From Ignavibacteriaceae bacterium (GTDB taxonomy: Bacteria > Bacteroidota > Ignavibacteria > Ignavibacteriales > Ignavibacteriaceae): a DNA stretch of 64,000 bases. Shown piece by piece: positions 1-64,000 of this stretch (position 1 is its first letter; every line of letters begins with the position of its first letter). The notes under the pieces are model-generated. The model saw only the letters and a program-made list of their open reading frames with translations. It was not told the DNA's origin and did not search any database. Position numbers and translations under genes: made by a program. The DNA lies in NCBI GenBank assembly GCA_013360295.1, contig JABWCL010000004.1, positions 62,001-126,000 on the forward strand, in the 5' to 3' direction.

Positions 1-1
1 G

Positions 2-2557
2 GCGTCAAACGTCACCATTGCGAATAATGTGATTGCAGGTATGGGCGGTGACGGCTGGAGTACTCTTGGTACCGATGCTAACGTTGGTATCAGGGTAATT
101 GGTTTCTCCGGTGGCATTAAGATTTATTACAACAGTATTAATCTTTTCGGAACCTGGAGCAGAACAACCGGTACACTCTCAGCGGGCATCTATGTTCAGA
201 ACGGTGCGGCTGCAATTGAATTGAAAAACAACACGGTTTCAAATTCGATTTTTAACGCATCCACAACCGGTGTTCCAAAAGCTTATGCGATTGCTTTTGA
301 CGGAAATGTTAATCCGTTCACCGGAACTAACTATAATAACTACTTCGTCAGCGGAGCACAGAGTGTTCTTAGCCTCTATGGTCTGACTGACAGGGTAGCT
401 CTAGCTGACTGGCAGGCTGCAAGCGGCAGCGATGCTAACTCCAAGAATGTTGATCCTCAGTACACTGATACACTTAACCTGCGTCCTATTCAGGGTTCAG
501 GCGTGTTCTTCGCAGGTACACCTGTCCCCGGTATTACTACCGACATTTTGGGTGCAACAAGAACTGCTACCCCGTCTATGGGCGCTTATGAATTCCCTGC
601 CGGCGTTACCGTTGGCTGGGCTAACTTACAGTGGCCTGGTACGGCTTCCGTGATCGTTGGAAGAAATACTACAGTTTACGGTCAGATATGGGTCAATAAT
701 ATAACTAATCAGCCTGGACAGGCAGTTGGTATCAACGCTTGGCTCGGCTACAGCACAGAGAACACAGACCCGGCAACCTGGACTAACTGGGTTCCTTCTA
801 CCTTTAATGTTGACGTTGGTAACAACGACGAATATATGACCAACATTGGCGCCACCCTCCCGACCGGGACTTACTATTATGCTTACAGATGGCAGGTTTA
901 CGGCGGTGACTACTATTACGGTGGTTACAACCAGGGCGGCGGCGGACAGTGGAACGGTACAACTAACGTTTCCGGTGTCCTTACTGTTCAGGCTCCTTTC
1001 TCAATTAATTGGGAGTTCTCAGCTGCCGGTTCAACTTTACCTTCCTGGTTCTCCGGTTCAGCAAGTACTGAAAGAGGACTTGCCTGGGGTATGGTAAACT
1101 ACCCGACTGAAGGCTTAATGCCAAGAGTTGTCGTTCCAAGCAGAACGTTTGGAATTAACTCGATTAGACTATTGCACGACTCAACCGGGGTTTTCACTGA
1201 CAGCCTTAATGTTACCGGTATTACCGGCGGCACGCTTGCTATCAACGACGCTGAAGTTGATCATCTCGGCAGGATCTATGTATGTAACCTTACGACAGGA
1301 GCAAATTCAACTCCGTTTAAGGTTTATCGCTGGGATAATGCGGCAAGTGAACCTAAACTTGTCCTCAACTATACCGGTGATGCAGTCAGGTTAGGCGATA
1401 AATTCACAATCGATAATGACGGCACAACAAATGAAATCAGAATCTGGGCAGCCAGTGCTACTACAGGACAGCCAAAAGTATATAAATGGAAATATCTGCC
1501 TGGTCAGGATTCCATTAATCAGGTTCCTGAAGTGGTTCTTCTTAGTGACAATATTACCACTGGTATAGGTTCTGCTTCAGTAGGTCCGTTACCAAACGGT
1601 GATTTCTACTGGAATGCAGGCGGACAAAGCGCCAGGAAATATCAGGCAAACGGTACGCTTATTGGTATCGTTCCCGGTACGGTTGTTGCAACCGGAAGTA
1701 ACGCGATCAGATTTATCGGCACATATAATGGTTCTGAATTCTTCACCACTTTCCAGTATGGTGCCGGAAACCAGAATGCCCGCGTTGTTGAAGTTCCAAA
1801 CGGTGATCCTACCTTAGCTATCACCTATGGCGTTTCAACTCCTCTTGGATCAAATTCAAATGCTAACGGTACCGGTGATGTAGCTGTAAAGAATAATTAC
1901 GACGGTTCGAAGACTGTATTTATTCTTGCAACAAATAATGGTCTCGGTTCGTATAAAGCTATCCAGGTTATCCCTGTTGAACTTACCTCATTCAAAGCAG
2001 ATGTTCAGGACAGGAACGTAATGGTTAGCTGGACCACTGCTACTGAAATCAACAGTGCATCATTCAACGTTGAAAGAACCTTAAGCGGTACAAACAATTG
2101 GTCAACAGTTGGAACAGTTGCTGCAGCCGGTACTTCAACCGAAATGAAATCATATTCCTACGTCGACAGAGGACTTAACTCAGCTAAGTATCAGTATCGT
2201 CTGAAACAGATCGATCTCGATGGTACATACAGCTACAGTAAAGTTGTTGAAGTTGAAGTTGGATTACCGACTACATTCGGAATGAGCCAGAACTATCCTA
2301 ACCCATTTAATCCGACAACAAAGATCGAATATCAGGTACCTGTTGATGCAAGAGTTTCTCTTGAACTCTATGACATCGCGGGACAGAGAGTTGCATCCCT
2401 GTTCACCACTGAACTTTCAGCAGGTTACTACACATTCGACCTGGCAGCCGGACGTTATGGTTTAGCATCAGGTGTGTATTTCTACAGATTGACCGCGACC
2501 GAAGCCGTCAGCGGAAAACAGTTTGTAAATACCAAGAAGATGGTAATGCTCAAATAA
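2..2557 (+). CDS. T9SS-sorted surface or secreted protein, 5' truncated by window edge
   Basis: The reading frame is open from base 2, so the gene begins upstream and only 851 C-terminal residues are visible. The first ~180 residues have short Asn/Ser/Ile-rich repeats and end in a Gly-Ala-Tyr-Glu-Phe motif, as in right-handed beta-helix domains. The middle has propeller-like repeats. From about base 1970 comes an Ig/FN3-like segment starting Pro-Val-Glu-Leu, then an ~85-residue domain opening with NYPNPFNPTTK (near base 2293) and ending in a GVYFYRL strand and a short basic tail. That is the type A sorting domain used by the type IX secretion system, after which cargo is released or anchored at the cell surface. 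No catalytic motif was recognised; an adhesive or carbohydrate-binding role is only a guess. A strong terminator follows at once. Sorting-domain assignment is secure, function is not. Confidence 0.85.
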   Translation, partial: ASNVTIANNVIAGMGGDGWSTLGTDANVGIRVIGFSGGIKIYYNSINLFGTWSRTTGTLSAGIYVQNGAAAIELKNNTVSNSIFNASTTGVPKAYAIAFDGNVNPFTGTNYNNYFVSGAQSVLSLYGLTDRVALADWQAASGSDANSKNVDPQYTDTLNLRPIQGSGVFFAGTPVPGITTDILGATRTATPSMGAYEFPAGVTVGWANLQWPGTASVIVGRNTTVYGQIWVNNITNQPGQAVGINAWLGYSTENTDPATWTNWVPSTFNVDVGNNDEYMTNIGATLPTGTYYYAYRWQVYGGDYYYGGYNQGGGGQWNGTTNVSGVLTVQAPFSINWEFSAAGSTLPSWFSGSASTERGLAWGMVNYPTEGLMPRVVVPSRTFGINSIRLLHDSTGVFTDSLNVTGITGGTLAINDAEVDHLGRIYVCNLTTGANSTPFKVYRWDNAASEPKLVLNYTGDAVRLGDKFTIDNDGTTNEIRIWAASATTGQPKVYKWKYLPGQDSINQVPEVVLLSDNITTGIGSASVGPLPNGDFYWNAGGQSARKYQANGTLIGIVPGTVVATGSNAIRFIGTYNGSEFFTTFQYGAGNQNARVVEVPNGDPTLAITYGVSTPLGSNSNANGTGDVAVKNNYDGSKTVFILATNNGLGSYKAIQVIPVELTSFKADVQDRNVMVSWTTATEINSASFNVERTLSGTNNWSTVGTVAAAGTSTEMKSYSYVDRGLNSAKYQYRLKQIDLDGTYSYSKVVEVEVGLPTTFGMSQNYPNPFNPTTKIEYQVPVDARVSLELYDIAGQRVASLFTTELSAGYYTFDLAAGRYGLASGVYFYRLTATEAVSGKQFVNTKKMVMLK

Positions 2558-2581
2558 TTTCGATGATCCGAAAGATCAAAG

Positions 2582-2617
2582 AACAAAAAAGCCCGCGCAA
2601 GCGGGCTTTTTTGTTTA
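2582..2617 (+). terminator. Rho-independent terminator of the T9SS gene
   Basis: A perfect GCCCGC/GCGGGC stem with a GCAA tetraloop (2591-2606) is flanked by an A-run before and a T-run after. It lies 24 bases past the stop codon of the T9SS gene. The flanking A and T runs pair as well, so it may also work on the other strand. Confidence 0.9.
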
Positions 2618-2763
2618 ATGAGAAATGAAAAACAACATTCGCATATATGCGCATTGCTCCTCTGTTGATAAAAGGCTAGTACTACAATCGCTTTTTATGA
2701 ACTATCCCTATTGTCCCAGCCGTCCCCGCCCCCATAACTTAATCCGATCCTTTAAAATAAAAA

Positions 2764-2783
2764 AGGTGCGCCAAAGCGCACCT
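2764..2783 (-). terminator. Rho-independent terminator of the RRM gene
   Basis: AGGTGCGC (2764-2771) pairs perfectly with GCGCACCT (2776-2783) around a 4-base loop. Read on the minus strand it is followed by a T-rich tract (complement of 2751-2763). It lies downstream of the minus-strand RRM gene, beyond the AT-rich repeat. Confidence 0.8.
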
Positions 2784-2811
2784 CAAATCTTAAAATTAAA
2801 GAAATAAGAAT

Positions 2812-2838
2812 TATAAATTCTTAATTTTTAATTCTTAA
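2812..2838 (+). repeat. Dispersed AT-rich repeat, copy 1
   Basis: Holds an exact copy of the 18-mer AATTCTTAATTTTTAATT at 2816-2833, followed by a second partial unit. The same 18-mer is found at 5349, 47377 and 56406, and with one mismatch on the minus strand at 27045. This copy sits between the two convergent genes and touches the RRM stop codon. Confidence 0.7.
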
Positions 2839-3147
2839 TTAAAACCGTCTTCCGCCGCCGCGGTTCATTCCGCCGGGCCTTTTTCCGCCGCCTTTACGGT
2901 TATCGGTTTTCGGACGGGCTTCATTAACGGTAATTCTCTTACCTTTAAGTTCTTTAATATTGAGTGCAGTAATAGCAGCCTGGCCTTCAGTGTTGCTAAA
3001 CATTTCAACAAAGCCGAAGCCTTTTGATTCGCCTGAAAAAAGATCGCGTATGATTTTTACGCTTTTTACCTTACCGTGTTCAGCGAAAAGGGTCTGGAGT
3101 TCATCATCGGTCAAATCTTTAGAAAGATTGCCAACATAAATGTTCAT
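2839..3147 (-). CDS. Single-RRM RNA-binding protein
   Basis: A 102-residue protein made almost wholly of one RNA recognition motif. RNP2 is IYVGNL (residues 3-8) and RNP1 is KGFGFVEM (42-49), with the exposed aromatics in place. The C-terminal ~20 residues form a Gly/Arg/Lys-rich tail resembling an RGG segment. Small bacterial RRM proteins of this type, common in cyanobacteria and the FCB group, bind single-stranded RNA and are often cold-induced; the target here cannot be read from sequence. AGGA lies about 6 bases before the ATG. The gene is monocistronic, with its own terminator at 2764-2783 and a 289-base upstream spacer that may hold a long leader. Family identity is secure. Confidence 0.95.
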   Translation of the reverse strand: MNIYVGNLSKDLTDDELQTLFAEHGKVKSVKIIRDLFSGESKGFGFVEMFSNTEGQAAITALNIKELKGKRITVNEARPKTDNRKGGGKRPGGMNRGGGRRF

Positions 3148-3436
3148 TTTGTTTTCCTTATAATAAATAAATAATAATTGCAGAATTAATACGTTATGTT
3201 CCGATGAGATAAAAGCTAGTGAAGGATTAAATCAATGAAACGGGCAATAAAAAAGGAATATTGAATTCTGTATCCTAAAATAAGCATTTATTCCGTCATA
3301 ATAAAACTAATTCGTCACACCCGTGTAGATTTCTTAAGTCTCAAAAACTCATCTGTTTGATGAGTATTTGCCGTAAAGTCTGTCAGAAAAGCATTATTTT
3401 AGCGTTTGGCATAATTAATTATAACTTTTACTTCAG

Positions 3437-4504
3437 ATGAGAAAAATAAAAATCATTTTAATTTTATTCGTTTTCTTCGATTTTACACTGTTTTACGGGT
3501 GTTCCGGATCTCAGCAAACTCAAAGTCGTGAGGGAAATTATAATAGCGCGTTCAGCATCTCTGGGCCTAGATATATCGAAGCAGAGTTCATAATAAGGAT
3601 TGATTCCGTAATTGCTTCCGGAGATTTATTATTACCCTATTCCGCGCCGTCGTTTCTTATCTGGTCATCAGGGCCGTTCACGCTGCCAAACCAGAAGATA
3701 GAAAAACTCGATTTCGAAAATCTCCCTCCGTCTGATATCTTCACCGACCACGAAAACGGGAATATCATCTCCTGTTGGGATCTGACCGGTTCAGTCAACA
3801 ATGGGAAACAGATTATCATCAAAAGAAAATTCTCCGGGCATTTATATAATCTCAGAGCGAACATAAATTCTCTGCTGAGATTGTCAGACTATGATACTGT
3901 CAGCACAGACTTGTTCTACTTTTATACCAAGTCCGAACCTTCACTTGAACAATCCCCTGAAATTATTCTCCTCGCGCACGAGGCTTCCGGCGGAAATCAA
4001 AATCTTAATGATGCCCTCCGCTCTCTATTTGACTGGGTTCGGAATAAAATGAAATATATTTACCCGCCCGAAAAGCGGGGTGTTCTCGCGGCGATTGAGA
4101 AATATGAAGGGGACTGCGGTCAATACTCCGCGCTCTTTATTACACTTTGCAGAGCTCTTGGTATACCGGCAAGACAACAGTCGGGTTTTGCTATAAGTGA
4201 TGGTAAATTCGGGTATCACGTTTGGAGCGAAGTCTATATCCCGGGTACCGGTTGGGTGCCGATGGATACGACTGTCCCTGACGGTTTCTGCACGATTAAA
4301 AACACTCAATTAGTTGCGTCCGTGGGAATGAACATCCCGCTTAAACATCTCCCCACCTGGTCGACTTACTCCGATAACGATGCACAGGGTGGAAGAACTG
4401 ATTTTATGCAGTTTATGACTACAGTGAAGAGCGGCATCCAGGCAAAGATTTCAACCGAAAGGCGGCTTCTGGATTTCCGTGAAATTAAGGAAAATAAAAA
4501 ATAA
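3437..4504 (+). CDS. Transglutaminase-like lipoprotein
   Basis: The 355-residue protein starts with a lipoprotein-type signal (basic start, hydrophobic run, Gly21-Cys22), so it is probably a periplasm-facing lipoprotein; the lipobox FYGC is not canonical. The C-terminal half is a transglutaminase-like domain with the full thiol triad: Cys227 in GDCGQYS (codon 4115), His261 in GYHVWSEVY (codon 4217) and Asp277 in PMDTT (codon 4265). Family members cleave or cross-link peptide or isopeptide bonds; bacterial ones are mostly proteases or peptidases. The N-terminal ~180 residues form an extended beta-type domain as in other bacterial transglutaminase-like proteins. A VirK-like gene follows after 13 bases and is probably co-transcribed. 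The substrate is unknown. Confidence 0.88.
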   Translation: MRKIKIILILFVFFDFTLFYGCSGSQQTQSREGNYNSAFSISGPRYIEAEFIIRIDSVIASGDLLLPYSAPSFLIWSSGPFTLPNQKIEKLDFENLPPSDIFTDHENGNIISCWDLTGSVNNGKQIIIKRKFSGHLYNLRANINSLLRLSDYDTVSTDLFYFYTKSEPSLEQSPEIILLAHEASGGNQNLNDALRSLFDWVRNKMKYIYPPEKRGVLAAIEKYEGDCGQYSALFITLCRALGIPARQQSGFAISDGKFGYHVWSEVYIPGTGWVPMDTTVPDGFCTIKNTQLVASVGMNIPLKHLPTWSTYSDNDAQGGRTDFMQFMTTVKSGIQAKISTERRLLDFREIKENKK

Positions 4505-4517
4505 GCTGAGAAAAACT

Positions 4518-4994
4518 ATGATTAAGAAATGTGTACTAATTCTGTGTCTCTTGTTTATTACCGAGAGTCTCCCCCAGCAGGATAATCAAATAATGGTAAC
4601 CGATTTTGCGACAATGTTATCCGCATTGGATCAGGGGAAGAACCTGAACGTTGTTGTTCACTACGGAAAGTGCAGATTGATGATTGATTCTCTTGAAGAA
4701 AAATCACCGGATGTAACAGGAGGTATGAAGATAGAAGAGTTTGAATACTTCCCTGCGAACACAATAAGAAATCCTAAAGGATATATCGCCACCAGCAAAA
4801 CAGTTCTTATCAGCCACTCACGTTACGGTTATGTATGGAATTACATTAAGTTCCGCTTTTACGAAAACGGCGAGGTCGAAATAAATGCCCGCTATATAGA
4901 TCCTCTTACTCTCGAAACAAAAATGAACGAGACATTCCATGGTGCACTCTCAGACAAAACAACCGACCGTGGCGTTCATCTGTTCCTTAAATAA
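4518..4994 (+). CDS. VirK-like secreted protein
   Basis: The ATG at 4518 is preferred over the one at 4479, because it gives a clean signal peptide (IKK, then a hydrophobic stretch) and avoids overlap with the preceding gene; the product is 158 residues. The mature part resembles the VirK family: a Leu-rich start (FATMLSALDQGK), a VVVHYGKC strand with conserved Cys, an IATSKTVL strand, then a Tyr-Val-Trp-Asn-Tyr segment and a terminal Gly-Val-His. VirK proteins are small periplasmic proteins of unknown biochemistry, named from an Agrobacterium virulence-region gene. Lying next to a transglutaminase-like lipoprotein suggests a joint envelope role (inference). The match is from remembered family pattern, so moderately sure. 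Confidence 0.65.
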   Translation: MIKKCVLILCLLFITESLPQQDNQIMVTDFATMLSALDQGKNLNVVVHYGKCRLMIDSLEEKSPDVTGGMKIEEFEYFPANTIRNPKGYIATSKTVLISHSRYGYVWNYIKFRFYENGEVEINARYIDPLTLETKMNETFHGALSDKTTDRGVHLFLK

Positions 4995-5418
4995 TAATCT
5001 GTGCAGAATAACGTATAACAACTGATCTGCGGCATCAGTATTAACTGACTTGCATTCGGCTGATTACGAAATCAAAGCCTGCTGCTCCGCTTCAAAATCC
5101 CGTCTTCCGATTTGAGTCAGAATTCTTAGATCGGCTGTTCAGGCACTATAAAATTTAATGCCATTTACTCCGATATTCCACTCCTGCAAGATTGAATTAA
5201 GAGTGGCCAATTTTAACCCCTCTTTAATCTGGTTCCCCTAAGCTATAACTCTTTACATACTGGAGCCTTTTTTCAATACCCCACAGGATTGAAACGCCAA
5301 ATTCCTAATTCCAAATTCATAATTTTTAATTCTCTCGGGGTATTTTTTAATTCTTAATTTTTAATTTTTAATTCCCTAAATTGGAATCTTTTAGTTAAAA
5401 ATTGTCATTAATTATTAG
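4995..5418 (+). other. 424-base intergenic region
   Basis: No credible gene. The first ~270 bases are mixed sequence with stops in all frames. The last ~120 bases carry AT-rich repeat units, and the PorZ-like gene starts at 5419. A single GGATTGAAAC at 5287-5296 looks like a CRISPR repeat end but is not repeated. No clear terminator for the VirK-like gene was found. Confidence 0.6.
5300..5375 (+). repeat. Dispersed AT-rich repeat, copy 2
   Basis: Two clusters of AATT-rich units (5300-5332 and 5343-5375) are split by a CTCTCGGGG interruption. The second contains the exact 18-mer AATTCTTAATTTTTAATT at 5349-5366 and extends into one further unit. Confidence 0.7.
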
Positions 5419-7665
5419 ATGAAATCGGTAAGAATTATCTTATTATTCCTTGCGATTGCCGCGGGGATCGCTTGTGCCCAGGAGGCTTTCGACTGGCAGA
5501 CACAGAGTTCTAAGAAAAACATAAAAGATGCTGCCGTTTTTGGCGGAGGTATCTGGGCTGGTACTGAGGGTGGAGCCTTTTTTTATAATAAGTCCGATTC
5601 CACATATACTAAACTGACTAAAACCGAAGGCCTTGACGGCTCTCCCATCTCAGCGGTTTTTGTTGATAATCTCGGAACAGTCTGGTTTGGCAACCAGAAC
5701 GGAACAATTGACGTTTATAACTCCTCCCTTAATTTTCGGCGGCGGATAATTGATATCTTCAGCAGTAACAATTCTGTAAAACAAGTTTATTCCTTCGAAC
5801 AGAAGGGAGATACTTTATTTATATCAACCGATTTCGGAATAGTCTTAATTAACAGGGCGAACTACAAGGTAATTGATACTTACTCTAAACTCGGTAACTT
5901 CACGACGAAAATCAAAATCAAGCAAACTTTCAGAAAAGGAGAGTTATTCGCCGCGACTGACTTCGGTATAGCGAAGCAGCTCCCCGGTGCAGTGAATCTG
6001 ACTGCCCCGGAATCCTGGACAAATTATACCACTTCACAAGGATTGGCCTCCGCTAACGTTACCAAGATAGGCGCTTTCAGAGACACCATAATCGCGGCAA
6101 CCACCGCCGGGTTTTCCGCGTTTAATGGCAGTGGATGGAGTGATTTTCTCCTACCCTTCAGGAATAAATCAATCACCGATTTTTATGTTAAAGGAGATTC
6201 CCTACTCGTTCTGCAGGGAGATAAAGTATTTCTATATTATGCCGGAGCGCTTACAGAACCGTTTCCTTTTTCTTTTAGCAACTGTACAAAAATCATCGGT
6301 TTGGATTCATACCTTTATCTCGCGCATAAAGCCGGAATTTATCGTGTCTCGACTATTTCAGCAAATGCAGGATTTTTATTCCCCGAAGGCCCGTTTGCGA
6401 ATCAGTTTTTAACTCTTGATACCGACGAACAGGGAAACCTCTGGGTCGCCACCGGGAAGGATGTTGCCGGTATCGGCGCGTTCAAGTTTGACGGATTCAG
6501 GTGGTTTAACTACAATACATCAGAGGTACCCGGCTTTCCTACAAATGCTATCTTCAATGTTCACGCCGCCAGGGACGGAAATGTTTATTTCGCTACCTGG
6601 GGACGGGGATATATTAAGCTGGACAATAATAATAACATCACTCATTTTTACACTAACAATACCCCGCTGAGAGGGATATCCTCCAACTCAGATTACTTGG
6701 TAATTGCAGATGTGAAAACCGACAGCCGGAATAACGTCTGGTCTCTTAATCACGATGCCGCTAATCAGAAAACTCTTGCGGCTCTCACTCCGGACAGCAC
6801 CTGGCATCTCTTCGCGAATTATGTTGATTCCACTCTGAATCAATACACAAAACTTATTATCGATCAGTTTGATACTAAATGGTTTCTTTCCTCTGACCCT
6901 TCAAGGCTCGGCTTATTCTACTTTAATGAAAACAAAACGTTCGGAGTGAAAAGTGACGACCGCTTTGGCTATCTCTCAAACCTCTCCGAACTCTTTGGGA
7001 AAGCAATAAGTGATATCGTAGTTGATCAGAGAGGAGACCTCTGGATCGGAACAAATCTTGGAGTGTTTTATATCTCCAATCTTTCATCATTTGTTACAAC
7101 GGCTTCCCCCTCAGTGAGAATAAATTCCGTTTTCTCACTCAGGCAATATAGTGTTAACTGCATCGGGGTTGATCCGCTAAACCGTAAATGGATCGGTACG
7201 AATCAGGGCTTACTTCTCGTCTCGCCCGATGGCAGCACCCTCATTACATACTTCGATAGTAAAAACTCCCCGCTGCTTAACGACATCGTGAGGAGTATTA
7301 CCATAGACTATAAAACCGGGAGGGTCTTTGTGGGAATGGACGGAGGAATGTCTGTTTTTTCTACCTATGCTCTTGAACCTGAAACATCGCTCGATAATTT
7401 AATCCTCTACCCGAGTCCTTTCATTGTAGGCGAAGACTCAAAAGAACTGACAGTTGATGGCCTGATAAGAGACAGCGAATTAAAAATCCTTAGCATCACC
7501 GGTAAACTCATCAGAACAATTGAAACCCCCGGCGGCAGGGTTGCGAAGTGGAACGGACGGGATGAGGACGGAAAACTTGTTAATTCGGGTATCTACATTC
7601 TTATTGCCTATGATAAAGAGGGAAATAATGTTTCCTCAAAAAAATTAGCCGTCATCAGGAAATAA
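5419..7665 (+). CDS. PorZ-like double beta-propeller protein with T9SS-type C-terminal domain
   Basis: 748 residues with a Sec signal peptide (predicted cleavage after Ala-Cys-Ala, before Gln21). Regularly spaced propeller blades of the form Val-Trp-Phe/Ile-Gly-(Thr/Asn) run through most of the length. The N-terminal propeller has the sequence order typical of PorZ: GLDGSPISAV, then NGTIDVYN, then FISTDFGIVLIN. The last ~90 residues are a FlgD-like domain (GKLVNSGIYIL, ending KKLAVIRK) similar to T9SS sorting domains. In Porphyromonas PorZ is a surface part of the T9SS attachment complex that supplies anionic LPS to the sortase. Here the role is inferred from pattern; the fallback is a two-component-regulator-propeller surface protein. 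The ABC-F gene starts 10 bases downstream. Confidence 0.72.
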   Translation: MKSVRIILLFLAIAAGIACAQEAFDWQTQSSKKNIKDAAVFGGGIWAGTEGGAFFYNKSDSTYTKLTKTEGLDGSPISAVFVDNLGTVWFGNQNGTIDVYNSSLNFRRRIIDIFSSNNSVKQVYSFEQKGDTLFISTDFGIVLINRANYKVIDTYSKLGNFTTKIKIKQTFRKGELFAATDFGIAKQLPGAVNLTAPESWTNYTTSQGLASANVTKIGAFRDTIIAATTAGFSAFNGSGWSDFLLPFRNKSITDFYVKGDSLLVLQGDKVFLYYAGALTEPFPFSFSNCTKIIGLDSYLYLAHKAGIYRVSTISANAGFLFPEGPFANQFLTLDTDEQGNLWVATGKDVAGIGAFKFDGFRWFNYNTSEVPGFPTNAIFNVHAARDGNVYFATWGRGYIKLDNNNNITHFYTNNTPLRGISSNSDYLVIADVKTDSRNNVWSLNHDAANQKTLAALTPDSTWHLFANYVDSTLNQYTKLIIDQFDTKWFLSSDPSRLGLFYFNENKTFGVKSDDRFGYLSNLSELFGKAISDIVVDQRGDLWIGTNLGVFYISNLSSFVTTASPSVRINSVFSLRQYSVNCIGVDPLNRKWIGTNQGLLLVSPDGSTLITYFDSKNSPLLNDIVRSITIDYKTGRVFVGMDGGMSVFSTYALEPETSLDNLILYPSPFIVGEDSKELTVDGLIRDSELKILSITGKLIRTIETPGGRVAKWNGRDEDGKLVNSGIYILIAYDKEGNNVSSKKLAVIRK

Positions 7666-7675
7666 AACCGCTTTT

Positions 7676-9622
7676 ATGATTGACCTAATAAATATTTCTC
7701 TCCAGTTCGGAGGAAAATATCTTTTCCGGGATGTGAACTATAAAATAAACGATAACTCCCGTATCTCACTTGTTGGCGCGAACGGTACCGGAAAGACATC
7801 CTTATTCAAGATAATTACCGGTGAACTTGCCCCAGAAGCGGGCTATATCCAGATGAGAAAGAAAACCTCAATCGGCTACCTGCCGCAGGATCACGTTACT
7901 CATTCGGGCAGCAAATTATTCGAGGAGGTTTTTTCTGCGTTAAGAGATATCGTCTCCCTTAAAGAAGCCGAGGAAGAGATCACCGAAGCTTTAACTTCCG
8001 CCTCCCTCACTGAAGATGAAAGATCAGAACTTGTAGCTAAACTGGGAGAAACGCACCATCTCCTTGAAGCAATGGATTCTTACCGTGCTGGTTCGCGGGT
8101 CGAAAAAATCCTTATCGGGCTTGGATTCAGGGAATCCGACTTCTACCGTAGTGTTGATGAATTCTCGGGGGGATGGCAAATGAGAATCGCGCTGGCTAAA
8201 TTGCTGATTGCCAACCACGACCTCCTGCTGCTCGATGAACCTACAAACCACCTGGATATTGACTCCCTGAACTGGCTGATTGAATTCCTGACCTCATACC
8301 AGGGCGCCCTCATCATAATTTCCCACGATAAGTTTTTTGTTAATAAAGTAACTAATAAAACACTGGAAATATTTCTTAACAAGATAAGTTCATTCAACGG
8401 TAATTATGACGCTTACATAAAGTACAAGGAGGAGCGTGACCTGCAGGCTGAACATCAGTTTGAACTTCAGCAGAAGAAATTAAAGGATACCCAAAAGTTC
8501 ATTGAGCGTTTCAGGTACAAGGCATCAAAGGCGCGCCAGGTACAAAGCAGAATAAAGCAGATTGAAAAAGTGGAACTGGTCGAACTGCCGCAGAATTCTC
8601 AGAGTATTAATTTCAGGTTTCCCGAAGCCCCGCCCGGAGGAAAAACCGTAATAGAATTAAAGAACATTTGTAAATCCTTTGGAAGCTTTGAACTATTCAG
8701 GAACGTTAATATTACAGTTGACAGAGGGGATAAAATCGCGTTCCTCGGCCCTAACGGCGCGGGTAAATCCACACTGGCAAAAATCATTGCGGGAGTGATA
8801 AATCACGATTCCGGTTCACGCATCCCCGGACACAATATTCAATTGTCATATTATTCACAGGAAGCCACCGACATACTCGAACCTACTAACGAGGTGATAG
8901 ATGCCGTTGCTGATGTGGATGAAGAAGTAACCCTTGCATCTTTACGGGCATTACTCGGGACTTTTTTGTTCTCCGGCGATGACGTGTTCAAAAAAATCTC
9001 GGTGCTTTCCGGAGGTGAAAAGAGCCGGGTTGCTCTCGTCAGAATTCTTCTAACCAAAGCGAACTTCATTATCCTTGATGAACCCACAAACCATCTCGAC
9101 ATTACTTCGAAGAAAGTGCTGCAGCAGGCCCTTATTAATTTCACCGGATCATTGATCGTCGTATCACACGATGTCGATTTCCTCGAACCGATAGCAAATA
9201 AAATAATTGATATTCGGCACGGAGAACTAAGGTATTATCCCGGAGGCATCAGTTATTATCTGGATAAGCGGAAAGAGGAACAGCAGGAAGAGAGCAGGCA
9301 AACGGTTAATAATTTGGCTCGGGACGAAAAGGATGACAGAAAATCCAAAAAGCGGCTTGAAGCTGAATTAAGGCAGAAGAGATACTCCCTTACAAAGGAT
9401 CTTAAAAAAACTATCACTAAACTTGAAAGTGATATTGAAAAATCTGAAGCCGAAAAGAAAGAACTTGAGCTTCAGATGGCAGATCCGGAATCCACTCTGA
9501 AAGCAAATTTCAAAGACCTCGGCATCCGGTACAACCAGATTGAATCCGTCCTAACTCAGAAAATCTCGGAGTGGGAGAAACTGTGCACGGAACTCGAAGA
9601 AATAGAAAAAGAGTTCTCCTGA
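7676..9622 (+). CDS. ABC-F family ATPase (Uup/YheS-like)
   Basis: A 648-residue soluble protein with two tandem ABC domains and no membrane segment. The first has Walker A GANGTGKTS (34-42), signature SGGWQ and Walker B ending DEPTNHLD. The second has Walker A GPNGAGKST (358-366), signature LSGGEKS and again DEPTNHLD. A charged linker lies between them, and the C-terminal ~110 residues are a predicted coiled coil as in Uup. ABC-F proteins bind the ribosome E site and help translation or, in some members, antibiotic resistance; this one looks like the housekeeping type. The stop codon abuts, with no base between, the stop codon of the convergent ROK gene. Confidence 0.93.
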   Translation: MIDLINISLQFGGKYLFRDVNYKINDNSRISLVGANGTGKTSLFKIITGELAPEAGYIQMRKKTSIGYLPQDHVTHSGSKLFEEVFSALRDIVSLKEAEEEITEALTSASLTEDERSELVAKLGETHHLLEAMDSYRAGSRVEKILIGLGFRESDFYRSVDEFSGGWQMRIALAKLLIANHDLLLLDEPTNHLDIDSLNWLIEFLTSYQGALIIISHDKFFVNKVTNKTLEIFLNKISSFNGNYDAYIKYKEERDLQAEHQFELQQKKLKDTQKFIERFRYKASKARQVQSRIKQIEKVELVELPQNSQSINFRFPEAPPGGKTVIELKNICKSFGSFELFRNVNITVDRGDKIAFLGPNGAGKSTLAKIIAGVINHDSGSRIPGHNIQLSYYSQEATDILEPTNEVIDAVADVDEEVTLASLRALLGTFLFSGDDVFKKISVLSGGEKSRVALVRILLTKANFIILDEPTNHLDITSKKVLQQALINFTGSLIVVSHDVDFLEPIANKIIDIRHGELRYYPGGISYYLDKRKEEQQEESRQTVNNLARDEKDDRKSKKRLEAELRQKRYSLTKDLKKTITKLESDIEKSEAEKKELELQMADPESTLKANFKDLGIRYNQIESVLTQKISEWEKLCTELEEIEKEFS

Positions 9623-10597
9623 CTATACCTTAATTCCCAGGAATTCTTCCGCCAGTGCGAGTCCGCCATAAATAGCTGCTTCATCCCCCAGCCTTGATTC
9701 GACGATCCTCACGTGTTTCGCGGGATCTTTGAGTGTGTATTTGCCGAACGCTTCTTTTACTTTAGGCAGCATATACCCTCCCATTGCTTCCATTACCCCG
9801 CCGCCAAGCACAATCATTTCAAAATTCATCAGGTTATTTATACTGGCAAGGACCTGCCCGATCACATCACAGCTTTTATCGACTATTTTCACAGTGTCGC
9901 TGTCCCCCTTATCGAGTGCTGCCGCGAGAGTACGGCTTTTGATTTGCCCCGATTTCCTGAACGTCTTTACAAGATATCCGCGTTTTTTCTTCTTCAGTTT
10001 TGGTATCAGGTCTCTTACCATCGCTGTCCTGCTGGCGATCGCTTCAAAGCATCCGAATTGCCCGCAGCCGCACTGCGGACCTTCAGGCTGCACTATCATA
10101 TGCCCGATCTCACCGGCAGTCATCGAGGTTCCTCGGTAAAGTTTACCGTCAATAATAATTCCGCCGCCTATCCCGGTGCCAACAAAAACAACTAAAACGT
10201 TTTTTTTCCCTTTACTGTTCCCAAAGTTATGTACGCCTAACGCGCCGAGATTTACATCATTCTCTATTAATACCGGTATTTTAGTAAACTTTTGAAGGTC
10301 TTTTTTGATGTTGTAATTTTTAATATTCAGGTTAGGGGCTAAACCAATGATGCCGGTTCGGGGATTAACCGACCCGGGAACGCCAAGACAGATCGCCTTT
10401 ATTTGTTCTTGTTTGATCTCAGCTATCTCGACAAGTTTTTGTACAGTATTGTAGAGCGCTTCCGCATAATGGGACTTACCGATTTTTTTCTCTGTCGGCT
10501 TTTTGGTTGTCGCGATTATTCCCGATTTGGAATTCAGGAGCGCGCCAAGGATCTTTGTCCCTCCCATATCAATGCTAACTATGTAATTCTGCGCCAT
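9623..10597 (-). CDS. ROK-family sugar kinase (probable glucokinase)
   Basis: 324 residues with the ROK layout: phosphate-binding DMGGTK (10-15), catalytic-region Glu-Asn-Asp (112-114), Gly-rich second phosphate loop (VGTGIGGG), sugar-contacting Glu163 and His166 in AGEIGHM, and the zinc motif CGCGQFGCFE (176-185). The complete zinc motif and absence of an N-terminal helix-turn-helix point to an enzyme and not a NagC-type repressor. The likely reaction is ATP-dependent phosphorylation of glucose or a related hexose, feeding glycolysis (compare pgi at 53.9 kb). AAAGGA precedes the ATG. The exact sugar is not determined by sequence. Confidence 0.9.
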   Translation of the reverse strand: MAQNYIVSIDMGGTKILGALLNSKSGIIATTKKPTEKKIGKSHYAEALYNTVQKLVEIAEIKQEQIKAICLGVPGSVNPRTGIIGLAPNLNIKNYNIKKDLQKFTKIPVLIENDVNLGALGVHNFGNSKGKKNVLVVFVGTGIGGGIIIDGKLYRGTSMTAGEIGHMIVQPEGPQCGCGQFGCFEAIASRTAMVRDLIPKLKKKKRGYLVKTFRKSGQIKSRTLAAALDKGDSDTVKIVDKSCDVIGQVLASINNLMNFEMIVLGGGVMEAMGGYMLPKVKEAFGKYTLKDPAKHVRIVESRLGDEAAIYGGLALAEEFLGIKV

Positions 10598-10692
10598 AAA
10601 AATTTTCCTTTCTCTGCGGCTCAGGAAGTTTATTATAGATCAATAAGACTAATCTTTTTATCTTTGAAATCAGAATTGTAAAATCTAAAATA

Positions 10693-11502
10693 ATGAAAGT
10701 CAAACCACTAAAAAAATTCGGGCAAAATTATCTTATAGATAAGAATATTATCAATAAGATAGTTGAGGAGATCGCGCCTGCGGAATCGGACACGATCATT
10801 GAGATCGGCCCGGGGACAGGCGCGCTCACTTATCCCCTCAGCCGGAAAGTGAATACCCTCCACGCCGTGGAACTTGACTCGAGGGTTATCGAAGAACTTT
10901 CCCGCAATATCCCGAACCTTAGAATGATCAACGCGGATTTCCTGAAATCTGACATAAGTGATCTCACCTCGGGTGCCTCAGAAATAAGGATCGTTGGGAA
11001 CATACCGTACAATATAACTTCGCCGATACTCTTCCGGATAATCGAAAACCGGCACATTGTAAAAGATGCTGTTCTTATGATGCAGTATGAAGTCGCCCGC
11101 CGTTTGGTGGCGAAAAAAGACACAAAAGAATACGGCATCCTTTCAGTTATATTAAACGCCATTGCTGAAGTAAAACTATGCTTTAAGATATCACCCAATG
11201 TTTTTCATCCGAGGCCCAATGTTGATTCCGCTATTGTACACCTAAAACTGAATAAAGATATTTCCGGCATCCCCGACCTGAAATTATTCATCCGGGTGGT
11301 TAAGGGAGCCTTTGGCAACAGGCGGAAAACCCTCAAGAATTCTTTCGGCAATAGTATATTTGCGGATGCCGATTTTTCAAAGTTTCCCGTTGATACCACG
11401 AGGCGGGCTGAGAACCTTTCAATTAAAGAGTTTGTTGCTATTACTGAGTTCCTGTACCGCTGCGGTTACAGAGCAGATGACAATCAGCATTTTCAAGAAT
11501 AA
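10693..11502 (+). CDS. rsmA: 16S rRNA (adenine1518-N6/adenine1519-N6)-dimethyltransferase
   Basis: 269 residues, usual RsmA/KsgA length. GQNYL (10-14), SAM-binding EIGPGTGALT (37-46), the acidic Val-Glu ending the second strand (59-60) and the catalytic NIPYNI (103-108) are all present, followed by the small helical C-terminal domain. It dimethylates two adenines in the 3' terminal loop of 16S rRNA late in 30S assembly. The spacer shared with the divergent ROK gene contains TATCTTTG at 10659-10666, which matches the Bacteroidota -7 promoter consensus, but no good -33 element was seen. First gene of an rsmA-PAP2-menG run. Confidence 0.97.
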   Translation: MKVKPLKKFGQNYLIDKNIINKIVEEIAPAESDTIIEIGPGTGALTYPLSRKVNTLHAVELDSRVIEELSRNIPNLRMINADFLKSDISDLTSGASEIRIVGNIPYNITSPILFRIIENRHIVKDAVLMMQYEVARRLVAKKDTKEYGILSVILNAIAEVKLCFKISPNVFHPRPNVDSAIVHLKLNKDISGIPDLKLFIRVVKGAFGNRRKTLKNSFGNSIFADADFSKFPVDTTRRAENLSIKEFVAITEFLYRCGYRADDNQHFQE

Positions 11503-12462
11503 ATGATAAGAGATATTAAGTTAATTTTTAAAAAATATTATAATTCCCTTTCCCAGACCGATATAGCAGTTATCCACTTTTATCTACTGCTTTCGGTAAT
11601 AAATCTAATTTTTGCCGCGCGGATACCGGGCTGGTATCTTTTGATTATTTTAAACGCGGTGGTTATACTTTCTGTTATAACTATCGCTTATAAGGCAGAA
11701 GAAAAAGACACCTTTTTAAGAAGGCAGATAAGATATTGGTACGGAGTACCTCTGATTATGCTTACCTTCAAGGAACTCTATGTAATGATCAAACCAATGA
11801 GAGGTGTTGATTATGACCACTATCTGATTTTGATTGACCGCTGGATATTTGGGTTTGATCCGACTGTTGAACTCCTGAAAATTGCATCCCCGCTCTTAAC
11901 GGAATTCCTGCAGATCATTTACGCCACATTCTACTTTTTACCGATGATCCTTGCAGGAAATCTATTGAAGAAGGATAAAAAGCTTGAAGCTGATTACACT
12001 ATTTTCTCGATTATCTTTGGCTTCTTTGTATCATATATCGGATATATGCTCGTTCCTGCGATCGGGCCTCGGTTCCATCTTCACGATTTCGAAATGACTA
12101 ACACCGAACTTCCCGGTTTATTCCTCACCAATTTTCTCAGGGAAATAATAAATATGGGAGAGTCTATCCCTGCCGGCACCCCTAACCCCGCTGAGGTAGT
12201 CCAGAGAGATGTCTTCCCCTCCGGGCATACGATGATGACCGCGATTACGATGTATCTCGCCGTCAGGTTTAAGTCCCCGTCTAAATGGTTGCTGTTACCG
12301 GTCGGGACACTGCTCATTTTTTCAACCGTTTATCTTCGATACCACTATGCGATTGACGTTATAGCCGGCTTGTTATGTATGGCTCTGTCATTATGGTTAG
12401 GAAGATATTACTACAACTATTATGCCCGTAAAACAGGGCGGAAGGAGATCAGCAATGTCTGA
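11503..12462 (+). CDS. Membrane phosphatase, PAP2 superfamily (AUR1-like)
   Basis: 319 residues with about six hydrophobic segments. The acid-phosphatase signature is present: an Ala-Ile-Gly-Pro-Arg element (186-190), PSGH (239-242) and RYHYAIDV (279-286) with its Arg, His and Asp. The RWIFGFDP segment (113-120) and spacing resemble the inositol-phosphorylceramide-synthase-like subgroup of PAP2, which transfer or remove phosphate head groups of lipids. The ATG directly follows the rsmA stop codon and the end overlaps menG by 8 bases, so translation is probably coupled. A lipid phosphate phosphatase or phospholipid head-group enzyme is likely; the substrate cannot be stated. Confidence 0.85.
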   Translation: MIRDIKLIFKKYYNSLSQTDIAVIHFYLLLSVINLIFAARIPGWYLLIILNAVVILSVITIAYKAEEKDTFLRRQIRYWYGVPLIMLTFKELYVMIKPMRGVDYDHYLILIDRWIFGFDPTVELLKIASPLLTEFLQIIYATFYFLPMILAGNLLKKDKKLEADYTIFSIIFGFFVSYIGYMLVPAIGPRFHLHDFEMTNTELPGLFLTNFLREIINMGESIPAGTPNPAEVVQRDVFPSGHTMMTAITMYLAVRFKSPSKWLLLPVGTLLIFSTVYLRYHYAIDVIAGLLCMALSLWLGRYYYNYYARKTGRKEISNV

Positions 12463-13138
12463 GAAGAAGAAAGAAGTAAGAAGGATTTTTGAATCAATCG
12501 CGCCGCGTTATGACCTGCTTAATCATCTGCTCAGCGCGGGAGTTGATTATTACTGGAGAAAAAAAGCTTTACGCCTCACGGCATTGAATAAAGACTCCAT
12601 ACTTCTTGATATTGCGTGCGGTACAGGAGACTTCGCGATTGAAGCAAAAAAAATGGGGGTTGAGAAAATATATGGCGGTGACTTCTCCTACAATATGCTT
12701 AGCCTGTTCAACCGCAAGAGTGACTGGATAAAAGGAATGAATTTCCAGATGGCGGCAGAGAATCCCCCGGTCAAAGACGAAACTGTCACGAACATCACTG
12801 TTGCGTTCGGTGTAAGAAATTTTTATGATATCGAAATCGCGCTGCAAAAATTTTACAATCTGCTGAGGAAGGGGGGGAAAGTTACCATTCTGGAGTTCAG
12901 CCTTCCGGAAAACCCCCTATTTAAAGCGATCTACCAGTTCTACTTCAGGAGGATTCTGCCTTTTGTCGGCAGGATTGTGTCCAAAGACCCTTCTGCCTAT
13001 ACTTATCTTCCCGATTCGGTGAATGAATTCGATAAAAAGGTTAACCTGGTTACTATCCTGAAGAACGCAGGATTTGCGTCTGTAAAAAGGACACTTCTCA
13101 CTTTCGGTATTGTCCAGGTAGTCGTAGCCGAAAAGTGA
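12455..13138 (+). CDS. menG: Demethylmenaquinone methyltransferase
   Basis: The ATG at 12455 is chosen because a perfect AAGGAG (12442-12447) lies 7 bases before it; an in-frame ATG at 12422 would add 11 residues and a 41-base overlap with PAP2. The 227-residue product carries both UbiE/MenG signatures: YDLLNHLLSAGVDYYWR (19-35) and a second with RILPFVGRIVSKDPSAY, plus the SAM motif DIACGTGDF (52-60). It performs the last C-methylation of menaquinone. Menaquinone rather than ubiquinone is inferred from the organism type. Two bases separate its stop from that of the convergent dnaE. Confidence 0.95.
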   Translation: MSEKKKEVRRIFESIAPRYDLLNHLLSAGVDYYWRKKALRLTALNKDSILLDIACGTGDFAIEAKKMGVEKIYGGDFSYNMLSLFNRKSDWIKGMNFQMAAENPPVKDETVTNITVAFGVRNFYDIEIALQKFYNLLRKGGKVTILEFSLPENPLFKAIYQFYFRRILPFVGRIVSKDPSAYTYLPDSVNEFDKKVNLVTILKNAGFASVKRTLLTFGIVQVVVAEK

Positions 13139-13140
13139 TA

Positions 13141-16100
13141 TCACCTTGGGACAAAGTAAATGTTTTCTTCTCCGAAAGCCTTATATAACTCCTTCAGCGC
13201 CGTCTCAGTATTTTTTAATCTGAGTTTGTTCAGAACTATCTGCGTTGATTTGGTCCCGGGTTCAGAAAGTTCAAGTATAACAGGGTAATTCCCGCTGTGC
13301 TTAGCAGCCAAGCTGTCCAAAACTTCAGAAGCGTTTTGTGGAATTTTATCCCTCTCAAGTAAGATCTTAATAAATTTCGTAAACCTCTCTCTGACTTTTT
13401 CCATCGGTATTACTTCATCAACGTGAAGTTTGATCGCGTCACCGCTGCTTTCGGTCTTCCCGATTATCATTACTGATTTTTCCAATCCGAGGAATTCCCT
13501 GTATTTTTCGAAGACTTTAGAGAATACAATACAGTCACACGATCCGGAATAGTCATCGATCTTAAGGAAGGCCATCTCCCGGTTTGATTTATCATACTTA
13601 CTCTCAAACTCCGTGATAGTACCGGAAGCACGAACCGAAAGGTCGCTGTTCACTTCTTCCGTTTCACCAAGGGCTATGGTTGAGAATGAACGGTACTCTA
13701 TATCATACTTCCGCAGGGGATGCCCGCTTATATAAAATCCTGTAACTTCTCTCTCCTTTGTAAGTTTTTCCGCCTCGCTCCAATCCTCCGCGGTGATGAT
13801 CTCCGGCTTTACAAACTCACTCTCATTGAGTTCATCTCCGAAAAGAGAATTTTTACTCGCTTCCCTGGCAGCCGAGATCTGTGACCCGTAAGCCAGCGCT
13901 CTCTCAACGTTTAGGAAATTGGCTTTCCTGTTTTTATCGACGGAATCGAAAGCGCCAGCAAGCACAAGCCCTTCTACGACTTTCTTATTGATCAGCCTAG
14001 TATCCACCTGTGAGCAGAAATCAAAAATATCGTGAAAGTTCCTGCCGATCTTTGCTTTAGCCTTGATGATCTCCTCTATCGCGTGCGCGCCAACGTTTTT
14101 GATGGCCGCAAGTCCGAATCTGATCTTTCCCTTATCAACATCGAACTCAACTGTTGGTTTATTCACGTTCGGTGGATATACGTTAATTTTCAGCTTCCTG
14201 GCATCCTCCAGGAATTTCGCGATCTTATCTATGTTGTTCAACTCATTCGACATATTCGCGGCGAGGAACTCAGCCGGATAATGCGCTTTCAGGTACGCTG
14301 TCTGATACGCCACGTAAGCATAAGCAACTGAATGGCTTTTGTTAAAACCATAATTCGCGAATTTCTCGATAAGATTAAATAATTCGACTGCGAGATTTTC
14401 TTTAATGCCTTTCCCCGCGGCGCCGGAAACAAATTTTATTTTTTGGCGCTTCATTTCATTTTCATCTTTTTTACCCATCGCTCTTCGCAGAAGGTCAGCT
14501 TCAGCAAGGGACATTCCACCGATCTGGTTAGCGATCTGGATAACCTGCTCCTGGTAAACTATAATACCGTATGTTTCCTTCAGTATCGGCTCAAGTTCAG
14601 GGATAAGATATTCTATCTTCTTTTTACCGAATTTCCTAGCGATAAAGTCATTGATAAAGTCCATCGGGCCCGGACGGTAAAGAGCGTTCATAGCCGCGAG
14701 GTCATTAACCGAAGTCGGTTTTAACTGCTTAAGGTACTCGCGCATTGGGGGAGATTCAAACTGGAATATACCGGTAGTCTGCCCGTTCCAGAAGACTTTG
14801 AATGTCTTGTCATCATCAAAGGGAATCTCATCTATGTTGATCTCGATCTTATGATTTTTCTTTATAAGACCGATAGCGTCCTTGATTATTGATAAGGTCC
14901 TCAGCCCCAGAAAGTCCATTTTTAATAATCCGGCAGCTTCAACTTCCTTCATATTATACTGCGTTACGATTTCCCCCTGCGCTGAGGCAGTTGCCAGCGG
15001 CACATAATTTGTAACGTCACAGGGAGTGATAACCACACCCGCGGCGTGTTTGGACATATTCCTGTTAAATCCCTCCAGAACACGGGAATATTTAAGCAGT
15101 TCTAATATTTTTTCATCCTTACTGTCTCTGACCCACTTCAATTCCATCTTTGTATCAAGCGCCTGGTCGATTGTAAATACTTTACCAAACTTGGACGGAA
15201 TGAACTTGGTGATTTTATCCACTACGGGAATCGGGATTTTCAATACGCGCGCAACATCTCTCAGTACCTGCTTTGATGAAAGTTTGTTGAATGTGATGAT
15301 CTGGCTGACGCAGTTCTCTCCGTATTTGTGCTTTACATAGTTGATCACTTCCTGTCTGCGGTCGTCCTCAAAGTCAATATCTATATCAGGCATTGACTTC
15401 CTCGCGGGATTGAGGAATCTTTCAAAAAGCAAGCTGTACTGTAGGGGATTTATATTGGTAATACCCAATATGTATGCTATAAGGCTGCCCGCGGCGCTTC
15501 CTCTACCAGGGCCAACATATATTTTTTTGCTTTTAGCGTCGTTAATAAAGTCCTGAACAATAAGGAAGTAACCCGCGAAGCCCATATTTTTAATGGTCTC
15601 AAGTTCATAATTGAATCTCTCCAGGATTTCAGGTGAAGGGTCAGGAAATTTTTCCTGCAGTCTCTGTTTTGAGAGTATCACGAGGTAATCATCCAGTGAC
15701 TTCGCGCCTGATTCTTCAGGCACAGGGAAGTTAGGGAAGTAGTAATCTTTAGAGTCAAGTTTGAGATCAATTTTTGATTCAATCTCAAGAGTGTTCGCAA
15801 TCGCATCGGGATAATCACTGAAGATCGCTTTCATCTCCCGTTCACTCTTGAAATATATCTGATCTGTCTTATACTTCAGCTTCCTGTAATCACTGTCGCC
15901 CGTTTTATCTGATAATAGCAGCAGAACGTTGTGCGCGATCGCGTCATCTTTATTGATGTAGTGGCAGTCGTTTGTGGCTACCAGTTTAATATTATATTTG
16001 GAGGCAATCCTCGGAGTATGTGTCAGAACGATCTCATCCTGGGGCAGATTATGATCCTGCAGTTCAAGATAAAAATCATCTCCGAATATATCCTGGAATT

Positions 16101-16605
16101 CCTTCGCGTATTTATCAGCCTTCTCAAGATCACCTGCTACGAGGTACCACGAAATAATACCGCCCAGGCAGGCAGAAGTGCAGATCAAACCTTCACTGTG
16201 TTCACGCAATACTTCAAGGTCAATCCTTGGTTTATAATAATACCCCTCCGTAAATCCGCGCGATGATAATTTAATCAGGTTCTTATACCCTTTAAGGTTT
16301 TTCGCGAGGAGGATAAGATGGCGGTAAGGCTTCCGCTTTTTCCCTGTGACAGGATCTTCCTCCTGCTCTTTAACAAATCTTGGCTTCTCAAGGGTGATAT
16401 ATGCTTCCATACCAATGATCGGCTTAACTCCCTTGTTCTTTGCCTCCTTATAAAACTCCGGCACACCATACAGAACCCCGTGGTCTGTTATGGCCACAGC
16501 GTGCATATCATTATCAACGGCTGCTTTTACAAGCTGTTCAACCGTGCACGCGCCATCCTGCAGGCTGTAATGTGTGTGGTTATGTATGTGAACAAAATCT
16601 GACAT
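13141..16605 (-). CDS. dnaE: DNA polymerase III alpha subunit
   Basis: 1154 residues, full length. The N-terminal PHP domain starts with HIHNHTHYSL, retaining the metal-binding His residues. The polymerase palm has PDIDIDFEDD with catalytic Asp407 and Asp409 (codons near 15381-15387) and the GPGRGSAAGSL element. Tandem helix-hairpin-helix and an OB-fold (about residues 990-1080, SGTITEFESKY onward) follow, as in DnaE1. It is the replicative polymerase. It is the last gene of the long minus-strand operon, 23 bases after dut. No dnaE2-like accessory genes are nearby. Confidence 0.98.
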   Translation of the reverse strand: MSDFVHIHNHTHYSLQDGACTVEQLVKAAVDNDMHAVAITDHGVLYGVPEFYKEAKNKGVKPIIGMEAYITLEKPRFVKEQEEDPVTGKKRKPYRHLILLAKNLKGYKNLIKLSSRGFTEGYYYKPRIDLEVLREHSEGLICTSACLGGIISWYLVAGDLEKADKYAKEFQDIFGDDFYLELQDHNLPQDEIVLTHTPRIASKYNIKLVATNDCHYINKDDAIAHNVLLLLSDKTGDSDYRKLKYKTDQIYFKSEREMKAIFSDYPDAIANTLEIESKIDLKLDSKDYYFPNFPVPEESGAKSLDDYLVILSKQRLQEKFPDPSPEILERFNYELETIKNMGFAGYFLIVQDFINDAKSKKIYVGPGRGSAAGSLIAYILGITNINPLQYSLLFERFLNPARKSMPDIDIDFEDDRRQEVINYVKHKYGENCVSQIITFNKLSSKQVLRDVARVLKIPIPVVDKITKFIPSKFGKVFTIDQALDTKMELKWVRDSKDEKILELLKYSRVLEGFNRNMSKHAAGVVITPCDVTNYVPLATASAQGEIVTQYNMKEVEAAGLLKMDFLGLRTLSIIKDAIGLIKKNHKIEINIDEIPFDDDKTFKVFWNGQTTGIFQFESPPMREYLKQLKPTSVNDLAAMNALYRPGPMDFINDFIARKFGKKKIEYLIPELEPILKETYGIIVYQEQVIQIANQIGGMSLAEADLLRRAMGKKDENEMKRQKIKFVSGAAGKGIKENLAVELFNLIEKFANYGFNKSHSVAYAYVAYQTAYLKAHYPAEFLAANMSNELNNIDKIAKFLEDARKLKINVYPPNVNKPTVEFDVDKGKIRFGLAAIKNVGAHAIEEIIKAKAKIGRNFHDIFDFCSQVDTRLINKKVVEGLVLAGAFDSVDKNRKANFLNVERALAYGSQISAAREASKNSLFGDELNESEFVKPEIITAEDWSEAEKLTKEREVTGFYISGHPLRKYDIEYRSFSTIALGETEEVNSDLSVRASGTITEFESKYDKSNREMAFLKIDDYSGSCDCIVFSKVFEKYREFLGLEKSVMIIGKTESSGDAIKLHVDEVIPMEKVRERFTKFIKILLERDKIPQNASEVLDSLAAKHSGNYPVILELSEPGTKSTQIVLNKLRLKNTETALKELYKAFGEENIYFVPR

Positions 16606-16628
16606 AATATTTTACTTGTTATAAAAAA

Positions 16629-17084
16629 CTATTTTACTCCCGAGTGGCCGAAACCGCCATCGCCACGAGCAGTGTTATTTAATTCACTGCTTACGGTAAT
16701 TTTTGCCGCGTATACTTTTGCTAATACCATCTGTGCGATCCTGTCTCCCCTGTGGATAGTAAAATCATTCTTTCCGAAATTGAATAAAATCACCTTTATC
16801 TCCCCCCTGTAATCGGAATCAATTGTCCCCGGACCATTCAATACACCGATACCGTTTTTTGCTGCAAGCCCGCTTCTCGGGCGGACCTGTAATTCATATC
16901 CGTGCGGGATCTCAACAACCAGATTAGTAGGTACCAGTGTAAATTCGCCGCTTTTAAGAATAATACTTTCGCTGACTGCGGCGCGCAGATCCATTCCCGA
17001 ACTTCCTGCTGTAGCATACTCCGGAATAGGAATATCCGCGAATTCACTATTAAGCTGCCTGAGATATATTTCAACATTTTCCAT
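16629..17084 (-). CDS. dut: Deoxyuridine 5'-triphosphate nucleotidohydrolase
   Basis: 151 residues with all five trimeric dUTPase motifs in order: [40 protein letters not shown] and the C-terminal [10 protein letters not shown] that closes over the active site. It hydrolyses dUTP to dUMP and pyrophosphate, keeping uracil out of DNA and feeding thymidylate synthesis. It sits between the flippase gene (3-base gap) and dnaE (23-base gap), so it is made together with the replicative polymerase. Confidence 0.98.
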
Positions 17085-17087
17085 CGT

Positions 17088-18548
17088 TTACTTTCCTGAT
17101 CGAATTTTTGGTATTACTTTTTTAATATCCTCCACCCTGACGACCCTGAACATAAAGAACCCGGAGATAAACAGGACGAATAAAACAGCATTATACGCAA
17201 GAGTATTCAGATATGGTATCTGAATATATAACTTCATCATCCATGTTACAAGTATAAGAAAAATAATCGCGTATAACTTGGAATACTCATACCGTATCGG
17301 GTAAAGCCTCTGTGATACTATAAAGTAACCGACGGCAATGATTACGTAGCTTATTAATGTTGCCAGCGCCGCGCCATAAATTCCCCCGTAAGGGATCAGA
17401 AGAAAATTAAACAGTACATTCGCGATTGCGCCCGCACCCATAATCAGGGGCGCGGAGCCGCTCTTTTCTTTGATAAAGAACGATGCGGAAAATACCACGT
17501 GAAATCCATTAAACAGGTAACCAAGCAGTACAATTGGAATTATCCCTGTGCCTCCCCAATATGGTTTCCCGATTATATAACCACCCCCGAAATTAAACTT
17601 TATGATATAATCAATAAACAGGATCATAAGTACAATTATAACCGCGCCTGCTGCTGTAAAAAGCGTCATTACTTTAGCAAATACCTGTTCAGCGTCCTCT
17701 TCCTTCGCTATCTTTATCGAAAATGGCTGCCACGCGTACTGGAACATTGAAACAAAAAGCATCATCACGATTCCGAGCCTGTAGTTCGCCTGGTAGATAC
17801 CCAGAGTTTTCAGGTCGGTCAAGTACTCCACTATGGGGCGGTCAATTACCTGGAGCATCATCGCAGATATTCCCGCGGGAAGATAAGGCAAACCGAACTT
17901 GATCATCCTCTTCAGCAGTTCTTTATCATAAGCGAATACATAATTTTTCATTATTATCGGCAGCAGAAGCAGGAAAGACGATAATGACGCGATAAGGTTA
18001 CTTATGAACGCGCCTTCAATCCCTGTCTTAAGAACAAGCAGCAGGTACATATTCAGTGATATTGCCACGATAATATTCACGATTCTGATGAGTGAAAACT
18101 TTAATGCCTGGTTATTTACCCGCAGATACACAAGCGGAAGTGATATTATCGTATCCAGGATTAAAATCAGGACGAGATAATAAAATATTATTTCATTTGT
18201 ACCGGAAATCCTGAGGACATTATTCAGCGGATCCCGCGTGATTAACATCAGCAGGATGATGAGTACGGATGTTATCAAAAGGAAATTAAACCCGGTGCTG
18301 AAAACGAGTTTTTTATCTTTATGTTCATCGGAAGCAAGAAATTTGAGGTAGGCTGAATCTATCCCATACAAAAAAATAACACTCAGAATCGCGATATAGG
18401 CATATACATTGGTTATTATTCCATAATCACCCGGTAAAAAGACGTTTGTATATAACGGTAGTAACAGAAAATTCAGAAACCGCCCAACGATCGTGCTCAG
18501 CCCATAGAGAGCAGTTTCTTTTGTTAATTGCTTTAACTTTGAGAGCAT
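17088..18548 (-). CDS. Wzx-type polysaccharide flippase (MOP superfamily)
   Basis: 486 residues, strongly hydrophobic, with roughly 12-14 predicted transmembrane helices. The N-terminal pattern (Thr-Ala-Leu-Tyr-Gly-Leu-Ser, then FLNFLLLPLYTNVFLPGDYG) is typical of RfbX/Wzx and MurJ-like flippases that move undecaprenyl-linked oligosaccharides across the inner membrane. It lacks obvious MurJ signatures, so an O-antigen or exopolysaccharide role is more likely. No glycosyltransferases lie beside it; the neighbours are nadC (15 bases upstream) and dut, which is unusual for a polysaccharide gene. Confidence 0.88.
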   Translation of the reverse strand: MLSKLKQLTKETALYGLSTIVGRFLNFLLLPLYTNVFLPGDYGIITNVYAYIAILSVIFLYGIDSAYLKFLASDEHKDKKLVFSTGFNFLLITSVLIILLMLITRDPLNNVLRISGTNEIIFYYLVLILILDTIISLPLVYLRVNNQALKFSLIRIVNIIVAISLNMYLLLVLKTGIEGAFISNLIASLSSFLLLLPIIMKNYVFAYDKELLKRMIKFGLPYLPAGISAMMLQVIDRPIVEYLTDLKTLGIYQANYRLGIVMMLFVSMFQYAWQPFSIKIAKEEDAEQVFAKVMTLFTAAGAVIIVLMILFIDYIIKFNFGGGYIIGKPYWGGTGIIPIVLLGYLFNGFHVVFSASFFIKEKSGSAPLIMGAGAIANVLFNFLLIPYGGIYGAALATLISYVIIAVGYFIVSQRLYPIRYEYSKLYAIIFLILVTWMMKLYIQIPYLNTLAYNAVLFVLFISGFFMFRVVRVEDIKKVIPKIRSGK

Positions 18549-18563
18549 TGGCTGAAATTAGTT

Positions 18564-19418
18564 CTACAATTCAATGTTCATCGAAAGATCCATCGACTTG
18601 ACACTGTGTGTAAGCGCACCGATGGAGATGAAATCTACTCCCGAATCCAGATACTTTGAAATATTATGCGCGGTTACACCGCCTGAAATCTCAAGTTTCA
18701 CTTTTCCGCCAACCAGTTGCACAGCCGCTTTCAGGTTTTCGGGCGAAAAATTATCCAGCATAATCACATCAACATCACATCCAAGAGCTTCTTTTAACTG
18801 CTCAATGTCCGCAACTTCAACTTCGATCTTATACTTATACATATTAACTTCGCGGTGCTTCAGACAGGCGTCAACCGCATTTTTTATGGAACCGGCAGCT
18901 TTTATATGATTATCTTTGATAAGGTACATATCAAATAAACCGTAACGGTGATTTTCACACCCGCCGACTCTGACGGCATACTTATCGAGGTATCTTAATC
19001 CGGGCATAGTCTTCCTCGTATCAAGTATGGTAATATTACTCTGGTTAACTAAGTTCTTAAAACTTCTCGATAAAGTAGCGATACCCGACAACCTCTGCAT
19101 AAAATTTAAGGCTGTCCTTTCCGCTCCGAGAAGGCTTTTAACCCGCCCCGATACCCTTATAATAGCCTCGAATGGTTTGATATCATCACCGTCTTTCTTC
19201 AAGGCCTGAAAAAAAACTGTGTTATCCAGTTTCTCAAATACTTTCTGTGCGACTACTATCCCGCAAACTACTCCTTCCTCTTTGGCAATAATAGAGGCTG
19301 TTGCTATCTCATCACCCGCAAAGATTGCCTCTGATGTAATATCTCCTTCACGGATATCTTCAACCAGGCATCTTTGAACTAATTGTTCAATTTCAAATAT
19401 GTAGTCAATCTGTGACAT
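18564..19418 (-). CDS. nadC: Nicotinate-nucleotide pyrophosphorylase (quinolinate phosphoribosyltransferase)
   Basis: 284 residues, normal length. Recognisable segments are EDIREGDITSEAI near the N terminus, GAERTALNFMQRLSGIAT, the phosphoribosyl-site TRKTMPGLR with KYAVRVGGCENHR, KDNHI and the C-terminal EISGGVTAHNI. It converts quinolinate and PRPP into nicotinate mononucleotide for de novo NAD synthesis. Its start overlaps the end of the thioesterase gene by 14 bases, which suggests coupled translation. nadA and nadB are not in the window. Confidence 0.97.
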   Translation of the reverse strand: MSQIDYIFEIEQLVQRCLVEDIREGDITSEAIFAGDEIATASIIAKEEGVVCGIVVAQKVFEKLDNTVFFQALKKDGDDIKPFEAIIRVSGRVKSLLGAERTALNFMQRLSGIATLSRSFKNLVNQSNITILDTRKTMPGLRYLDKYAVRVGGCENHRYGLFDMYLIKDNHIKAAGSIKNAVDACLKHREVNMYKYKIEVEVADIEQLKEALGCDVDVIMLDNFSPENLKAAVQLVGGKVKLEISGGVTAHNISKYLDSGVDFISIGALTHSVKSMDLSMNIEL

Positions 19419-19821
19419 AAAATCCTTTTACACTATTTATAAAAAATTCAGGTGGACGGATAGCCTTTCCCGTTTTTGCGTTTACGAAAACAAGTTCAAT
19501 GTATCCCTCCACTATCTTCACTCCCCTTTCTTTTGAAAAAATCCTTGTGTCAAGCCTGACTCTCAGTTCGGGAAGTTTTTCCATTCTGGTTTCAATCACC
19601 AGAAGTTCATCATAGCGGGCGGAATTTTTATACTTAATAAAAGCTTCCACTACGGGCATATAGTAGCCTTCCTTTTCGATCTTATCATAAGTAAGGCCAA
19701 AATCACGTAACAGTTCGGTCCTGCCAACTTCAAAATACTCATAGTACTTCCCGTTATAGACGAACTGCATTTTATCCGTATCAGCATAGCGGACGCGGAT
19801 TTCTGTTTTATGAATTAACAT
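19405..19821 (-). CDS. Acyl-CoA thioesterase, 4HBT/YbgC type
   Basis: 138 residues forming a single hot-dog fold. The N-terminal motif RYADTDKMQFVYNGKYYEYF (11-30) is the 4-hydroxybenzoyl-CoA thioesterase signature, with Asp16 at the catalytic position, followed by VGRTELLR. Family members hydrolyse acyl-CoA or acyl-ACP thioesters; YbgC in proteobacteria is linked to the Tol-Pal envelope system. Here it lies just after an Omp85 gene (26-base gap), which fits an envelope or lipid-related role, but its substrate is unknown. Confidence 0.9.
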   Translation of the reverse strand: MLIHKTEIRVRYADTDKMQFVYNGKYYEYFEVGRTELLRDFGLTYDKIEKEGYYMPVVEAFIKYKNSARYDELLVIETRMEKLPELRVRLDTRIFSKERGVKIVEGYIELVFVNAKTGKAIRPPEFFINSVKGFYVTD

Positions 19822-19847
19822 TTATTTTCAAATAATTACAAAATTTA

Positions 19848-21875
19848 TCAAAATGCTTCACCAATCCCGAAATGAAACTCGAACAGTTCTTTCAGGAACG
19901 GACGCTCAAAAATTTTCTTCGTCGAAGCAGGATCATAAGTCTTAATACCAAAATCAATCCTGAACGGAGCGATTACGGTGTAGTATCTCAGTCCAATACC
20001 GGAGGCAACCGAAAAATCCCTGAATCTGAATTTTGTGTAGTCGCTCCAGGTATTACCTGCATCCACAAACCCAACAAAACCAAAATCACTTTTTGTGCGA
20101 TAGCGAAATTCAAGTGACGTCTCAAATATAAAATTACCTCCGCTGAGGATAACTTCTTCATTATTTATCGATATGATCTTGGTCGGCGCTAATTCTCTCG
20201 CCCGCCATCCGCGTAACGAGTTACTCCCTCCCGCAAAGAATTTCCTCGTCGAGGGGACTTCATTTGCGTCACCGGAAAACGATTGCAAATGCCCTGCCTT
20301 AAGTTTTAGGCCTCCCACTGCTGTCGAGTTTTCACGCAGAGGGGAATAAAGTCCGATAGTCCCCATTACCTTATAAAACAGAGGTTCCTTAAAATCAGGA
20401 TTAATCAGCTTTGATACTGCATAAGTTAAGGAGTTGGCCTCTTCAACGACTAACGACAAATTATAACCGCGAGTAGGATATAACGGATCATCAGTCTTGG
20501 TGGATTTCATGTCCGCGCCAAATACTGAGAGCGTATTATTAAGCATCTTCACGCCCGAGACTCCGCTGAACAACTCATCCGCAACCTCGAAGTTATAAAA
20601 CGCCGTCAGAAAATTTATAAAGGTGTAACTGGGTAGCTCAAATTCAAAACTTAGTTTGCCGCCGTAATTTCTTTTATTAGAATACAGGTCTTTGTATAAT
20701 CTAAAATATCCTTCCAGTATGCCAAAGACCGGACGGTTAAAAACATAAGGCTGTTCAATTCGCGCTGTCCCGTCAATAAATCCGTAAAAACTGGAATCAC
20801 GGAAATTTAAACCCTTTATTAATTTTGCAGGGCTGATAGTAAAAAAGTCCTGCACGCCGCCGGAGCCTGCAATCGTTAGTTTTCTGGCTTCACCAAGAAA
20901 ATTTTTCCTGATGATCGTAGCTCCCAAACCGATATTAAACGTATTCTGCTGATTATTCATCAGTATCTCCGGAGAAACCTCGTGAAGCATTCCGACATTA
21001 CAACTGACGAGAATGGGAACATGTCCTGAGCTTGTATCAGAAGTGAGAGGCGATATGACCACGGAGTTAAATAATCCTGTCCGGTAAAGCCGAATCTGGC
21101 TCAGCCTTATTTTCTCAAGGCTGTAGTATTCCTCTTTGTCTATACCTACTATCCTTTTGAGCAGTTCGATATCCACATCGTAAGCTCCTTCCCCCTTCTT
21201 ATCAATCACAAGTTCCTGGATTTTGAGCCTTCCGCCGGTGTTAAAATGGATGGAAATGTCAGCCCTTCTCCTCGCAGTATCCTTAATTATAACGGTACTG
21301 TCAAACCTCGCGAACATATAACCGTTATTTTCATATAACTGGAGAGACTGTTCAATCTTTCCCCGGATGATTGCTTCATTATACCTGACAGTCGTATCAA
21401 GTTCAAATAGTTTTTCAACTTCATCTCTTAATTCCCTGTGAATTGATTTAATCCCTTCCACCCGGGCTTTACCAAATAAAGACGCGGTTCCTTCAACGAT
21501 ATTATAAGTAAGTATCACCTCAAGGTCATTAGTATTTTTTTCAATACTTGCCTTTATCGATGTTTCAAAAAAACCATTGGTGTTGTAAAACTCCCGCAGA
21601 GCCCTAACATCACTTTTAATCCGCAGACTGTCGAATAATTCCGGGGGCCTGCCAAGGGCGGAAAATTTATTAAGGAATTTCCATATCCAGAGCGGGGTCT
21701 CCTGTGAGATGATCTTGGATTTCAGTACTCCCTCCGAAAAGGTGCTATTACCGGTAAAAGCAATTTTTACCAGTTCGTATTTTTTACCGTCCGATTCCTG
21801 GGCAAAGGCAATATTACTGACAAGAAAGAATATAAATAGGATCCCTGCGATCCGGCTCAGGTTACTCAAGCACAA
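19848..21875 (-). CDS. Omp85/BamA-TamA family outer-membrane protein
   Basis: 675 residues. A signal peptide ends with Ala-Phe-Ala-Gln near residue 25. POTRA-like repeats fill about residues 33-290, recognisable from the repeated pattern of a Gly-containing turn and 'F..(G/S)x(I/V)' strands. The C-terminal ~370 residues are the Omp85 barrel with the conserved loop-6 element SLRGWRA and a terminal Phe. BamA inserts barrels; TamA and related members help autotransporters or lipid transfer. With no bam or skp neighbours here, and with ~3 POTRA domains, assignment beyond Omp85 is open. It overlaps the upstream lipoprotein gene by 14 bases. Confidence 0.88.
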   Translation of the reverse strand: MCLSNLSRIAGILFIFFLVSNIAFAQESDGKKYELVKIAFTGNSTFSEGVLKSKIISQETPLWIWKFLNKFSALGRPPELFDSLRIKSDVRALREFYNTNGFFETSIKASIEKNTNDLEVILTYNIVEGTASLFGKARVEGIKSIHRELRDEVEKLFELDTTVRYNEAIIRGKIEQSLQLYENNGYMFARFDSTVIIKDTARRRADISIHFNTGGRLKIQELVIDKKGEGAYDVDIELLKRIVGIDKEEYYSLEKIRLSQIRLYRTGLFNSVVISPLTSDTSSGHVPILVSCNVGMLHEVSPEILMNNQQNTFNIGLGATIIRKNFLGEARKLTIAGSGGVQDFFTISPAKLIKGLNFRDSSFYGFIDGTARIEQPYVFNRPVFGILEGYFRLYKDLYSNKRNYGGKLSFEFELPSYTFINFLTAFYNFEVADELFSGVSGVKMLNNTLSVFGADMKSTKTDDPLYPTRGYNLSLVVEEANSLTYAVSKLINPDFKEPLFYKVMGTIGLYSPLRENSTAVGGLKLKAGHLQSFSGDANEVPSTRKFFAGGSNSLRGWRARELAPTKIISINNEEVILSGGNFIFETSLEFRYRTKSDFGFVGFVDAGNTWSDYTKFRFRDFSVASGIGLRYYTVIAPFRIDFGIKTYDPASTKKIFERPFLKELFEFHFGIGEAF

Positions 21876-22461
21876 TATCCCTTTTTACTAACTCATACTC
21901 CGGAAAATCCCGCTTAACCTCCGACCCAAAAAAAGCGAAGACTGCAGCTGGTGCGCCCGGTGCAATGTACATCTTGACAATTCCATCGGGGAAAACGCCA
22001 AGGTGAGCGGTGAATATTTTGTTGTTGGGGAGATCTGCAACATACAAGTATTGTTCCCCGCCGCTGGTTCCGAGGAAATAATCCGTTGAACTATAAAAAA
22101 GATAATTCCTATTTTCTATCCGGACGAATTTCACCAGGCTCTGCTCAAGTGAACCGTCATATACAGGTGATTCGAATAATGGTTTTAAGGGTGAGGCGTT
22201 TCCGTCAAACAAATAGAACTTTATTCCCCACACTCCCCCGCTGTCAATTTCCTCCATTGCTGCGATCATTTCTTTTCCATTAATAAGTGAGTCACTCTTT
22301 TCCGCCCATTTAATGTTTGGATTGTAATTGTTTTGTAAAAACAGCAGAGCGCTCTTTGTAGGGTCAGAATGATCACCCGCGTCTTCGTTATTTCTCTCGC
22401 AGGAAGTGAAGAAGAACGCAATTAGTAAAAGTAAAAAAACAGTACTACGGTTTAATGACAA
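21862..22461 (-). CDS. Small lipoprotein of unknown function
   Basis: 199 residues. A clear lipoprotein signal is present: MSLNRS, a Leu/Phe-rich stretch and the lipobox Phe-Thr-Ser-Cys21, followed by an acidic Asn/Glu/Asp-rich linker that would not be retained in the inner membrane by a +2 Asp rule. The rest is a mixed alpha/beta sequence without a recognised motif. It starts 17 bases inside the YkuD-like gene and ends 14 bases inside the Omp85 gene, so it is locked into that operon and may be an accessory lipoprotein of the Omp85 protein (inference from position only). Confidence 0.75.
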   Translation of the reverse strand: MSLNRSTVFLLLLIAFFFTSCERNNEDAGDHSDPTKSALLFLQNNYNPNIKWAEKSDSLINGKEMIAAMEEIDSGGVWGIKFYLFDGNASPLKPLFESPVYDGSLEQSLVKFVRIENRNYLFYSSTDYFLGTSGGEQYLYVADLPNNKIFTAHLGVFPDGIVKMYIAPGAPAAVFAFFGSEVKRDFPEYELVKRDIVLE

Positions 22462-23068
22462 CTTTGGTTCCTTTTCTTACAATTATAAATAATTCGTCTA
22501 TCTCTTCGTCACTCATCGCAATGGATCCGTCGGTCCAATTAAAGACAAAAGGCAAATTGTTTAATAGAAAATTCAGACTCCCAGTTCCGTGTAAGCCGAT
22601 ATTTCCGCCGATACCCGTTTTCGGAGAAATACACCCTTCATAAAAGTACTGATACTTTATATCCTCAAATTCTTTCTTTGAAATAATCCCGTGCCTGTAT
22701 GCGGTCTCAGCATCTTCCGGATTAGGGAAGTTCAGCCGGAGGAACCTGTGGAAGGTATGCTGAGTGTCTATTGAACAAATACTGTAGGTACCAACCGGTG
22801 TACCCCTGTCATTCGCACTCCGTTTTGGATTAGGATTCCCGCCTGTAAATACTCTGTATTCTTTAACCTTAGTCGTGTCAGAGTATAACTCCATTACGTT
22901 CCGTGAGGAGTATACAACGAGGCTCACATTCTCGGGAGTTCTGATACCCTTGGCAGCCAGAGCCTCGTTAAGCGCGGGCTTTCCGGAATTCAGGAACGTT
23001 CCCAAAAGGAGCATTATGGCAAGTCCGACAAGCACTCCTGCGGTCGAAAGAAGGATTTTCTTAATCAT
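22445..23068 (-). CDS. YkuD-fold L,D-transpeptidase-like protein with Cys-to-Ser substitution
   Basis: 207 residues with an N-terminal membrane anchor (about 5-27). The YkuD core is recognisable: VYSSRNVMELY, FTGGNPNPKRS, RGTPVGTYSI, then Gly-Leu-His160-Gly-Thr and NWTDGSIAMSDEEIDEL. In active enzymes the last element reads NWT-x-Gly-Cys-Ile; here codon 22523-22525 is TCC, so residue 182 is Ser. A second Cys (146, in YEGCISP) is present elsewhere. L,D-transpeptidases make 3-3 crosslinks or attach proteins to peptidoglycan. This one may be catalytically dead, a regulator, or use another residue. First gene of the eight-gene operon. Confidence 0.85.
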   Translation of the reverse strand: MIKKILLSTAGVLVGLAIMLLLGTFLNSGKPALNEALAAKGIRTPENVSLVVYSSRNVMELYSDTTKVKEYRVFTGGNPNPKRSANDRGTPVGTYSICSIDTQHTFHRFLRLNFPNPEDAETAYRHGIISKKEFEDIKYQYFYEGCISPKTGIGGNIGLHGTGSLNFLLNNLPFVFNWTDGSIAMSDEEIDELFIIVRKGTKVVIKP

Positions 23069-23282
23069 TAACGTTTTTGACTGATAATTCTAATTCAAAT
23101 AAAATAAACTTATAATTTACATTTAAGTCAAATAATATTAAAGAAAAGAAAAGAGTAACTGAGAAAAAGCCGGATTTTGTACGATTTTCCCCTTATTAAA
23201 CCGATTTTTCTTGGTTAGGGTGGCTATATTCGATAATTTTACTCTGTAGATTTTTCTTTTTTTCACAATATTGGAACCCTCT

Positions 23283-24470
23283 ATGAAACGAACTATAGTT
23301 GCCATGCCCGGAGACGGCATAGGTAAAGTAGTCCTCCCTGAAGCAATCAGAGTCCTCGAAGCAGCCGGATTTGAAGCAGAATACATTCACTCAGATATTG
23401 GCTGGGATTTCTGGTGCTCCGAAGGAAACGCTCTCCCTCAACGAACAATCGATCTATTAGAAAAACATAAAATAGGGCTCTTTGGCGCGATCACTTCAAA
23501 GCCAAAAGATGCCGCGGACAAGGAACTGGCTCCCGAGCTTAAAGGAAAAGGATATGTATACTTTTCGCCTATAGTAAGTATGCGCCAGCACTTCAATCTC
23601 GATATATGTATCCGCCCCTGTATATCTTTCAAAGGGAACCCTCTCAATTTCATCCGTAAAACAGACAATCAGCATTTTGAAGAACCAAACGTAAACACTG
23701 TTGTATTCAGGCAGAACACTGAAGGGCTTTATGCCGGTGTTGAATGGACAAATCCCCCGCAGGCTGTCAGGGATGCATTGGAAACCCACCCGAAAATGAA
23801 GGCTTTCAAACACGTTGAAAGCAAGGATATGGCGATTTCCACAAGGATTATGTCACGCAATGCCTGCCGCAGGATCATACGTGCAGCTTTCGAGCATGCT
23901 AAAAAGTTTGGATATACAAATGTAACGGTATGCGAAAAGCCGAATGTGCTGAGAGAAACCTCCGGAATGATGTTCAGCGAAGCAAAACTGATCGCGAAAG
24001 AGTACCCGGGTATTGCGCTCTGGGACACAAATATTGACGCTCAGATGATGTGGCTTACAAAGAATCCTGAAACTTACGGAGTAGTTGTTGCCGAAAATAT
24101 GTTCGGTGATATTATAAGCGACGCTTTCGCGGGTCTCATCGGAGGACTCGGTTTTGCCTGCTCCGCTAATCTCGGAGATGAAGTTTCAGTATTTGAACCC
24201 ACCCACGGCTCCGCCCCTAAATACGAACAGCTCAACCCTTCAATAGTTAATCCGATCGCGATGATCCTGAGCGCAGTAATGATGCTGGAACACATCGGCG
24301 AAAAGGAAAAGGCTGTTAAAATTAAGGATGCCATAGCGGAAGTCGTTCTTGAGGGTAAAGTGATGACTTATGATATGTTGAAGCTGAAAGGCGGCCCTGA
24401 TGTTTTCGCGCAGGGAGCCTGCACTACCCAGCAGATGACTGATGCAATAATTGCAAAACTGAAGGGATAA
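23283..24470 (+). CDS. Isocitrate/isopropylmalate-family dehydrogenase (probable NAD-type isocitrate dehydrogenase)
   Basis: The ATG at 23283 gives a 395-residue protein starting MKRTIVAMPGDGIG; the open frame upstream has only a TTG. Family features are the N-terminal GDGIG, the substrate loop FRQNTEGLYAG, Arg-rich RIMSRNACRR, the metal-binding NMFGDIISDAFAG and the cofactor segment EPTHGSAPKY. The decarboxylating beta-hydroxyacid dehydrogenases act on isocitrate, isopropylmalate or homoisocitrate. Neighbouring aconitase and citrate lyase genes favour isocitrate. The direction, oxidation to 2-oxoglutarate or the reverse, cannot be read from sequence. First gene of the citrate module; the HD gene starts 2 bases after its stop. 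Confidence 0.85.
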   Translation: MKRTIVAMPGDGIGKVVLPEAIRVLEAAGFEAEYIHSDIGWDFWCSEGNALPQRTIDLLEKHKIGLFGAITSKPKDAADKELAPELKGKGYVYFSPIVSMRQHFNLDICIRPCISFKGNPLNFIRKTDNQHFEEPNVNTVVFRQNTEGLYAGVEWTNPPQAVRDALETHPKMKAFKHVESKDMAISTRIMSRNACRRIIRAAFEHAKKFGYTNVTVCEKPNVLRETSGMMFSEAKLIAKEYPGIALWDTNIDAQMMWLTKNPETYGVVVAENMFGDIISDAFAGLIGGLGFACSANLGDEVSVFEPTHGSAPKYEQLNPSIVNPIAMILSAVMMLEHIGEKEKAVKIKDAIAEVVLEGKVMTYDMLKLKGGPDVFAQGACTTQQMTDAIIAKLKG

Positions 24471-24472
24471 AA

Positions 24473-25006
24473 ATGAGAGAAAAAGTAATTGAGATCTGGC
24501 CTGAGATCAACTGGATACAGGACGCTGATCTCCGTGAAAAGACCTTACAGTGCTGGATCTACGCTATTGAAAACAGTGTGCTGTCCATAGAAGATCTGAA
24601 CGTAATCCCTTTCTCACTGCTTCTGAAAGATTGTAAGATCACTTTCATGAATCACAAAAGAACCGCGGTTCAGCTTGCCGTGGATATTGCTAAAAGAATG
24701 AAGGATAATTTCGGCGATGAGATCAGCATCAATATGGATTATCTTATCTCGGGAGCAATACTTATCGATGTTGGTAAACTGCTTGAATATGAAATTACCG
24801 ACGGAAAATTAAAAACCAGTTTCGGCGGTAAACTTCTCAGGCACCCTTTCAGCGGCGTCGGTATTGCTGACCGCTTCGGGATCCCCGTTGAGGTTCAGCA
24901 TATTATCGCTACGCATTCCAAGGAAGGAGACCTCGGCATTCGCACGGTGGAGAGCATTATTGTCCACCATGCTGATTTTGTAAGCTTCGATCCTTTTAAA
25001 GCATAA
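24473..25006 (+). CDS. HD-domain protein with altered HD motif
   Basis: 177 residues resembling small HD-superfamily proteins. Conserved parts are NHKRTAVQLAV with His61, GAILIDVGKLLEYE (94-107), LLRHPFSGVGIADRFG with His124, HIIATHSKEG (His143, His148) and IIVHHADF. The defining His-Asp pair is changed: codon 24764-24766 is ATC, so the position before Asp99 is Ile98 not His. The family norm is LLHDVGKL. HD proteins are metal-dependent phosphohydrolases; loss of one ligand makes activity doubtful. Sitting 2 bases after the dehydrogenase gene suggests a role tied to citrate metabolism, such as sensing or nucleotide control, but this is guesswork. Confidence 0.8.
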   Translation: MREKVIEIWPEINWIQDADLREKTLQCWIYAIENSVLSIEDLNVIPFSLLLKDCKITFMNHKRTAVQLAVDIAKRMKDNFGDEISINMDYLISGAILIDVGKLLEYEITDGKLKTSFGGKLLRHPFSGVGIADRFGIPVEVQHIIATHSKEGDLGIRTVESIIVHHADFVSFDPFKA

Positions 25007-25076
25007 TTCTTCATAATTGCAATGATGGCGGCATCTGAGTATGTTCGCCGTCATTGCTGTAAATATTGGAGCCAGA

Positions 25077-27050
25077 ATGTCCCAAACACTTATTGAAAAA
25101 ATAGTACAGAAATTTGCTGTCGGACTGGGACAAGGCGAACTTGTCCACTCCGGCGATTATATAATGTTCAGCCCCGCCTACGTGATGACTCACGACAATA
25201 CGGGTGCTGTAATCCCCAAATTCAAGTCAATCGGCGCGAAAAAGTTATTCAACCCGCGGCAGGTGGTACATACACTTGATCACAATGTTCAGGATACCTC
25301 AGAAAAAAATCTCGAGAAATATAAAAAGATAGAAGACTTCTCAAGGAGTATGGGTGCCGATTTCTATCCCGCCGGGCGCGGAATAGGCCACCAGATAATG
25401 TGCGAGGAAGGTTATGCCTGGCCCGGTACGATGGTGGTTGCCTCGGACAGCCACTCAAATATCTATGGCGGGCTCGGCTGTCTGGGTACACCTATTGTCC
25501 GGACTGATGCCGCCGCGATTTGGGCTACAGGGAAAACCTGGTGGCAGATACCTCCCATTGTTAAGGTTGAACTTACCGGCAGGCTTAAACCCGGCGTTTA
25601 CGGCAAGGATGTGATCATAGCCTTGTGCGGAATTTTTAACAACGATGAGGTCCTGAATTGCGCCATCGAGTTCACCGGCGAAGGAGTAAAAAACCTTAGT
25701 GTAGATGACCGGCTGGCGATTGCGAATATGACTACCGAATGGGGTGCAATGGCGGGTGTCTTTCCGATCGACGAGACCACAATAGACTGGCTGAAAAAAA
25801 GAAATGATTTTATTAAACTGCGCGGACTGGAAGGAGTCGCTTCAGACGCGGACGGCAACGGTGTCCACCCCAGAATAAATGACCTCAGAATTTCCGGACT
25901 GGAAAAAGCTCCACTTTATGCGGATGAAGACGCACGGTACTCAAAAGAGATTGAGTTAAACCTCGCGGCAATTAATCCGGTCCTCTCCGGGCCTAACTCA
26001 GTTAAGGTTTACAATCCTGTCACGGAATTAAAAAAACAAAAAATTAAAGTCAACAAGGCATATCTGGTTTCCTGTGTCAACAGCCGGCTTTCGGATATCG
26101 AAATTGCAGCCAGCGTGGTGAAAGGGAAAAAGATTAACAGCGATGTAAAGTTTTATGTTGCTGCCGCTTCTTCCGAAGTTGAAAACAAAGCTAAGGAATC
26201 AGGAGCGTGGACCAGCCTTATTGAAGCCGGAGCCATACCGTTGCCCGCAGGCTGCGGCCCCTGCATTGGTCTCGGTACCGGCCTCCTGGAGGACGGTGAG
26301 GTCGGTATCTCCGCGACAAACCGCAACTTCAAAGGGAGAATGGGTTCACCAAAAGCGCTTGCTTATTTAGCTTCGCCCGCGGTAGTCGCGCAATCGGCCC
26401 TCAGCGGTTACATTGACTATCAGTACGAAGATGAGACTTCATTACTCTCAGCGGATATCACCGAAAATAAACCGGTAGAAGCTTCCGGCAAGTCAGTCGA
26501 GATCATTCCCGGATTCCCCGGAAGCATCCGGGGAGAACTGGTCTTCTGCCATCAGGATAACCTCAATACCGACGGTATCTATCCAGGCAAATATACTTAT
26601 AACGATGACTTTACCCCTGAACAGCAGGCATCAGTTGTAATGGAAAACTACGATCCCGAATTCGGAAAGATAGTTGACCGCGGTGACATTCTTGTCGGTG
26701 GATATAATTTCGGCACAGGATCCTCCCGTGAACAGGCGGCAACTGCGCTGAAATACAGGGGCATTTCCCTGGTTGTCGCGGGCAGTTTCAATGAAACATA
26801 TAAAAGAAACGCCATCAATAATGGTTATCTCCTTATCGAATGCCCTGATCTGGTTAATGATTTAAAAGAGAAATTTGGCACAAAAGCTTTAACGGTGAAG
26901 ACAGGCACTGAGGCAGTCATTGATTTCAGCAATTCAAAGATAAATACTTCTGAGAAGGAATATAGTATCGGTTCCGTCGGCAAAGCCGCACAGGAACTGA
27001 TAGTTGCTGACGGACTCGAAAAATGGGTAGCCGAATTAATTAAAAATTAA
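25077..27050 (+). CDS. Aconitase-type hydro-lyase, LeuC and LeuD domains fused
   Basis: The ATG at 25077 is supported by GGAG (25068-25071) 5 bases upstream; the product is 657 residues. A catalytic 4Fe-4S domain comes first, with cluster Cys333 (SCVNSR) and Cys393/Cys396 (GCGPC). The swivel domain follows after a linker, with [10 protein letters not shown]. The order and length match fused homoaconitase/aconitase of the LYS4/IPMI-like group more than classical AcnA (~890 residues). It should interconvert citrate and isocitrate in this context; homocitrate chemistry is the alternative. Its last codons run into an AT-rich repeat copy. It is preceded by the HD gene (70 bases) and followed after 145 bases by the PrpD-like gene. 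Confidence 0.85.
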
Positions 27051-27070
27051 AAATGAAGAATTAAGAATTA
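27036..27070 (-). repeat. Dispersed AT-rich repeat, copy 3 (minus orientation)
   Basis: On the minus strand 27045-27062 matches the 18-mer AATTCTTAATTTTTAATT with one difference (T for G on the plus strand at 27055). It begins inside the last codons of the aconitase-type gene, whose Ile-Lys-Asn end is encoded by repeat sequence. Confidence 0.6.
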
Positions 27071-27195
27071 TTCAAATAAAAAACTCCCCTTTTTCTATAG
27101 GTGGTCACTGATCCCGATGCATCCGGACGAAATGAGGGGTTATTTATAAACGAAATTTTTTCAAACTCAACAACCTAAAACAAAATAACATACAT

Positions 27196-28566
27196 ATGGA
27201 AAAATCAATTTCAAGAATTATCTCCGAATTTGCATACAATCTGAAATTTGAAGACCTTCCTCCCGAAGTGATACACGAGGCTAAAAGATACCTTTATGAC
27301 TCCATCGGCTGTGCGTACGGAGCCATCAATACTAAGGACGTAAAAATTATGCGCGAACTTCTGACCGAAATCGGCGGAAGCCCCGAATCAACAGTACTAA
27401 TCACCGGTGAAAAGCTTCCTGCCGTTAACACTGCGCTCCTCAATTCGCTGATGATACGCTCACTCGATTTTAATGATATATATTGGAAGGAAGATCCTTC
27501 CCACCCTTCCGACATTATTCCGGCAGCCATCTCCGCGGCTGAATTAAGCGGAGCCTCAATGAAAGATGTAATAGTAGGCATCGTTCTTGCTTACGAATTT
27601 GAACAGCGGTTATGTGAATTTGCTAAACCGGGAGTAAGAGAACGGAAATGGCACCACGCCACACTTACCCAGTTCGTTTCTCCGCTCGTTGCCGGTAAAC
27701 TTCTGGGTCTCACAGTGGATCAGCTGGTAAATGCGATCGGAATTAACGGATCCCATAACCATACAATTGGCTGCCCTACTGCTGGTAAACTGACTATGAT
27801 GAAAAATACCGTAGATCCGATGGCAACCTCAACCGGGGTCTTCGCCGCCCTTATGGCTAAAAAAGGATATACCGGTACAGAGGCCGTATTCGACGGGAAA
27901 GAGGGCCTGATGGATGTTTTTGGACCGGCCTGGGACATTGATAAACTCATTGGCGGACTCGGCGAGAAATACAAAATACTTGAATGCAGTATGAAAGCGT
28001 TCCCCACAGAAGCGCTTACTCACACTCATATCTCTGCTACGCTTAAAGCTATTACTAAAAATGATATTAAATCCGACGAAATAGAAAAAGTGACCGTTAC
28101 AACCATTGCCCGCGCTTGTGATATACTTTTTGATCCCCATAAGTACCGCCCCGAATCACGTGAGACTGCCGATCATTCTCTCCCTTACTGTATCGCGGCA
28201 GCAATTGTCGACAGGCAGATTACGACCAACTCTTTCTCTGATGAAAAGCTGAAAGATCCGCGCATATGGCAGGTAATTGATAAAATTAAAGGTGAAGCTT
28301 CCCTCGAATTTGAAGCTATGTTCCCCGCAAAACAGCCCTCGAAAGTTGTAGTAAAAACAATTGACGGCAGGGAATTCTCGGAATATCTTGAGTACCCCAA
28401 AGGTGACCCGAGAGAACCGATGACAGAAGACGACCTTGATAATAAATTCAAAGCGCTTGCCGGCAACACCATCACAGACCGCAGGAAAGAAGAAGTTAAA
28501 AAGACTATATTCAACTGCGAACTGCTGACAGCAAAAGAATTTATGAACAGCATGAAACTGAATTAA
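27196..28566 (+). CDS. MmgE/PrpD-family protein
   Basis: 456 residues, normal for the family that includes 2-methylcitrate dehydratase, cis-aconitate decarboxylase and iminodisuccinate epimerase. Hallmarks are the N-terminal helical domain (EAKRYLYDSIGCAYGA), HHATLTQFVSPLVAGKLLGL, LKAFPTEALTHTHISA-like segment, and ESRETADHSLPYCIAAA near residues 310-330. Family members add or remove water from citrate-like acids without an Fe-S cluster. Placed between an aconitase-type gene and citrate lyase genes, dehydration of citrate or methylcitrate is plausible. No prpB or prpC is nearby, so a classical methylcitrate cycle is not supported in this window. The citrate lyase fusion starts 9 bases after its stop. 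Confidence 0.88.
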   Translation: MEKSISRIISEFAYNLKFEDLPPEVIHEAKRYLYDSIGCAYGAINTKDVKIMRELLTEIGGSPESTVLITGEKLPAVNTALLNSLMIRSLDFNDIYWKEDPSHPSDIIPAAISAAELSGASMKDVIVGIVLAYEFEQRLCEFAKPGVRERKWHHATLTQFVSPLVAGKLLGLTVDQLVNAIGINGSHNHTIGCPTAGKLTMMKNTVDPMATSTGVFAALMAKKGYTGTEAVFDGKEGLMDVFGPAWDIDKLIGGLGEKYKILECSMKAFPTEALTHTHISATLKAITKNDIKSDEIEKVTVTTIARACDILFDPHKYRPESRETADHSLPYCIAAAIVDRQITTNSFSDEKLKDPRIWQVIDKIKGEASLEFEAMFPAKQPSKVVVKTIDGREFSEYLEYPKGDPREPMTEDDLDNKFKALAGNTITDRRKEEVKKTIFNCELLTAKEFMNSMKLN

Positions 28567-28575
28567 AGGAAAAAG

Positions 28576-29790
28576 ATGGACTCGTTAAAAATTGCTTCCG
28601 CGGGTAAGAGCGGTGCTACTGTCCGCTCCGATTGCCGGATCGAAATTGAACTTACCGGTGACAAAGTCGTTAAGGTTGAGCTTGTCAGTAAAGTTGAAGC
28701 GCTCTACGGTGAAAACATCACCGCGCAGTTAAACGAACTGACTAAATTTTTCAATCTCACCGGTGCTGTCATCCGTATCGAGGATTTCGGCGCTCTTCCT
28801 TATACAATCGCCGCCAGATTTGAAGCAGCATTTAAAATCTTATTCCCCTCTGAAAAGAAGGAATTCCTTCCTGAGATGCCGGAGAAAAATAAATATTCTA
28901 CCGCAAAGGATAAAATGCGGCGGAGCAGATTGTACCTCCCGGGTAATGAACCGAAGTTCTTTGTGAATGCTGGGCTTCATAGGCCTGACGGCATTATTCT
29001 TGATCTTGAGGACAGTGTCGCTCCCGCGGAAAAATACGCGGCTGCGTTTTTAGTCAGGAATACTCTCCGGACGGTTGATTTCTATGGCGCCGAGCGAATG
29101 GTGCGTATTAACCAGCTCCCACGCGGACTTGATGATCTTGAGTTCATTGTACCACACAATATCCACGTGATCCTGATTCCGAAATGTGAATCCCCGGATG
29201 ATGTGGTTAAGGTTGAAGCGAAGGTGAATGAGATAAAAAAGAAACGCAAAGTGGAGGGGAATACTTTTTTTATGCCGATCATTGAGAGCGCGAAGGGAGT
29301 TTTAAAAGCGTACGAAATTGCTTCCGCTTCCGGAAACATTTGCTCGCTCGCAATAGGACTTGAAGACTACACTGCTGATCTCGGCACACAGCGTACTCTA
29401 GAAGGAAAAGAAAGTTTCTTCGCCAGGTCAATGGTTGTTAATGCTGCCCGCGCCGCGGGAGTTCAGCCTATTGATACCGTTTTCTCCGATGTTTCCGATA
29501 TGGAAGGCCTGACACAAAGTGTCATTGAAGCTAAATCACTCGGCTTCGAAGGGAAAGGATGCATTCATCCAAGGCAGATCGACCCGATACATAAGGCATT
29601 TGCTCCTGCACCGGAAGAAATCGAAAAAGCTAAAAAAATTGTCAACGCCTACAATGAAGCAGAACGAAGGGGCTTAGGTGTGGTTGCGCTTGGATCAAAA
29701 ATGATTGACGCCCCTGTTGTTAAAAGGGCACAGCGCACCATAAGGCTGGCTGTTCTTAATGGTTTAATGAAAGAAGAGGAAATTGCGTAA
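28576..29790 (+). CDS. citE: Citrate lyase acyl-carrier (CitD) and beta (CitE) subunits fused in one protein
   Basis: 404 residues with two parts. Residues 1-95 resemble the CitD acyl carrier: SKVEALYGENI, then a FGALPYTIAARFEAAF segment matching the CitD 'KGAL...I.AR.EAA' pattern. CitD normally carries its prosthetic group on Ser14; alignment here is uncertain, with Ser18 in VRSDC the nearest candidate. Residues 113-404 are CitE: RRSRLYLPGNEPKF, IILDLEDSVAPAEK, MVRIN, IPKCES, IIESAKG and LAIGLEDYTADLG. CitE cleaves citryl-carrier to acetyl-carrier and oxaloacetate. AAGGA precedes the ATG, and the stop overlaps the citF start. CitD and CitE are separate genes in most known citrate lyases. No citC, citX or citG is visible. 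Confidence 0.85.
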   Translation: MDSLKIASAGKSGATVRSDCRIEIELTGDKVVKVELVSKVEALYGENITAQLNELTKFFNLTGAVIRIEDFGALPYTIAARFEAAFKILFPSEKKEFLPEMPEKNKYSTAKDKMRRSRLYLPGNEPKFFVNAGLHRPDGIILDLEDSVAPAEKYAAAFLVRNTLRTVDFYGAERMVRINQLPRGLDDLEFIVPHNIHVILIPKCESPDDVVKVEAKVNEIKKKRKVEGNTFFMPIIESAKGVLKAYEIASASGNICSLAIGLEDYTADLGTQRTLEGKESFFARSMVVNAARAAGVQPIDTVFSDVSDMEGLTQSVIEAKSLGFEGKGCIHPRQIDPIHKAFAPAPEEIEKAKKIVNAYNEAERRGLGVVALGSKMIDAPVVKRAQRTIRLAVLNGLMKEEEIA

Positions 29791-31343
29791 TGAAATTAAT
29801 TATGAATGCCGCGGGAAGGATGGTTCCCGATGAAGTTAATGGGATAAAATCAGTTCCGTTCAGGGGAGTGAACGGTTACAAACCGGAAGCGAAAAAGGCT
29901 TCCCCGCCTGTCCGTTCCTGCGTTGATTATCCTATGGACGGCAATAAAGTTCTGCCGGATCTTAAAGAAGCTCTGATCAAAGCCGGCATCAAAGACGGAA
30001 TGACGATTTCGACTCATCACCACCTCCGCAATGGGGATGCTGTTACCAATCAGTTATTCGATATTATTCACGAACTCGGTATCAAGGGTATTCGCTGGTT
30101 CCCTTCAGCGTCATTCCCCTGCCACGAACATCTTATTAAATACCTTGAAGACGGAACTATCCATCATATCGAAGGAAGTATGAACGGCCCTCTGGGCAGG
30201 TTCACCTCCTATGGCAAAATGAGCGGACTCGGTGTGCTTCGCTCTCACGGCGGCAGATATCAGTCTGTGCAGGATGGTGAAGTGCATATCGATATAGCGG
30301 TCATCGCGGCACCGACCGCGGATCCCTTTGGCAACGCGAACGGAGTGAACGGTAATGCTGCCTGCGGCCCGCTCGGTTTTGCGCTCGCGGATTCCGAATA
30401 CGCGGACAGGGTAATTGTTGTTACTGATAACCTCGTCCCCTTCCCCTGCTACCCCTGGCATATCCAGGGTAACAATGTTGATTTTGTCGTAAAAGTTGAC
30501 ACACTCGGAGATGCAAGTAAGATTGTTTCAGGTACAACTGAAGTAACCAAATCGCCGGATAGGCTCCTCATCGCGGAATACGTCGCTCAATTCATTGAAG
30601 ATGCCGGATTAATGAAGGACGGCTTTTCTTTCCAGGCTGGCGCTGGCGGCACCAACCTTGCGTTTGTGCTTTATCTCAAAGAAAGAATGAAAGCCAAAAA
30701 CGTCAAAGCGAGGTTTGTCAGAGGCGGGAGCACAAAATATCTCGTTCAGCTCCTTGAAGAAGGATTAACTGATTACATTCTCGACGGACAGACATTCGAC
30801 CTCGATGGAGTCCGCAGTATGCGTGAAAATCCGAGACATATTAATACAAGCCCGTTTACAAGTTATAATTTTCACGGCAAAGGAAACTTTGCCTCGATCG
30901 TGGATGTGGCAGTATTGGGCGCAACCGAAGTGGATGTTAATTTCAACGCGAATGTAGTGAGCCATTCGGACGGTTTACTGCTGCACGGCATCGGCGGTTG
31001 GCAGAACTGCCTTTACTCTAAATGCACAGTACTCGCGATACCCTCATTCCGGGACCGTATCCCCGTAATCGTTGACGATGTAATGACATTATGCGCCCCC
31101 GGTGAACTGATAGATGTGATAATAACAGAAAGAGGAATTGCGGTAAATCCAAAACGAACTGATCTGCTGGAAGCCTTAAAAGGCAGTTCCCTCCCTGTTA
31201 AAGATATAAAAGAAATCAAAGATGAGGTTGAACAGATCTGCGGAGGGAAACCAATTCCACCTAAAAGAGATCTGACTCAGCCTGTTGCAGTCATTAAGTG
31301 GGTTGACGGAACTATTCTCGACTCAGTATTCAAAGTTCTCTAA
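29790..31343 (+). CDS. citF: Citrate lyase alpha subunit
   Basis: 517 residues, close to the usual ~510. Signature segments match CitF: LKDALIKAGIKDGMTIS-like start with STHHHLRNGD, RSHGGRYQSVQDGEVHID, DPFGNANGVNG, KVDTLGDASKIVSGTT, FQAGAGGTNLA, DGLLLHGIGGWQ and a late GIAVNPKRTDL. The alpha subunit exchanges the acyl carrier between acetyl and citryl forms, making citryl-carrier for CitE to split. The ATG overlaps the last base of the upstream stop (TAATG), indicating coupled expression. A terminator follows at 31347. Adding this to the fused CitDE gives all three lyase subunits in two genes. Confidence 0.96.
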   Translation: MKLIMNAAGRMVPDEVNGIKSVPFRGVNGYKPEAKKASPPVRSCVDYPMDGNKVLPDLKEALIKAGIKDGMTISTHHHLRNGDAVTNQLFDIIHELGIKGIRWFPSASFPCHEHLIKYLEDGTIHHIEGSMNGPLGRFTSYGKMSGLGVLRSHGGRYQSVQDGEVHIDIAVIAAPTADPFGNANGVNGNAACGPLGFALADSEYADRVIVVTDNLVPFPCYPWHIQGNNVDFVVKVDTLGDASKIVSGTTEVTKSPDRLLIAEYVAQFIEDAGLMKDGFSFQAGAGGTNLAFVLYLKERMKAKNVKARFVRGGSTKYLVQLLEEGLTDYILDGQTFDLDGVRSMRENPRHINTSPFTSYNFHGKGNFASIVDVAVLGATEVDVNFNANVVSHSDGLLLHGIGGWQNCLYSKCTVLAIPSFRDRIPVIVDDVMTLCAPGELIDVIITERGIAVNPKRTDLLEALKGSSLPVKDIKEIKDEVEQICGGKPIPPKRDLTQPVAVIKWVDGTILDSVFKVL

Positions 31344-31346
31344 AAA

Positions 31347-31390
31347 TGAAGGGCGAGTTTCCGGCCCGCCCCTCAATTTTTATTTTTTTA
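31347..31390 (+). terminator. Rho-independent terminator of the citrate operon
   Basis: TGA-A-GGGCG (31347-31355) pairs with CGCCC-C-TCA (31367-31375) with one A-C mismatch, followed by a T-rich tract (TTTTTATTTTTTTA). It ends the run of genes that started at 23283. Confidence 0.75.
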
Positions 31391-31478
31391 CTTGGGAGGA
31401 TTAACCTCCTCCCCTCTCATAAATTACTCTTAGAAAAAAAACTACCCTTTACAACAACTAATTGTCTTTCCAACCTAC

Positions 31479-33212
31479 CTACTTTATTATATGCATCATT
31501 CTCGTTAAAGTCTGCTCATCAGTCTTAAGCACATAATAATATACACCGCTTCCAAGGTTGTCTGCAGGAACAAAATCCCTGGAGTATTCACCGGCAGGCA
31601 GCTGTTCATTTACAATAATATTAACCTCCCTCCCCAGCAGATCATATACCGTAAGTGTTACTTTCGATTCAGCGATTAATGAAAAATTAATTCTTGTGGC
31701 TTTGCTGAAAGGATTGGGGTAATTATACCCGAGAGAAGTATTAATGATACTTTCGTTATAATTGATAGTAACCGGCTCGCTTAATTGTGAAGTACCGTCA
31801 AAATCATACTGACGTAAACGATACCGATAGACTCCGTTAATGCCGGGATTATCCGTAAACTCATAATTAGTCTCTGCAGTTGTTGTTCCTTGACCGTTCA
31901 CAAAACCAACAACACTATACTGCCCCTGATTATCTTCAAATGACCTTTCGATCTCAAATCCCCTGTTATTCAGTTCTGAGGCGGTACTCCAGTAAAGTCT
32001 GATCCTTTCATCACTTTGCACTGCGGAAAAATGTTTCAATTCAACAGGTAAATTTGAGAGTGGATTGTACAATAATAATCCGTTAGTATCATCCGAACCC
32101 ACGATTGAAACACTATTAAAATTTTCGAGATAGGCATCGTAAAGGATCATAAAATTATTTCCGTTATTAAAATACTGGGCTACGATAAACTGGCCATTGT
32201 TTGGATAATGCCCGCTTTTCATTATTATTGGAGTGGGACCGTTTGCAGTTACCGAGTCAATAAGCATAATGGCAGAGCCGGACATCGGCCACATAACAAA
32301 TTTAATTCTGTTAATTATTTTCAGCCTTCCGTCAAAATTATATCTGCTCCAGTTTTGCAGATCGAAAGTACTATAGAGAAGAGAGTTAATCTCATTCCCG
32401 CTGCTGTCCCCCGCCGCAAAAAAGAACCCGTCTAAAGTAGCGGCTACAGTCCGGAAAACGGAGACTTCACCGAATACCCTGGAATTCCAACTATCCCAAA
32501 ATGGTTTTACGAGAATGATACCTTTTGATTCTATACTGTCAGCGACCATCCCAACAGCACAAATATTAGCGGCACCGTCAGTTGTAATATCGTTGAGCGT
32601 TAGTCCTGCTATATGGGGTGTTGAGTATTTCCAGGTTCTTCCTTCGTCCGTTGAAGCGAGCACTCTGTCTCCTCCGGCTTTGGAAACACATACATATATT
32701 ACATCACCCGTAACCGCCATTTTTTTCATATAAGAAACTGAATCAGGCATTGTTCCGCGATAATGCCAGGAAGAGCCGAAATCGGAACTGATATAAAATG
32801 CCCCCTGGTAATCTTCTGCTCCGGTTATCCCCATACTCAACTGCATCAATCGATTATGATCCCCCGCCGCTTTAGCTTCAATGATCATCTCCTTTATATT
32901 TTTAGGACTTAGGTTCTTCGAGAACTTATTTCTTGCGCCGGAACCATAAAGCGTGTTATTATATCTTTCTATGTCGACAATTACTCGTGCTGAGTCAGGC
33001 AACAAAGCGGAATTCCAGGTAGAGCCCCAATCTGTTGTCAAATAGGCCCTCCCATTAATATCACTCCCCCAGCCCCAGCCGGTAGTACTGCTTAAGCCCG
33101 ATTGTTTATAAACGGATAAAAGGACTACACTTCCGGATGGAATATTTTGAGGTATCCACTGTGTATGTGCGTAAGTGGAAAGAAGGAGAATCAGGGTTAA
33201 TAATTTTTTCAT
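31479..33212 (-). CDS. T9SS-sorted secreted protein with BNR/Ycf48-like repeats
   Basis: The ATG at 33212 is preferred to the upstream TTG, giving 577 residues with a signal peptide ending near Ala-His-Thr-Gln. Repeated 'LYTTDWGSTW' or 'ISSDFGSSW' and 'STDEGRTWKY' motifs mark a BNR/sortilin-like beta-propeller. From about base 32060 downward comes the same Pro-Val-Glu-Leu Ig-like block seen in the first gene, then NYPNPFSKATR and the strand-rich T9SS sorting domain ending with SGVYYYVL and a basic tail. The propeller may bind or display a ligand; no catalytic residues were recognised. A plus-strand protease gene starts 257 bases away in the opposite direction. Confidence 0.85.
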   Translation of the reverse strand: MKKLLTLILLLSTYAHTQWIPQNIPSGSVVLLSVYKQSGLSSTTGWGWGSDINGRAYLTTDWGSTWNSALLPDSARVIVDIERYNNTLYGSGARNKFSKNLSPKNIKEMIIEAKAAGDHNRLMQLSMGITGAEDYQGAFYISSDFGSSWHYRGTMPDSVSYMKKMAVTGDVIYVCVSKAGGDRVLASTDEGRTWKYSTPHIAGLTLNDITTDGAANICAVGMVADSIESKGIILVKPFWDSWNSRVFGEVSVFRTVAATLDGFFFAAGDSSGNEINSLLYSTFDLQNWSRYNFDGRLKIINRIKFVMWPMSGSAIMLIDSVTANGPTPIIMKSGHYPNNGQFIVAQYFNNGNNFMILYDAYLENFNSVSIVGSDDTNGLLLYNPLSNLPVELKHFSAVQSDERIRLYWSTASELNNRGFEIERSFEDNQGQYSVVGFVNGQGTTTAETNYEFTDNPGINGVYRYRLRQYDFDGTSQLSEPVTINYNESIINTSLGYNYPNPFSKATRINFSLIAESKVTLTVYDLLGREVNIIVNEQLPAGEYSRDFVPADNLGSGVYYYVLKTDEQTLTRMMHIIK

Positions 33213-33469
33213 CGATTCTTTCGCCAAAAAAATAAGTTGGTATAGTCAAACTTTAAAATACTTACAGTCTTACTTTAAAACTAAACTTTAAATGAATTAT
33301 ATTCCAAAAATGTTAATCACACCGGCAAGTTTAAAATAGCTTTTTCGTGGTCTCGTGTAATACCGGGCGGGGAGAAATATTTGTTTGGAAAATTCACAAA
33401 AATGTAACTATCTTGATAAAATATTCTTAATTAAATACTTTATTATCTATCACTAATTGGAGTCCCCAG

Positions 33470-36400
33470 GTGAAAAAAACCTTAACTTTTTTCATACTTC
33501 TCCTTGTGTTATCGGCTGAACTGCTGGCGCAGGTAGAAGTGAGTACAAGGCTTACACGCGCCTTACAAAATGCATCTCCGCAGGAATACATACGTGCTTT
33601 CGTATTCCTCAGGGAGCAGGTTGATATCGAAGCATTGGATGCAAGACTATACAGAGAAAATGCTTCCCTTGAACGAAGAGCCTATGAAGTCATCACTGCG
33701 CTTCAGGAAAAAGCCGCTTCTACCCAGCCAGGATTACGCGCTTATTTTGATGAACAGTATGCCAACAGAAATCTGTTCAAATATGAATCCTACTGGATCG
33801 CGAATATGTTTATGATCGAAGCCAGAAAAGAAGTAATCTACAACCTGATGAGCAGTATGGAAGTCGCCCAGATGGACCTGGATGCTGAACTCCAGATAGA
33901 CCGTCCCACCGATGTCGTTCATAATGTTGAAGGCACCGAAGCTGTTGAACCCGGATTGAAAATTGTTAATGCCGATAAATTGTGGGCACTCGGAATTAAA
34001 GGCCAGGGCAGACTCGTTATGGGTATTGATACAGGAGTACAGTTAGCTCACCCCGCGCTCAGCTACAAATGGAGAGGTAACTTCGTCCCTGCAAGCCAGG
34101 CGTGGTTTGACCCGGGTGGAACCACAAGCCCTAACGACTGCGACTACCACGGAAGTCATACAATGGGTACTATGGTTGGACTCTCACCAACCACAGGCGA
34201 TACTGTCGGGGTTGCTATCGAAGCACAGTGGATTGCCGCAAAAACAATCTGTTCAAGTCCCCACACTTCAAATTCAATCGCTGCTTTTCAGTGGGCGATG
34301 AATCCTGACGGAAATGCAGGTACCATAACTGATATGCCGGACGCAATAAGCAATAGCTGGTTTGATCCTGATGTTTCAAATGAATGTGCCGGTATTTACA
34401 AAACGACACTTGACGCGCTCGAAGCAGCCGGTATTGCAGTTGTATTCTCTGCTGGAAACAACGGTCCCGGCACATCTACAATTACAAAACCAAAAAACAT
34501 TAATACTGATGAAACAAACGTTTTCTCCGTAGCCAATATCCAGGGCGCTCTTTATCTTCAGGGCAGTAATGATCCAATCGCCAGTTCCTCCAGCCGTGGT
34601 CCTTCGGTTTGCGGTGGTACAGGTTCACTCCTTATTAAACCGGAAGTCGCAGCGCCCGGAACTTCAGTCCGTTCATGCAACAGCAGCGGCGGTTACACCT
34701 CTGCGACCGGAACATCAATGGCTTCGCCGCACGTCGCGGGCGCCATTGCTCTGTTAAAGTCATTTGTCCCGACTCTTACCGGTAAGCAGATCAAGCTTGC
34801 TTTATATAATACCGCTAAAGACCTCGGCACTGCCGGAGAAGATAACAATTATGGTAAAGGTTTGATCGACGTTTACGCCGCTTACCTTACTCTCGGTCAG
34901 CCCGACACCGTAGCTCCGACGCAGATCACGGATCTCGCCGCGGGACAGCCAACTTCCAACGGACTAACGCTTACCTGGACTGTACCAAGTGACACATCCC
35001 CATCCGGAGTTACAGGTTACAATATCAGGTATTCCACTTCGCCTATGAATGACACCACTGCATTTAACAATGGTAGTCCTTTAACTTTTAACGGGCCTCC
35101 TGTACCTGCCGGCTCAACCCAGACACTGAATGTCAGTAACCTGACTCCCGGTACTCTCTATTATTTCCGTATGAAAGCCCGTGACGTATGGGGCAACTGG
35201 TCATTACTTTCAAACCAGTCACAGGGCACAACACTTGCGGCTCCCGTTATGGTCGTCACCCCTGACAGTCTAAGCCATCAGCTTCAGAGTTCCCAGGTCG
35301 TTATAGATTCGATAATGATCAGAAACCTCTCGGCCTCCGCGTCAACAATGAACTACACTGTGGAGTTGATGAATAATACATTTCCGGGTGGAATGAAAGT
35401 TTCCTTGCAGCCTGTTAAATTCGATTTAGTTGAGCCGAAAGATCCGAGCAAATCTGAATCTTACAATAATCATGGGCCCATAGGGCAAGCAATTGAGGGA
35501 CAAGGCGGTCCTGATGCATTTGGTTATAAATGGATTGATAGTGATGAGCCAACGGGCCCTCAGTATGTCTGGAATGACATTGCTTCCACAGGGGTTGAAT
35601 TGACAAACTGGATCGCAACCGGAACCTTCAACGCTAAAGATGAAGGTTATTCGGGACCTGTAAATATTGGCTTCCCTTTTAAGTTTTACGGCCAGACTAA
35701 GACACAGTTATATGTTTCAACGAACGGTGTTCTTCTGTTTGGTGTCCCCTCAGGAAATCTTTATACTAATCCGCAGATCCCAAGCACAACAACTCCTAAC
35801 GAGTTTATCGCTCCTTTCTGGGACGACCTTGATGGTGTAAGCAGCGGTAATGTTTATTACAAGCAGGAACCTGGCAAATTAACCATCCAGTTTACAAACT
35901 GGCATAAATTTAGCAACCTTGGTTCTCTTACTTTTCAGATTGTCCTGTTTGCCAACGGCAGAATTATGTTCTATTATAATAATATGAACGCAACTCTGAA
36001 CTCCGCGACAGTCGGTATTGAAAATGGCGCCGGTAATGTCGGGCTTCAAATGGCATTTAATGCCAACTTCGTGAAGAATAATTTTGCCGTAAAAATCGCT
36101 GCAGATCCTGAATGGCTTAGCACTACTCACTTCTCCGGCACGCTTGGTCAGAATGGAACCGCAGCGGTTGTGCTTGAGTTCAGAAGTGAAGACTACCCTT
36201 CCGGTCAGTATAGTATGGATGTAAAGGTATCCAGTAATGATCCCGCAACGCCGTCAAAAATCGTACCGGTTAAATTGCTTATTGAGGGAATCATCCCGGT
36301 TGAATTAACATCTTTTACTGTTAATTCTGCCCGTGACCAGGTTATGCTAAGGTGGGCTACCGCAACTGAAACAAATAACAGAGGTTTCTCAGTTGAGAGA

Positions 36401-36859
36401 AAATCCGGTGAAGGTGACTGGGCACGTATTGGATTCGTTGATGGCCGCGGAACCACCACCGAAAAATCAGAATATACTTATACCGATAAAAACCTGACGG
36501 CTGGCACATATTCCTACAGGCTGAAACAGGAAGATTTCGATGGCAAAGTTACTATTACCCGCGCCGTTGAAACTGAAGTCGGTCTGCCGGAGGAATTCGC
36601 ACTGTTCCAGAACTACCCGAACCCATTCAATCCTTCAACAATGATAAGCTATCAGCTCGTTAATGATGTGAAGGTTTCTCTGAAGGTTTATGATGTTCTC
36701 GGTAACCAGGTGGCTGAACTTGTTAACAGTCAGCAGCCTGCCGGTTATTACACGGTTGAATTTGATGCCGCGAAATTCAGCCTGTCAAGCGGTGTTTACT
36801 ATTACACCCTGACAGCTGGAAATTTCAACGCCACGAAGAAACTTGTTATTACAAAATAA
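33470..36859 (+). CDS. Subtilisin-like (S8) serine protease with T9SS sorting domain
   Basis: 1129 residues, starting with GTG at 33470, supported by GGAG (33459-33462) 7 bases before it. After a signal peptide and prodomain comes the S8 catalytic domain with the full triad: Asp187 (GIDTGVQ, codon 34028), His227 (YHGSHTMGT, codon 34148) and Ser416 (GTSMASPHVAGA, codon 34715). An FN3 domain begins about residue 480, followed by a beta-rich segment with FYGQTKTQLYVSTNG, then the shared Pro-Val-Glu-Leu Ig-like block and NYPNPFNPSTM sorting domain ending TKKLVITK. It is predicted to be secreted by T9SS and to degrade extracellular protein. A terminator follows at 36879. Confidence 0.95.
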   Translation: MKKTLTFFILLLVLSAELLAQVEVSTRLTRALQNASPQEYIRAFVFLREQVDIEALDARLYRENASLERRAYEVITALQEKAASTQPGLRAYFDEQYANRNLFKYESYWIANMFMIEARKEVIYNLMSSMEVAQMDLDAELQIDRPTDVVHNVEGTEAVEPGLKIVNADKLWALGIKGQGRLVMGIDTGVQLAHPALSYKWRGNFVPASQAWFDPGGTTSPNDCDYHGSHTMGTMVGLSPTTGDTVGVAIEAQWIAAKTICSSPHTSNSIAAFQWAMNPDGNAGTITDMPDAISNSWFDPDVSNECAGIYKTTLDALEAAGIAVVFSAGNNGPGTSTITKPKNINTDETNVFSVANIQGALYLQGSNDPIASSSSRGPSVCGGTGSLLIKPEVAAPGTSVRSCNSSGGYTSATGTSMASPHVAGAIALLKSFVPTLTGKQIKLALYNTAKDLGTAGEDNNYGKGLIDVYAAYLTLGQPDTVAPTQITDLAAGQPTSNGLTLTWTVPSDTSPSGVTGYNIRYSTSPMNDTTAFNNGSPLTFNGPPVPAGSTQTLNVSNLTPGTLYYFRMKARDVWGNWSLLSNQSQGTTLAAPVMVVTPDSLSHQLQSSQVVIDSIMIRNLSASASTMNYTVELMNNTFPGGMKVSLQPVKFDLVEPKDPSKSESYNNHGPIGQAIEGQGGPDAFGYKWIDSDEPTGPQYVWNDIASTGVELTNWIATGTFNAKDEGYSGPVNIGFPFKFYGQTKTQLYVSTNGVLLFGVPSGNLYTNPQIPSTTTPNEFIAPFWDDLDGVSSGNVYYKQEPGKLTIQFTNWHKFSNLGSLTFQIVLFANGRIMFYYNNMNATLNSATVGIENGAGNVGLQMAFNANFVKNNFAVKIAADPEWLSTTHFSGTLGQNGTAAVVLEFRSEDYPSGQYSMDVKVSSNDPATPSKIVPVKLLIEGIIPVELTSFTVNSARDQVMLRWATATETNNRGFSVERKSGEGDWARIGFVDGRGTTTEKSEYTYTDKNLTAGTYSYRLKQEDFDGKVTITRAVETEVGLPEEFALFQNYPNPFNPSTMISYQLVNDVKVSLKVYDVLGNQVAELVNSQQPAGYYTVEFDAAKFSLSSGVYYYTLTAGNFNATKKLVITK

Positions 36860-36878
36860 TAACCTCTGAACTTTTTCA

Positions 36879-36912
36879 CCTCCGGATTCTTATAGGGTCC
36901 GGAGGTTTTTTA
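36879..36912 (+). terminator. Rho-independent terminator of the S8 protease gene
   Basis: CCTCCGGA (36879-36886) and TCCGGAGG (36898-36905) form a perfect 8-base stem with an 11-base loop, followed by TTTTTTA. Confidence 0.9.
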
Positions 36913-36976
36913 TTTTAAATTCATCCGCAACAATTAGTATCGTGAACCATTCGAACCTGATATTTGTTTATCCATT

Positions 36977-38530
36977 ATGAAAAGTTTAAACAGAAATTAC
37001 CGTAAGATCAGACTTATACTGGGCGACCAGTTAAACTATCAGCATTCCGTATTCACTCTCCCCGACGACACAACTCTGAATGTTATTATGGAGACTGCCG
37101 ATGAGTCCGCGTATGTCACGCACCATATTCAGAAGATTACAGGGTTCTTCCTGGCAATGAGGAATTTTGCTGAATTTCTGCGTTCAAATGGTCACCATGT
37201 TTTGTATATAAAGATCAGTGATCCCTCCAACCGCCACTCATTCAGTGAGAATCTTTCGCTTTTATTAAAAAGATATAAGGTCACTGAGTTTGAATATTTT
37301 TTACCTGATGAATACCGCCTTGATCAACTCCTTAAATCTTTCGCTGAGGAGTCCGGACTCATAATAACACTGCTCGATACTGATCATTTCCTCACTTCAA
37401 GGTATGAGGTGAAGGAATTTTTCAATGGCAAAAAAAGCTATTTGATGGAAAGTTTCTACCGCTATATGCGGAAAAAACACGGCATCTTAATGGAGGGGAT
37501 AAATCCGGCAGGAGGTACCTGGAACTACGATAAAGAGAACCGGAGGGGATATTCCAAAATCATTCCACATATTCCTCCTCTTTTATTTAATAATGATGCG
37601 TCCGGTATCGTGAAGGAGATCAAAAGAGCCGGAATCAAATCCATTGGTCGGATCGAATCCGGGCATTTTATCTGGCCGGTGAATCGCGAACAATCACTTC
37701 AATTGTTACAATACTTCAACGAAAATCTGTTACCACTTTTCGGAGAATACCAGGATACGATGGCTGAAGAGAACTGGTCGTTCTTTCATTCAAGGCTCTC
37801 CTTCGCAATGAACATAAAAATGCTCTCTCCTCTCGAAGTGATTAATTCAGTCATAACCCGGTGGAAAGAAAATCCCGGCAAAATAAAAATTAACCAGGTT
37901 GAAGGATTCATCCGGCAGATTCTGGGCTGGCGTGAGTATATGAGGGGTGTATACTGGGCATCAATGCCTGAATATGAAAAGACCAACTTTTTTGGATTGG
38001 AACGTGAATTGCCGGATTTCTACTGGACAGGCGAAACGAAAATGAACTGCCTGAAGAACGCGATTAGTAACAGCCTCGATAATGCTTACGCCCATCACAT
38101 TCAACGGCTAATGATTACGGGTAACTTCGCGCTGCTTGCAGGTATAAGTCCGGATGAAGTCGACAGGTGGTATCTTGGTATCTACATTGACGCGATTCAG
38201 TGGGTCGAGATTACAAATACGCGCGGAATGAGCCAGTACGCCGATGGTGGCCTGATCGCAACAAAGCCCTATATCGGTTCAGCCAACTATATCAACAAAA
38301 TGAGTAATTATTGCAAAGCGTGCAGTTATAATAAAGATCAAAAAACCGGTTCCGGTTCCTGCCCCTTCAACAGCCTTTACTGGAATTTTCTTATGCAGCA
38401 CGAAGAGAAACTAAAGCACAACAACCGCCTCTCAATGCCATATAATCTTCTCCGTAAAATGCCGGCCGGCGAAAAAACGGCAATAATAACCCAGGCGGAA
38501 AAATATATTAGTAATATTAATACATTATAA
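36977..38530 (+). CDS. Iron-sulfur bacterial cryptochrome/(6-4) photolyase (FeS-BCP)
   Basis: 517 residues of the photolyase-related (DPRP) family. The N-terminal Rossmann domain (IRLILGDQLN) and FAD-binding helical domain with INQVEGFIRQILGWREYMRG and NAYAHHIQRLMITGNF are present. Four Cys lie at 358, 446, 449 and 462, spaced C-X87-C-X2-C-X12-C, the same spacing as the 4Fe-4S ligands of Agrobacterium PhrB. Such proteins repair (6-4) photoproducts with light or act as photoreceptors; they lack the usual Trp triad. No lumazine synthase gene is near. The gene stands alone between a terminator and a convergent GH9 gene. Function (repair or sensing) is undecided. Confidence 0.9.
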   Translation: MKSLNRNYRKIRLILGDQLNYQHSVFTLPDDTTLNVIMETADESAYVTHHIQKITGFFLAMRNFAEFLRSNGHHVLYIKISDPSNRHSFSENLSLLLKRYKVTEFEYFLPDEYRLDQLLKSFAEESGLIITLLDTDHFLTSRYEVKEFFNGKKSYLMESFYRYMRKKHGILMEGINPAGGTWNYDKENRRGYSKIIPHIPPLLFNNDASGIVKEIKRAGIKSIGRIESGHFIWPVNREQSLQLLQYFNENLLPLFGEYQDTMAEENWSFFHSRLSFAMNIKMLSPLEVINSVITRWKENPGKIKINQVEGFIRQILGWREYMRGVYWASMPEYEKTNFFGLERELPDFYWTGETKMNCLKNAISNSLDNAYAHHIQRLMITGNFALLAGISPDEVDRWYLGIYIDAIQWVEITNTRGMSQYADGGLIATKPYIGSANYINKMSNYCKACSYNKDQKTGSGSCPFNSLYWNFLMQHEEKLKHNNRLSMPYNLLRKMPAGEKTAIITQAEKYISNINTL

Positions 38531-38612
38531 TCCCGGAAGGCACTATCAGCTTATCTTAAAAATCTGTGCCCATCAATAATAATCTGTCTCTTCTGTGTTC
38601 CCAATATGCCTT

Positions 38613-41057
38613 CTAAAAGCGGTTAAACGTATATCCTTTCCTCTTTAGCTCACTAATCAAACGTTCAAGCTTCAGATAAAATTTATCACTCCTCCTCGGA
38701 TCCGCCCCGATGTGCATCAGCAGGATAGCACCGTTCAAACTCTTCTCGACCTCATATTTAAACAAAGAATTATAAATCTCTTCCGAGGTATAATACTGTC
38801 CCCCCTCTGCTGGAAAAGTCCAATCGCGATAAGTCACGGTACCTGGTGTAAAATTAATTAATTTCAGTCCCGCCAACTGAGTCCAGTACGCAATCGTATC
38901 ATTCCACCACTCGTAAGGAGGCAAATAAAAGAGTGCGTCTTCCTTCTCGACACCGTACTTTTTTAATTCGGCATAATTATCTCTGAGATCATTTAAAAAT
39001 TCATCGTATCCTACAAGGGTGGAATCCCTCTTCTCCCAGGAACAATAGAGCAGATGCTTATCTGAATGAGCGCCGAGATAGTGCCCGTTACTCTTGATTT
39101 GTTTAATTACCGGGTTAAACGACTTATTCCTATAAAAATCACCTGTGAAAAAGAAGGAAGCTTTAACGTTCTCTTTCTCGAGTACGTTAAGTATATGTTC
39201 ACCGCCTTCAGCAAATTCATGGCCTGAGAAAATGAGGTAAATCTCACTCTTGTTTTTATCCATCCGGGTTATTGCGCCCTGATAAATCTCCATTTGTGTA
39301 TCCTTTTCGCCCTCAAGAGATGCAAGATAGAAAATAAGGCTCGCGGTTCCGTCAAGCGTCGGTTCATTGGTTGAGTAGTCTCCCCAGTCATCGTGATAAA
39401 CTACATTACCAGGCTGAACTTCACTGTATTCATCGCCGCCTGTAACCTGTATCCCTTTCAGCTTATTAAAGATCGTGGCGTAGACAGGCCCATCAACAAG
39501 CGCTCCGTCCACTTTAATGTTATATACGTGAGTAAATGCGGAATGTATATCATCCGGAGTGTCTGCCTGTCCGGGCAAACCGACAACCATACCTGTCCCC
39601 CAGGGATTTACACCGAATAGCCAGTCAAAAAGCTCTGTCTCTGACTTAAGAAAACGATTGTCACCTGTCAGTAAACGATAAGACTTATATTGTATAAGCA
39701 AAGAGGAAATAAGGTTGTTCGAGCACCAAATAAAAGGTACTCCAAGCCCGAAGAAACTGTTCTTCTTCTTCCTTTCAATAATTTCCAGCCCTTCTCTTAT
39801 CAGGGAGATGAAGTATTCTCGTTCCCTCCCCGAAGAATAAGCCGCGGCAATATAATGCCCGAGATTTATAAACGGGTAATACTGGTAGTGGCTCGCAGTA
39901 TCTTTCCCGAACCATGGTGTAACGGGTTCAGCCTCAGCGAATTTCTTCGCGTAGTCAAGAAATTTATCTTCCTTACCATACATATACAGGCTCGCGGCAG
40001 CGAGTTCCATATCATCCGCGAAATTGTCTTCTTCGTAAAAGTACGGGGAACGGCATGGAGCAGTCTGCATTGCCCCGGGATACTTCAGTCCGAGTTCGAA
40101 AGCTTCAATCGCCTTTGCTGCATAAACCTCACTTTCTTCGGGGTAAAAATCTTTCATTATCAGAGCCGCCATAGAGTAAGCCGAGGAGAACTTTGCGGCA
40201 GTTGAAGCCCTGCCGTTCGCACGGCTCTTATTATCATACAAACCCTGCGGCGCTCCCGAGACAAAATAAACCGGGCGCTTCAGCCCGTTTCCGTAACTAA
40301 TTGTATCTTCGCTCGGCAGTTTGAATCCGCGGTGGTCCCGGTCATCGGCAATCTGATTAAACATCAGTTCACCTCCGGGATACATTTTATTCATCCAGTC
40401 CACTCCCCATTTCGCGGCATCCACCAGGTCAGGAATACCATTCTTCCCCCTGTCCCCGTTCCACTGATGTATATCCCCAAAAGAACCCGGGAACAATTTA
40501 TACGCGAGGAGCATCTGAAAAACTGAGGTGGTGCTTGTCGCAGAATACCGGAGGTAATCTGAGGCATCGTGCCATCCCCCGACAACATCAATATCCCTGC
40601 CTTCAAGTGAATCGTTATAAATTATGAACCCGTCGTGTATATGGCAGGAATCCCGCAAAAGAGGGTTATAACCGCACTGCTGCTGCCGGATATAACGCAG
40701 TAAAAAATCGGCGCTTCCGTCAAAGACATTATTATTTATGCGGAAAACGGGAGATCTTATCCCCTCCGCGGAGATATAGAACGCGCCTTCCTGCTTAAAA
40801 TCTGAGAAGTCCATTCTGTATGCCCGTGTAAAATTACCATAGGAAGTAATAAGGCTTACTTTATTGAATACATTGAATTCTTTATCCGTAAGCGCGTCGT
40901 GAATCGTAAAGGATACTATCTCAGTCTCCGTTCTCGAGAGGAATAAAGCAGACTTTAAAGCTTCAGGTTTATAACCGATCAGATTTACGCGTATGTATCC
41001 GTTCTGAGATAAACCCGTGATGCTTAAAAATGCTGTAAGTAATAGAACGAGCCTCAT
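38613..41057 (-). CDS. GH9 glycoside hydrolase fused to a polysaccharide-deacetylase-like domain
   Basis: 814 residues with a signal peptide. An N-terminal Ig-like domain (about 20-110) of the CelD type precedes a GH9 catalytic domain (~110-580) with GGWHDASDY (Asp164 and Asp167) and the catalytic Glu565 in TNEPTLDG. GH9 enzymes cleave beta-1,4-glucans or similar. From ~590 a NodB-fold domain begins, with His664/His668 in GAHSDKH, PPYEWWND and a late MHIGAD, but the usual TFDDG metal site reads IFSGHEF (Ser611, Gly612). No T9SS sorting domain is seen, so it may be periplasmic or released otherwise. The two domains would act on the same or linked polysaccharide. Confidence 0.88.
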   Translation of the reverse strand: MRLVLLLTAFLSITGLSQNGYIRVNLIGYKPEALKSALFLSRTETEIVSFTIHDALTDKEFNVFNKVSLITSYGNFTRAYRMDFSDFKQEGAFYISAEGIRSPVFRINNNVFDGSADFLLRYIRQQQCGYNPLLRDSCHIHDGFIIYNDSLEGRDIDVVGGWHDASDYLRYSATSTTSVFQMLLAYKLFPGSFGDIHQWNGDRGKNGIPDLVDAAKWGVDWMNKMYPGGELMFNQIADDRDHRGFKLPSEDTISYGNGLKRPVYFVSGAPQGLYDNKSRANGRASTAAKFSSAYSMAALIMKDFYPEESEVYAAKAIEAFELGLKYPGAMQTAPCRSPYFYEEDNFADDMELAAASLYMYGKEDKFLDYAKKFAEAEPVTPWFGKDTASHYQYYPFINLGHYIAAAYSSGREREYFISLIREGLEIIERKKKNSFFGLGVPFIWCSNNLISSLLIQYKSYRLLTGDNRFLKSETELFDWLFGVNPWGTGMVVGLPGQADTPDDIHSAFTHVYNIKVDGALVDGPVYATIFNKLKGIQVTGGDEYSEVQPGNVVYHDDWGDYSTNEPTLDGTASLIFYLASLEGEKDTQMEIYQGAITRMDKNKSEIYLIFSGHEFAEGGEHILNVLEKENVKASFFFTGDFYRNKSFNPVIKQIKSNGHYLGAHSDKHLLYCSWEKRDSTLVGYDEFLNDLRDNYAELKKYGVEKEDALFYLPPYEWWNDTIAYWTQLAGLKLINFTPGTVTYRDWTFPAEGGQYYTSEEIYNSLFKYEVEKSLNGAILLMHIGADPRRSDKFYLKLERLISELKRKGYTFNRF

Positions 41058-41204
41058 ATTTGATCCTGGTAAATGATACAGATATTATTTCTTGACCTAA
41101 AAATAGCGAAATTATTCTGTTATTCCCTGTATATTACTTTGATAAACTAGTTAACTATCACTAAATTATAGTTTAAGATTTCCAAATTTTAATTCGGCAA
41201 TGAA

Positions 41205-41675
41205 ATGAAGCTTTCTGATTTATTATCCGAAAAATATATTATCTCCAACCTGAAAAGCCGCCATAAAGAAGATGTAATTAATGAATTAATTGATCTTTTC
41301 AGGGGTGATGATAAGGTTAATGATATTGAAAAAGTCCGTGCCTCCGTTATGGACAGGGAAAAAATTATGTCCACCGGGGTAGGAAAAAATTTTGCGATCC
41401 CTCACGGAAAAACAGACGCGGTTAATGATATTATCTGCGCGTTTGGCAGAACAAACGAGCCGATTGATTACCAGTCGCTCGACTCCCAGCCAGTCCATCT
41501 CGTTTTCCTGATCGTGGGAAAAGACACTATGGTCAGCACTCATATTAAACTCCTCAGCAGGATTTCGAGAATGATGACAAAGGATGGTTTCAGGGAAAAA
41601 CTTCTGAAAGAGACCACTGTAGAGGGGATTATCAAGCATTTCAGAGAAGAAGAAGCTAATTACTTTGAACTTTAA
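41205..41675 (+). CDS. PTS EIIA domain protein (PtsN/fructose type)
   Basis: 156 residues forming one EIIA-fructose/nitrogen domain. The phosphorylated His67 is in FAIPHGKTDAV, with the following segment matching the family (VHLVFLIVGKDTMVSTHIKLLSRISRMM). In many bacteria without sugar-specific EIIBC, this protein is a regulatory EIIA-Ntr that senses nitrogen or potassium state. No EIIBC, HPr or EI gene is in the window. The gene leads a five-gene plus-strand run ending with the aminotransferase. Regulatory versus sugar-transport use is undecided. Confidence 0.9.
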   Translation: MKLSDLLSEKYIISNLKSRHKEDVINELIDLFRGDDKVNDIEKVRASVMDREKIMSTGVGKNFAIPHGKTDAVNDIICAFGRTNEPIDYQSLDSQPVHLVFLIVGKDTMVSTHIKLLSRISRMMTKDGFREKLLKETTVEGIIKHFREEEANYFEL

Positions 41676-41717
41676 GCCTCCGGTACGAACCGGACTGAGA
41701 ACGGACGAAATAGTGTA

Positions 41718-42227
41718 ATGCCTGCGAAAAAGATACCATTGGAACCGGGAAAAAAAGAAGTTAAACCGGTAAAAAGAAAGGACATCCCGAGGCTTCCGAA
41801 AGAAGAAAAAGAGTATTTAGTTAAGTTTTATTTCCGCTATGACGAATTGCAGAAAAAGCAGTTCTATGTAATAAGCCTTGAAACGCTGAAAATATTCAGA
41901 ACACTTAGCTATGGTATTTCTGTTGACGTAACTAAATCAAAAGACACTATCGATATTAAGATACTTGGTCTTAATACTAAGTCCTCTTACATAGTCCAGC
42001 CTAAGCAGGCAGCTACTGAACTCTTCTTTGAAGACCTCTATGGTAACTTTAAGGTGCTGGTTCATAAGCACGATAAGTTATTTAATTCAATCAACGCCTC
42101 TTTTAATATTTTTACTAAATCCATCTCCCTCAAAAAGGACCTTTCCAAAGCCGCTAAGACAGCAAAGAAACAGTTTTGTGTTTTTGAGGTTGATGAGAAC
42201 AAATTCAGCTTTAAGGAAAATAATTAA
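41718..42227 (+). CDS. Conserved-looking protein of unknown function
   Basis: 169 residues, lysine-rich (N-terminal 30 residues are mostly Lys, Pro and Glu), no signal peptide and no membrane segment. The central part alternates charged and aromatic residues (YLVKFYFRYDELQKKQFYVI) as in a beta-sandwich or PilZ-like fold, but no known motif was recognised. It starts 42 bases after the PTS gene, and its stop shares one base with the lgt start (TAATG), which supports it being a real translated gene. Function unknown. Confidence 0.7.
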   Translation: MPAKKIPLEPGKKEVKPVKRKDIPRLPKEEKEYLVKFYFRYDELQKKQFYVISLETLKIFRTLSYGISVDVTKSKDTIDIKILGLNTKSSYIVQPKQAATELFFEDLYGNFKVLVHKHDKLFNSINASFNIFTKSISLKKDLSKAAKTAKKQFCVFEVDENKFSFKENN

Positions 42228-43087
42228 TGTATCCTGAAATTGTTAAGATCGGTCCTCTGACCGTTTACAGCTACGGCCTGATGCTGGGCATTGCATTCCT
42301 GGTGGCCAGTTATATACTTACAAAGGAGTTTGAAAGAAAAGGGCTTGATAAAAATGCCGCTACTGAAATAACTCTCTTCGCGATTATCTTTGGCGTTATC
42401 GGGAGTAAACTTTTCCATTTATTTGAAAACTGGAGCGACTTTCTCGCGGACCCGGTAACTATGGCATTTTCACCCGGAGGCTTAACTTTTTACGGCGGGC
42501 TTCTTCTCGCTATGTTCTCAATCCTCATCTATCTTCGCAGGAAGAAAATTAATTTTTTCTACGCCGCGGACGGCACTGCACCTTCACTTGCTATCGCGTA
42601 CGGAATCGGGAGGATTGGATGTCACCTGGCCGGTGATGGTGATTACGGAATTCCTACATCTCTCCCCTGGGGCACTAATTATGAAAATGGGGTTGTTCCC
42701 CCTTCCGTTATGTTCCGGGACAGTGAAATTGCTGCCGGCTTTCCGAACGGGATAGTCCCTGATAACACCCCTCTGCACCCGACCCCCATATATGAATTCC
42801 TGGTGGGGCTCGCTATATTTTACTTCTTATGGTCGCTCCGTAAGAAAAATAAACCGGTGGGATATATCTTTATGCTTTATTTTATTCTTTCTGGTATAGC
42901 CCGTTTTCTGGTTGAGTTCATCAGGCTCAACCCGGATGTTCTGTTTGGTATGTCATCAGCGCAATTGATATCAATGGGACTGATTATCGCCGGTATAATC
43001 GGATTATATATGATCAGCAGGAATCCCGCAATATTCGGAGTCTATCCCTCAAAAGCACACGAAGTAAAACCAAAAAAATCGCCATGA
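42227..43087 (+). CDS. lgt: Prolipoprotein diacylglyceryl transferase
   Basis: 286 residues with seven or so membrane helices. The Lgt signature region is GIGRIGCHLAGDGDYG (126-141), with the essential Arg129; the FYGG element (88-91) and a late ARFLVEFIR helix also fit. It moves diacylglycerol from phosphatidylglycerol to the lipobox Cys of lipoproteins, the first step in making the lipoproteins predicted elsewhere in this window. It overlaps the unknown gene by one base and the rlmB start by four. Confidence 0.96.
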   Translation: MYPEIVKIGPLTVYSYGLMLGIAFLVASYILTKEFERKGLDKNAATEITLFAIIFGVIGSKLFHLFENWSDFLADPVTMAFSPGGLTFYGGLLLAMFSILIYLRRKKINFFYAADGTAPSLAIAYGIGRIGCHLAGDGDYGIPTSLPWGTNYENGVVPPSVMFRDSEIAAGFPNGIVPDNTPLHPTPIYEFLVGLAIFYFLWSLRKKNKPVGYIFMLYFILSGIARFLVEFIRLNPDVLFGMSSAQLISMGLIIAGIIGLYMISRNPAIFGVYPSKAHEVKPKKSP

Positions 43088-43821
43088 GGTATATCACCGG
43101 ACGCAAGCCTGTTCTTGAGGCGCTTAATTCACCAAAATCGCGGATCGGAAAAATATATATCCGCTACGGAATCAAAGGTGAGATCATTGATTCTATCTAT
43201 GCCACCGCGAAGAAACGCGGAATAAAAGTTACGACACTCGACGCTCAGCGTTTCGACGCTGAGATTCAGCACAAAGAAAATCAGGGCGTTGCAGCGCTCA
43301 TTGAAGAGACCAGGACAATCGAACTTAATTCATTAATAAACCTTCTTAAAGAGAAAAAAGACGCGCTGCTGGTGATCGCTGAAAGTATCCAGGACCCGCA
43401 TAATCTCGGCGCGATTATGCGCTCTGCAGAATGCGCCGGGGCTGACGGCATTCTTATCACCAAATTCAACAGTGCTCCTTTGAATGAAACAGTATCCAAG
43501 GCATCGGCAGGAGCGATGAACCATCTTCGTATCTGCCAGATCAATAATCTTGCCCATGCGCTCGATGAACTAAAAAAGAACGGCTATTGGATTGCCGGCA
43601 CTGCGGTTAACGGTGAGAACCTTTTCAAACCTAAAGATTATAATCTGAAACTTGCGGTGATCGCCGGGAATGAAGAAAAAGGTATCAGGAAACTAACTGC
43701 AGAGAACTGCGATTTTCTGCTCAATATCCCTATGAAGGGGAAAATTCAATCTTTGAATGTATCCGTGGCAACTGCCATAGTGCTGTTTGAAATAAACAGG
43801 CAGCGCGAAAATCATTTATAA
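43084..43821 (+). CDS. rlmB: 23S rRNA (guanosine2251-2'-O)-methyltransferase, TrmH/SpoU type
   Basis: 245 residues with a short N-terminal substrate-binding domain (ITGRKPVLEAL) and the SpoU knot. The three family motifs are present: ESIQDPHNLGAIMRSAECAG, a GNEEKGI loop and the final IPMKGKIQSLNVSVATAIVL. It methylates the ribose of one guanosine in the peptidyl-transferase region of 23S rRNA. The ATG overlaps the lgt stop by 4 bases (ATGA), typical of coupled translation. The exact target could differ, as this family also contains tRNA and other rRNA enzymes. Confidence 0.9.
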   Translation: MRYITGRKPVLEALNSPKSRIGKIYIRYGIKGEIIDSIYATAKKRGIKVTTLDAQRFDAEIQHKENQGVAALIEETRTIELNSLINLLKEKKDALLVIAESIQDPHNLGAIMRSAECAGADGILITKFNSAPLNETVSKASAGAMNHLRICQINNLAHALDELKKNGYWIAGTAVNGENLFKPKDYNLKLAVIAGNEEKGIRKLTAENCDFLLNIPMKGKIQSLNVSVATAIVLFEINRQRENHL

Positions 43822-43846
43822 TTTTTATAACTAAACGGAGTTTTTT

Positions 43847-45049
43847 ATGTCATTAAAAGAAATTATACCTGCGGTCAGGACCGAGAACATCACCTACGCC
43901 GTCAGGGATATAGTTGTACTGGCAAATGAAGTGGCTAAATCAGGGAAAGAAATGCTGTACCTGAATATTGGCGACCCAAATCTTTACGATTTTGAACCGC
44001 CGAAACACCTTCTCGACGCCACTTTCAAGGCGATGCTTGAAAATAAAAACGGTTATGCCCCCTCATCAGGAATTAAACCGGCTGTCGAAGCCATTGAAAA
44101 AGAAGCCGGACGCAAAGGAATTAAAAATATCCAGGATATCTTCGTCACAACCGGCGCAAGCGAAGCAATTGATATATGCCTCACCGCGCTTGTAAATGAC
44201 GGAGAGAACGTTCTGACTCCGACCCCCGGTTATCCCCTTTATACCGCGATCGCCAGTAAACTCCAGATGATGGAGAACCCGTATTATCTGGATGAATCAA
44301 ATAACTGGCAGCCGGATATCGATGACATTAAGAAGAAGATCAACAGCAAAACAAAGGCGATTGTTCTTATTAATCCTAATAATCCTACCGGTTCGCTTTA
44401 CAGCACGGAAGTACTCCACCAGATAATTGAACTGGCCGCTGAACATAACCTGGTAATTTTTGCCGATGAGATTTACGATAAACTGTTATTCGACGGGAAA
44501 AAGCACGTTTCTATCGCTTCCCTTAACGATCAGGTGCCGTGCGTAACTTTTGGAGGACTCTCCAAGAATTATTTTGTACCGGGTTTCAGGATCGGATGGG
44601 GTATCATAAGCGGAAAAAAAGAATTCCTGAAAGAATACGTTGAGGCAATAAATAAAATTCTGCGCGCGCGCCTCTCAGCAAATCATCCTGAACAGTTTGG
44701 CATCGCTCCCGCTCTGGAAATGGACCACTCACATCTTACCGAGGCAATGAAAAAACTCACCGTAAGGCGTGACCTGACCGTGAATATGCTGAACTCAATA
44801 CCGGGCATTACCTGCGTGAAACCGGAAGGAGCCTTCTACGCGTTTCCGCGTATCCATATGGATAAACCGGATAGCGAATTTGTATCTGGAATCATCCGTG
44901 AGTATGGCGTGGTTATAGTCCCCGGCAGCGGCTTTGGCCAGGTCCCGGGAACACAGCACTTCAGAGTAGTATTCCTTCCAAATGAGACTATATTGAAAAA
45001 AGCGTATGAAAATATCGCAACCTATTTAAAGAAGTTTGTCGGGAATTAA
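43847..45049 (+). CDS. Class I/II pyridoxal-phosphate aminotransferase (AlaA-like)
   Basis: 400 residues of fold type I. The PLP Lys240 is in GLSKNYFVPGFRIGW (codon 44564), and the usual NPNNPTGSLYS, DEIYDKLLFDG and FRVVFLP (Arg binding the alpha-carboxylate) segments are present. The sequence order resembles AlaA-type alanine/glutamate transaminases; valine-pyruvate or aspartate use is possible. GGAG lies 6 bases before the ATG. A terminator follows at 45062. The neighbour glnA and lrp genes on the other strand fit a nitrogen-metabolism theme. Confidence 0.9.
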   Translation: MSLKEIIPAVRTENITYAVRDIVVLANEVAKSGKEMLYLNIGDPNLYDFEPPKHLLDATFKAMLENKNGYAPSSGIKPAVEAIEKEAGRKGIKNIQDIFVTTGASEAIDICLTALVNDGENVLTPTPGYPLYTAIASKLQMMENPYYLDESNNWQPDIDDIKKKINSKTKAIVLINPNNPTGSLYSTEVLHQIIELAAEHNLVIFADEIYDKLLFDGKKHVSIASLNDQVPCVTFGGLSKNYFVPGFRIGWGIISGKKEFLKEYVEAINKILRARLSANHPEQFGIAPALEMDHSHLTEAMKKLTVRRDLTVNMLNSIPGITCVKPEGAFYAFPRIHMDKPDSEFVSGIIREYGVVIVPGSGFGQVPGTQHFRVVFLPNETILKKAYENIATYLKKFVGN

Positions 45050-45061
45050 AATTTCTTTTAC

Positions 45062-45100
45062 AAGGGCGCTGCAAGATTTTTTGCAACGCCCTTTTTTATT
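45062..45100 (+). terminator. Rho-independent terminator of the lgt-rlmB-aminotransferase run
   Basis: AAGGGCG-C-TGCAA (45062-45074) pairs with TTGCA-A-CGCCCTT (45081-45093) with one mismatch, followed by a T-rich stretch. Confidence 0.85.
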
Positions 45101-45145
45101 TTTCTGACCTCAGCTGCCCTGTAAAAAACTTAATATCAGCAGCCC

Positions 45146-45175
45146 ATAAAAAAAAGAGGCCCCGAAAGGCCTCAA
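45146..45175 (-). terminator. Rho-independent terminator of glnA
   Basis: GAGGCC (45156-45161) and GGCCTC (45168-45173) form a perfect stem with a CCGAAA loop. On the minus strand the stem is followed by T8 (complement of 45148-45155). Confidence 0.85.
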
Positions 45176-45200
45176 GAATAGATCTGAAAGCGTCTGCTTT

Positions 45201-46628
45201 TTAACAATCATAGTAGAGATTAAACTCGTACGGGTGCGGCTGCAGTGCCATAGGTTTAATTTCTTTCTCAGTTTTATACGCTATCCATGTCTCAATTACA
45301 TCTTCGGTGAAAACATCACCTTTAAGAAGATATTCGTGATCATCAGCCAGAGCTTTCAACGCATCGCCAAGGCTGCCGGGAGTCGAAGGAACATTCTTAA
45401 GCTCTTCGGGAGCCATATCATAAATGTCTTTATCAAGAGGATCACCCGGATCAATACGATTAATAATTCCGTCTAATCCCGCCATCAGAATCGCAGAAAA
45501 TCCGAGATAAGGATTTGAGGAAGGATCCGGACACCTGAACTCAACCCTCTTTGCTTTCGGGCTCGCCGAGTACATCGGGATCCTGATTGAAGCGCTGCGG
45601 TTCCTCTGTGAGTAAGCAAGATTCACGGGAGCTTCGAATCCGGGGACAAGCCTTTTGTAGGAATTCGTCGTCGGATTAGTGAAAGCAAGAATTGATGGTG
45701 CGTGTTTCAGCAATCCGCCGATAAAATAGAGCGCCATTTCGCTCAGTCCGGCATAACCATTCCCTGCGAACAACGGCTTTCCGTCTTTCCATAAACTTGT
45801 GTGAACGTGCATACCGCTTCCGTTATCGCCGTATATTGGCTTTGGCATATAGGTAACGGTTCTGTTATTCTTCTTTGCGGTGTTCTTCACGATGTACTTG
45901 AAGAGCAGCAGCTGGTCTGCGGCTTTAAGCATTGGAGCGAATCTCAAATCAATTTCACACTGTCCGCCGGAGGCAACTTCATGGTGCTGTGCTTCAACGT
46001 GGATGCCGCACTTGATCAAATTCTGCACCATTTCATTACGGAGGTCCATAAGAGAATCTGTGGGAGGAACAGGAAAATACCCTTCCTTGTACCGTGGTTT
46101 ATATCCAAGATTTGGATTCTCTTCCCTGCCGCTGTTCCAGCGGCCTTCAACTGAGTCAACAAAATAAAAACTGCTGTTCTGCGATGAATCAAAACGGACA
46201 TCGTCAAAGACAAAAAATTCCGCTTCCGGGCCGTAGTATACAGTGTCCGCAAGCCCGGTCGATTTCATATAAGCTTCTGCTTTCTGGGCGATATTGCGGG
46301 GGCAGCGTGAATACTTCTCCTTTGTAGCCGGCTCGTATACGTCACAGATCAGACTCAGTGTAGGCGCAGCGATAAACGGATCAACGAAAGTTGTGTCCGG
46401 ATCCGGAATGATAAGCATATCGCTTTCGTGGATCGCTTTCCAGCCTCTTATTGATGAACCGTCAAAACCAAAACCGTTATCGAATGATGAAGCGTCGAAT
46501 TCGCTCGCGGGTACAGTGAAATGCTGCCACTGCCCGGGGAAGTCCATAAACTTCATATCGATGAACTCGATTTTGTTTTCTTTGATAAATTTAAGAACAC
46601 TCTCAATTGAAGAATTGTTTTTTGCCAT
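45201..46628 (-). CDS. glnA: Glutamine synthetase, type I
   Basis: 475 residues, the length of GS type I-beta. Recognisable are the N-terminal [27 protein letters not shown], the metal-binding [11 protein letters not shown] and [13 protein letters not shown], the ATP-site [10 protein letters not shown] and the [21 protein letters not shown] segment. The adenylylation loop is [10 protein letters not shown] with Tyr403, so GlnE-type control is possible. It makes glutamine from glutamate, ammonia and ATP. It is transcribed 10 bases behind an Lrp/AsnC-type regulator gene, which may sense glutamine or a related amino acid. Confidence 0.98.
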
Positions 46629-46638
46629 AAGATTCCTT

Positions 46639-47109
46639 TTATTTAATTATTTGTTGATTGGTTTCTAATTCAATTTTTGTACTTTCCTTTGCCGATGAGA
46701 GCACGAAGTAGGTATGCGTGGATTTTACTCCCGGCCAGGTCTGAATCTCTGCCAGAAGCCGCTCCAGGGACTGTGTGTTTTTCACTATAGCTTTTATCAG
46801 GTGGGATCCCTCTCCCAGGATTGCATGGCACTCCAGGATATTAGCATTCTTCTCCGCGTTTTGGATCAGGGATTTATAATGTTTCGAAGATTCGCTTGAA
46901 ACCATTATAAAAGCCATTATGTCAAAACCGAACCTGTGTCTGTCAACCCTGGCGTAGTAGCCGGTAATAACTTCCTTCTCCTCAAGCCTGTGAAGCCGCT
47001 CACTGATCGCGGGTACCGACATCCCGACAAGTTCAGCTAATTCACTCCTCGTTATTCTGCCGTTTTCCTGAACCTTGTTCAGAATTACTAAATCAAGATT
47101 ATCAAGCAT
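46639..47109 (-). CDS. Lrp/AsnC-family transcriptional regulator
   Basis: 156 residues. The N-terminal winged HTH ([36 protein letters not shown], spread over residues 9-44) is followed by the RAM ligand domain (about 65-145) ending with [13 protein letters not shown]. Lrp proteins form octamers that bind amino acids and control amino-acid genes. It is cotranscribed with glnA, so it may regulate glutamine supply or itself. AGGA lies just before the ATG. The ligand is not determined by sequence. Confidence 0.93.
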
Positions 47110-47500
47110 AAAATCCTAATAAATTAAAGTAATTTTTAATAATAGGCTAAATATAATAGGTAATTATCCAATTATGCAAGAATATTTTCATAATTTTAAA
47201 ATATTTCTTGTACTTATTGATAAATGCCTAAAAATTTTAAGAGTTTATCCTATTTATATAAATATATTTTGCTATTTGTTGAAGTTTTCCTTTTATTGCA
47301 TGAGCTCTCGTCAGATCCCATTGCGGGATAGTCAGATATTCTTCCCCCTCCTGACAGAGTACGATTCCTAATTAGTAATTCTTAATTTTTAATTTTTTTC
47401 TCTGTCTCAAAATGATATTTACTTTTATCTCTTATTTTTATACATTAATTAGTTAATTTTTTTATTTATAATCCGGAAGCACCAGATCGACGCATCGTTG
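47110..47500 (+). other. 391-base intergenic region between divergent operons
   Basis: Very AT-rich, with no credible gene; a 65-codon frame at 47174-47371 lacks a ribosome site and looks like AT-rich chance. It should hold the divergent promoters of lrp-glnA and of the signalling operon. A repeat copy lies at 47366-47399. No clear -35/-10 pair was identified. Confidence 0.55.
47366..47399 (+). repeat. Dispersed AT-rich repeat, copy 4
   Basis: Contains the exact 18-mer AATTCTTAATTTTTAATT at 47377-47394, flanked by CTAATTAGT upstream and T-rich bases downstream. Confidence 0.7.
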
Positions 47501-49060
47501 ATGATCACCGATCAGAAGAAGTTTATAACAGGACACTCTCACTTAGCTGAGACTGTAAAGTGGCTTGATGCGATAATTTTCTCATCGAATCCCGATGGCT
47601 CGGAATACTATTTTATTACCGAAGCAGTTGAAAAAATAATCGGAATCACTCCGGATATGATAATTCAAAATCCGAAGGTTCTTCTTGGTTTCCTTCTCCC
47701 TGAATACGTCACGCTTTTCCGGGATTTTGTCGCGGAAGTAAGGAAGGGAAATAATAAAAGTATTGAATATAAAATTATAAATGCCCGTAACGAGGAGGTT
47801 TTTCTTCGCCACTCAGCTTACCCTATTTTCTCTGAAGACAGACTGGTGAGAGTTGACGGTATTATTTATGATATTACTCGTGAAAAAACCAATAGCCTCT
47901 TACTCCAGAAATCGGAAGAACGTTTCAGAACTCTTTTTGAAACCGCTGAGGACCTTATCTTTATGCTGAATTCCGCCGGTAATTTTATAATGATTAATAC
48001 TAACGGAGCTCTTTCGCTCGAGTACTCCCCGAATGAATTGCTCGGAAGGCACTTCCTTGAACTTGTCGATAATAAGTCAAAGCCTGAAATCGCGAAATCA
48101 TTTCAGAAGATCCTGAGGACAAATAAAATCGAAACTTTCGAAGCAGAGCTTGTTACTAAATACGCGAAAAATATTTTCTTTGAAATAAACGCAACTTCAA
48201 CTAAGGAGAACGGCGTTATTGACAGTGTACTGGCAATTGGAAGGAACATTACATCCAGGATCCGTGACCGGGAAAAGTATAAAGAGTTATACAACAAACT
48301 TATTGAGGCGAACCGTATCATTTCGATTGAGAGAGACAGGGCGAAACAAAAGATATCAGTACTCGAAGAACTAAACCGCCTCAAAAACGAATTCGTTTCA
48401 AATGTTTCTCACGAACTCCGCACCCCCCTGGCTTCTATCATCGGGTTCTCGGAGACGATACACGCGGACCAGAACCTTCCTGAGGAAATGAGAATTGAGT
48501 TTAACAGCATCATACTTGATGAAGCTAAGCGCCTCTCAAGACTTATTAATAATGTGCTGGAAATTTCGCAGATTGAAGACGGAGCGATAGACCTCCAAAA
48601 GTCTCAATTCAACGTCGTAGAATCGCTGAAATCTATTATTGATGCCTCAATTCCGAAGTCCGATGAAAAAGAAATTACTCTTTCCATAAACATTGCCGAT
48701 GAAGAGATAGCTATATTCGCGGACAGGGAAAGAATAGAACAGTCCATTGAGAATGTGATAAGTAACGCGATTAAGTTTACTCCTCCTAAAGGCAGGGTTA
48801 CTATCCTCGCGAAAAAACTATTTAAAGAATTCGAATTGATTATCTCGGATACAGGCATAGGGATACCAAAAAAAGATCTGCCTTATGTATTTCAAAAGTT
48901 TTATAAAGTAAGCCGGCCCGGAGATCACACACCGGGTACCGGACTCGGACTTGTCTTTGTGAAGAACATTATAGACCTTCACAAGGGACTTATAACAGTT
49001 CAAAGTGAAGAAGGCAAAGGAACTACCGTAGTTATTAAACTGCCTCTTAAAAATAAATAA
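47501..49060 (+). CDS. PAS-domain sensor histidine kinase
   Basis: The ATG at 47501 (a TTG is 3 bases upstream) gives 519 residues, with no obvious transmembrane segment, so it is likely cytoplasmic. Two PAS domains occupy about residues 20-145 and 150-265, the second with FRTLFETAEDLIFML. A short coiled coil leads to HisKA with the phospho-acceptor His304 in SHELRTPL, then HATPase_c with N box ENVISNAIKFTP, DTGIGIP and GTGLGL. It probably senses a soluble ligand or redox state and phosphorylates the NtrC-type regulator encoded 9 bases downstream, and perhaps the REC-REC phosphatase. Confidence 0.93.
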   Translation: MITDQKKFITGHSHLAETVKWLDAIIFSSNPDGSEYYFITEAVEKIIGITPDMIIQNPKVLLGFLLPEYVTLFRDFVAEVRKGNNKSIEYKIINARNEEVFLRHSAYPIFSEDRLVRVDGIIYDITREKTNSLLLQKSEERFRTLFETAEDLIFMLNSAGNFIMINTNGALSLEYSPNELLGRHFLELVDNKSKPEIAKSFQKILRTNKIETFEAELVTKYAKNIFFEINATSTKENGVIDSVLAIGRNITSRIRDREKYKELYNKLIEANRIISIERDRAKQKISVLEELNRLKNEFVSNVSHELRTPLASIIGFSETIHADQNLPEEMRIEFNSIILDEAKRLSRLINNVLEISQIEDGAIDLQKSQFNVVESLKSIIDASIPKSDEKEITLSINIADEEIAIFADRERIEQSIENVISNAIKFTPPKGRVTILAKKLFKEFELIISDTGIGIPKKDLPYVFQKFYKVSRPGDHTPGTGLGLVFVKNIIDLHKGLITVQSEEGKGTTVVIKLPLKNK

Positions 49061-49069
49061 AGGATAAGT

Positions 49070-50461
49070 GTGGCAAAATTAGTTTTTATTGTAGATGATG
49101 AAGTTGCGATATCAAGACTGCTCTCATTCTGGGTGAAGGACAAGTGGCACTATGATATTGAAGTATTCGACCGCGGAGAAAAAATGCTCGCAAGGTTAAG
49201 TCAAAAACCCGATCTGATCCTTCTCGATATTATGCTGCCGGGAATGGACGGTGTTGAAATCCTTAAGAAGGTTAAACAGCACGACCCTGATCTTCCCGTC
49301 GTAATGCTCTCCGCGCAGGGCAGGATTGATGTTGCCCTCGAGGCAATCCGCATTGGCGCGTTTGACTATTTCCCGAAACCAATTGATACCCAGCGCCTTG
49401 AATCAACTATTAAAAACGCGATCAGGAACTACGACCTCACCCGCGAACTGAGTTTATTAAAAGAACACAATAAAGCCAGTTACAGTTTCGAGAATATCGT
49501 TTCCGCGGATGGGAGAATGCAGGATGTGTTCAGGCTTGTTACAAAAGTACTGAACAACGATATTACAGTTCTTATCTATGGTGAAAGCGGAACCGGAAAA
49601 GAACTTATTGCCCGCGCGATCCACTATAGCGGGCACCGGAAGGATAAACCGTTTATAGTTGTTAACTGTGCTTCCATTCCAAGGGAACTGCTTGAGAGTG
49701 AGTTATTCGGACACGAAAAAGGTTCCTTTACCGGCGCGTATCAGCGAAAACTGGGGAAATTTGAGGTTGCTAATGAGGGATCAATATTCCTCGATGAAGT
49801 GGGGGAAATGGAAATGAGCTTGCAGGCAAAACTTCTTAGGGTGATTCAGCAGCGTGAGTTTGAAAGAGTCGGAGGAAACGAACTTATTACAACCAACGTC
49901 AGAATTATTTCGGCTACGAATCGCGACCTTGCCAAGGCGGTCGAAAGCCGCGAGTTCAGGGAAGACCTTTATTACCGTCTTAACTCTTTCCCGATTCACG
50001 TTCCCCCGCTGCGTCAGAGAAGGGCCGATATTCTAACACTGGCAGACCACTTCCTGAAGACCGCATGCGTTAAAACAAATAAGAACGTTAAAGGTTTCAC
50101 GAAAAAAGCGCTGAAACTGATGTATGAGTACGACTGGCCGGGCAACGTACGCGAAGTGGAAAATACTATAGAAAGATGCGTGATTATCACTGACAGGGAC
50201 TTTATTGATATTGATGACTTCCCCGCTCACATGCAGCATTCCGGGGAATCAAAGAAATTTGATGAAACAGCTCCTTTCTTTTCATATGAGAATGTGATTC
50301 CTTTTGAAAAAATAAAAGAGGAAGCGATCCGGCATGCACTGAAATTTACGCGCGGGAATATTATGGACGCGGCCAATAAGTTGCAGTTAGGCAGAGCAAC
50401 TCTCTACCGCCTCATTGAGAAGTATTCCATCAATACAAAAGATTATGAAACAAACAATTAA
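49070..50461 (+). CDS. NtrC-type sigma-54-dependent response regulator
   Basis: 463 residues starting with GTG at 49070, 5 bases after AAGGA. REC domain with phospho-acceptor Asp53 (LILLDIMLPGMDG), AAA+ domain with Walker A GESGTGKE (171-178), the sigma-54 contact GSFTGA (218-223, a common variant of GAFTGA) and Walker B IFLDEVGE, and a C-terminal Fis-type HTH (near 425-455, GNIMDAANKLQLGRATLYRLI). It would open promoters held by RNA polymerase with sigma-54. It is sandwiched between its probable kinase and a STAS protein. No sigma-54 promoter was sought for its targets; rpoN is outside the window. Confidence 0.95.
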   Translation: MAKLVFIVDDEVAISRLLSFWVKDKWHYDIEVFDRGEKMLARLSQKPDLILLDIMLPGMDGVEILKKVKQHDPDLPVVMLSAQGRIDVALEAIRIGAFDYFPKPIDTQRLESTIKNAIRNYDLTRELSLLKEHNKASYSFENIVSADGRMQDVFRLVTKVLNNDITVLIYGESGTGKELIARAIHYSGHRKDKPFIVVNCASIPRELLESELFGHEKGSFTGAYQRKLGKFEVANEGSIFLDEVGEMEMSLQAKLLRVIQQREFERVGGNELITTNVRIISATNRDLAKAVESREFREDLYYRLNSFPIHVPPLRQRRADILTLADHFLKTACVKTNKNVKGFTKKALKLMYEYDWPGNVREVENTIERCVIITDRDFIDIDDFPAHMQHSGESKKFDETAPFFSYENVIPFEKIKEEAIRHALKFTRGNIMDAANKLQLGRATLYRLIEKYSINTKDYETNN

Positions 50462-50469
50462 GGATTAAT

Positions 50470-50826
50470 ATGGACTTTATTAAAGAGAACTACGGTGATA
50501 TTGCCATTCAGACTGTCAATCTCACAAGAGCCACGCTGAAGGAAGCAGAAGAATTTAAAAAAATTCTAACTGCTGATATCGACTCCGGAACCCGTAAACT
50601 CGTGGTTGATCTTTCTGAATGCGAGTTTATTGACTCTACTTTCCTCGGCGCGCTCGTGGTAAGCCTGAAAAAAATCACTTCAATGGGCGGAGACCTTCGT
50701 CTGGTCGGATTTCAGCCGGCTGTTCATTCAATGTTTGAACTTACAAGAATGTATAGAGTGTTTGAAGCTTACCCTACAAAGCTTGAAGCAGTTGAAAGCT
50801 TTAAATTTAAATCTGCCCGGCAGTAA
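50470..50826 (+). CDS. STAS-domain anti-sigma-factor antagonist
   Basis: 118 residues, one STAS domain. Ser56 in FIDSTFLGALV is the phosphorylation site expected in SpoIIAA/RsbV-like proteins. The dephosphorylated form binds and neutralises an anti-sigma kinase in partner-switching systems. It starts 8 bases after the NtrC gene and ends 19 bases before a PP2C-type phosphatase gene that could dephosphorylate it. The cognate kinase/anti-sigma factor is not in the window, so the target is unknown. Confidence 0.92.
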   Translation: MDFIKENYGDIAIQTVNLTRATLKEAEEFKKILTADIDSGTRKLVVDLSECEFIDSTFLGALVVSLKKITSMGGDLRLVGFQPAVHSMFELTRMYRVFEAYPTKLEAVESFKFKSARQ

Positions 50827-50845
50827 ATAAGAACCCAATCATCAG

Positions 50846-52414
50846 ATGATACCGGAAAATCAAAAAGTAATTCTCCTGATTGACGACGATCTGACCGTCA
50901 GGAAGCTCTTAACCTTCCATCTCCAGAAGAAGGAATATAAAGTGCTGGAAGCAGTAAACGCGGACGAAGGCTACAAACACCTAAAGAGTGCTCACGTTGA
51001 CCTTGTTCTCTGCGATGTAAGCATGGAAGGAATGGACGGTTTCAGTTTTTGCAAAATGGTCCGTCAGGACGAAAATTACAGGGTGCTTCCATTCATATTC
51101 GTTACCGCTAAATCAAGCCTGGAAGATAAACAGGAAGCGCTTGATGTGGGCGGTGATGATATTGTCACAAAACCTTTTGATGTTCTGGAACTCATGATGA
51201 AGATCCAAGCGCTGATCAGGCGTGCTGATATATACAAAGCTTATACAGTAAAAAAATCCCTTGAACAGAGTACGTCTCCCGAGGCCGCAAGAATACTCCT
51301 CATCGACGATGATAATTCGCTCGCCCGCCTTTTTCAGTATAACCTTACTAAAGCGGGATTTGAATGCAAAACCGCCAATAGCGCAAGTGATGGTTTTACC
51401 CTTGCGAAATCGTACCTGCCCGACATAATTATTTCCGATATAATGATGCCCCAGATAGACGGATTCCAGTTCCGGAAAATGGTAATGGAAGATCCCGACC
51501 TTAAAAATATTCCGTTTATTTTTCTCACATCCAAGGGAGGCGAGGATGATATTCTTGAGGGTTACGATCTCGGTGTAGCTGATTATGTACTGAAGACTGC
51601 AGGCCCGCGTGTGGTTGTGGCAAAGGTATCAGCCATTATTAAGAGCCTCGGAAAAGAACGCCAGAAAGTTGTATCAGAACTTCATCGTGCCGCGGATACT
51701 CTCAGAGTAAAGGTAGTACCCGAATCATTCCCCTCTTTTGAACATTATTCCATAAAGCATTGGCATATGCCTTATAAAGGTGTTCCGGGCGGAGATTTTA
51801 TAGATTATTTTAACCTGGGGAAGGATTCCCTGGCTATTATACTTGGTGATGTTATGGGGAAAAAATGGGGCGCCTGGTACTTCGCGATCGCTTACGCGGG
51901 GTATGTCCGCAGCGCGATACGTCTTGTATTAGAAAACTCTGCAAATTATTCCCCTCACGAAATTCTGGACAAAGTTAACAGGTCTGTTTACCAGGACGCA
52001 AAGATTTCGGAGGTATTTGCAACTCTTTCGATAATTATTATTAACAATAAAACTAACGTTCTCCAGTATTCCGGCGCCGGAGATCTTCCGCTTATATATA
52101 AAAACATTTCGACAGGAGAAACTAAACTTCTCACTTCAAAGGGTATGCTTTTAGGTTTCACGGCCGAAGGATTTTTTGAAGATTTGACGGTTCAGATGAA
52201 TCCGGGGGATATTATAGCGCTCTTCTCGGATGGTATAATTGAATCACGTAATCCGCAGGGAGTTGCATTAGGCACGGACAGTCTCGCCAAGCTGGTTGAC
52301 AGCATTCCGCGCTACATTGATCCTCACGAATTCCTGAAGATAAAACTAACGGAATTTACTGCAAATAAATTTGAGGATGATATCAGCCTTATCACAATTA
52401 AGGCTAACGGCTGA
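50846..52414 (+). CDS. Response regulator with two REC domains and a SpoIIE/PP2C phosphatase domain
   Basis: 522 residues. REC1 has phospho-acceptor Asp57 (LVLCDVSMEGMDG) and REC2 Asp198 (IIISDIMMPQIDG); both keep the acidic pair near the N terminus (IDDD) and the downstream Lys. A short linker leads to a PP2C (SpoIIE) domain with PGGDFIDYF, LGDVMGKKWGA, FSDGIIESR and FEDDISLI metal-binding Asp residues. Such proteins, like RsbU/RssB relatives, switch STAS partners when phosphorylated. Here the STAS protein encoded just upstream is the natural substrate (inference). Only two bases separate its stop from that of the convergent GH13 gene. Confidence 0.95.
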   Translation: MIPENQKVILLIDDDLTVRKLLTFHLQKKEYKVLEAVNADEGYKHLKSAHVDLVLCDVSMEGMDGFSFCKMVRQDENYRVLPFIFVTAKSSLEDKQEALDVGGDDIVTKPFDVLELMMKIQALIRRADIYKAYTVKKSLEQSTSPEAARILLIDDDNSLARLFQYNLTKAGFECKTANSASDGFTLAKSYLPDIIISDIMMPQIDGFQFRKMVMEDPDLKNIPFIFLTSKGGEDDILEGYDLGVADYVLKTAGPRVVVAKVSAIIKSLGKERQKVVSELHRAADTLRVKVVPESFPSFEHYSIKHWHMPYKGVPGGDFIDYFNLGKDSLAIILGDVMGKKWGAWYFAIAYAGYVRSAIRLVLENSANYSPHEILDKVNRSVYQDAKISEVFATLSIIIINNKTNVLQYSGAGDLPLIYKNISTGETKLLTSKGMLLGFTAEGFFEDLTVQMNPGDIIALFSDGIIESRNPQGVALGTDSLAKLVDSIPRYIDPHEFLKIKLTEFTANKFEDDISLITIKANG

Positions 52415-52416
52415 TC

Positions 52417-53895
52417 TCAGTATAAGAAAACGTGCGACTGGTATCCGCTCAGTTCGATGTATAAACCCTGGCGGAGAATTTCTTCGGACGATCTGATATA
52501 AAGTTTATTGTTCATCAGGTCATTCAATTCAATGTTCTCATCACAATCATCAACGTTTATTTTCAGCCTGCACTGCGCTGCGGACCCGGAATAATTAACG
52601 CATACCACCGCGCGTTCTCCGTCAAGTATCCACTGATAGGCAATGATGTTCGCATAGGTATCGTTATTATGCCACGCCGGCAGTGCTTCGAGGACGGTAA
52701 AAACTCCATCGTGAAATATCTGCCTATTCGCAATCTTTAGTATCTTATGATACCCTTCCCTGATGAAAGAAACAACATTCTCCTTTGGCTCCCTGACCAG
52801 TTGCACAGGCAATTTCGTTTTCTTTCCGGAAAATTGTCCTTCAAAATATAGCTTCATCCCGGGTATTGTTGACATAAGCAGTGCTGCCGGGAGGACTTTC
52901 TCCCTTCCCAGTGAAATTACAGAGCGTTCCTCATCGTGATTCTCGATAAACCTCACCGATTTTTGCTGGTAATCAGCATCCGCTTTCAGGTGATCCCTTA
53001 TGGATCTGGGTGTCCCGTCTTTCAGCCGGTCGAGAAGTTTTTTATCATAAGTATAATCAAAACCGAGTTGCTGAAGGTCCCACTCCAGGTCCCAGTAAGA
53101 TTCGGCAATAAAAAGAAAAGCCGGAAAATCCTTTTTAACTTCACTGATAGCTTCCGCCCAGAATTCTTTTTCCGGTTTCTGAAATAGTTTTTCATCTATC
53201 ACACCCCTCCAGGTATTGTGAAAAACATTATTCAGGGACAGCATCGCCATATCACATCTCACGCCGTCACAATATTGCGCGATCCCTTTTATTCTGTCAA
53301 TCATAAATGCCCTTGCGGCAGGATTAAAATAATTAACCTGGATCGTGTCAGTCCAGCCGGGGAAGAACGGGTCTCTTCCGTGTGCGAAGTAACGGTCAGA
53401 AAAAAAAGAAGGTTTGAAAAATGTATGCTGATCTTTAAGGTATGTCCCCTCGTCAACTTCAAGAAAAAACTCCGGATGCTGGCCTATCAGTTCGGAGCCG
53501 GCGCTGAAGTGGTTCGGGATGAAATCAAGTATCAGTTTCATACCGAGTGAATTCAACTTTTTACGAAGTGTTATAAGTTCACCGGCATTGCATATCTCGG
53601 CATTAAATTCATAGTCACAGATCGAGTAGGGTGAGCCGGCTACATCTTCTTTTACCCAGTCCTTCAGTGCCCTGTTATAAGACTGTATAAGTCCTTCTTC
53701 AAAACAACATTCTTCCACTATTCCGGGACAGGTTCTCCATACCCCCATCAGCCAGACAATGTTAATTCCCAGTACCTGTAATTCGAGCCAGTAGTCCTCG
53801 GGAATTTTCTCAATACTTTCTTTAGTAAAACCATCACTTAAACCACGGAGAAAGGACCGGAGGTTTAGTTCAAAAAGATGGGGATGAATTCTCAA
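52417..53895 (-). CDS. Alpha-amylase family (GH13) enzyme
   Basis: 492 residues, no signal peptide, so cytoplasmic. The GH13 motifs are present: LILDFIPNH (121-129), GVRCDMA with nucleophile Asp215, FIAESYW with acid/base Glu265 and FIENHDEE with His320-Asp321. The C-terminal ~100 residues form a beta domain. Family members act on alpha-1,4 or alpha-1,6 glucans, maltose or trehalose. Specificity is unclear; the short domain structure could suit a maltose- or sucrose-type enzyme or a glycogen-related hydrolase. It follows pgi after 23 bases on the same strand, so it likely feeds hexose phosphates to glycolysis. Confidence 0.9.
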   Translation of the reverse strand: MRIHPHLFELNLRSFLRGLSDGFTKESIEKIPEDYWLELQVLGINIVWLMGVWRTCPGIVEECCFEEGLIQSYNRALKDWVKEDVAGSPYSICDYEFNAEICNAGELITLRKKLNSLGMKLILDFIPNHFSAGSELIGQHPEFFLEVDEGTYLKDQHTFFKPSFFSDRYFAHGRDPFFPGWTDTIQVNYFNPAARAFMIDRIKGIAQYCDGVRCDMAMLSLNNVFHNTWRGVIDEKLFQKPEKEFWAEAISEVKKDFPAFLFIAESYWDLEWDLQQLGFDYTYDKKLLDRLKDGTPRSIRDHLKADADYQQKSVRFIENHDEERSVISLGREKVLPAALLMSTIPGMKLYFEGQFSGKKTKLPVQLVREPKENVVSFIREGYHKILKIANRQIFHDGVFTVLEALPAWHNNDTYANIIAYQWILDGERAVVCVNYSGSAAQCRLKINVDDCDENIELNDLMNNKLYIRSSEEILRQGLYIELSGYQSHVFLY

Positions 53896-53918
53896 ATCGA
53901 TCCAGTCTGATTACTTTA

Positions 53919-55598
53919 TTAAATACACGAAATTATATAATCTAATTCTTTTAATGTGTTTTTATTCAGGTGCAGCCTTAAAACTCTTCTTTCTTTCTGA
54001 AGAAGTGCCTTCATATCGCCCTGTGCCTGTGCCGTGACTAATACACCGAAAGTATAGTTTTGTCCCGGTACGTCAATATCTTCTTTGATTGAATCGGTAA
54101 TTTGAATGAACAATCCGTTATTGGGCCCGCCCTTATGCAACTGCCCCGTCGAGTGAAGGAATCTGGGTCCGTAACCGCTTGTGGTGGTAACGCTGTATTT
54201 TTCAAGCACTTTCGTCCTTAACTCACGCAACTTGGCTTCTATTCGGTCATCATAAGGTAAAAATGCCATTAGTGATACAAAATCACCGGATTTAATCGAT
54301 GCGAAGAAACGGCTAAATGTCACTGCAAGGTTCTTCGTGTCTCCCGTTCCAAAAACAGAAATTCCGGATTCTTCAAAATCGGGTTTCTCAGAGGGAAGGG
54401 AGCCTGTGTTTTTGTAGGTCGCGAGGCTCTGGTTAGCCAGGGTCTTAGCAAGCTGCACATTCGGCTGATCGAAAGGATTAATCTTTAGTATAATTCCCGA
54501 CACTGCTGTCGCGAACTCCCATCGGAAAAATTCCTCTGCAAGACCGTAAGCGTCTTTCATCTTGATTTCAATAACCGGAAAACCGCTGGATTTTAGTTCT
54601 GCCACTCTTTCATCGAGAGATTCATTATCATCTTCATCATTACGCAGGTAAACAAAAATACGATCGCTGCCGTATTTGTTGAGATTTGTGAAAGCCTCAT
54701 CAGTCACGGGCAGGATTCCTTTATCTTCCTTTCCTGTACTCTCTGCTATAAGTTGTTCAGCCCATTGCGGGAATGATTCGATGGAACGAGACGCGATGAA
54801 AGTCAGTTTATCGATACCGGTATTCGCCGCTTCACCTAACAGGGTCCCAAGATACAGACCCGGATTATTTTCATCAATAAAAGAGGGGCTGCAGGTATCA
54901 GCCAGGTTATTCGCATTGGCAAGAAATATATTAAGGTCCATTCCGATCATTGCAGCAGGTACCAGCCCGTATTCTGATAGGGCTGAGAACCTTCCGCCGA
55001 CTTCAGCCGGTGTATTGAATATCTTCCTGAATCCCTTTTCAATAGCCAGTTTTTCAAGGCTGGAACCCGGGTCAGTCAGGACAACCATCTGAAGGCCAGG
55101 CAGGGGGAGAAAATTAGCAAGAGCCTCATAAATGGTGTAATAAAATGACATTGTCTCCGCAGTCCCCCCTGACTTGCTGGCGACTACAAAGAGTGTTTTA
55201 TTCAGATCCTCGTGCTCCAGGACTTTTTTAACTACTGCAGGGTGTGTGGAATCGAGAATACTAAGTGCCGGATATCCTTTTTCAGAACCGTATGTTTTCG
55301 CGAAAACCTCGGGGGCGAGGCTGCTCCCCCCCATTCCGAGGACTATGACATACTCATAATCGCTTTTGAGTTCATCTGCAAAATCCCGGAATTCCTTTAT
55401 TCTTTTTATATTTTCTGAGGGAAGTGTAAGCCAGCCTAAACGGTTTGATAATTCTATATCTTCTGAGGGATTTTCTTTCCATAATTTGGGATCCTTTTTC
55501 CAGATCCTTTCAACAGTATTAGTATTTTTTAAATTTGCTATACTCTCGGATACTCTCTTCTTAAGTTCATCCGGTAATGAGTAATTAACAATATTCAT
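53919..55598 (-). CDS. pgi: Glucose-6-phosphate isomerase
   Basis: 559 residues of the SIS-fold isomerase. Recognisable segments are VLGMGGSSLAPEVF, SKSGGTAETMSF with the sugar-phosphate Ser/Thr cluster, a GGRFSAL element and TSGYGPRFLHSTGQLHKGGPN with the catalytic region. The sequence style matches the isomerase half of the transaldolase/phosphoglucose-isomerase bifunctional proteins, but here stands alone, without transaldolase in the window. It interconverts glucose-6-phosphate and fructose-6-phosphate. It leads a two-gene operon with the GH13 gene. Confidence 0.9.
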   Translation of the reverse strand: MNIVNYSLPDELKKRVSESIANLKNTNTVERIWKKDPKLWKENPSEDIELSNRLGWLTLPSENIKRIKEFRDFADELKSDYEYVIVLGMGGSSLAPEVFAKTYGSEKGYPALSILDSTHPAVVKKVLEHEDLNKTLFVVASKSGGTAETMSFYYTIYEALANFLPLPGLQMVVLTDPGSSLEKLAIEKGFRKIFNTPAEVGGRFSALSEYGLVPAAMIGMDLNIFLANANNLADTCSPSFIDENNPGLYLGTLLGEAANTGIDKLTFIASRSIESFPQWAEQLIAESTGKEDKGILPVTDEAFTNLNKYGSDRIFVYLRNDEDDNESLDERVAELKSSGFPVIEIKMKDAYGLAEEFFRWEFATAVSGIILKINPFDQPNVQLAKTLANQSLATYKNTGSLPSEKPDFEESGISVFGTGDTKNLAVTFSRFFASIKSGDFVSLMAFLPYDDRIEAKLRELRTKVLEKYSVTTTSGYGPRFLHSTGQLHKGGPNNGLFIQITDSIKEDIDVPGQNYTFGVLVTAQAQGDMKALLQKERRVLRLHLNKNTLKELDYIISCI

Positions 55599-55746
55599 CT
55601 ATGAACCTTATAATCGTGTAATAATAACAGCTTAAACATAAGTAAAAATCAATAGATTAAATAGGCAAACCGAAAATTATAATATTTTGATAATTATTAC
55701 TTTTTGAATAAATTAACTATAAATACAACTATTCAGATTAACCATA

Positions 55747-56211
55747 ATGAAACTCGCTACACTTTGTTATATTAAAAATCCGGCGGATAAATCCACCCTT
55801 ATGCTGCACAGAATTAAAAAAGAGAATGATATGCATAAAGATAAATGGAACGGTCTGGGAGGGAAACTCCATGCCGGTGAGTCCCCGGAAGAATGTGTTA
55901 TCAGGGAAATAGAGGAAGAATCGGGACTGAGGATAAAATCACCGGAACTGCGGGGGTTTATTACTTTTCCCGCGTTCGATGGTTTCGATGACTGGTATGT
56001 TTTCGTTTTTACAGCCATTGACTACTCAGGTATCCTGATTGACTCCCCCGAAGGAAACCTCGAGTGGGTACCTGATAAAGAATTATACAACCTTCCTCTT
56101 TGGGACGGTGATAAAATTTTCTTCAAATGGATCGAAGAAAAGAAATTCTTCAGTGCGAAATTTAATTATAACAACGGCCGGCTCATAGACTACACCGTTT
56201 CTTTTTATTAA
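55747..56211 (+). CDS. NUDIX hydrolase (MutT-like)
   Basis: 154 residues with a textbook Nudix box spanning Gly39 to Leu61 (GKLHAGE at 39-45, then Arg53-Glu54 and Glu57-Glu58, Gly60). A preceding LHRIKKENDMHKDKWNGLGG segment matches the 8-oxo-dGTP diphosphatase subgroup. It probably hydrolyses oxidised nucleoside triphosphates to monophosphates, protecting DNA. The gene is monocistronic, reading towards an ABC exporter on the other strand; a repeat copy lies between them. Substrate beyond nucleotide diphosphatase is not certain. Confidence 0.9.
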   Translation: MKLATLCYIKNPADKSTLMLHRIKKENDMHKDKWNGLGGKLHAGESPEECVIREIEEESGLRIKSPELRGFITFPAFDGFDDWYVFVFTAIDYSGILIDSPEGNLEWVPDKELYNLPLWDGDKIFFKWIEEKKFFSAKFNYNNGRLIDYTVSFY

Positions 56212-56355
56212 ATATTGATCTCTTATCTTAGAGTTTCATTATTTGTAAACCAGTCGGCAATAATTTATCCGTCATCTCCAAACCACCCACTGAATTTTGA
56301 TAATCATTAATACGTGAAAAATATTGAGGCAGATAATTTCCAAAAGCCCCAACCA

Positions 56356-56424
56356 TTTTTAATTTTTAACTTTTAACTCTTAACTTAAAGTATTTCTTAA
56401 TTCATAATTCTTAATTTTTAATTT
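56356..56424 (+). repeat. Dispersed AT-rich repeat, copy 5
   Basis: A longer cluster of AATTTTTAA-type units with the exact 18-mer AATTCTTAATTTTTAATT at 56406-56423. It lies just before the stop codon of the minus-strand ABC exporter gene. Confidence 0.7.
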
Positions 56425-58173
56425 TCAAGAGTATTCCTGTATCTCTTTCTCCAGTTGCTGTTTGGTATAAATATCGCAGTACAATCCGCCGAGCGCAAGA
56501 AGTTCCTCGTGCGTTCCCTCTTCCGCGATCTTCCCTTTATCAAGTACGATAATTTTATCACACTCTTTCACTGTAGAAACACGATGACTGATAATAATTG
56601 ACGTTCTCCCCTTCATATAACCGCGGAGATTTATCAGTATCTCTTCTTCAGTATGAGTATCAACCGCGGAAAATGAATCATCAAGAATCAGTATTGACGG
56701 ATCCTTGATCAGAGCCCGCGCGATTGATGCTCTCTGTTTCTGACCGCCCGAAAGGGTAATCCCTCTTTCACCAACTACCGTATTATACTTCTCAGGAAAC
56801 TCTACCACATCACGGTCAAACATTGCAATCGCCGAGGCATTAAGCATTCTCTCCTCATCTGCTGACCGCAGGCCGTAACATAAATTATTCTTTATTGTAT
56901 CTGAAAAAAGAAATGTTTCCTGAGGTACATACCCTATGGCCGTTCTCAGCACACTCAGCGGTACTGATTTAATTCCCTTTCCGCCGACTGTAATTACTCC
57001 GCTGCTGACATCGTGCAATCTCGGGAGAAGATTTACCAGCGTGCTTTTCCCGCACCCCGTACTTCCCATTATCGCGACAGCAGCACCCTCTTTTATTTCA
57101 AGATTAATGTTATCAAGAACAACTGGCAGATTTTCACCGTAACGAAAAGTAACGTTCTTGAAAATGATGTCACCGCCGGCTGTTTTAATGGAATGGTCTG
57201 TATTGCCGTCATCAGTTATTTCATACTTCTCACCGAATATTTTATTCAGCCGCTTCATGCTCGCTTCTCCCTGTTGTATGATATTGATAACCCAGCCAAA
57301 AGCAATCATTGGCCATATCAGAATGCCCAGATAGATCACTAAGGCAGTCACATCACCCAAAAGGAGTTCCCCGTTAATTACCTTCAAGCCTCCTATCCAT
57401 ATAACGATAACTATAGACGTACCGGTAAGAAGAAAAAGCATTGGCTGGAAAAAGGCCTGTATCTTTACCAGGCTCATATTCTTCCTGAGGAAATCCCTGC
57501 TCATGCCGGCAAAATCCTTTATTTCCCATTCCTCTCTGGCGTATGATTTTATCACCCTGATCCCTGAGAAGTTTTCCTGCACCTTTGTGGTCAATTCTGA
57601 AAACTTTTCCTGAATCGCCGTAAACCTGGCGTGAATCTTTTTCCCGACAAAATACACCGCGACAGATAACAAGGGTAATGGTATCAGAGAGTATAGAGTA
57701 AGAGAAGGGCTGATAGTGATCATAATTGAGACTACTATAACCAGCCGCAGAAAAGTGTCTATTGAATACATAACGGCAGGACCAATAAACATTCTCACGG
57801 CATTCATATCGTTTGTGGCGTGCGCCATAATATTACCGGTTGAGTTCTGCTGAAAAAACTTCATCGGCAATCTTTGTATATGCGCCCAGAAGTCCCCGCG
57901 CAGATCATATTCTATTTCTCTTGAAACTACAATTATTGTCTGACGGATGTAAAAGCGGAAGATACCAGATATTAAAGAAGTCCCCACGATAAGGAGCGCG
58001 TAATCAATCAGGCGGTCGAGGTGCACATTCTGCTGAAGTGTATTTATTGAATCCTTGATAAGGATCGGGATATATACCATACCTGCATTCGAGAAGAGAA
58101 TGAACAGCAGTCCGGCAAGAAGTTTATTCCTGTACCTCGCGAAATATTTTTTTAACGTAAACAGATTCTTCAT
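56425..58173 (-). CDS. ABC exporter, fused membrane and ATPase domains (MdlA/YheI-like)
   Basis: 582 residues: six membrane helices (about 15-305) then an ABC domain with Walker A GSTGCGKST, Q-loop PQETFLFSDTI, signature TLSGGQKQR, Walker B ILILDDSF and HisH in IISHRVSTV. The residue after the Walker B Asp498 is Asp499 instead of catalytic Glu (codon 56677-56679), the pattern of the degenerate half of heterodimeric exporters such as YheI or MdlA. No second half-transporter gene is adjacent. It would export lipids or drugs. Substrate unknown; no RND or accessory genes nearby. Confidence 0.9.
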   Translation of the reverse strand: MKNLFTLKKYFARYRNKLLAGLLFILFSNAGMVYIPILIKDSINTLQQNVHLDRLIDYALLIVGTSLISGIFRFYIRQTIIVVSREIEYDLRGDFWAHIQRLPMKFFQQNSTGNIMAHATNDMNAVRMFIGPAVMYSIDTFLRLVIVVSIMITISPSLTLYSLIPLPLLSVAVYFVGKKIHARFTAIQEKFSELTTKVQENFSGIRVIKSYAREEWEIKDFAGMSRDFLRKNMSLVKIQAFFQPMLFLLTGTSIVIVIWIGGLKVINGELLLGDVTALVIYLGILIWPMIAFGWVINIIQQGEASMKRLNKIFGEKYEITDDGNTDHSIKTAGGDIIFKNVTFRYGENLPVVLDNINLEIKEGAAVAIMGSTGCGKSTLVNLLPRLHDVSSGVITVGGKGIKSVPLSVLRTAIGYVPQETFLFSDTIKNNLCYGLRSADEERMLNASAIAMFDRDVVEFPEKYNTVVGERGITLSGGQKQRASIARALIKDPSILILDDSFSAVDTHTEEEILINLRGYMKGRTSIIISHRVSTVKECDKIIVLDKGKIAEEGTHEELLALGGLYCDIYTKQQLEKEIQEYS

Positions 58174-58201
58174 ATCAAATTCATCTTATATCAATTACGA
58201 A

Positions 58202-58227
58202 AACCGGCAGGTATTCCTCTGCCGGTT
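58202..58227 (-). terminator. Hairpin after serS, weak rho-independent terminator
   Basis: AACCGGCAG (58202-58210) and CTGCCGGTT (58219-58227) form a perfect 9-base stem with an 8-base loop. On the minus strand it is followed by TTTC only, so it may attenuate rather than end transcription into the ABC exporter gene. Confidence 0.55.
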
Positions 58228-58256
58228 CAATTCAAGTCGAAGCGTAAAATTATATA

Positions 58257-59534
58257 TCAGTCGATAATACTGAAACCGGTGTACTTCTGAAGCGCCTTGG
58301 GGACGATTATTTTTCCTTCAGGTGTCTGGTTGGTTTCAAGCAGCGAAACCATCAGACGGCTGGTGGCAAGCCCTGAACCATTAAGAGTATGCAGGAATTC
58401 GGTTTTTTTGTTATCCTCTCTCCTGTATTTTATATTAGCCCTCCTGGCCTGGAAATTCTCAAAATTACTGCAGGAGGAGATCTCCAGCCACTTTTGTTCA
58501 GCGGGAGACCAGGCTTCTATGTCATAACATTTTGCAGCCGAAAAACTAAGGTCGCCGGTGCAAAGCATTAAAACCCTGTATGGTATCTGAAGTTCTTTAA
58601 GGATATCCTCAGCGTCATTAACTAATTTTTCAAGTTCGTCATACGAGATTTCCGGTTTAACGAATTTCACCATCTCAACTTTATTAAACTGGTGCACCCG
58701 GAGGAATCCTTTGGATTCTTTCCCGTATGATCCCGCTTCCCGTCTGAAACAGGCGGAGTAGCCCACGTACTTAATAGGTAATTCTTTCTCAGCGACTATT
58801 TCATCACGGTAGATATTTGTGATAGGAACCTCTGCGGTCGGGATAGGATACAATCCGTCTTTCTCAATCGCGTACATATCATCTTCCATTTTCGGGATCT
58901 GTCCCGTTCCTTTCATCGAATCCCTGTTAACAAGGAATGGCGGGAAAATTTCAGAATAGCCGTGATTCGCCAGGTGATAATCGAGCATAAAATTGATCAG
59001 CGCTCTCTCCAGAGTCGCGCCCTTGCCCTTATACAGCGGGAAACCAGAGCCCGAAAGTTTAGTGCCGCGCTCAAAATCAAGAATATTTAATTTCTTGCCT
59101 ATGGTTGTATGATCGAGCACCGGTTCGGTATTTTCAAAACTGAATCCTTCCGGCAGCCATCTCCGCACTTCCACATTATCTTCGGCTGAAGAACCTAAAG
59201 GAACAGACTGATGTGGCAGATTCGGGATGTACATTAATATACCGTCGAGTTCAGCGTCCAGTTCCCGGAGGCGGGAATCATTTTCGGATATTTTCTCGCC
59301 TATCGCCTTGACTTCAGCCATTAATGCGGCGGCATCTCCTCCGGCTTTCTTTACTTTCCCTACCTCCTGCGAACCAGCGTTTCTTTTCGCTTTTAGTTCG
59401 TCGGTTTCAAATACAAGTTTCCTTCTTTCTTCATCCAGTTTCAGTATTTCATCTACCCTGGATGGCTCTTTCTTGCTTTCAATTCCCTTTTTTACCAGTT
59501 CGGGATTTTCCCGGATAAGCTTTATATCAAGCAT
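58257..59534 (-). CDS. serS: Seryl-tRNA synthetase
   Basis: 425 residues of class II synthetase. The N-terminal coiled-coil tRNA-binding arm (about 25-105) is followed by the catalytic domain: motif 1 region (GKGATLERALINFM), motif 2 (YVGYSACFRREAGSYGKESKGFLRVHQF) and motif 3 (LNGSGLATSRLM). It charges tRNA-Ser and tRNA-Sec. leuS lies 15 bases upstream on the same strand, so the two synthetases are probably co-transcribed. Confidence 0.98.
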   Translation of the reverse strand: MLDIKLIRENPELVKKGIESKKEPSRVDEILKLDEERRKLVFETDELKAKRNAGSQEVGKVKKAGGDAAALMAEVKAIGEKISENDSRLRELDAELDGILMYIPNLPHQSVPLGSSAEDNVEVRRWLPEGFSFENTEPVLDHTTIGKKLNILDFERGTKLSGSGFPLYKGKGATLERALINFMLDYHLANHGYSEIFPPFLVNRDSMKGTGQIPKMEDDMYAIEKDGLYPIPTAEVPITNIYRDEIVAEKELPIKYVGYSACFRREAGSYGKESKGFLRVHQFNKVEMVKFVKPEISYDELEKLVNDAEDILKELQIPYRVLMLCTGDLSFSAAKCYDIEAWSPAEQKWLEISSCSNFENFQARRANIKYRREDNKKTEFLHTLNGSGLATSRLMVSLLETNQTPEGKIIVPKALQKYTGFSIID

Positions 59535-59549
59535 TTTAATTCTTTCTGT

Positions 59550-62018
59550 TTACTTTACTACAATATTTAATATTTTGTTTCTGACAAAGATCTCTTTAAC
59601 AATTTGCTTCCCTTCAAGAAACTTCCTGACTCTTTCATCACTTTTAGAGACAGCTTTAATTTCATCTTCGGGAGCCTCCACACCGAATGGAATAGTAGCC
59701 CTTAGTTTACCATTCACCTGTATGGCATAGTTTACGCTGTCCTCAGCAAGCGCGCTTTCATCGGCTGAATACCACACCGGCGAGGCAAATATCGAACTCC
59801 CCGCTCCGAGAAGGCTTCTTAACTCTTCACCAAAATGAGGCGCTAAAGGAGCCATCATAACAGCGAATCTTTCCAGGTAAAAAAGCCTCAGTTCATCACT
59901 GCAGTTATCAAACTGTTTCTGCGCTTCATTCATAAGTTCCATAAGCGCGGCAATAGCAGTATTGAACCTGAAGTGTTCCAGTTCAGTCTCATATTTATGT
60001 ATTGTCTGGTTCAGTTTCCGGTAGAGGATTTTCCCGGAATCATTCAAAGTTGTTATGTCATATTTTTCAGCAGATTTAACTTTTTCCGCAAGGCCTTTAT
60101 AAGTGTTAAATAGTTCATAGACTCTGCCGATAAACCTGTCAACGCCAGTGATACCCTTATCACTCCAGTCCCCTCCCTGTTCATACGGACCCATAAACAT
60201 CAGATACATTCTAAAAACATCCGCGCCGTGTCGCTCAATGAAGGAGTCAGGATTGACCACATTATTTCTGGATTTCGACATCTTCGCGCCCTGGTTCGTT
60301 ATAGTTCCCTGGTGGATCAGGTGCTGGAACGGTTCGTCTGATTTAGTCAGACCGATGTCACGTAAAAATTTATGGATAAAGCGTGAATAGAGTAAGTGCA
60401 TCGTCGCGTGCTCTGCTCCTCCGACGTACATATCCACAGGAACCCAACTATCAGTCTTTGAAGTGTCAAAGATACCATCCGCAAAACCCGGGTTAAGATA
60501 CCTGAAATAGTACCAGGAAGAGTCAACAAATGTATCCATCGTATCGGCATCCCTCTTCCCCTCACCGCCGCAGTTCGGGCACTTAACATTAATAAAATTC
60601 TGGTTACTCAGTAAGGGCGATTCACCTGTGGGGCGGAATTCGACCTCATACGGCAATTCAACCGGCAGATCTTCTTCCGGCACGGGAACTTCTCCGCACG
60701 ATGGGCAGTGGATCACCGGTATTGGTGTACCCCAGTAGCGCTGTCTGGAAATGAGCCAGTCACGTAACCTGTAATTAATCTTGCCGCGTCCGCTGCCTGT
60801 TTGCTCCAGGTATGCGGTTATTTTAATTTTGAAATCTTCCGAATCAAGCCCGTTAAAACCACCGGAATTAATTGCTATCCCTTTTTCTGTATATGCTTCG
60901 GTCAGTTCCGCATCGACATCCGTTCCGGGCTGCAGAATAACCTTTTTTATGGAGAGCCCAAACTTCTTAGCGAACTCAAAATCCCTCTCATCGTGCGCGG
61001 GCACTGCCATAACACACCCGGTACCGTAGGTCAGGAGTGCATAATCGGCAATCCACACGGGTACCTTTTCTCCATTAACCGGATTAATTGCAAACGCGCC
61101 GGTTGGTACGCCGGTTTTTTCCTTTACCGTGGAGGTTCTTTCAATCTCAGTTAATGACTTTACTGAGTCCCGATAGGCATTAACAGTTTCCTTGTTTTCT
61201 TTTGTGGTAATCTTATCAACCAGCGGATGTTCGGGGGCAAGTACAACATATGTCACGCCGAATAATGTATCCGGCCGTGTGGTGAAAACAGAAATTTTTT
61301 CATCGCTCCCTTCGACATTAAAATCAACCTCAGCGCCGGTACTCTTACCGATCCAGTTCTTCTGCATCAGTTTTGTTTTCTCCGGCCACTGGATAGTATC
61401 CAGACCCTGGAGCAGCTCCTCAGAATACTCAGTAATCTTAAAAAACCACTGTGTCAGGCTTTTCTGTATTACTTCAGAACCGCACCTTTCGCAGCTTCCG
61501 TCATTCAGCACCTGCTCATTAGCAAGAACCGTCTGACAGGATGTACACCAGTTGACAGGGGCGTTTTTACGGTAGGCAAGCCCTTTTTCGTAAAGTTTTA
61601 AGAAGAGCCACTGATTCCATTTATAGTACCCGGGATCACAGGTCATTAACTCAGCGTCCCAGTCGTACATACATCCTATCCTTTTCAGCTGTACCCGGAT
61701 ATCCTCGATGTTCTTCATCGTGCTGTCGTGCGGATGAATGCCGGTTTTGATCGCGTAGTTTTCTGCGGGCAAACCAAAAGCATCATAGCCCATCGGCTCA
61801 AAAACATTATAGCCCCGCAGCTTTTTATACCTTGCCCAGGTGTCAACCGGACCGTAGTTATACCAGTGACCGCAGTGCAGTTTTGCTCCTGATGGGTAAA
61901 TAAACATTACAAGTGTATAAAGCTTGTTCTCCTTCGCATTATAATCGCATTTGTTGACACTGTTATCTTCCCAGTACTTTTGCCATTTTGCTTCAATTTC
62001 GGTGGCAGGATATCTCAT
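59550..62018 (-). CDS. leuS: Leucyl-tRNA synthetase
   Basis: 822 residues of class Ia. The HIGH motif reads HCGH (48-51) within PSGAKLHCGHWYNYGP, the CP1 editing domain has the RPDTLFGVTYVVLAPEHPLV segment and KMSKS is at 579-583 (codons around 60282). A C-terminal anticodon-binding domain follows. The typical bacterial form is ~860-880 residues. It charges tRNA-Leu and edits misacylated tRNA. First gene of the leuS-serS pair; a terminator of the toxin operon lies just upstream at 62186. Confidence 0.98.
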   Translation of the reverse strand: MRYPATEIEAKWQKYWEDNSVNKCDYNAKENKLYTLVMFIYPSGAKLHCGHWYNYGPVDTWARYKKLRGYNVFEPMGYDAFGLPAENYAIKTGIHPHDSTMKNIEDIRVQLKRIGCMYDWDAELMTCDPGYYKWNQWLFLKLYEKGLAYRKNAPVNWCTSCQTVLANEQVLNDGSCERCGSEVIQKSLTQWFFKITEYSEELLQGLDTIQWPEKTKLMQKNWIGKSTGAEVDFNVEGSDEKISVFTTRPDTLFGVTYVVLAPEHPLVDKITTKENKETVNAYRDSVKSLTEIERTSTVKEKTGVPTGAFAINPVNGEKVPVWIADYALLTYGTGCVMAVPAHDERDFEFAKKFGLSIKKVILQPGTDVDAELTEAYTEKGIAINSGGFNGLDSEDFKIKITAYLEQTGSGRGKINYRLRDWLISRQRYWGTPIPVIHCPSCGEVPVPEEDLPVELPYEVEFRPTGESPLLSNQNFINVKCPNCGGEGKRDADTMDTFVDSSWYYFRYLNPGFADGIFDTSKTDSWVPVDMYVGGAEHATMHLLYSRFIHKFLRDIGLTKSDEPFQHLIHQGTITNQGAKMSKSRNNVVNPDSFIERHGADVFRMYLMFMGPYEQGGDWSDKGITGVDRFIGRVYELFNTYKGLAEKVKSAEKYDITTLNDSGKILYRKLNQTIHKYETELEHFRFNTAIAALMELMNEAQKQFDNCSDELRLFYLERFAVMMAPLAPHFGEELRSLLGAGSSIFASPVWYSADESALAEDSVNYAIQVNGKLRATIPFGVEAPEDEIKAVSKSDERVRKFLEGKQIVKEIFVRNKILNIVVK

Positions 62019-62185
62019 TTTAAATCGCTATTCCATTTGAAAAAATTAATCTTAAAGATATGAAAAAAGGGGGTAATTTTTAGCACATTTCGGCAAGAAC
62101 TGATTCAGTAGCAATGAGCCGGATCCATTGATTAACTTCATGGAAATTCAGAAATGAGCGCCCGGGAATTGAGATTATCCCTCCT

Positions 62186-62216
62186 GAGAAAAGAAAGAAA
62201 ACAGAGTAACTCTGTT
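62186..62216 (-). terminator. Terminator-like hairpin after the degraded toxin gene
   Basis: AACAGAGT-A-ACTCTGTT (62200-62216) is a near-perfect palindrome; on the minus strand it directly follows the toxin stop codon and is itself followed by TTCTTTCTTTTC. It therefore fits as the terminator of the DUF433 operon. Confidence 0.6.
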
Positions 62217-62565
62217 CAATAAATCTTACAATCAGAATCGGTCAAAAGAACGACACGGGACTTGAAATTATTCAATTCAAGATTTTTATAAGCCCATCTT
62301 AATTTTTGCATAATTGATTCTCTATTAGGTGTCTTTAAAGCGATAACAATAATACCTTAGTGTTCAGCGTAAAGATGGGGTACGGTATGAAAAAATCCTT
62401 GACAGTAGTGAGAAATATTGCGGATACTTCCTGAGCCAATCCAAAGATGAATTGGTCATCACGCCCTGAATGTACAGTATCCCTGATATCAAATACTGAA
62501 TGCCCCTCAGGGCAAAGTTATTCTCCGCAACTCAACGGGAAATTTTCATCCAGGAAAAAGTTCAA
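62216..62565 (-). pseudogene. Inactivated DUF5615 PIN-like toxin gene
   Basis: Minus-strand conceptual translation gives a PIN-like (DUF5615) protein in pieces. A TTG start at 62563-62565 overlaps the DUF433 stop and reads NFFLDENFPLSCGE, then an in-frame TAA (62518-62520); the same frame resumes as EGHSVFDIRDT and DDQFIFGLAQE. A one-base loss in a T6 run (62390-62395) shifts the frame, after which HTVPHLYAEH leads to another TAA (62357-62359), then GIIVIALKTPNRES, MQKLRWAYKNLEL and a closing TGA at 62216-62218. The intact family reads LDENFP...GHxVFDIR...KDFFHTIPHLY...GIIVI. Three independent lesions show it is not functional. It normally pairs as toxin with a DUF433 antitoxin, found intact directly upstream. 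Confidence 0.85.
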
Positions 62566-62792
62566 GATGCTTTATATTCGTAAGGAATACTTTCATAACT
62601 TGTCAGCTTTACTCCGAATTCCAGCGCCGCTTTAATATCTTCGAGTGTGATATTCGGATAGTCCCTTATAATATCTTCTGCGGAATCTCCTGCTGCCAAA
62701 GCCCCAAAAATAAGGCTAACCAGGACTCTGGTACCTTTTATCACGGGCTTACCGTGATATATATTCGGATCAATTGTAATTCTGGGGTTCAT
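62562..62792 (-). CDS. DUF433-family antitoxin
   Basis: 76 residues matching DUF433: DPNIYHGKPVIKGTRVLVSLI followed by GDSAEDIIRDYPNITLEDIKAAL. DUF433 proteins carry a wHTH-like fold and act as antitoxins to PIN-like DUF5615 toxins. Its stop overlaps the start of the degraded toxin gene in the usual TA arrangement. The toxin is broken, so this antitoxin is now a relict or has taken on another regulatory role. Confidence 0.9.
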   Translation of the reverse strand: MNPRITIDPNIYHGKPVIKGTRVLVSLIFGALAAGDSAEDIIRDYPNITLEDIKAALEFGVKLTSYESIPYEYKAS

Positions 62793-63268
62793 TATAAATC
62801 ATTATTTAGTGTTGTTAAAAATGTACAAAAACAAAGTAATTAAAAAATATTGAATCCTTTCTCCTCACAGCAAAAAAATTTACATCTAAAATCTCACTAA
62901 ACCCAAAACTAACTCTGAGGCTATAAAAACAACTTTATTCCGAATCGGAGAATAATTAATAAATTAGTTGAAATATCATTCTTGGTGTGGGTTTAGAAAA
63001 AATGTGTTTAAAAGACGCCATTGTTCCGCATTAGGATTAGGTCCCCCTCGAACTTCTTAAGCAGGATATTTATCACCCGAGGTTATTCATTCAAGGACTT
63101 CCCGGTCGCTTAAAGACATTTCTTGGCGCGGGAGTGGTTATCGCTATGTAGTCGTTTTTGCATTTGAATACGCACATGATGGCTCACATTAAAAAATTTT
63201 AATCCACCTTTGTTCGCTGAAGCATTAATCAGAAATTGATCATTTTTTCAATTAAAAATCACCGACCC
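62793..63268 (+). other. 476-base intergenic region
   Basis: No intact gene. Short frames appear, for example around 63020-63180, but each is broken by stops and none matched a remembered family. The region separates the TA remnant from the class V aminotransferase and may hold the antitoxin promoter near 62800-62850 (AT-rich). Possibly an eroded gene. Confidence 0.5.
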
Positions 63269-64000
63269 CTAGATTGCCACGATTTCGCAAAGCGTGGAAA
63301 TAAACCCGTCAATCTCCTCAAACGTATTATAAAAATGCGGTGAGACCCTGATCATTCCTTCCCTGAGCGATACTATTATTTCCCGCTCCTGAAGGGCTCC
63401 AAATATCTCCTTTGCCTTTGGATGCGGGAAAGTGATTATCCCCGACATATTTCCCCGGTTCCATCCGTCCCCTATCGTTTTAATCCCTATTTCATTGAGC
63501 CTTTCGCGCAGATAGATGCTGTTTGCAAGGACTTCATCTTCTGTCTTTTCCAAACCAAATTCGTAAAAAAGATCAAGCGCCCCTCCGAAGGCAGCCGCTC
63601 CGATGATATTCATCGTTCCCCCCTCAAATACGGAAGCATCCTGTTTAAGTTTCATATCATAATTCAGTAGATCCCAGGCATTTTCCACTGAGAGCCACCC
63701 TACGTATGCAGGCTGGATCCTTTCCTGTAGTTCCCCGGAAAGATATATAAAAGAGAAGCCCTTTAACCCCATCAGCCATTTTTGGGTACCGCAGGAAATA
63801 AAATCAATATTAGTTTTCTCCGCGTCCAGTTTCAGCGCCCCTAACCCCTGAATCGCGTCAACCGCGAGAATAATTCCATTGGCTCTGCAAAATTCACCCA
63901 GCATATTCAGGTCAATTCTGTAGCCCGTCAGGAACTGAACATAGCTAACGGAAATCAGTTTTGTTCTTGGCGTGACCGTGCTGATAATATCTTCCGTGCT
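63269..64000 (-). CDS. Class V aminotransferase / cysteine-desulfurase-like protein, cut by window edge
   Basis: The frame is open to the window end, so the 5' (N-terminal) part is missing; 243 codons are visible. The PLP-binding Lys is in GTQKWLMGLKG (codon 63779-63781), preceded by VDAIQGLGALKLD (PLP-ring Asp) and followed by GGTMNIIGAAAF. The family contains cysteine desulfurases, isopenicillin-N epimerase-like and kynureninase-like enzymes. The substrate cannot be told from the visible part. It reads toward the TA remnant. Confidence 0.85.
   Translation of the reverse strand, partial: STEDIISTVTPRTKLISVSYVQFLTGYRIDLNMLGEFCRANGIILAVDAIQGLGALKLDAEKTNIDFISCGTQKWLMGLKGFSFIYLSGELQERIQPAYVGWLSVENAWDLLNYDMKLKQDASVFEGGTMNIIGAAAFGGALDLFYEFGLEKTEDEVLANSIYLRERLNEIGIKTIGDGWNRGNMSGIITFPHPKAKEIFGALQEREIIVSLREGMIRVSPHFYNTFEEIDGFISTLCEIVAI

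Follow-up and report, generated by a model that had tools for sequence, protein, structure and literature searches.

A YkuD-domain protein with serine in place of the catalytic cysteine, and its Omp85 neighbour, in the Ignavibacteriales

YkuD wall-crosslinking enzymes normally require one cysteine, and catalytically dead relatives frequently turn into regulators or receptors. Among the described proteins closest to the one discussed here, DpaA, of the DpaA/YafK amidases, depends on its cysteine, the C143A variant being reported as inactive (PMC8263019), and lacks a conserved Arg, as does our protein (PMC8263019, PMC12729407). Lpg1514, a YafK protein, is described as hydrolysing beta-lactams in a serine-dependent manner, in which case Ser132 is used and the canonical Cys174 is kept (PMC13400389). 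As for the L,D-transpeptidase LdtMt2, its C354S variant is reported to form neither product nor a covalent complex with carbapenem and to have the natural substrate bound in the crystal (PMC11410929). In the open-licence literature of PubMed Central we found no case in nature of a whole clade replacing the YkuD cysteine (a description elsewhere is possible), nor did the same literature yield a YkuD protein as a partner for BamA or TamA.

A natural replacement of this kind is carried by a gene within the window, that is, the whole analysed stretch of 64,000 nucleotides from the genome of an Ignavibacteriaceae bacterium (GCA_013360295.1, contig JABWCL010000004.1, positions 62,001 to 126,000). 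The features on which the analysis is based are listed below in window coordinates; the counts refer to the 148-genome census described further on.

19848..21875, minus strand: Omp85 gene, 675 aa, POTRA and Omp85 barrel (PF07244, E 1.1e-21; PF01103, E 1.1e-28)
21862..22461, minus strand: lipoprotein-like gene of 199 aa, with a 17-base overlap with the YkuD gene
22445..23068, minus strand: Ser-type YkuD gene, 207 aa, an open reading frame with a predicted N-terminal membrane helix and a YkuD domain, Ser replacing the catalytic Cys
22523..22525, minus strand: codon TCC of Ser182, the position of the catalytic Cys (codon read and alignment)
22589..22591, minus strand: codon of His160, the position of the catalytic His (codon read and census)
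22631..22633, minus strand: codon of Cys146, a residue specific to the clade and probably paired with Cys98 (Cys in 134/148)
22775..22777, minus strand: codon of Cys98, likewise specific to the clade and probably paired with Cys146 (Cys in 142/148)
22985..23065, minus strand: residues 2-28, predicted membrane helix (a helix in the AF2 model)

The 207-aa protein belongs to the YkuD family by its match to PF03734 (E 1.3e-15; 58.7 bits against the curated Pfam cut-off of 23.4), and its AF2 model (pLDDT 95.0, pTM 0.86) has the YkuD fold: it matches B. subtilis YkuD (4a1i) with Z 17.8 (108 residues, 1.4 A) and LdtMt2 entries with Z of about 15, the positions of the histidine and the nucleophile being the same. 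It differs from these L,D-transpeptidases in that Ser stands for Cys, the His is often lost in the clade, and no Arg follows the nucleophile pair (GSIA versus GC[VI]R of the long paralogue). DpaA (8ikr) was the only solved chain matched by a profile of 51 orthologues (E 2e-5); in this match Ser182 aligns to the Cys of the GCYAM motif, within a second matched stretch that is weak alone, and in the MAFFT alignment it shares a column with the Cys of related Cys-type proteins. Unlike DpaA, the Ser-type protein lacks the essential active-site cysteine, is predicted to be anchored in the membrane and is linked to Omp85. A previous sequence-only reading of this DNA had proposed that a TCC serine, residue 182, occupies the place of the catalytic cysteine, and the codon and both alignments bear this out; His160 and Cys146 were likewise found where it had placed them. 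No family was assigned by an NCBIfam scan to the YkuD protein or to the lipoprotein-like protein. The one other PF03734 place in the genome is a frame of 602 aa whose SHGCVR motif is intact, and a canonical long Cys-type YkuD (SHGC[VI]R) occurs alongside the Ser-type protein in this genome and in all nine loci of that type that were read in other relatives.

As computed in this analysis, the serine is fixed, the histidine drifts, the cysteine is ancestral-like in the relatives, a membrane anchor is predicted and the gene linkage is conserved. Our main reading, to which we give a probability of roughly 0.6, is that the protein is an inner-membrane-anchored pseudo-L,D-transpeptidase, presumably inactive and carrying a probable disulphide, which, we infer, would bind the stem peptide of peptidoglycan (or one resembling it) and would be the partner, in physical contact, of a dedicated Omp85 protein. 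The arguments and the alternatives are as follows.

The census covered 148 genomes read individually, namely 143 of the 164 searched in the order Ignavibacteriales and five of one sister family of the class. The search of the order had matched 145 genomes, from which G077 and G056 were removed as non-orthologues by score (the match in the former is a Cys paralogue; in the latter it has E 3.8e-4 and the contig begins inside the neighbourhood). As to the named genomes, a search with the single protein found no relative there, and an alignment-based search gave 119 relatives, 80 of which were kept; they include records of Ignavibacteriales, Ignavibacterium and Melioribacter, among others. Residue 182 is Ser in 147 of the 148 genomes, Asn in one and Cys in none. 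The nucleophilic cysteine of catalytic L,D-transpeptidases is therefore absent from the entire set, and the orthologue comparison that the sequence-only reading had proposed shows that the serine is not private to this strain. Serine in 147 of 148 genomes and cysteine in none, at a mean pairwise identity of the Ser-type domain of 51% (3000 random pairs), thus indicates long-term selection. The sole member with Asn182 (G064, locus L317, its protein being identical to that of L141) also has Gln160 and possesses the most altered active site in the clade.

Position 160 (His in the window protein) is occupied by His in 118 genomes, by Gln in 26, by Glu in three and by Ile in one, and Ser182 is retained in 29 of the 30 genomes that lack His160. 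Parsimony on the best tree of 130 distinct proteins, built without columns 160 and 182, gives 19 changes between His and other residues, many branches being weak and the exact number uncertain; a second tree, of 69 proteins and also with many weak branches, gives 13. A rough recount with the weak branches collapsed gave 19 again, on which we do not lean. When the 207 positions are ranked by entropy, position 182 is 17th and position 160 is 53rd. The surroundings of Ser182 (NLPF..NWT[ND]GS) stay fixed in the Ser clade: G161, G163, L172, P173, W178, T179 and E192 are invariant in the 130 distinct proteins and F174, N177, G181 and S182 show one departure each, and across the 148 genomes W178 and T179 never vary and G181 is found in 147. 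At position 184, 142 of the 148 genomes have Ala (GSIA), and the Arg after the nucleophile is absent, as is characteristic of DpaA/YafK proteins. A catalytic residue is thus replaced clade-wide within a domain that is otherwise conserved, as would be expected of a pseudoenzyme, and the fixed serine together with the drifting His160 points to a clade that has most likely lost transpeptidase chemistry and kept a putative pocket still under selection.

The Ser clade shares its substitution, at the same catalytic position, with LdtMt2 C354S (8pxy), which is laboratory-made, whereas here we deal with a natural clade state with further changes (PMC11410929). Given this natural LdtMt2-like change and the drifting base, selection appears to act on binding; the fixed Ser and the drifting His make the clade a clean case for telling selection on binding apart from selection on catalysis. 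The earlier suggestion of a pseudoenzyme or a binding protein gains support from the order-wide serine, from the drift of His160 (the 19 parsimony changes with their weak branches) and from the LdtMt2 C354S analogy (PMC11410929).

The alternative that survives best is a working serine enzyme, in which Ser182, aided by His160, would serve as the nucleophile of an acyl-enzyme hydrolase or transferase with a peptide or an ester as substrate. Serine at position 182 is invariant and not just tolerated (147/148), His is present in 118 of 148 genomes, so that some weak Ser-His chemistry is conceivable, and serine chemistry has been proposed on the YafK scaffold of Lpg1514, but there a different Ser is used and the Cys is still present, whereas in the Ser clade it is the canonical Cys that has been exchanged (PMC13400389). 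Against a serine enzyme speak the 30 of 148 genomes that lack His, 29 of which keep Ser, and the LdtMt2 C354S variant is reported to be devoid of transpeptidase activity (PMC11410929). We consider this alternative unlikely and retain the reading of a pseudo-L,D-transpeptidase.

As to the phylogenetic position of the Ser-type proteins, they form one side of a branch with SH-aLRT support of 96 in the first tree and 90 in the second. The 36 rows of Cys-type relatives in the tree set comprise 16 short YafK-like proteins, mostly of the same class, and 20 loci elsewhere in the phylum (from 19 genomes, G474 being represented twice), fetched from a longer list of phylum matches; His and Cys are both kept in all 36. 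A tblastn search with the window Omp85 gave no match beside the 20 nearer Cys-type loci, and ancestral linkage was not seen there. The loop between the histidine and the serine was tried as a mark of the clade and rejected: it is about nine residues longer than in the nearer Cys-type relatives, but the spacing (22) equals that in the other Cys group.

In the predicted membrane helix, F15, Y22 and G23 are almost invariant across the clade, a hint of contacts within the membrane. At F15 and Y22 the sole full-length exception is the window protein, in which both are replaced, a point against the main reading; its pocket is intact.

The linkage of the Ser-type gene to Omp85 is new relative to the sequence-only reading. 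In 117 of 119 distinct loci an Omp85 gene of the same strand lies within four genes downstream, and in the wide-flank set it is found downstream, again on the same strand, in 84 of the 85 loci; as for the two misses among the 119, the contig of L141 ends inside the Omp85 start, and in L091 (genome G053) the Omp85 gene is located on a different contig. The pair occurs in three genomic settings, marked by frr..yicC, by dnaE and by que-like genes. In the usual one it is preceded by rpsB-tsf-pyrH-frr and followed by yicC-gmk (names by eye from translations), and in the sister family (f13) que-like genes precede it (names also by eye). In the window a thioesterase-nadC-flippase-dut-dnaE run follows, as it does in only two of the 85 other loci, and the co-directional run including the Ser-type gene and dnaE spans 13141-23068. 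The description of the gene as leading a core operon with dnaE is thus correct for this window and seldom holds beyond it, dnaE runs being found in 2/85 loci versus 84/85 for Omp85; the dnaE operon was ruled out as a meaningful context. A scan for promoters and terminators gave results close to those for shuffled sequences and is not drawn upon.

Genes of the lipoprotein-like family are situated between the YkuD and Omp85 genes in 72 of 141 loci. The median spacing from the YkuD gene to the lipoprotein gene is -14 (an overlap; 64 loci) and, where the latter is absent, that from the YkuD gene to Omp85 is +7 (55 loci), both with longest-frame starts, so that the overlaps may be overstated; such spacing suits coupling of the YkuD, lipoprotein and Omp85 genes. 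In the lipoprotein-like protein, for which no Pfam family was found at E 0.001, Cys21 is shared by 90% or more of the 41 homologues aligned; its model (pLDDT 90.8) has no clear fold match. An Ivy-like (lysozyme inhibitor) fold was rejected for it and is a lead only, since the best Z of 7.1 (4ps6) is at the background level and Foldseek gave no match at E 0.001.

The neighbour at 19848-21875 has both the POTRA domain and the barrel of the Omp85 superfamily. Its profile finds both BamA (best E 1.7e-30) and TamA (4.9e-26), and the protein scores below the NCBIfam cut-offs for BamA (TIGR03303, 151.6 versus 297.15), TamA (NF047950, 97.8 versus 625) and TamL (NF052279, 147 versus 400). PF01103 is found at five places in the genome, most strongly in a separate 843-aa frame; we class the neighbour as a paralogue, and not as BamA or TamA proper. 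Ser-YkuD was also considered as a substitute for a missing TamB and this was dropped: a search for PF04357 found nothing in the same genome, yet it is patchy in the relatives, so the absence is not established. TamB was found in 9 of 41 relatives, in frames of about 1500 aa where full length, a count in which detection and real patchiness are not separated. In the sister family a penicillin-amidase gene comes after the Omp85 gene of the unit (PF01804, E 5e-208 for L192:12498-14963), with relatives in L227, L229 and L230.

Omp85 matches were found in 160 of the 164 genomes of the order; 21 genomes gave no strong match to Ser-YkuD, and 17 of these have Omp85. Seven of them (G002, G054, G073, G075, G076, G156 and G157) have a readable locus that lacks just the YkuD gene, and five more (G080-G084) have Omp85 elsewhere and no Ser-YkuD. 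Since Omp85 persists without it in several lineages, Ser-YkuD is not an obligate partner of Omp85. Several solitary losses of the Ser gene would also fit the next alternative, according to which the protein is a binding protein unrelated to Omp85 that has merely inherited its operon context and serves general wall sensing or another partner; moreover, the frr..yicC block is itself conserved, so the linkage is partly inherited. However, the pair persists in changed contexts (dnaE; the que-like genes of f13), into which the former neighbours do not follow, and we regard an Omp85-unrelated binder as improbable and partnership with Omp85 as the preferred reading.

As for the two cysteines, Cys146 was found in none of the Cys-type relatives, and judging by the alignments both Cys98 and Cys146 are gains of the Ser clade. 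One of the six genomes without Cys98 has a gap there, in a split gene. Among the 130 distinct proteins 115 have both cysteines, nine have only Cys98, five have neither and the remaining row has a gap. A Cys one or two residues away is present in three of the 14 proteins without Cys146. The co-occurrence gives a Fisher p of 7e-6 with relatedness disregarded, and in a tree-aware test with few pairs three changes go the same way and none the opposite way (sign test, p 0.25, not significant). No protein has lost Cys98 and kept Cys146, a pattern that suggests a disulphide between them, probably a structural one. The sequence-only reading had suggested Cys146 as a possible nucleophile, and its conservation in 134 of 148 genomes and its gain by this very clade would suit a relocated catalytic residue; with 14 genomes lacking Cys in this column, none of the Cys-type relatives having it, and Cys98 lost in none of the 115 proteins with Cys146 against five in which both are lost, as in a structural disulphide, we find a relocated nucleophile very improbable and abandon this proposal.

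The codons at position 182 in the 148 genomes are TCA in 75, TCT in 30, TCG in 29, TCC in 10, AGT in two, AGC in one and AAT in one, so that 43 (TCT, TCC, AGT and AGC) are one base away from a Cys codon, as is TCC of the window from TGC. The proximity of these two codons is what might speak for a decaying gene or an assembly error, an explanation that can safely be dismissed, as can a fresh mutation or a read error, in view of the open frame, of a serine that persists in 147 of 148 genomes across a long divergence and of the use of all four TCN codons as well as AGY; the gene had earlier been described as not obviously decaying, and rightly so.

If the protein is indeed a pseudo-L,D-transpeptidase, its history may have begun in the ancestor of the Ignavibacteriales and one sister family, where the catalytic Cys would have been changed to Ser and two cysteines, probably forming a disulphide, would have been gained. 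Catalysis would have been lost, and the pocket around Ser182 would have been selected as a binding site, the ligand being most likely the stem peptide of peptidoglycan or one resembling it. Ser-YkuD may work with the Omp85 protein encoded next to it and, in loci that have one, with the small lipoprotein; possibly it places or gates the Omp85 outer-membrane assembly barrel relative to the cell wall. A further-reaching version, which we put forward as doubtful, makes the clade-wide Cys-to-Ser pseudo-L,D-transpeptidase the peptidoglycan-reading inner-membrane subunit of a so far undescribed Ser-YkuD/lipoprotein/Omp85 machine that would couple outer-membrane assembly to the wall in Ignavibacteria. 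Because the gene is so steadily linked to an Omp85 paralogue, the coordination of outer-membrane assembly and the wall becomes accessible to tests in a poorly studied branch of the phylum.

One more observation concerns another part of the window, where a gene on the plus strand (28576-29790) encodes a citrate-lyase ACP-like domain (PF06857) fused to an HpcH/HpaI citrate-lyase-type domain (PF03328). This gene is preceded (23271-28566) by the genes of isocitrate dehydrogenase, a 177-aa protein without a Pfam match, aconitase and an MmgE/PrpD protein.
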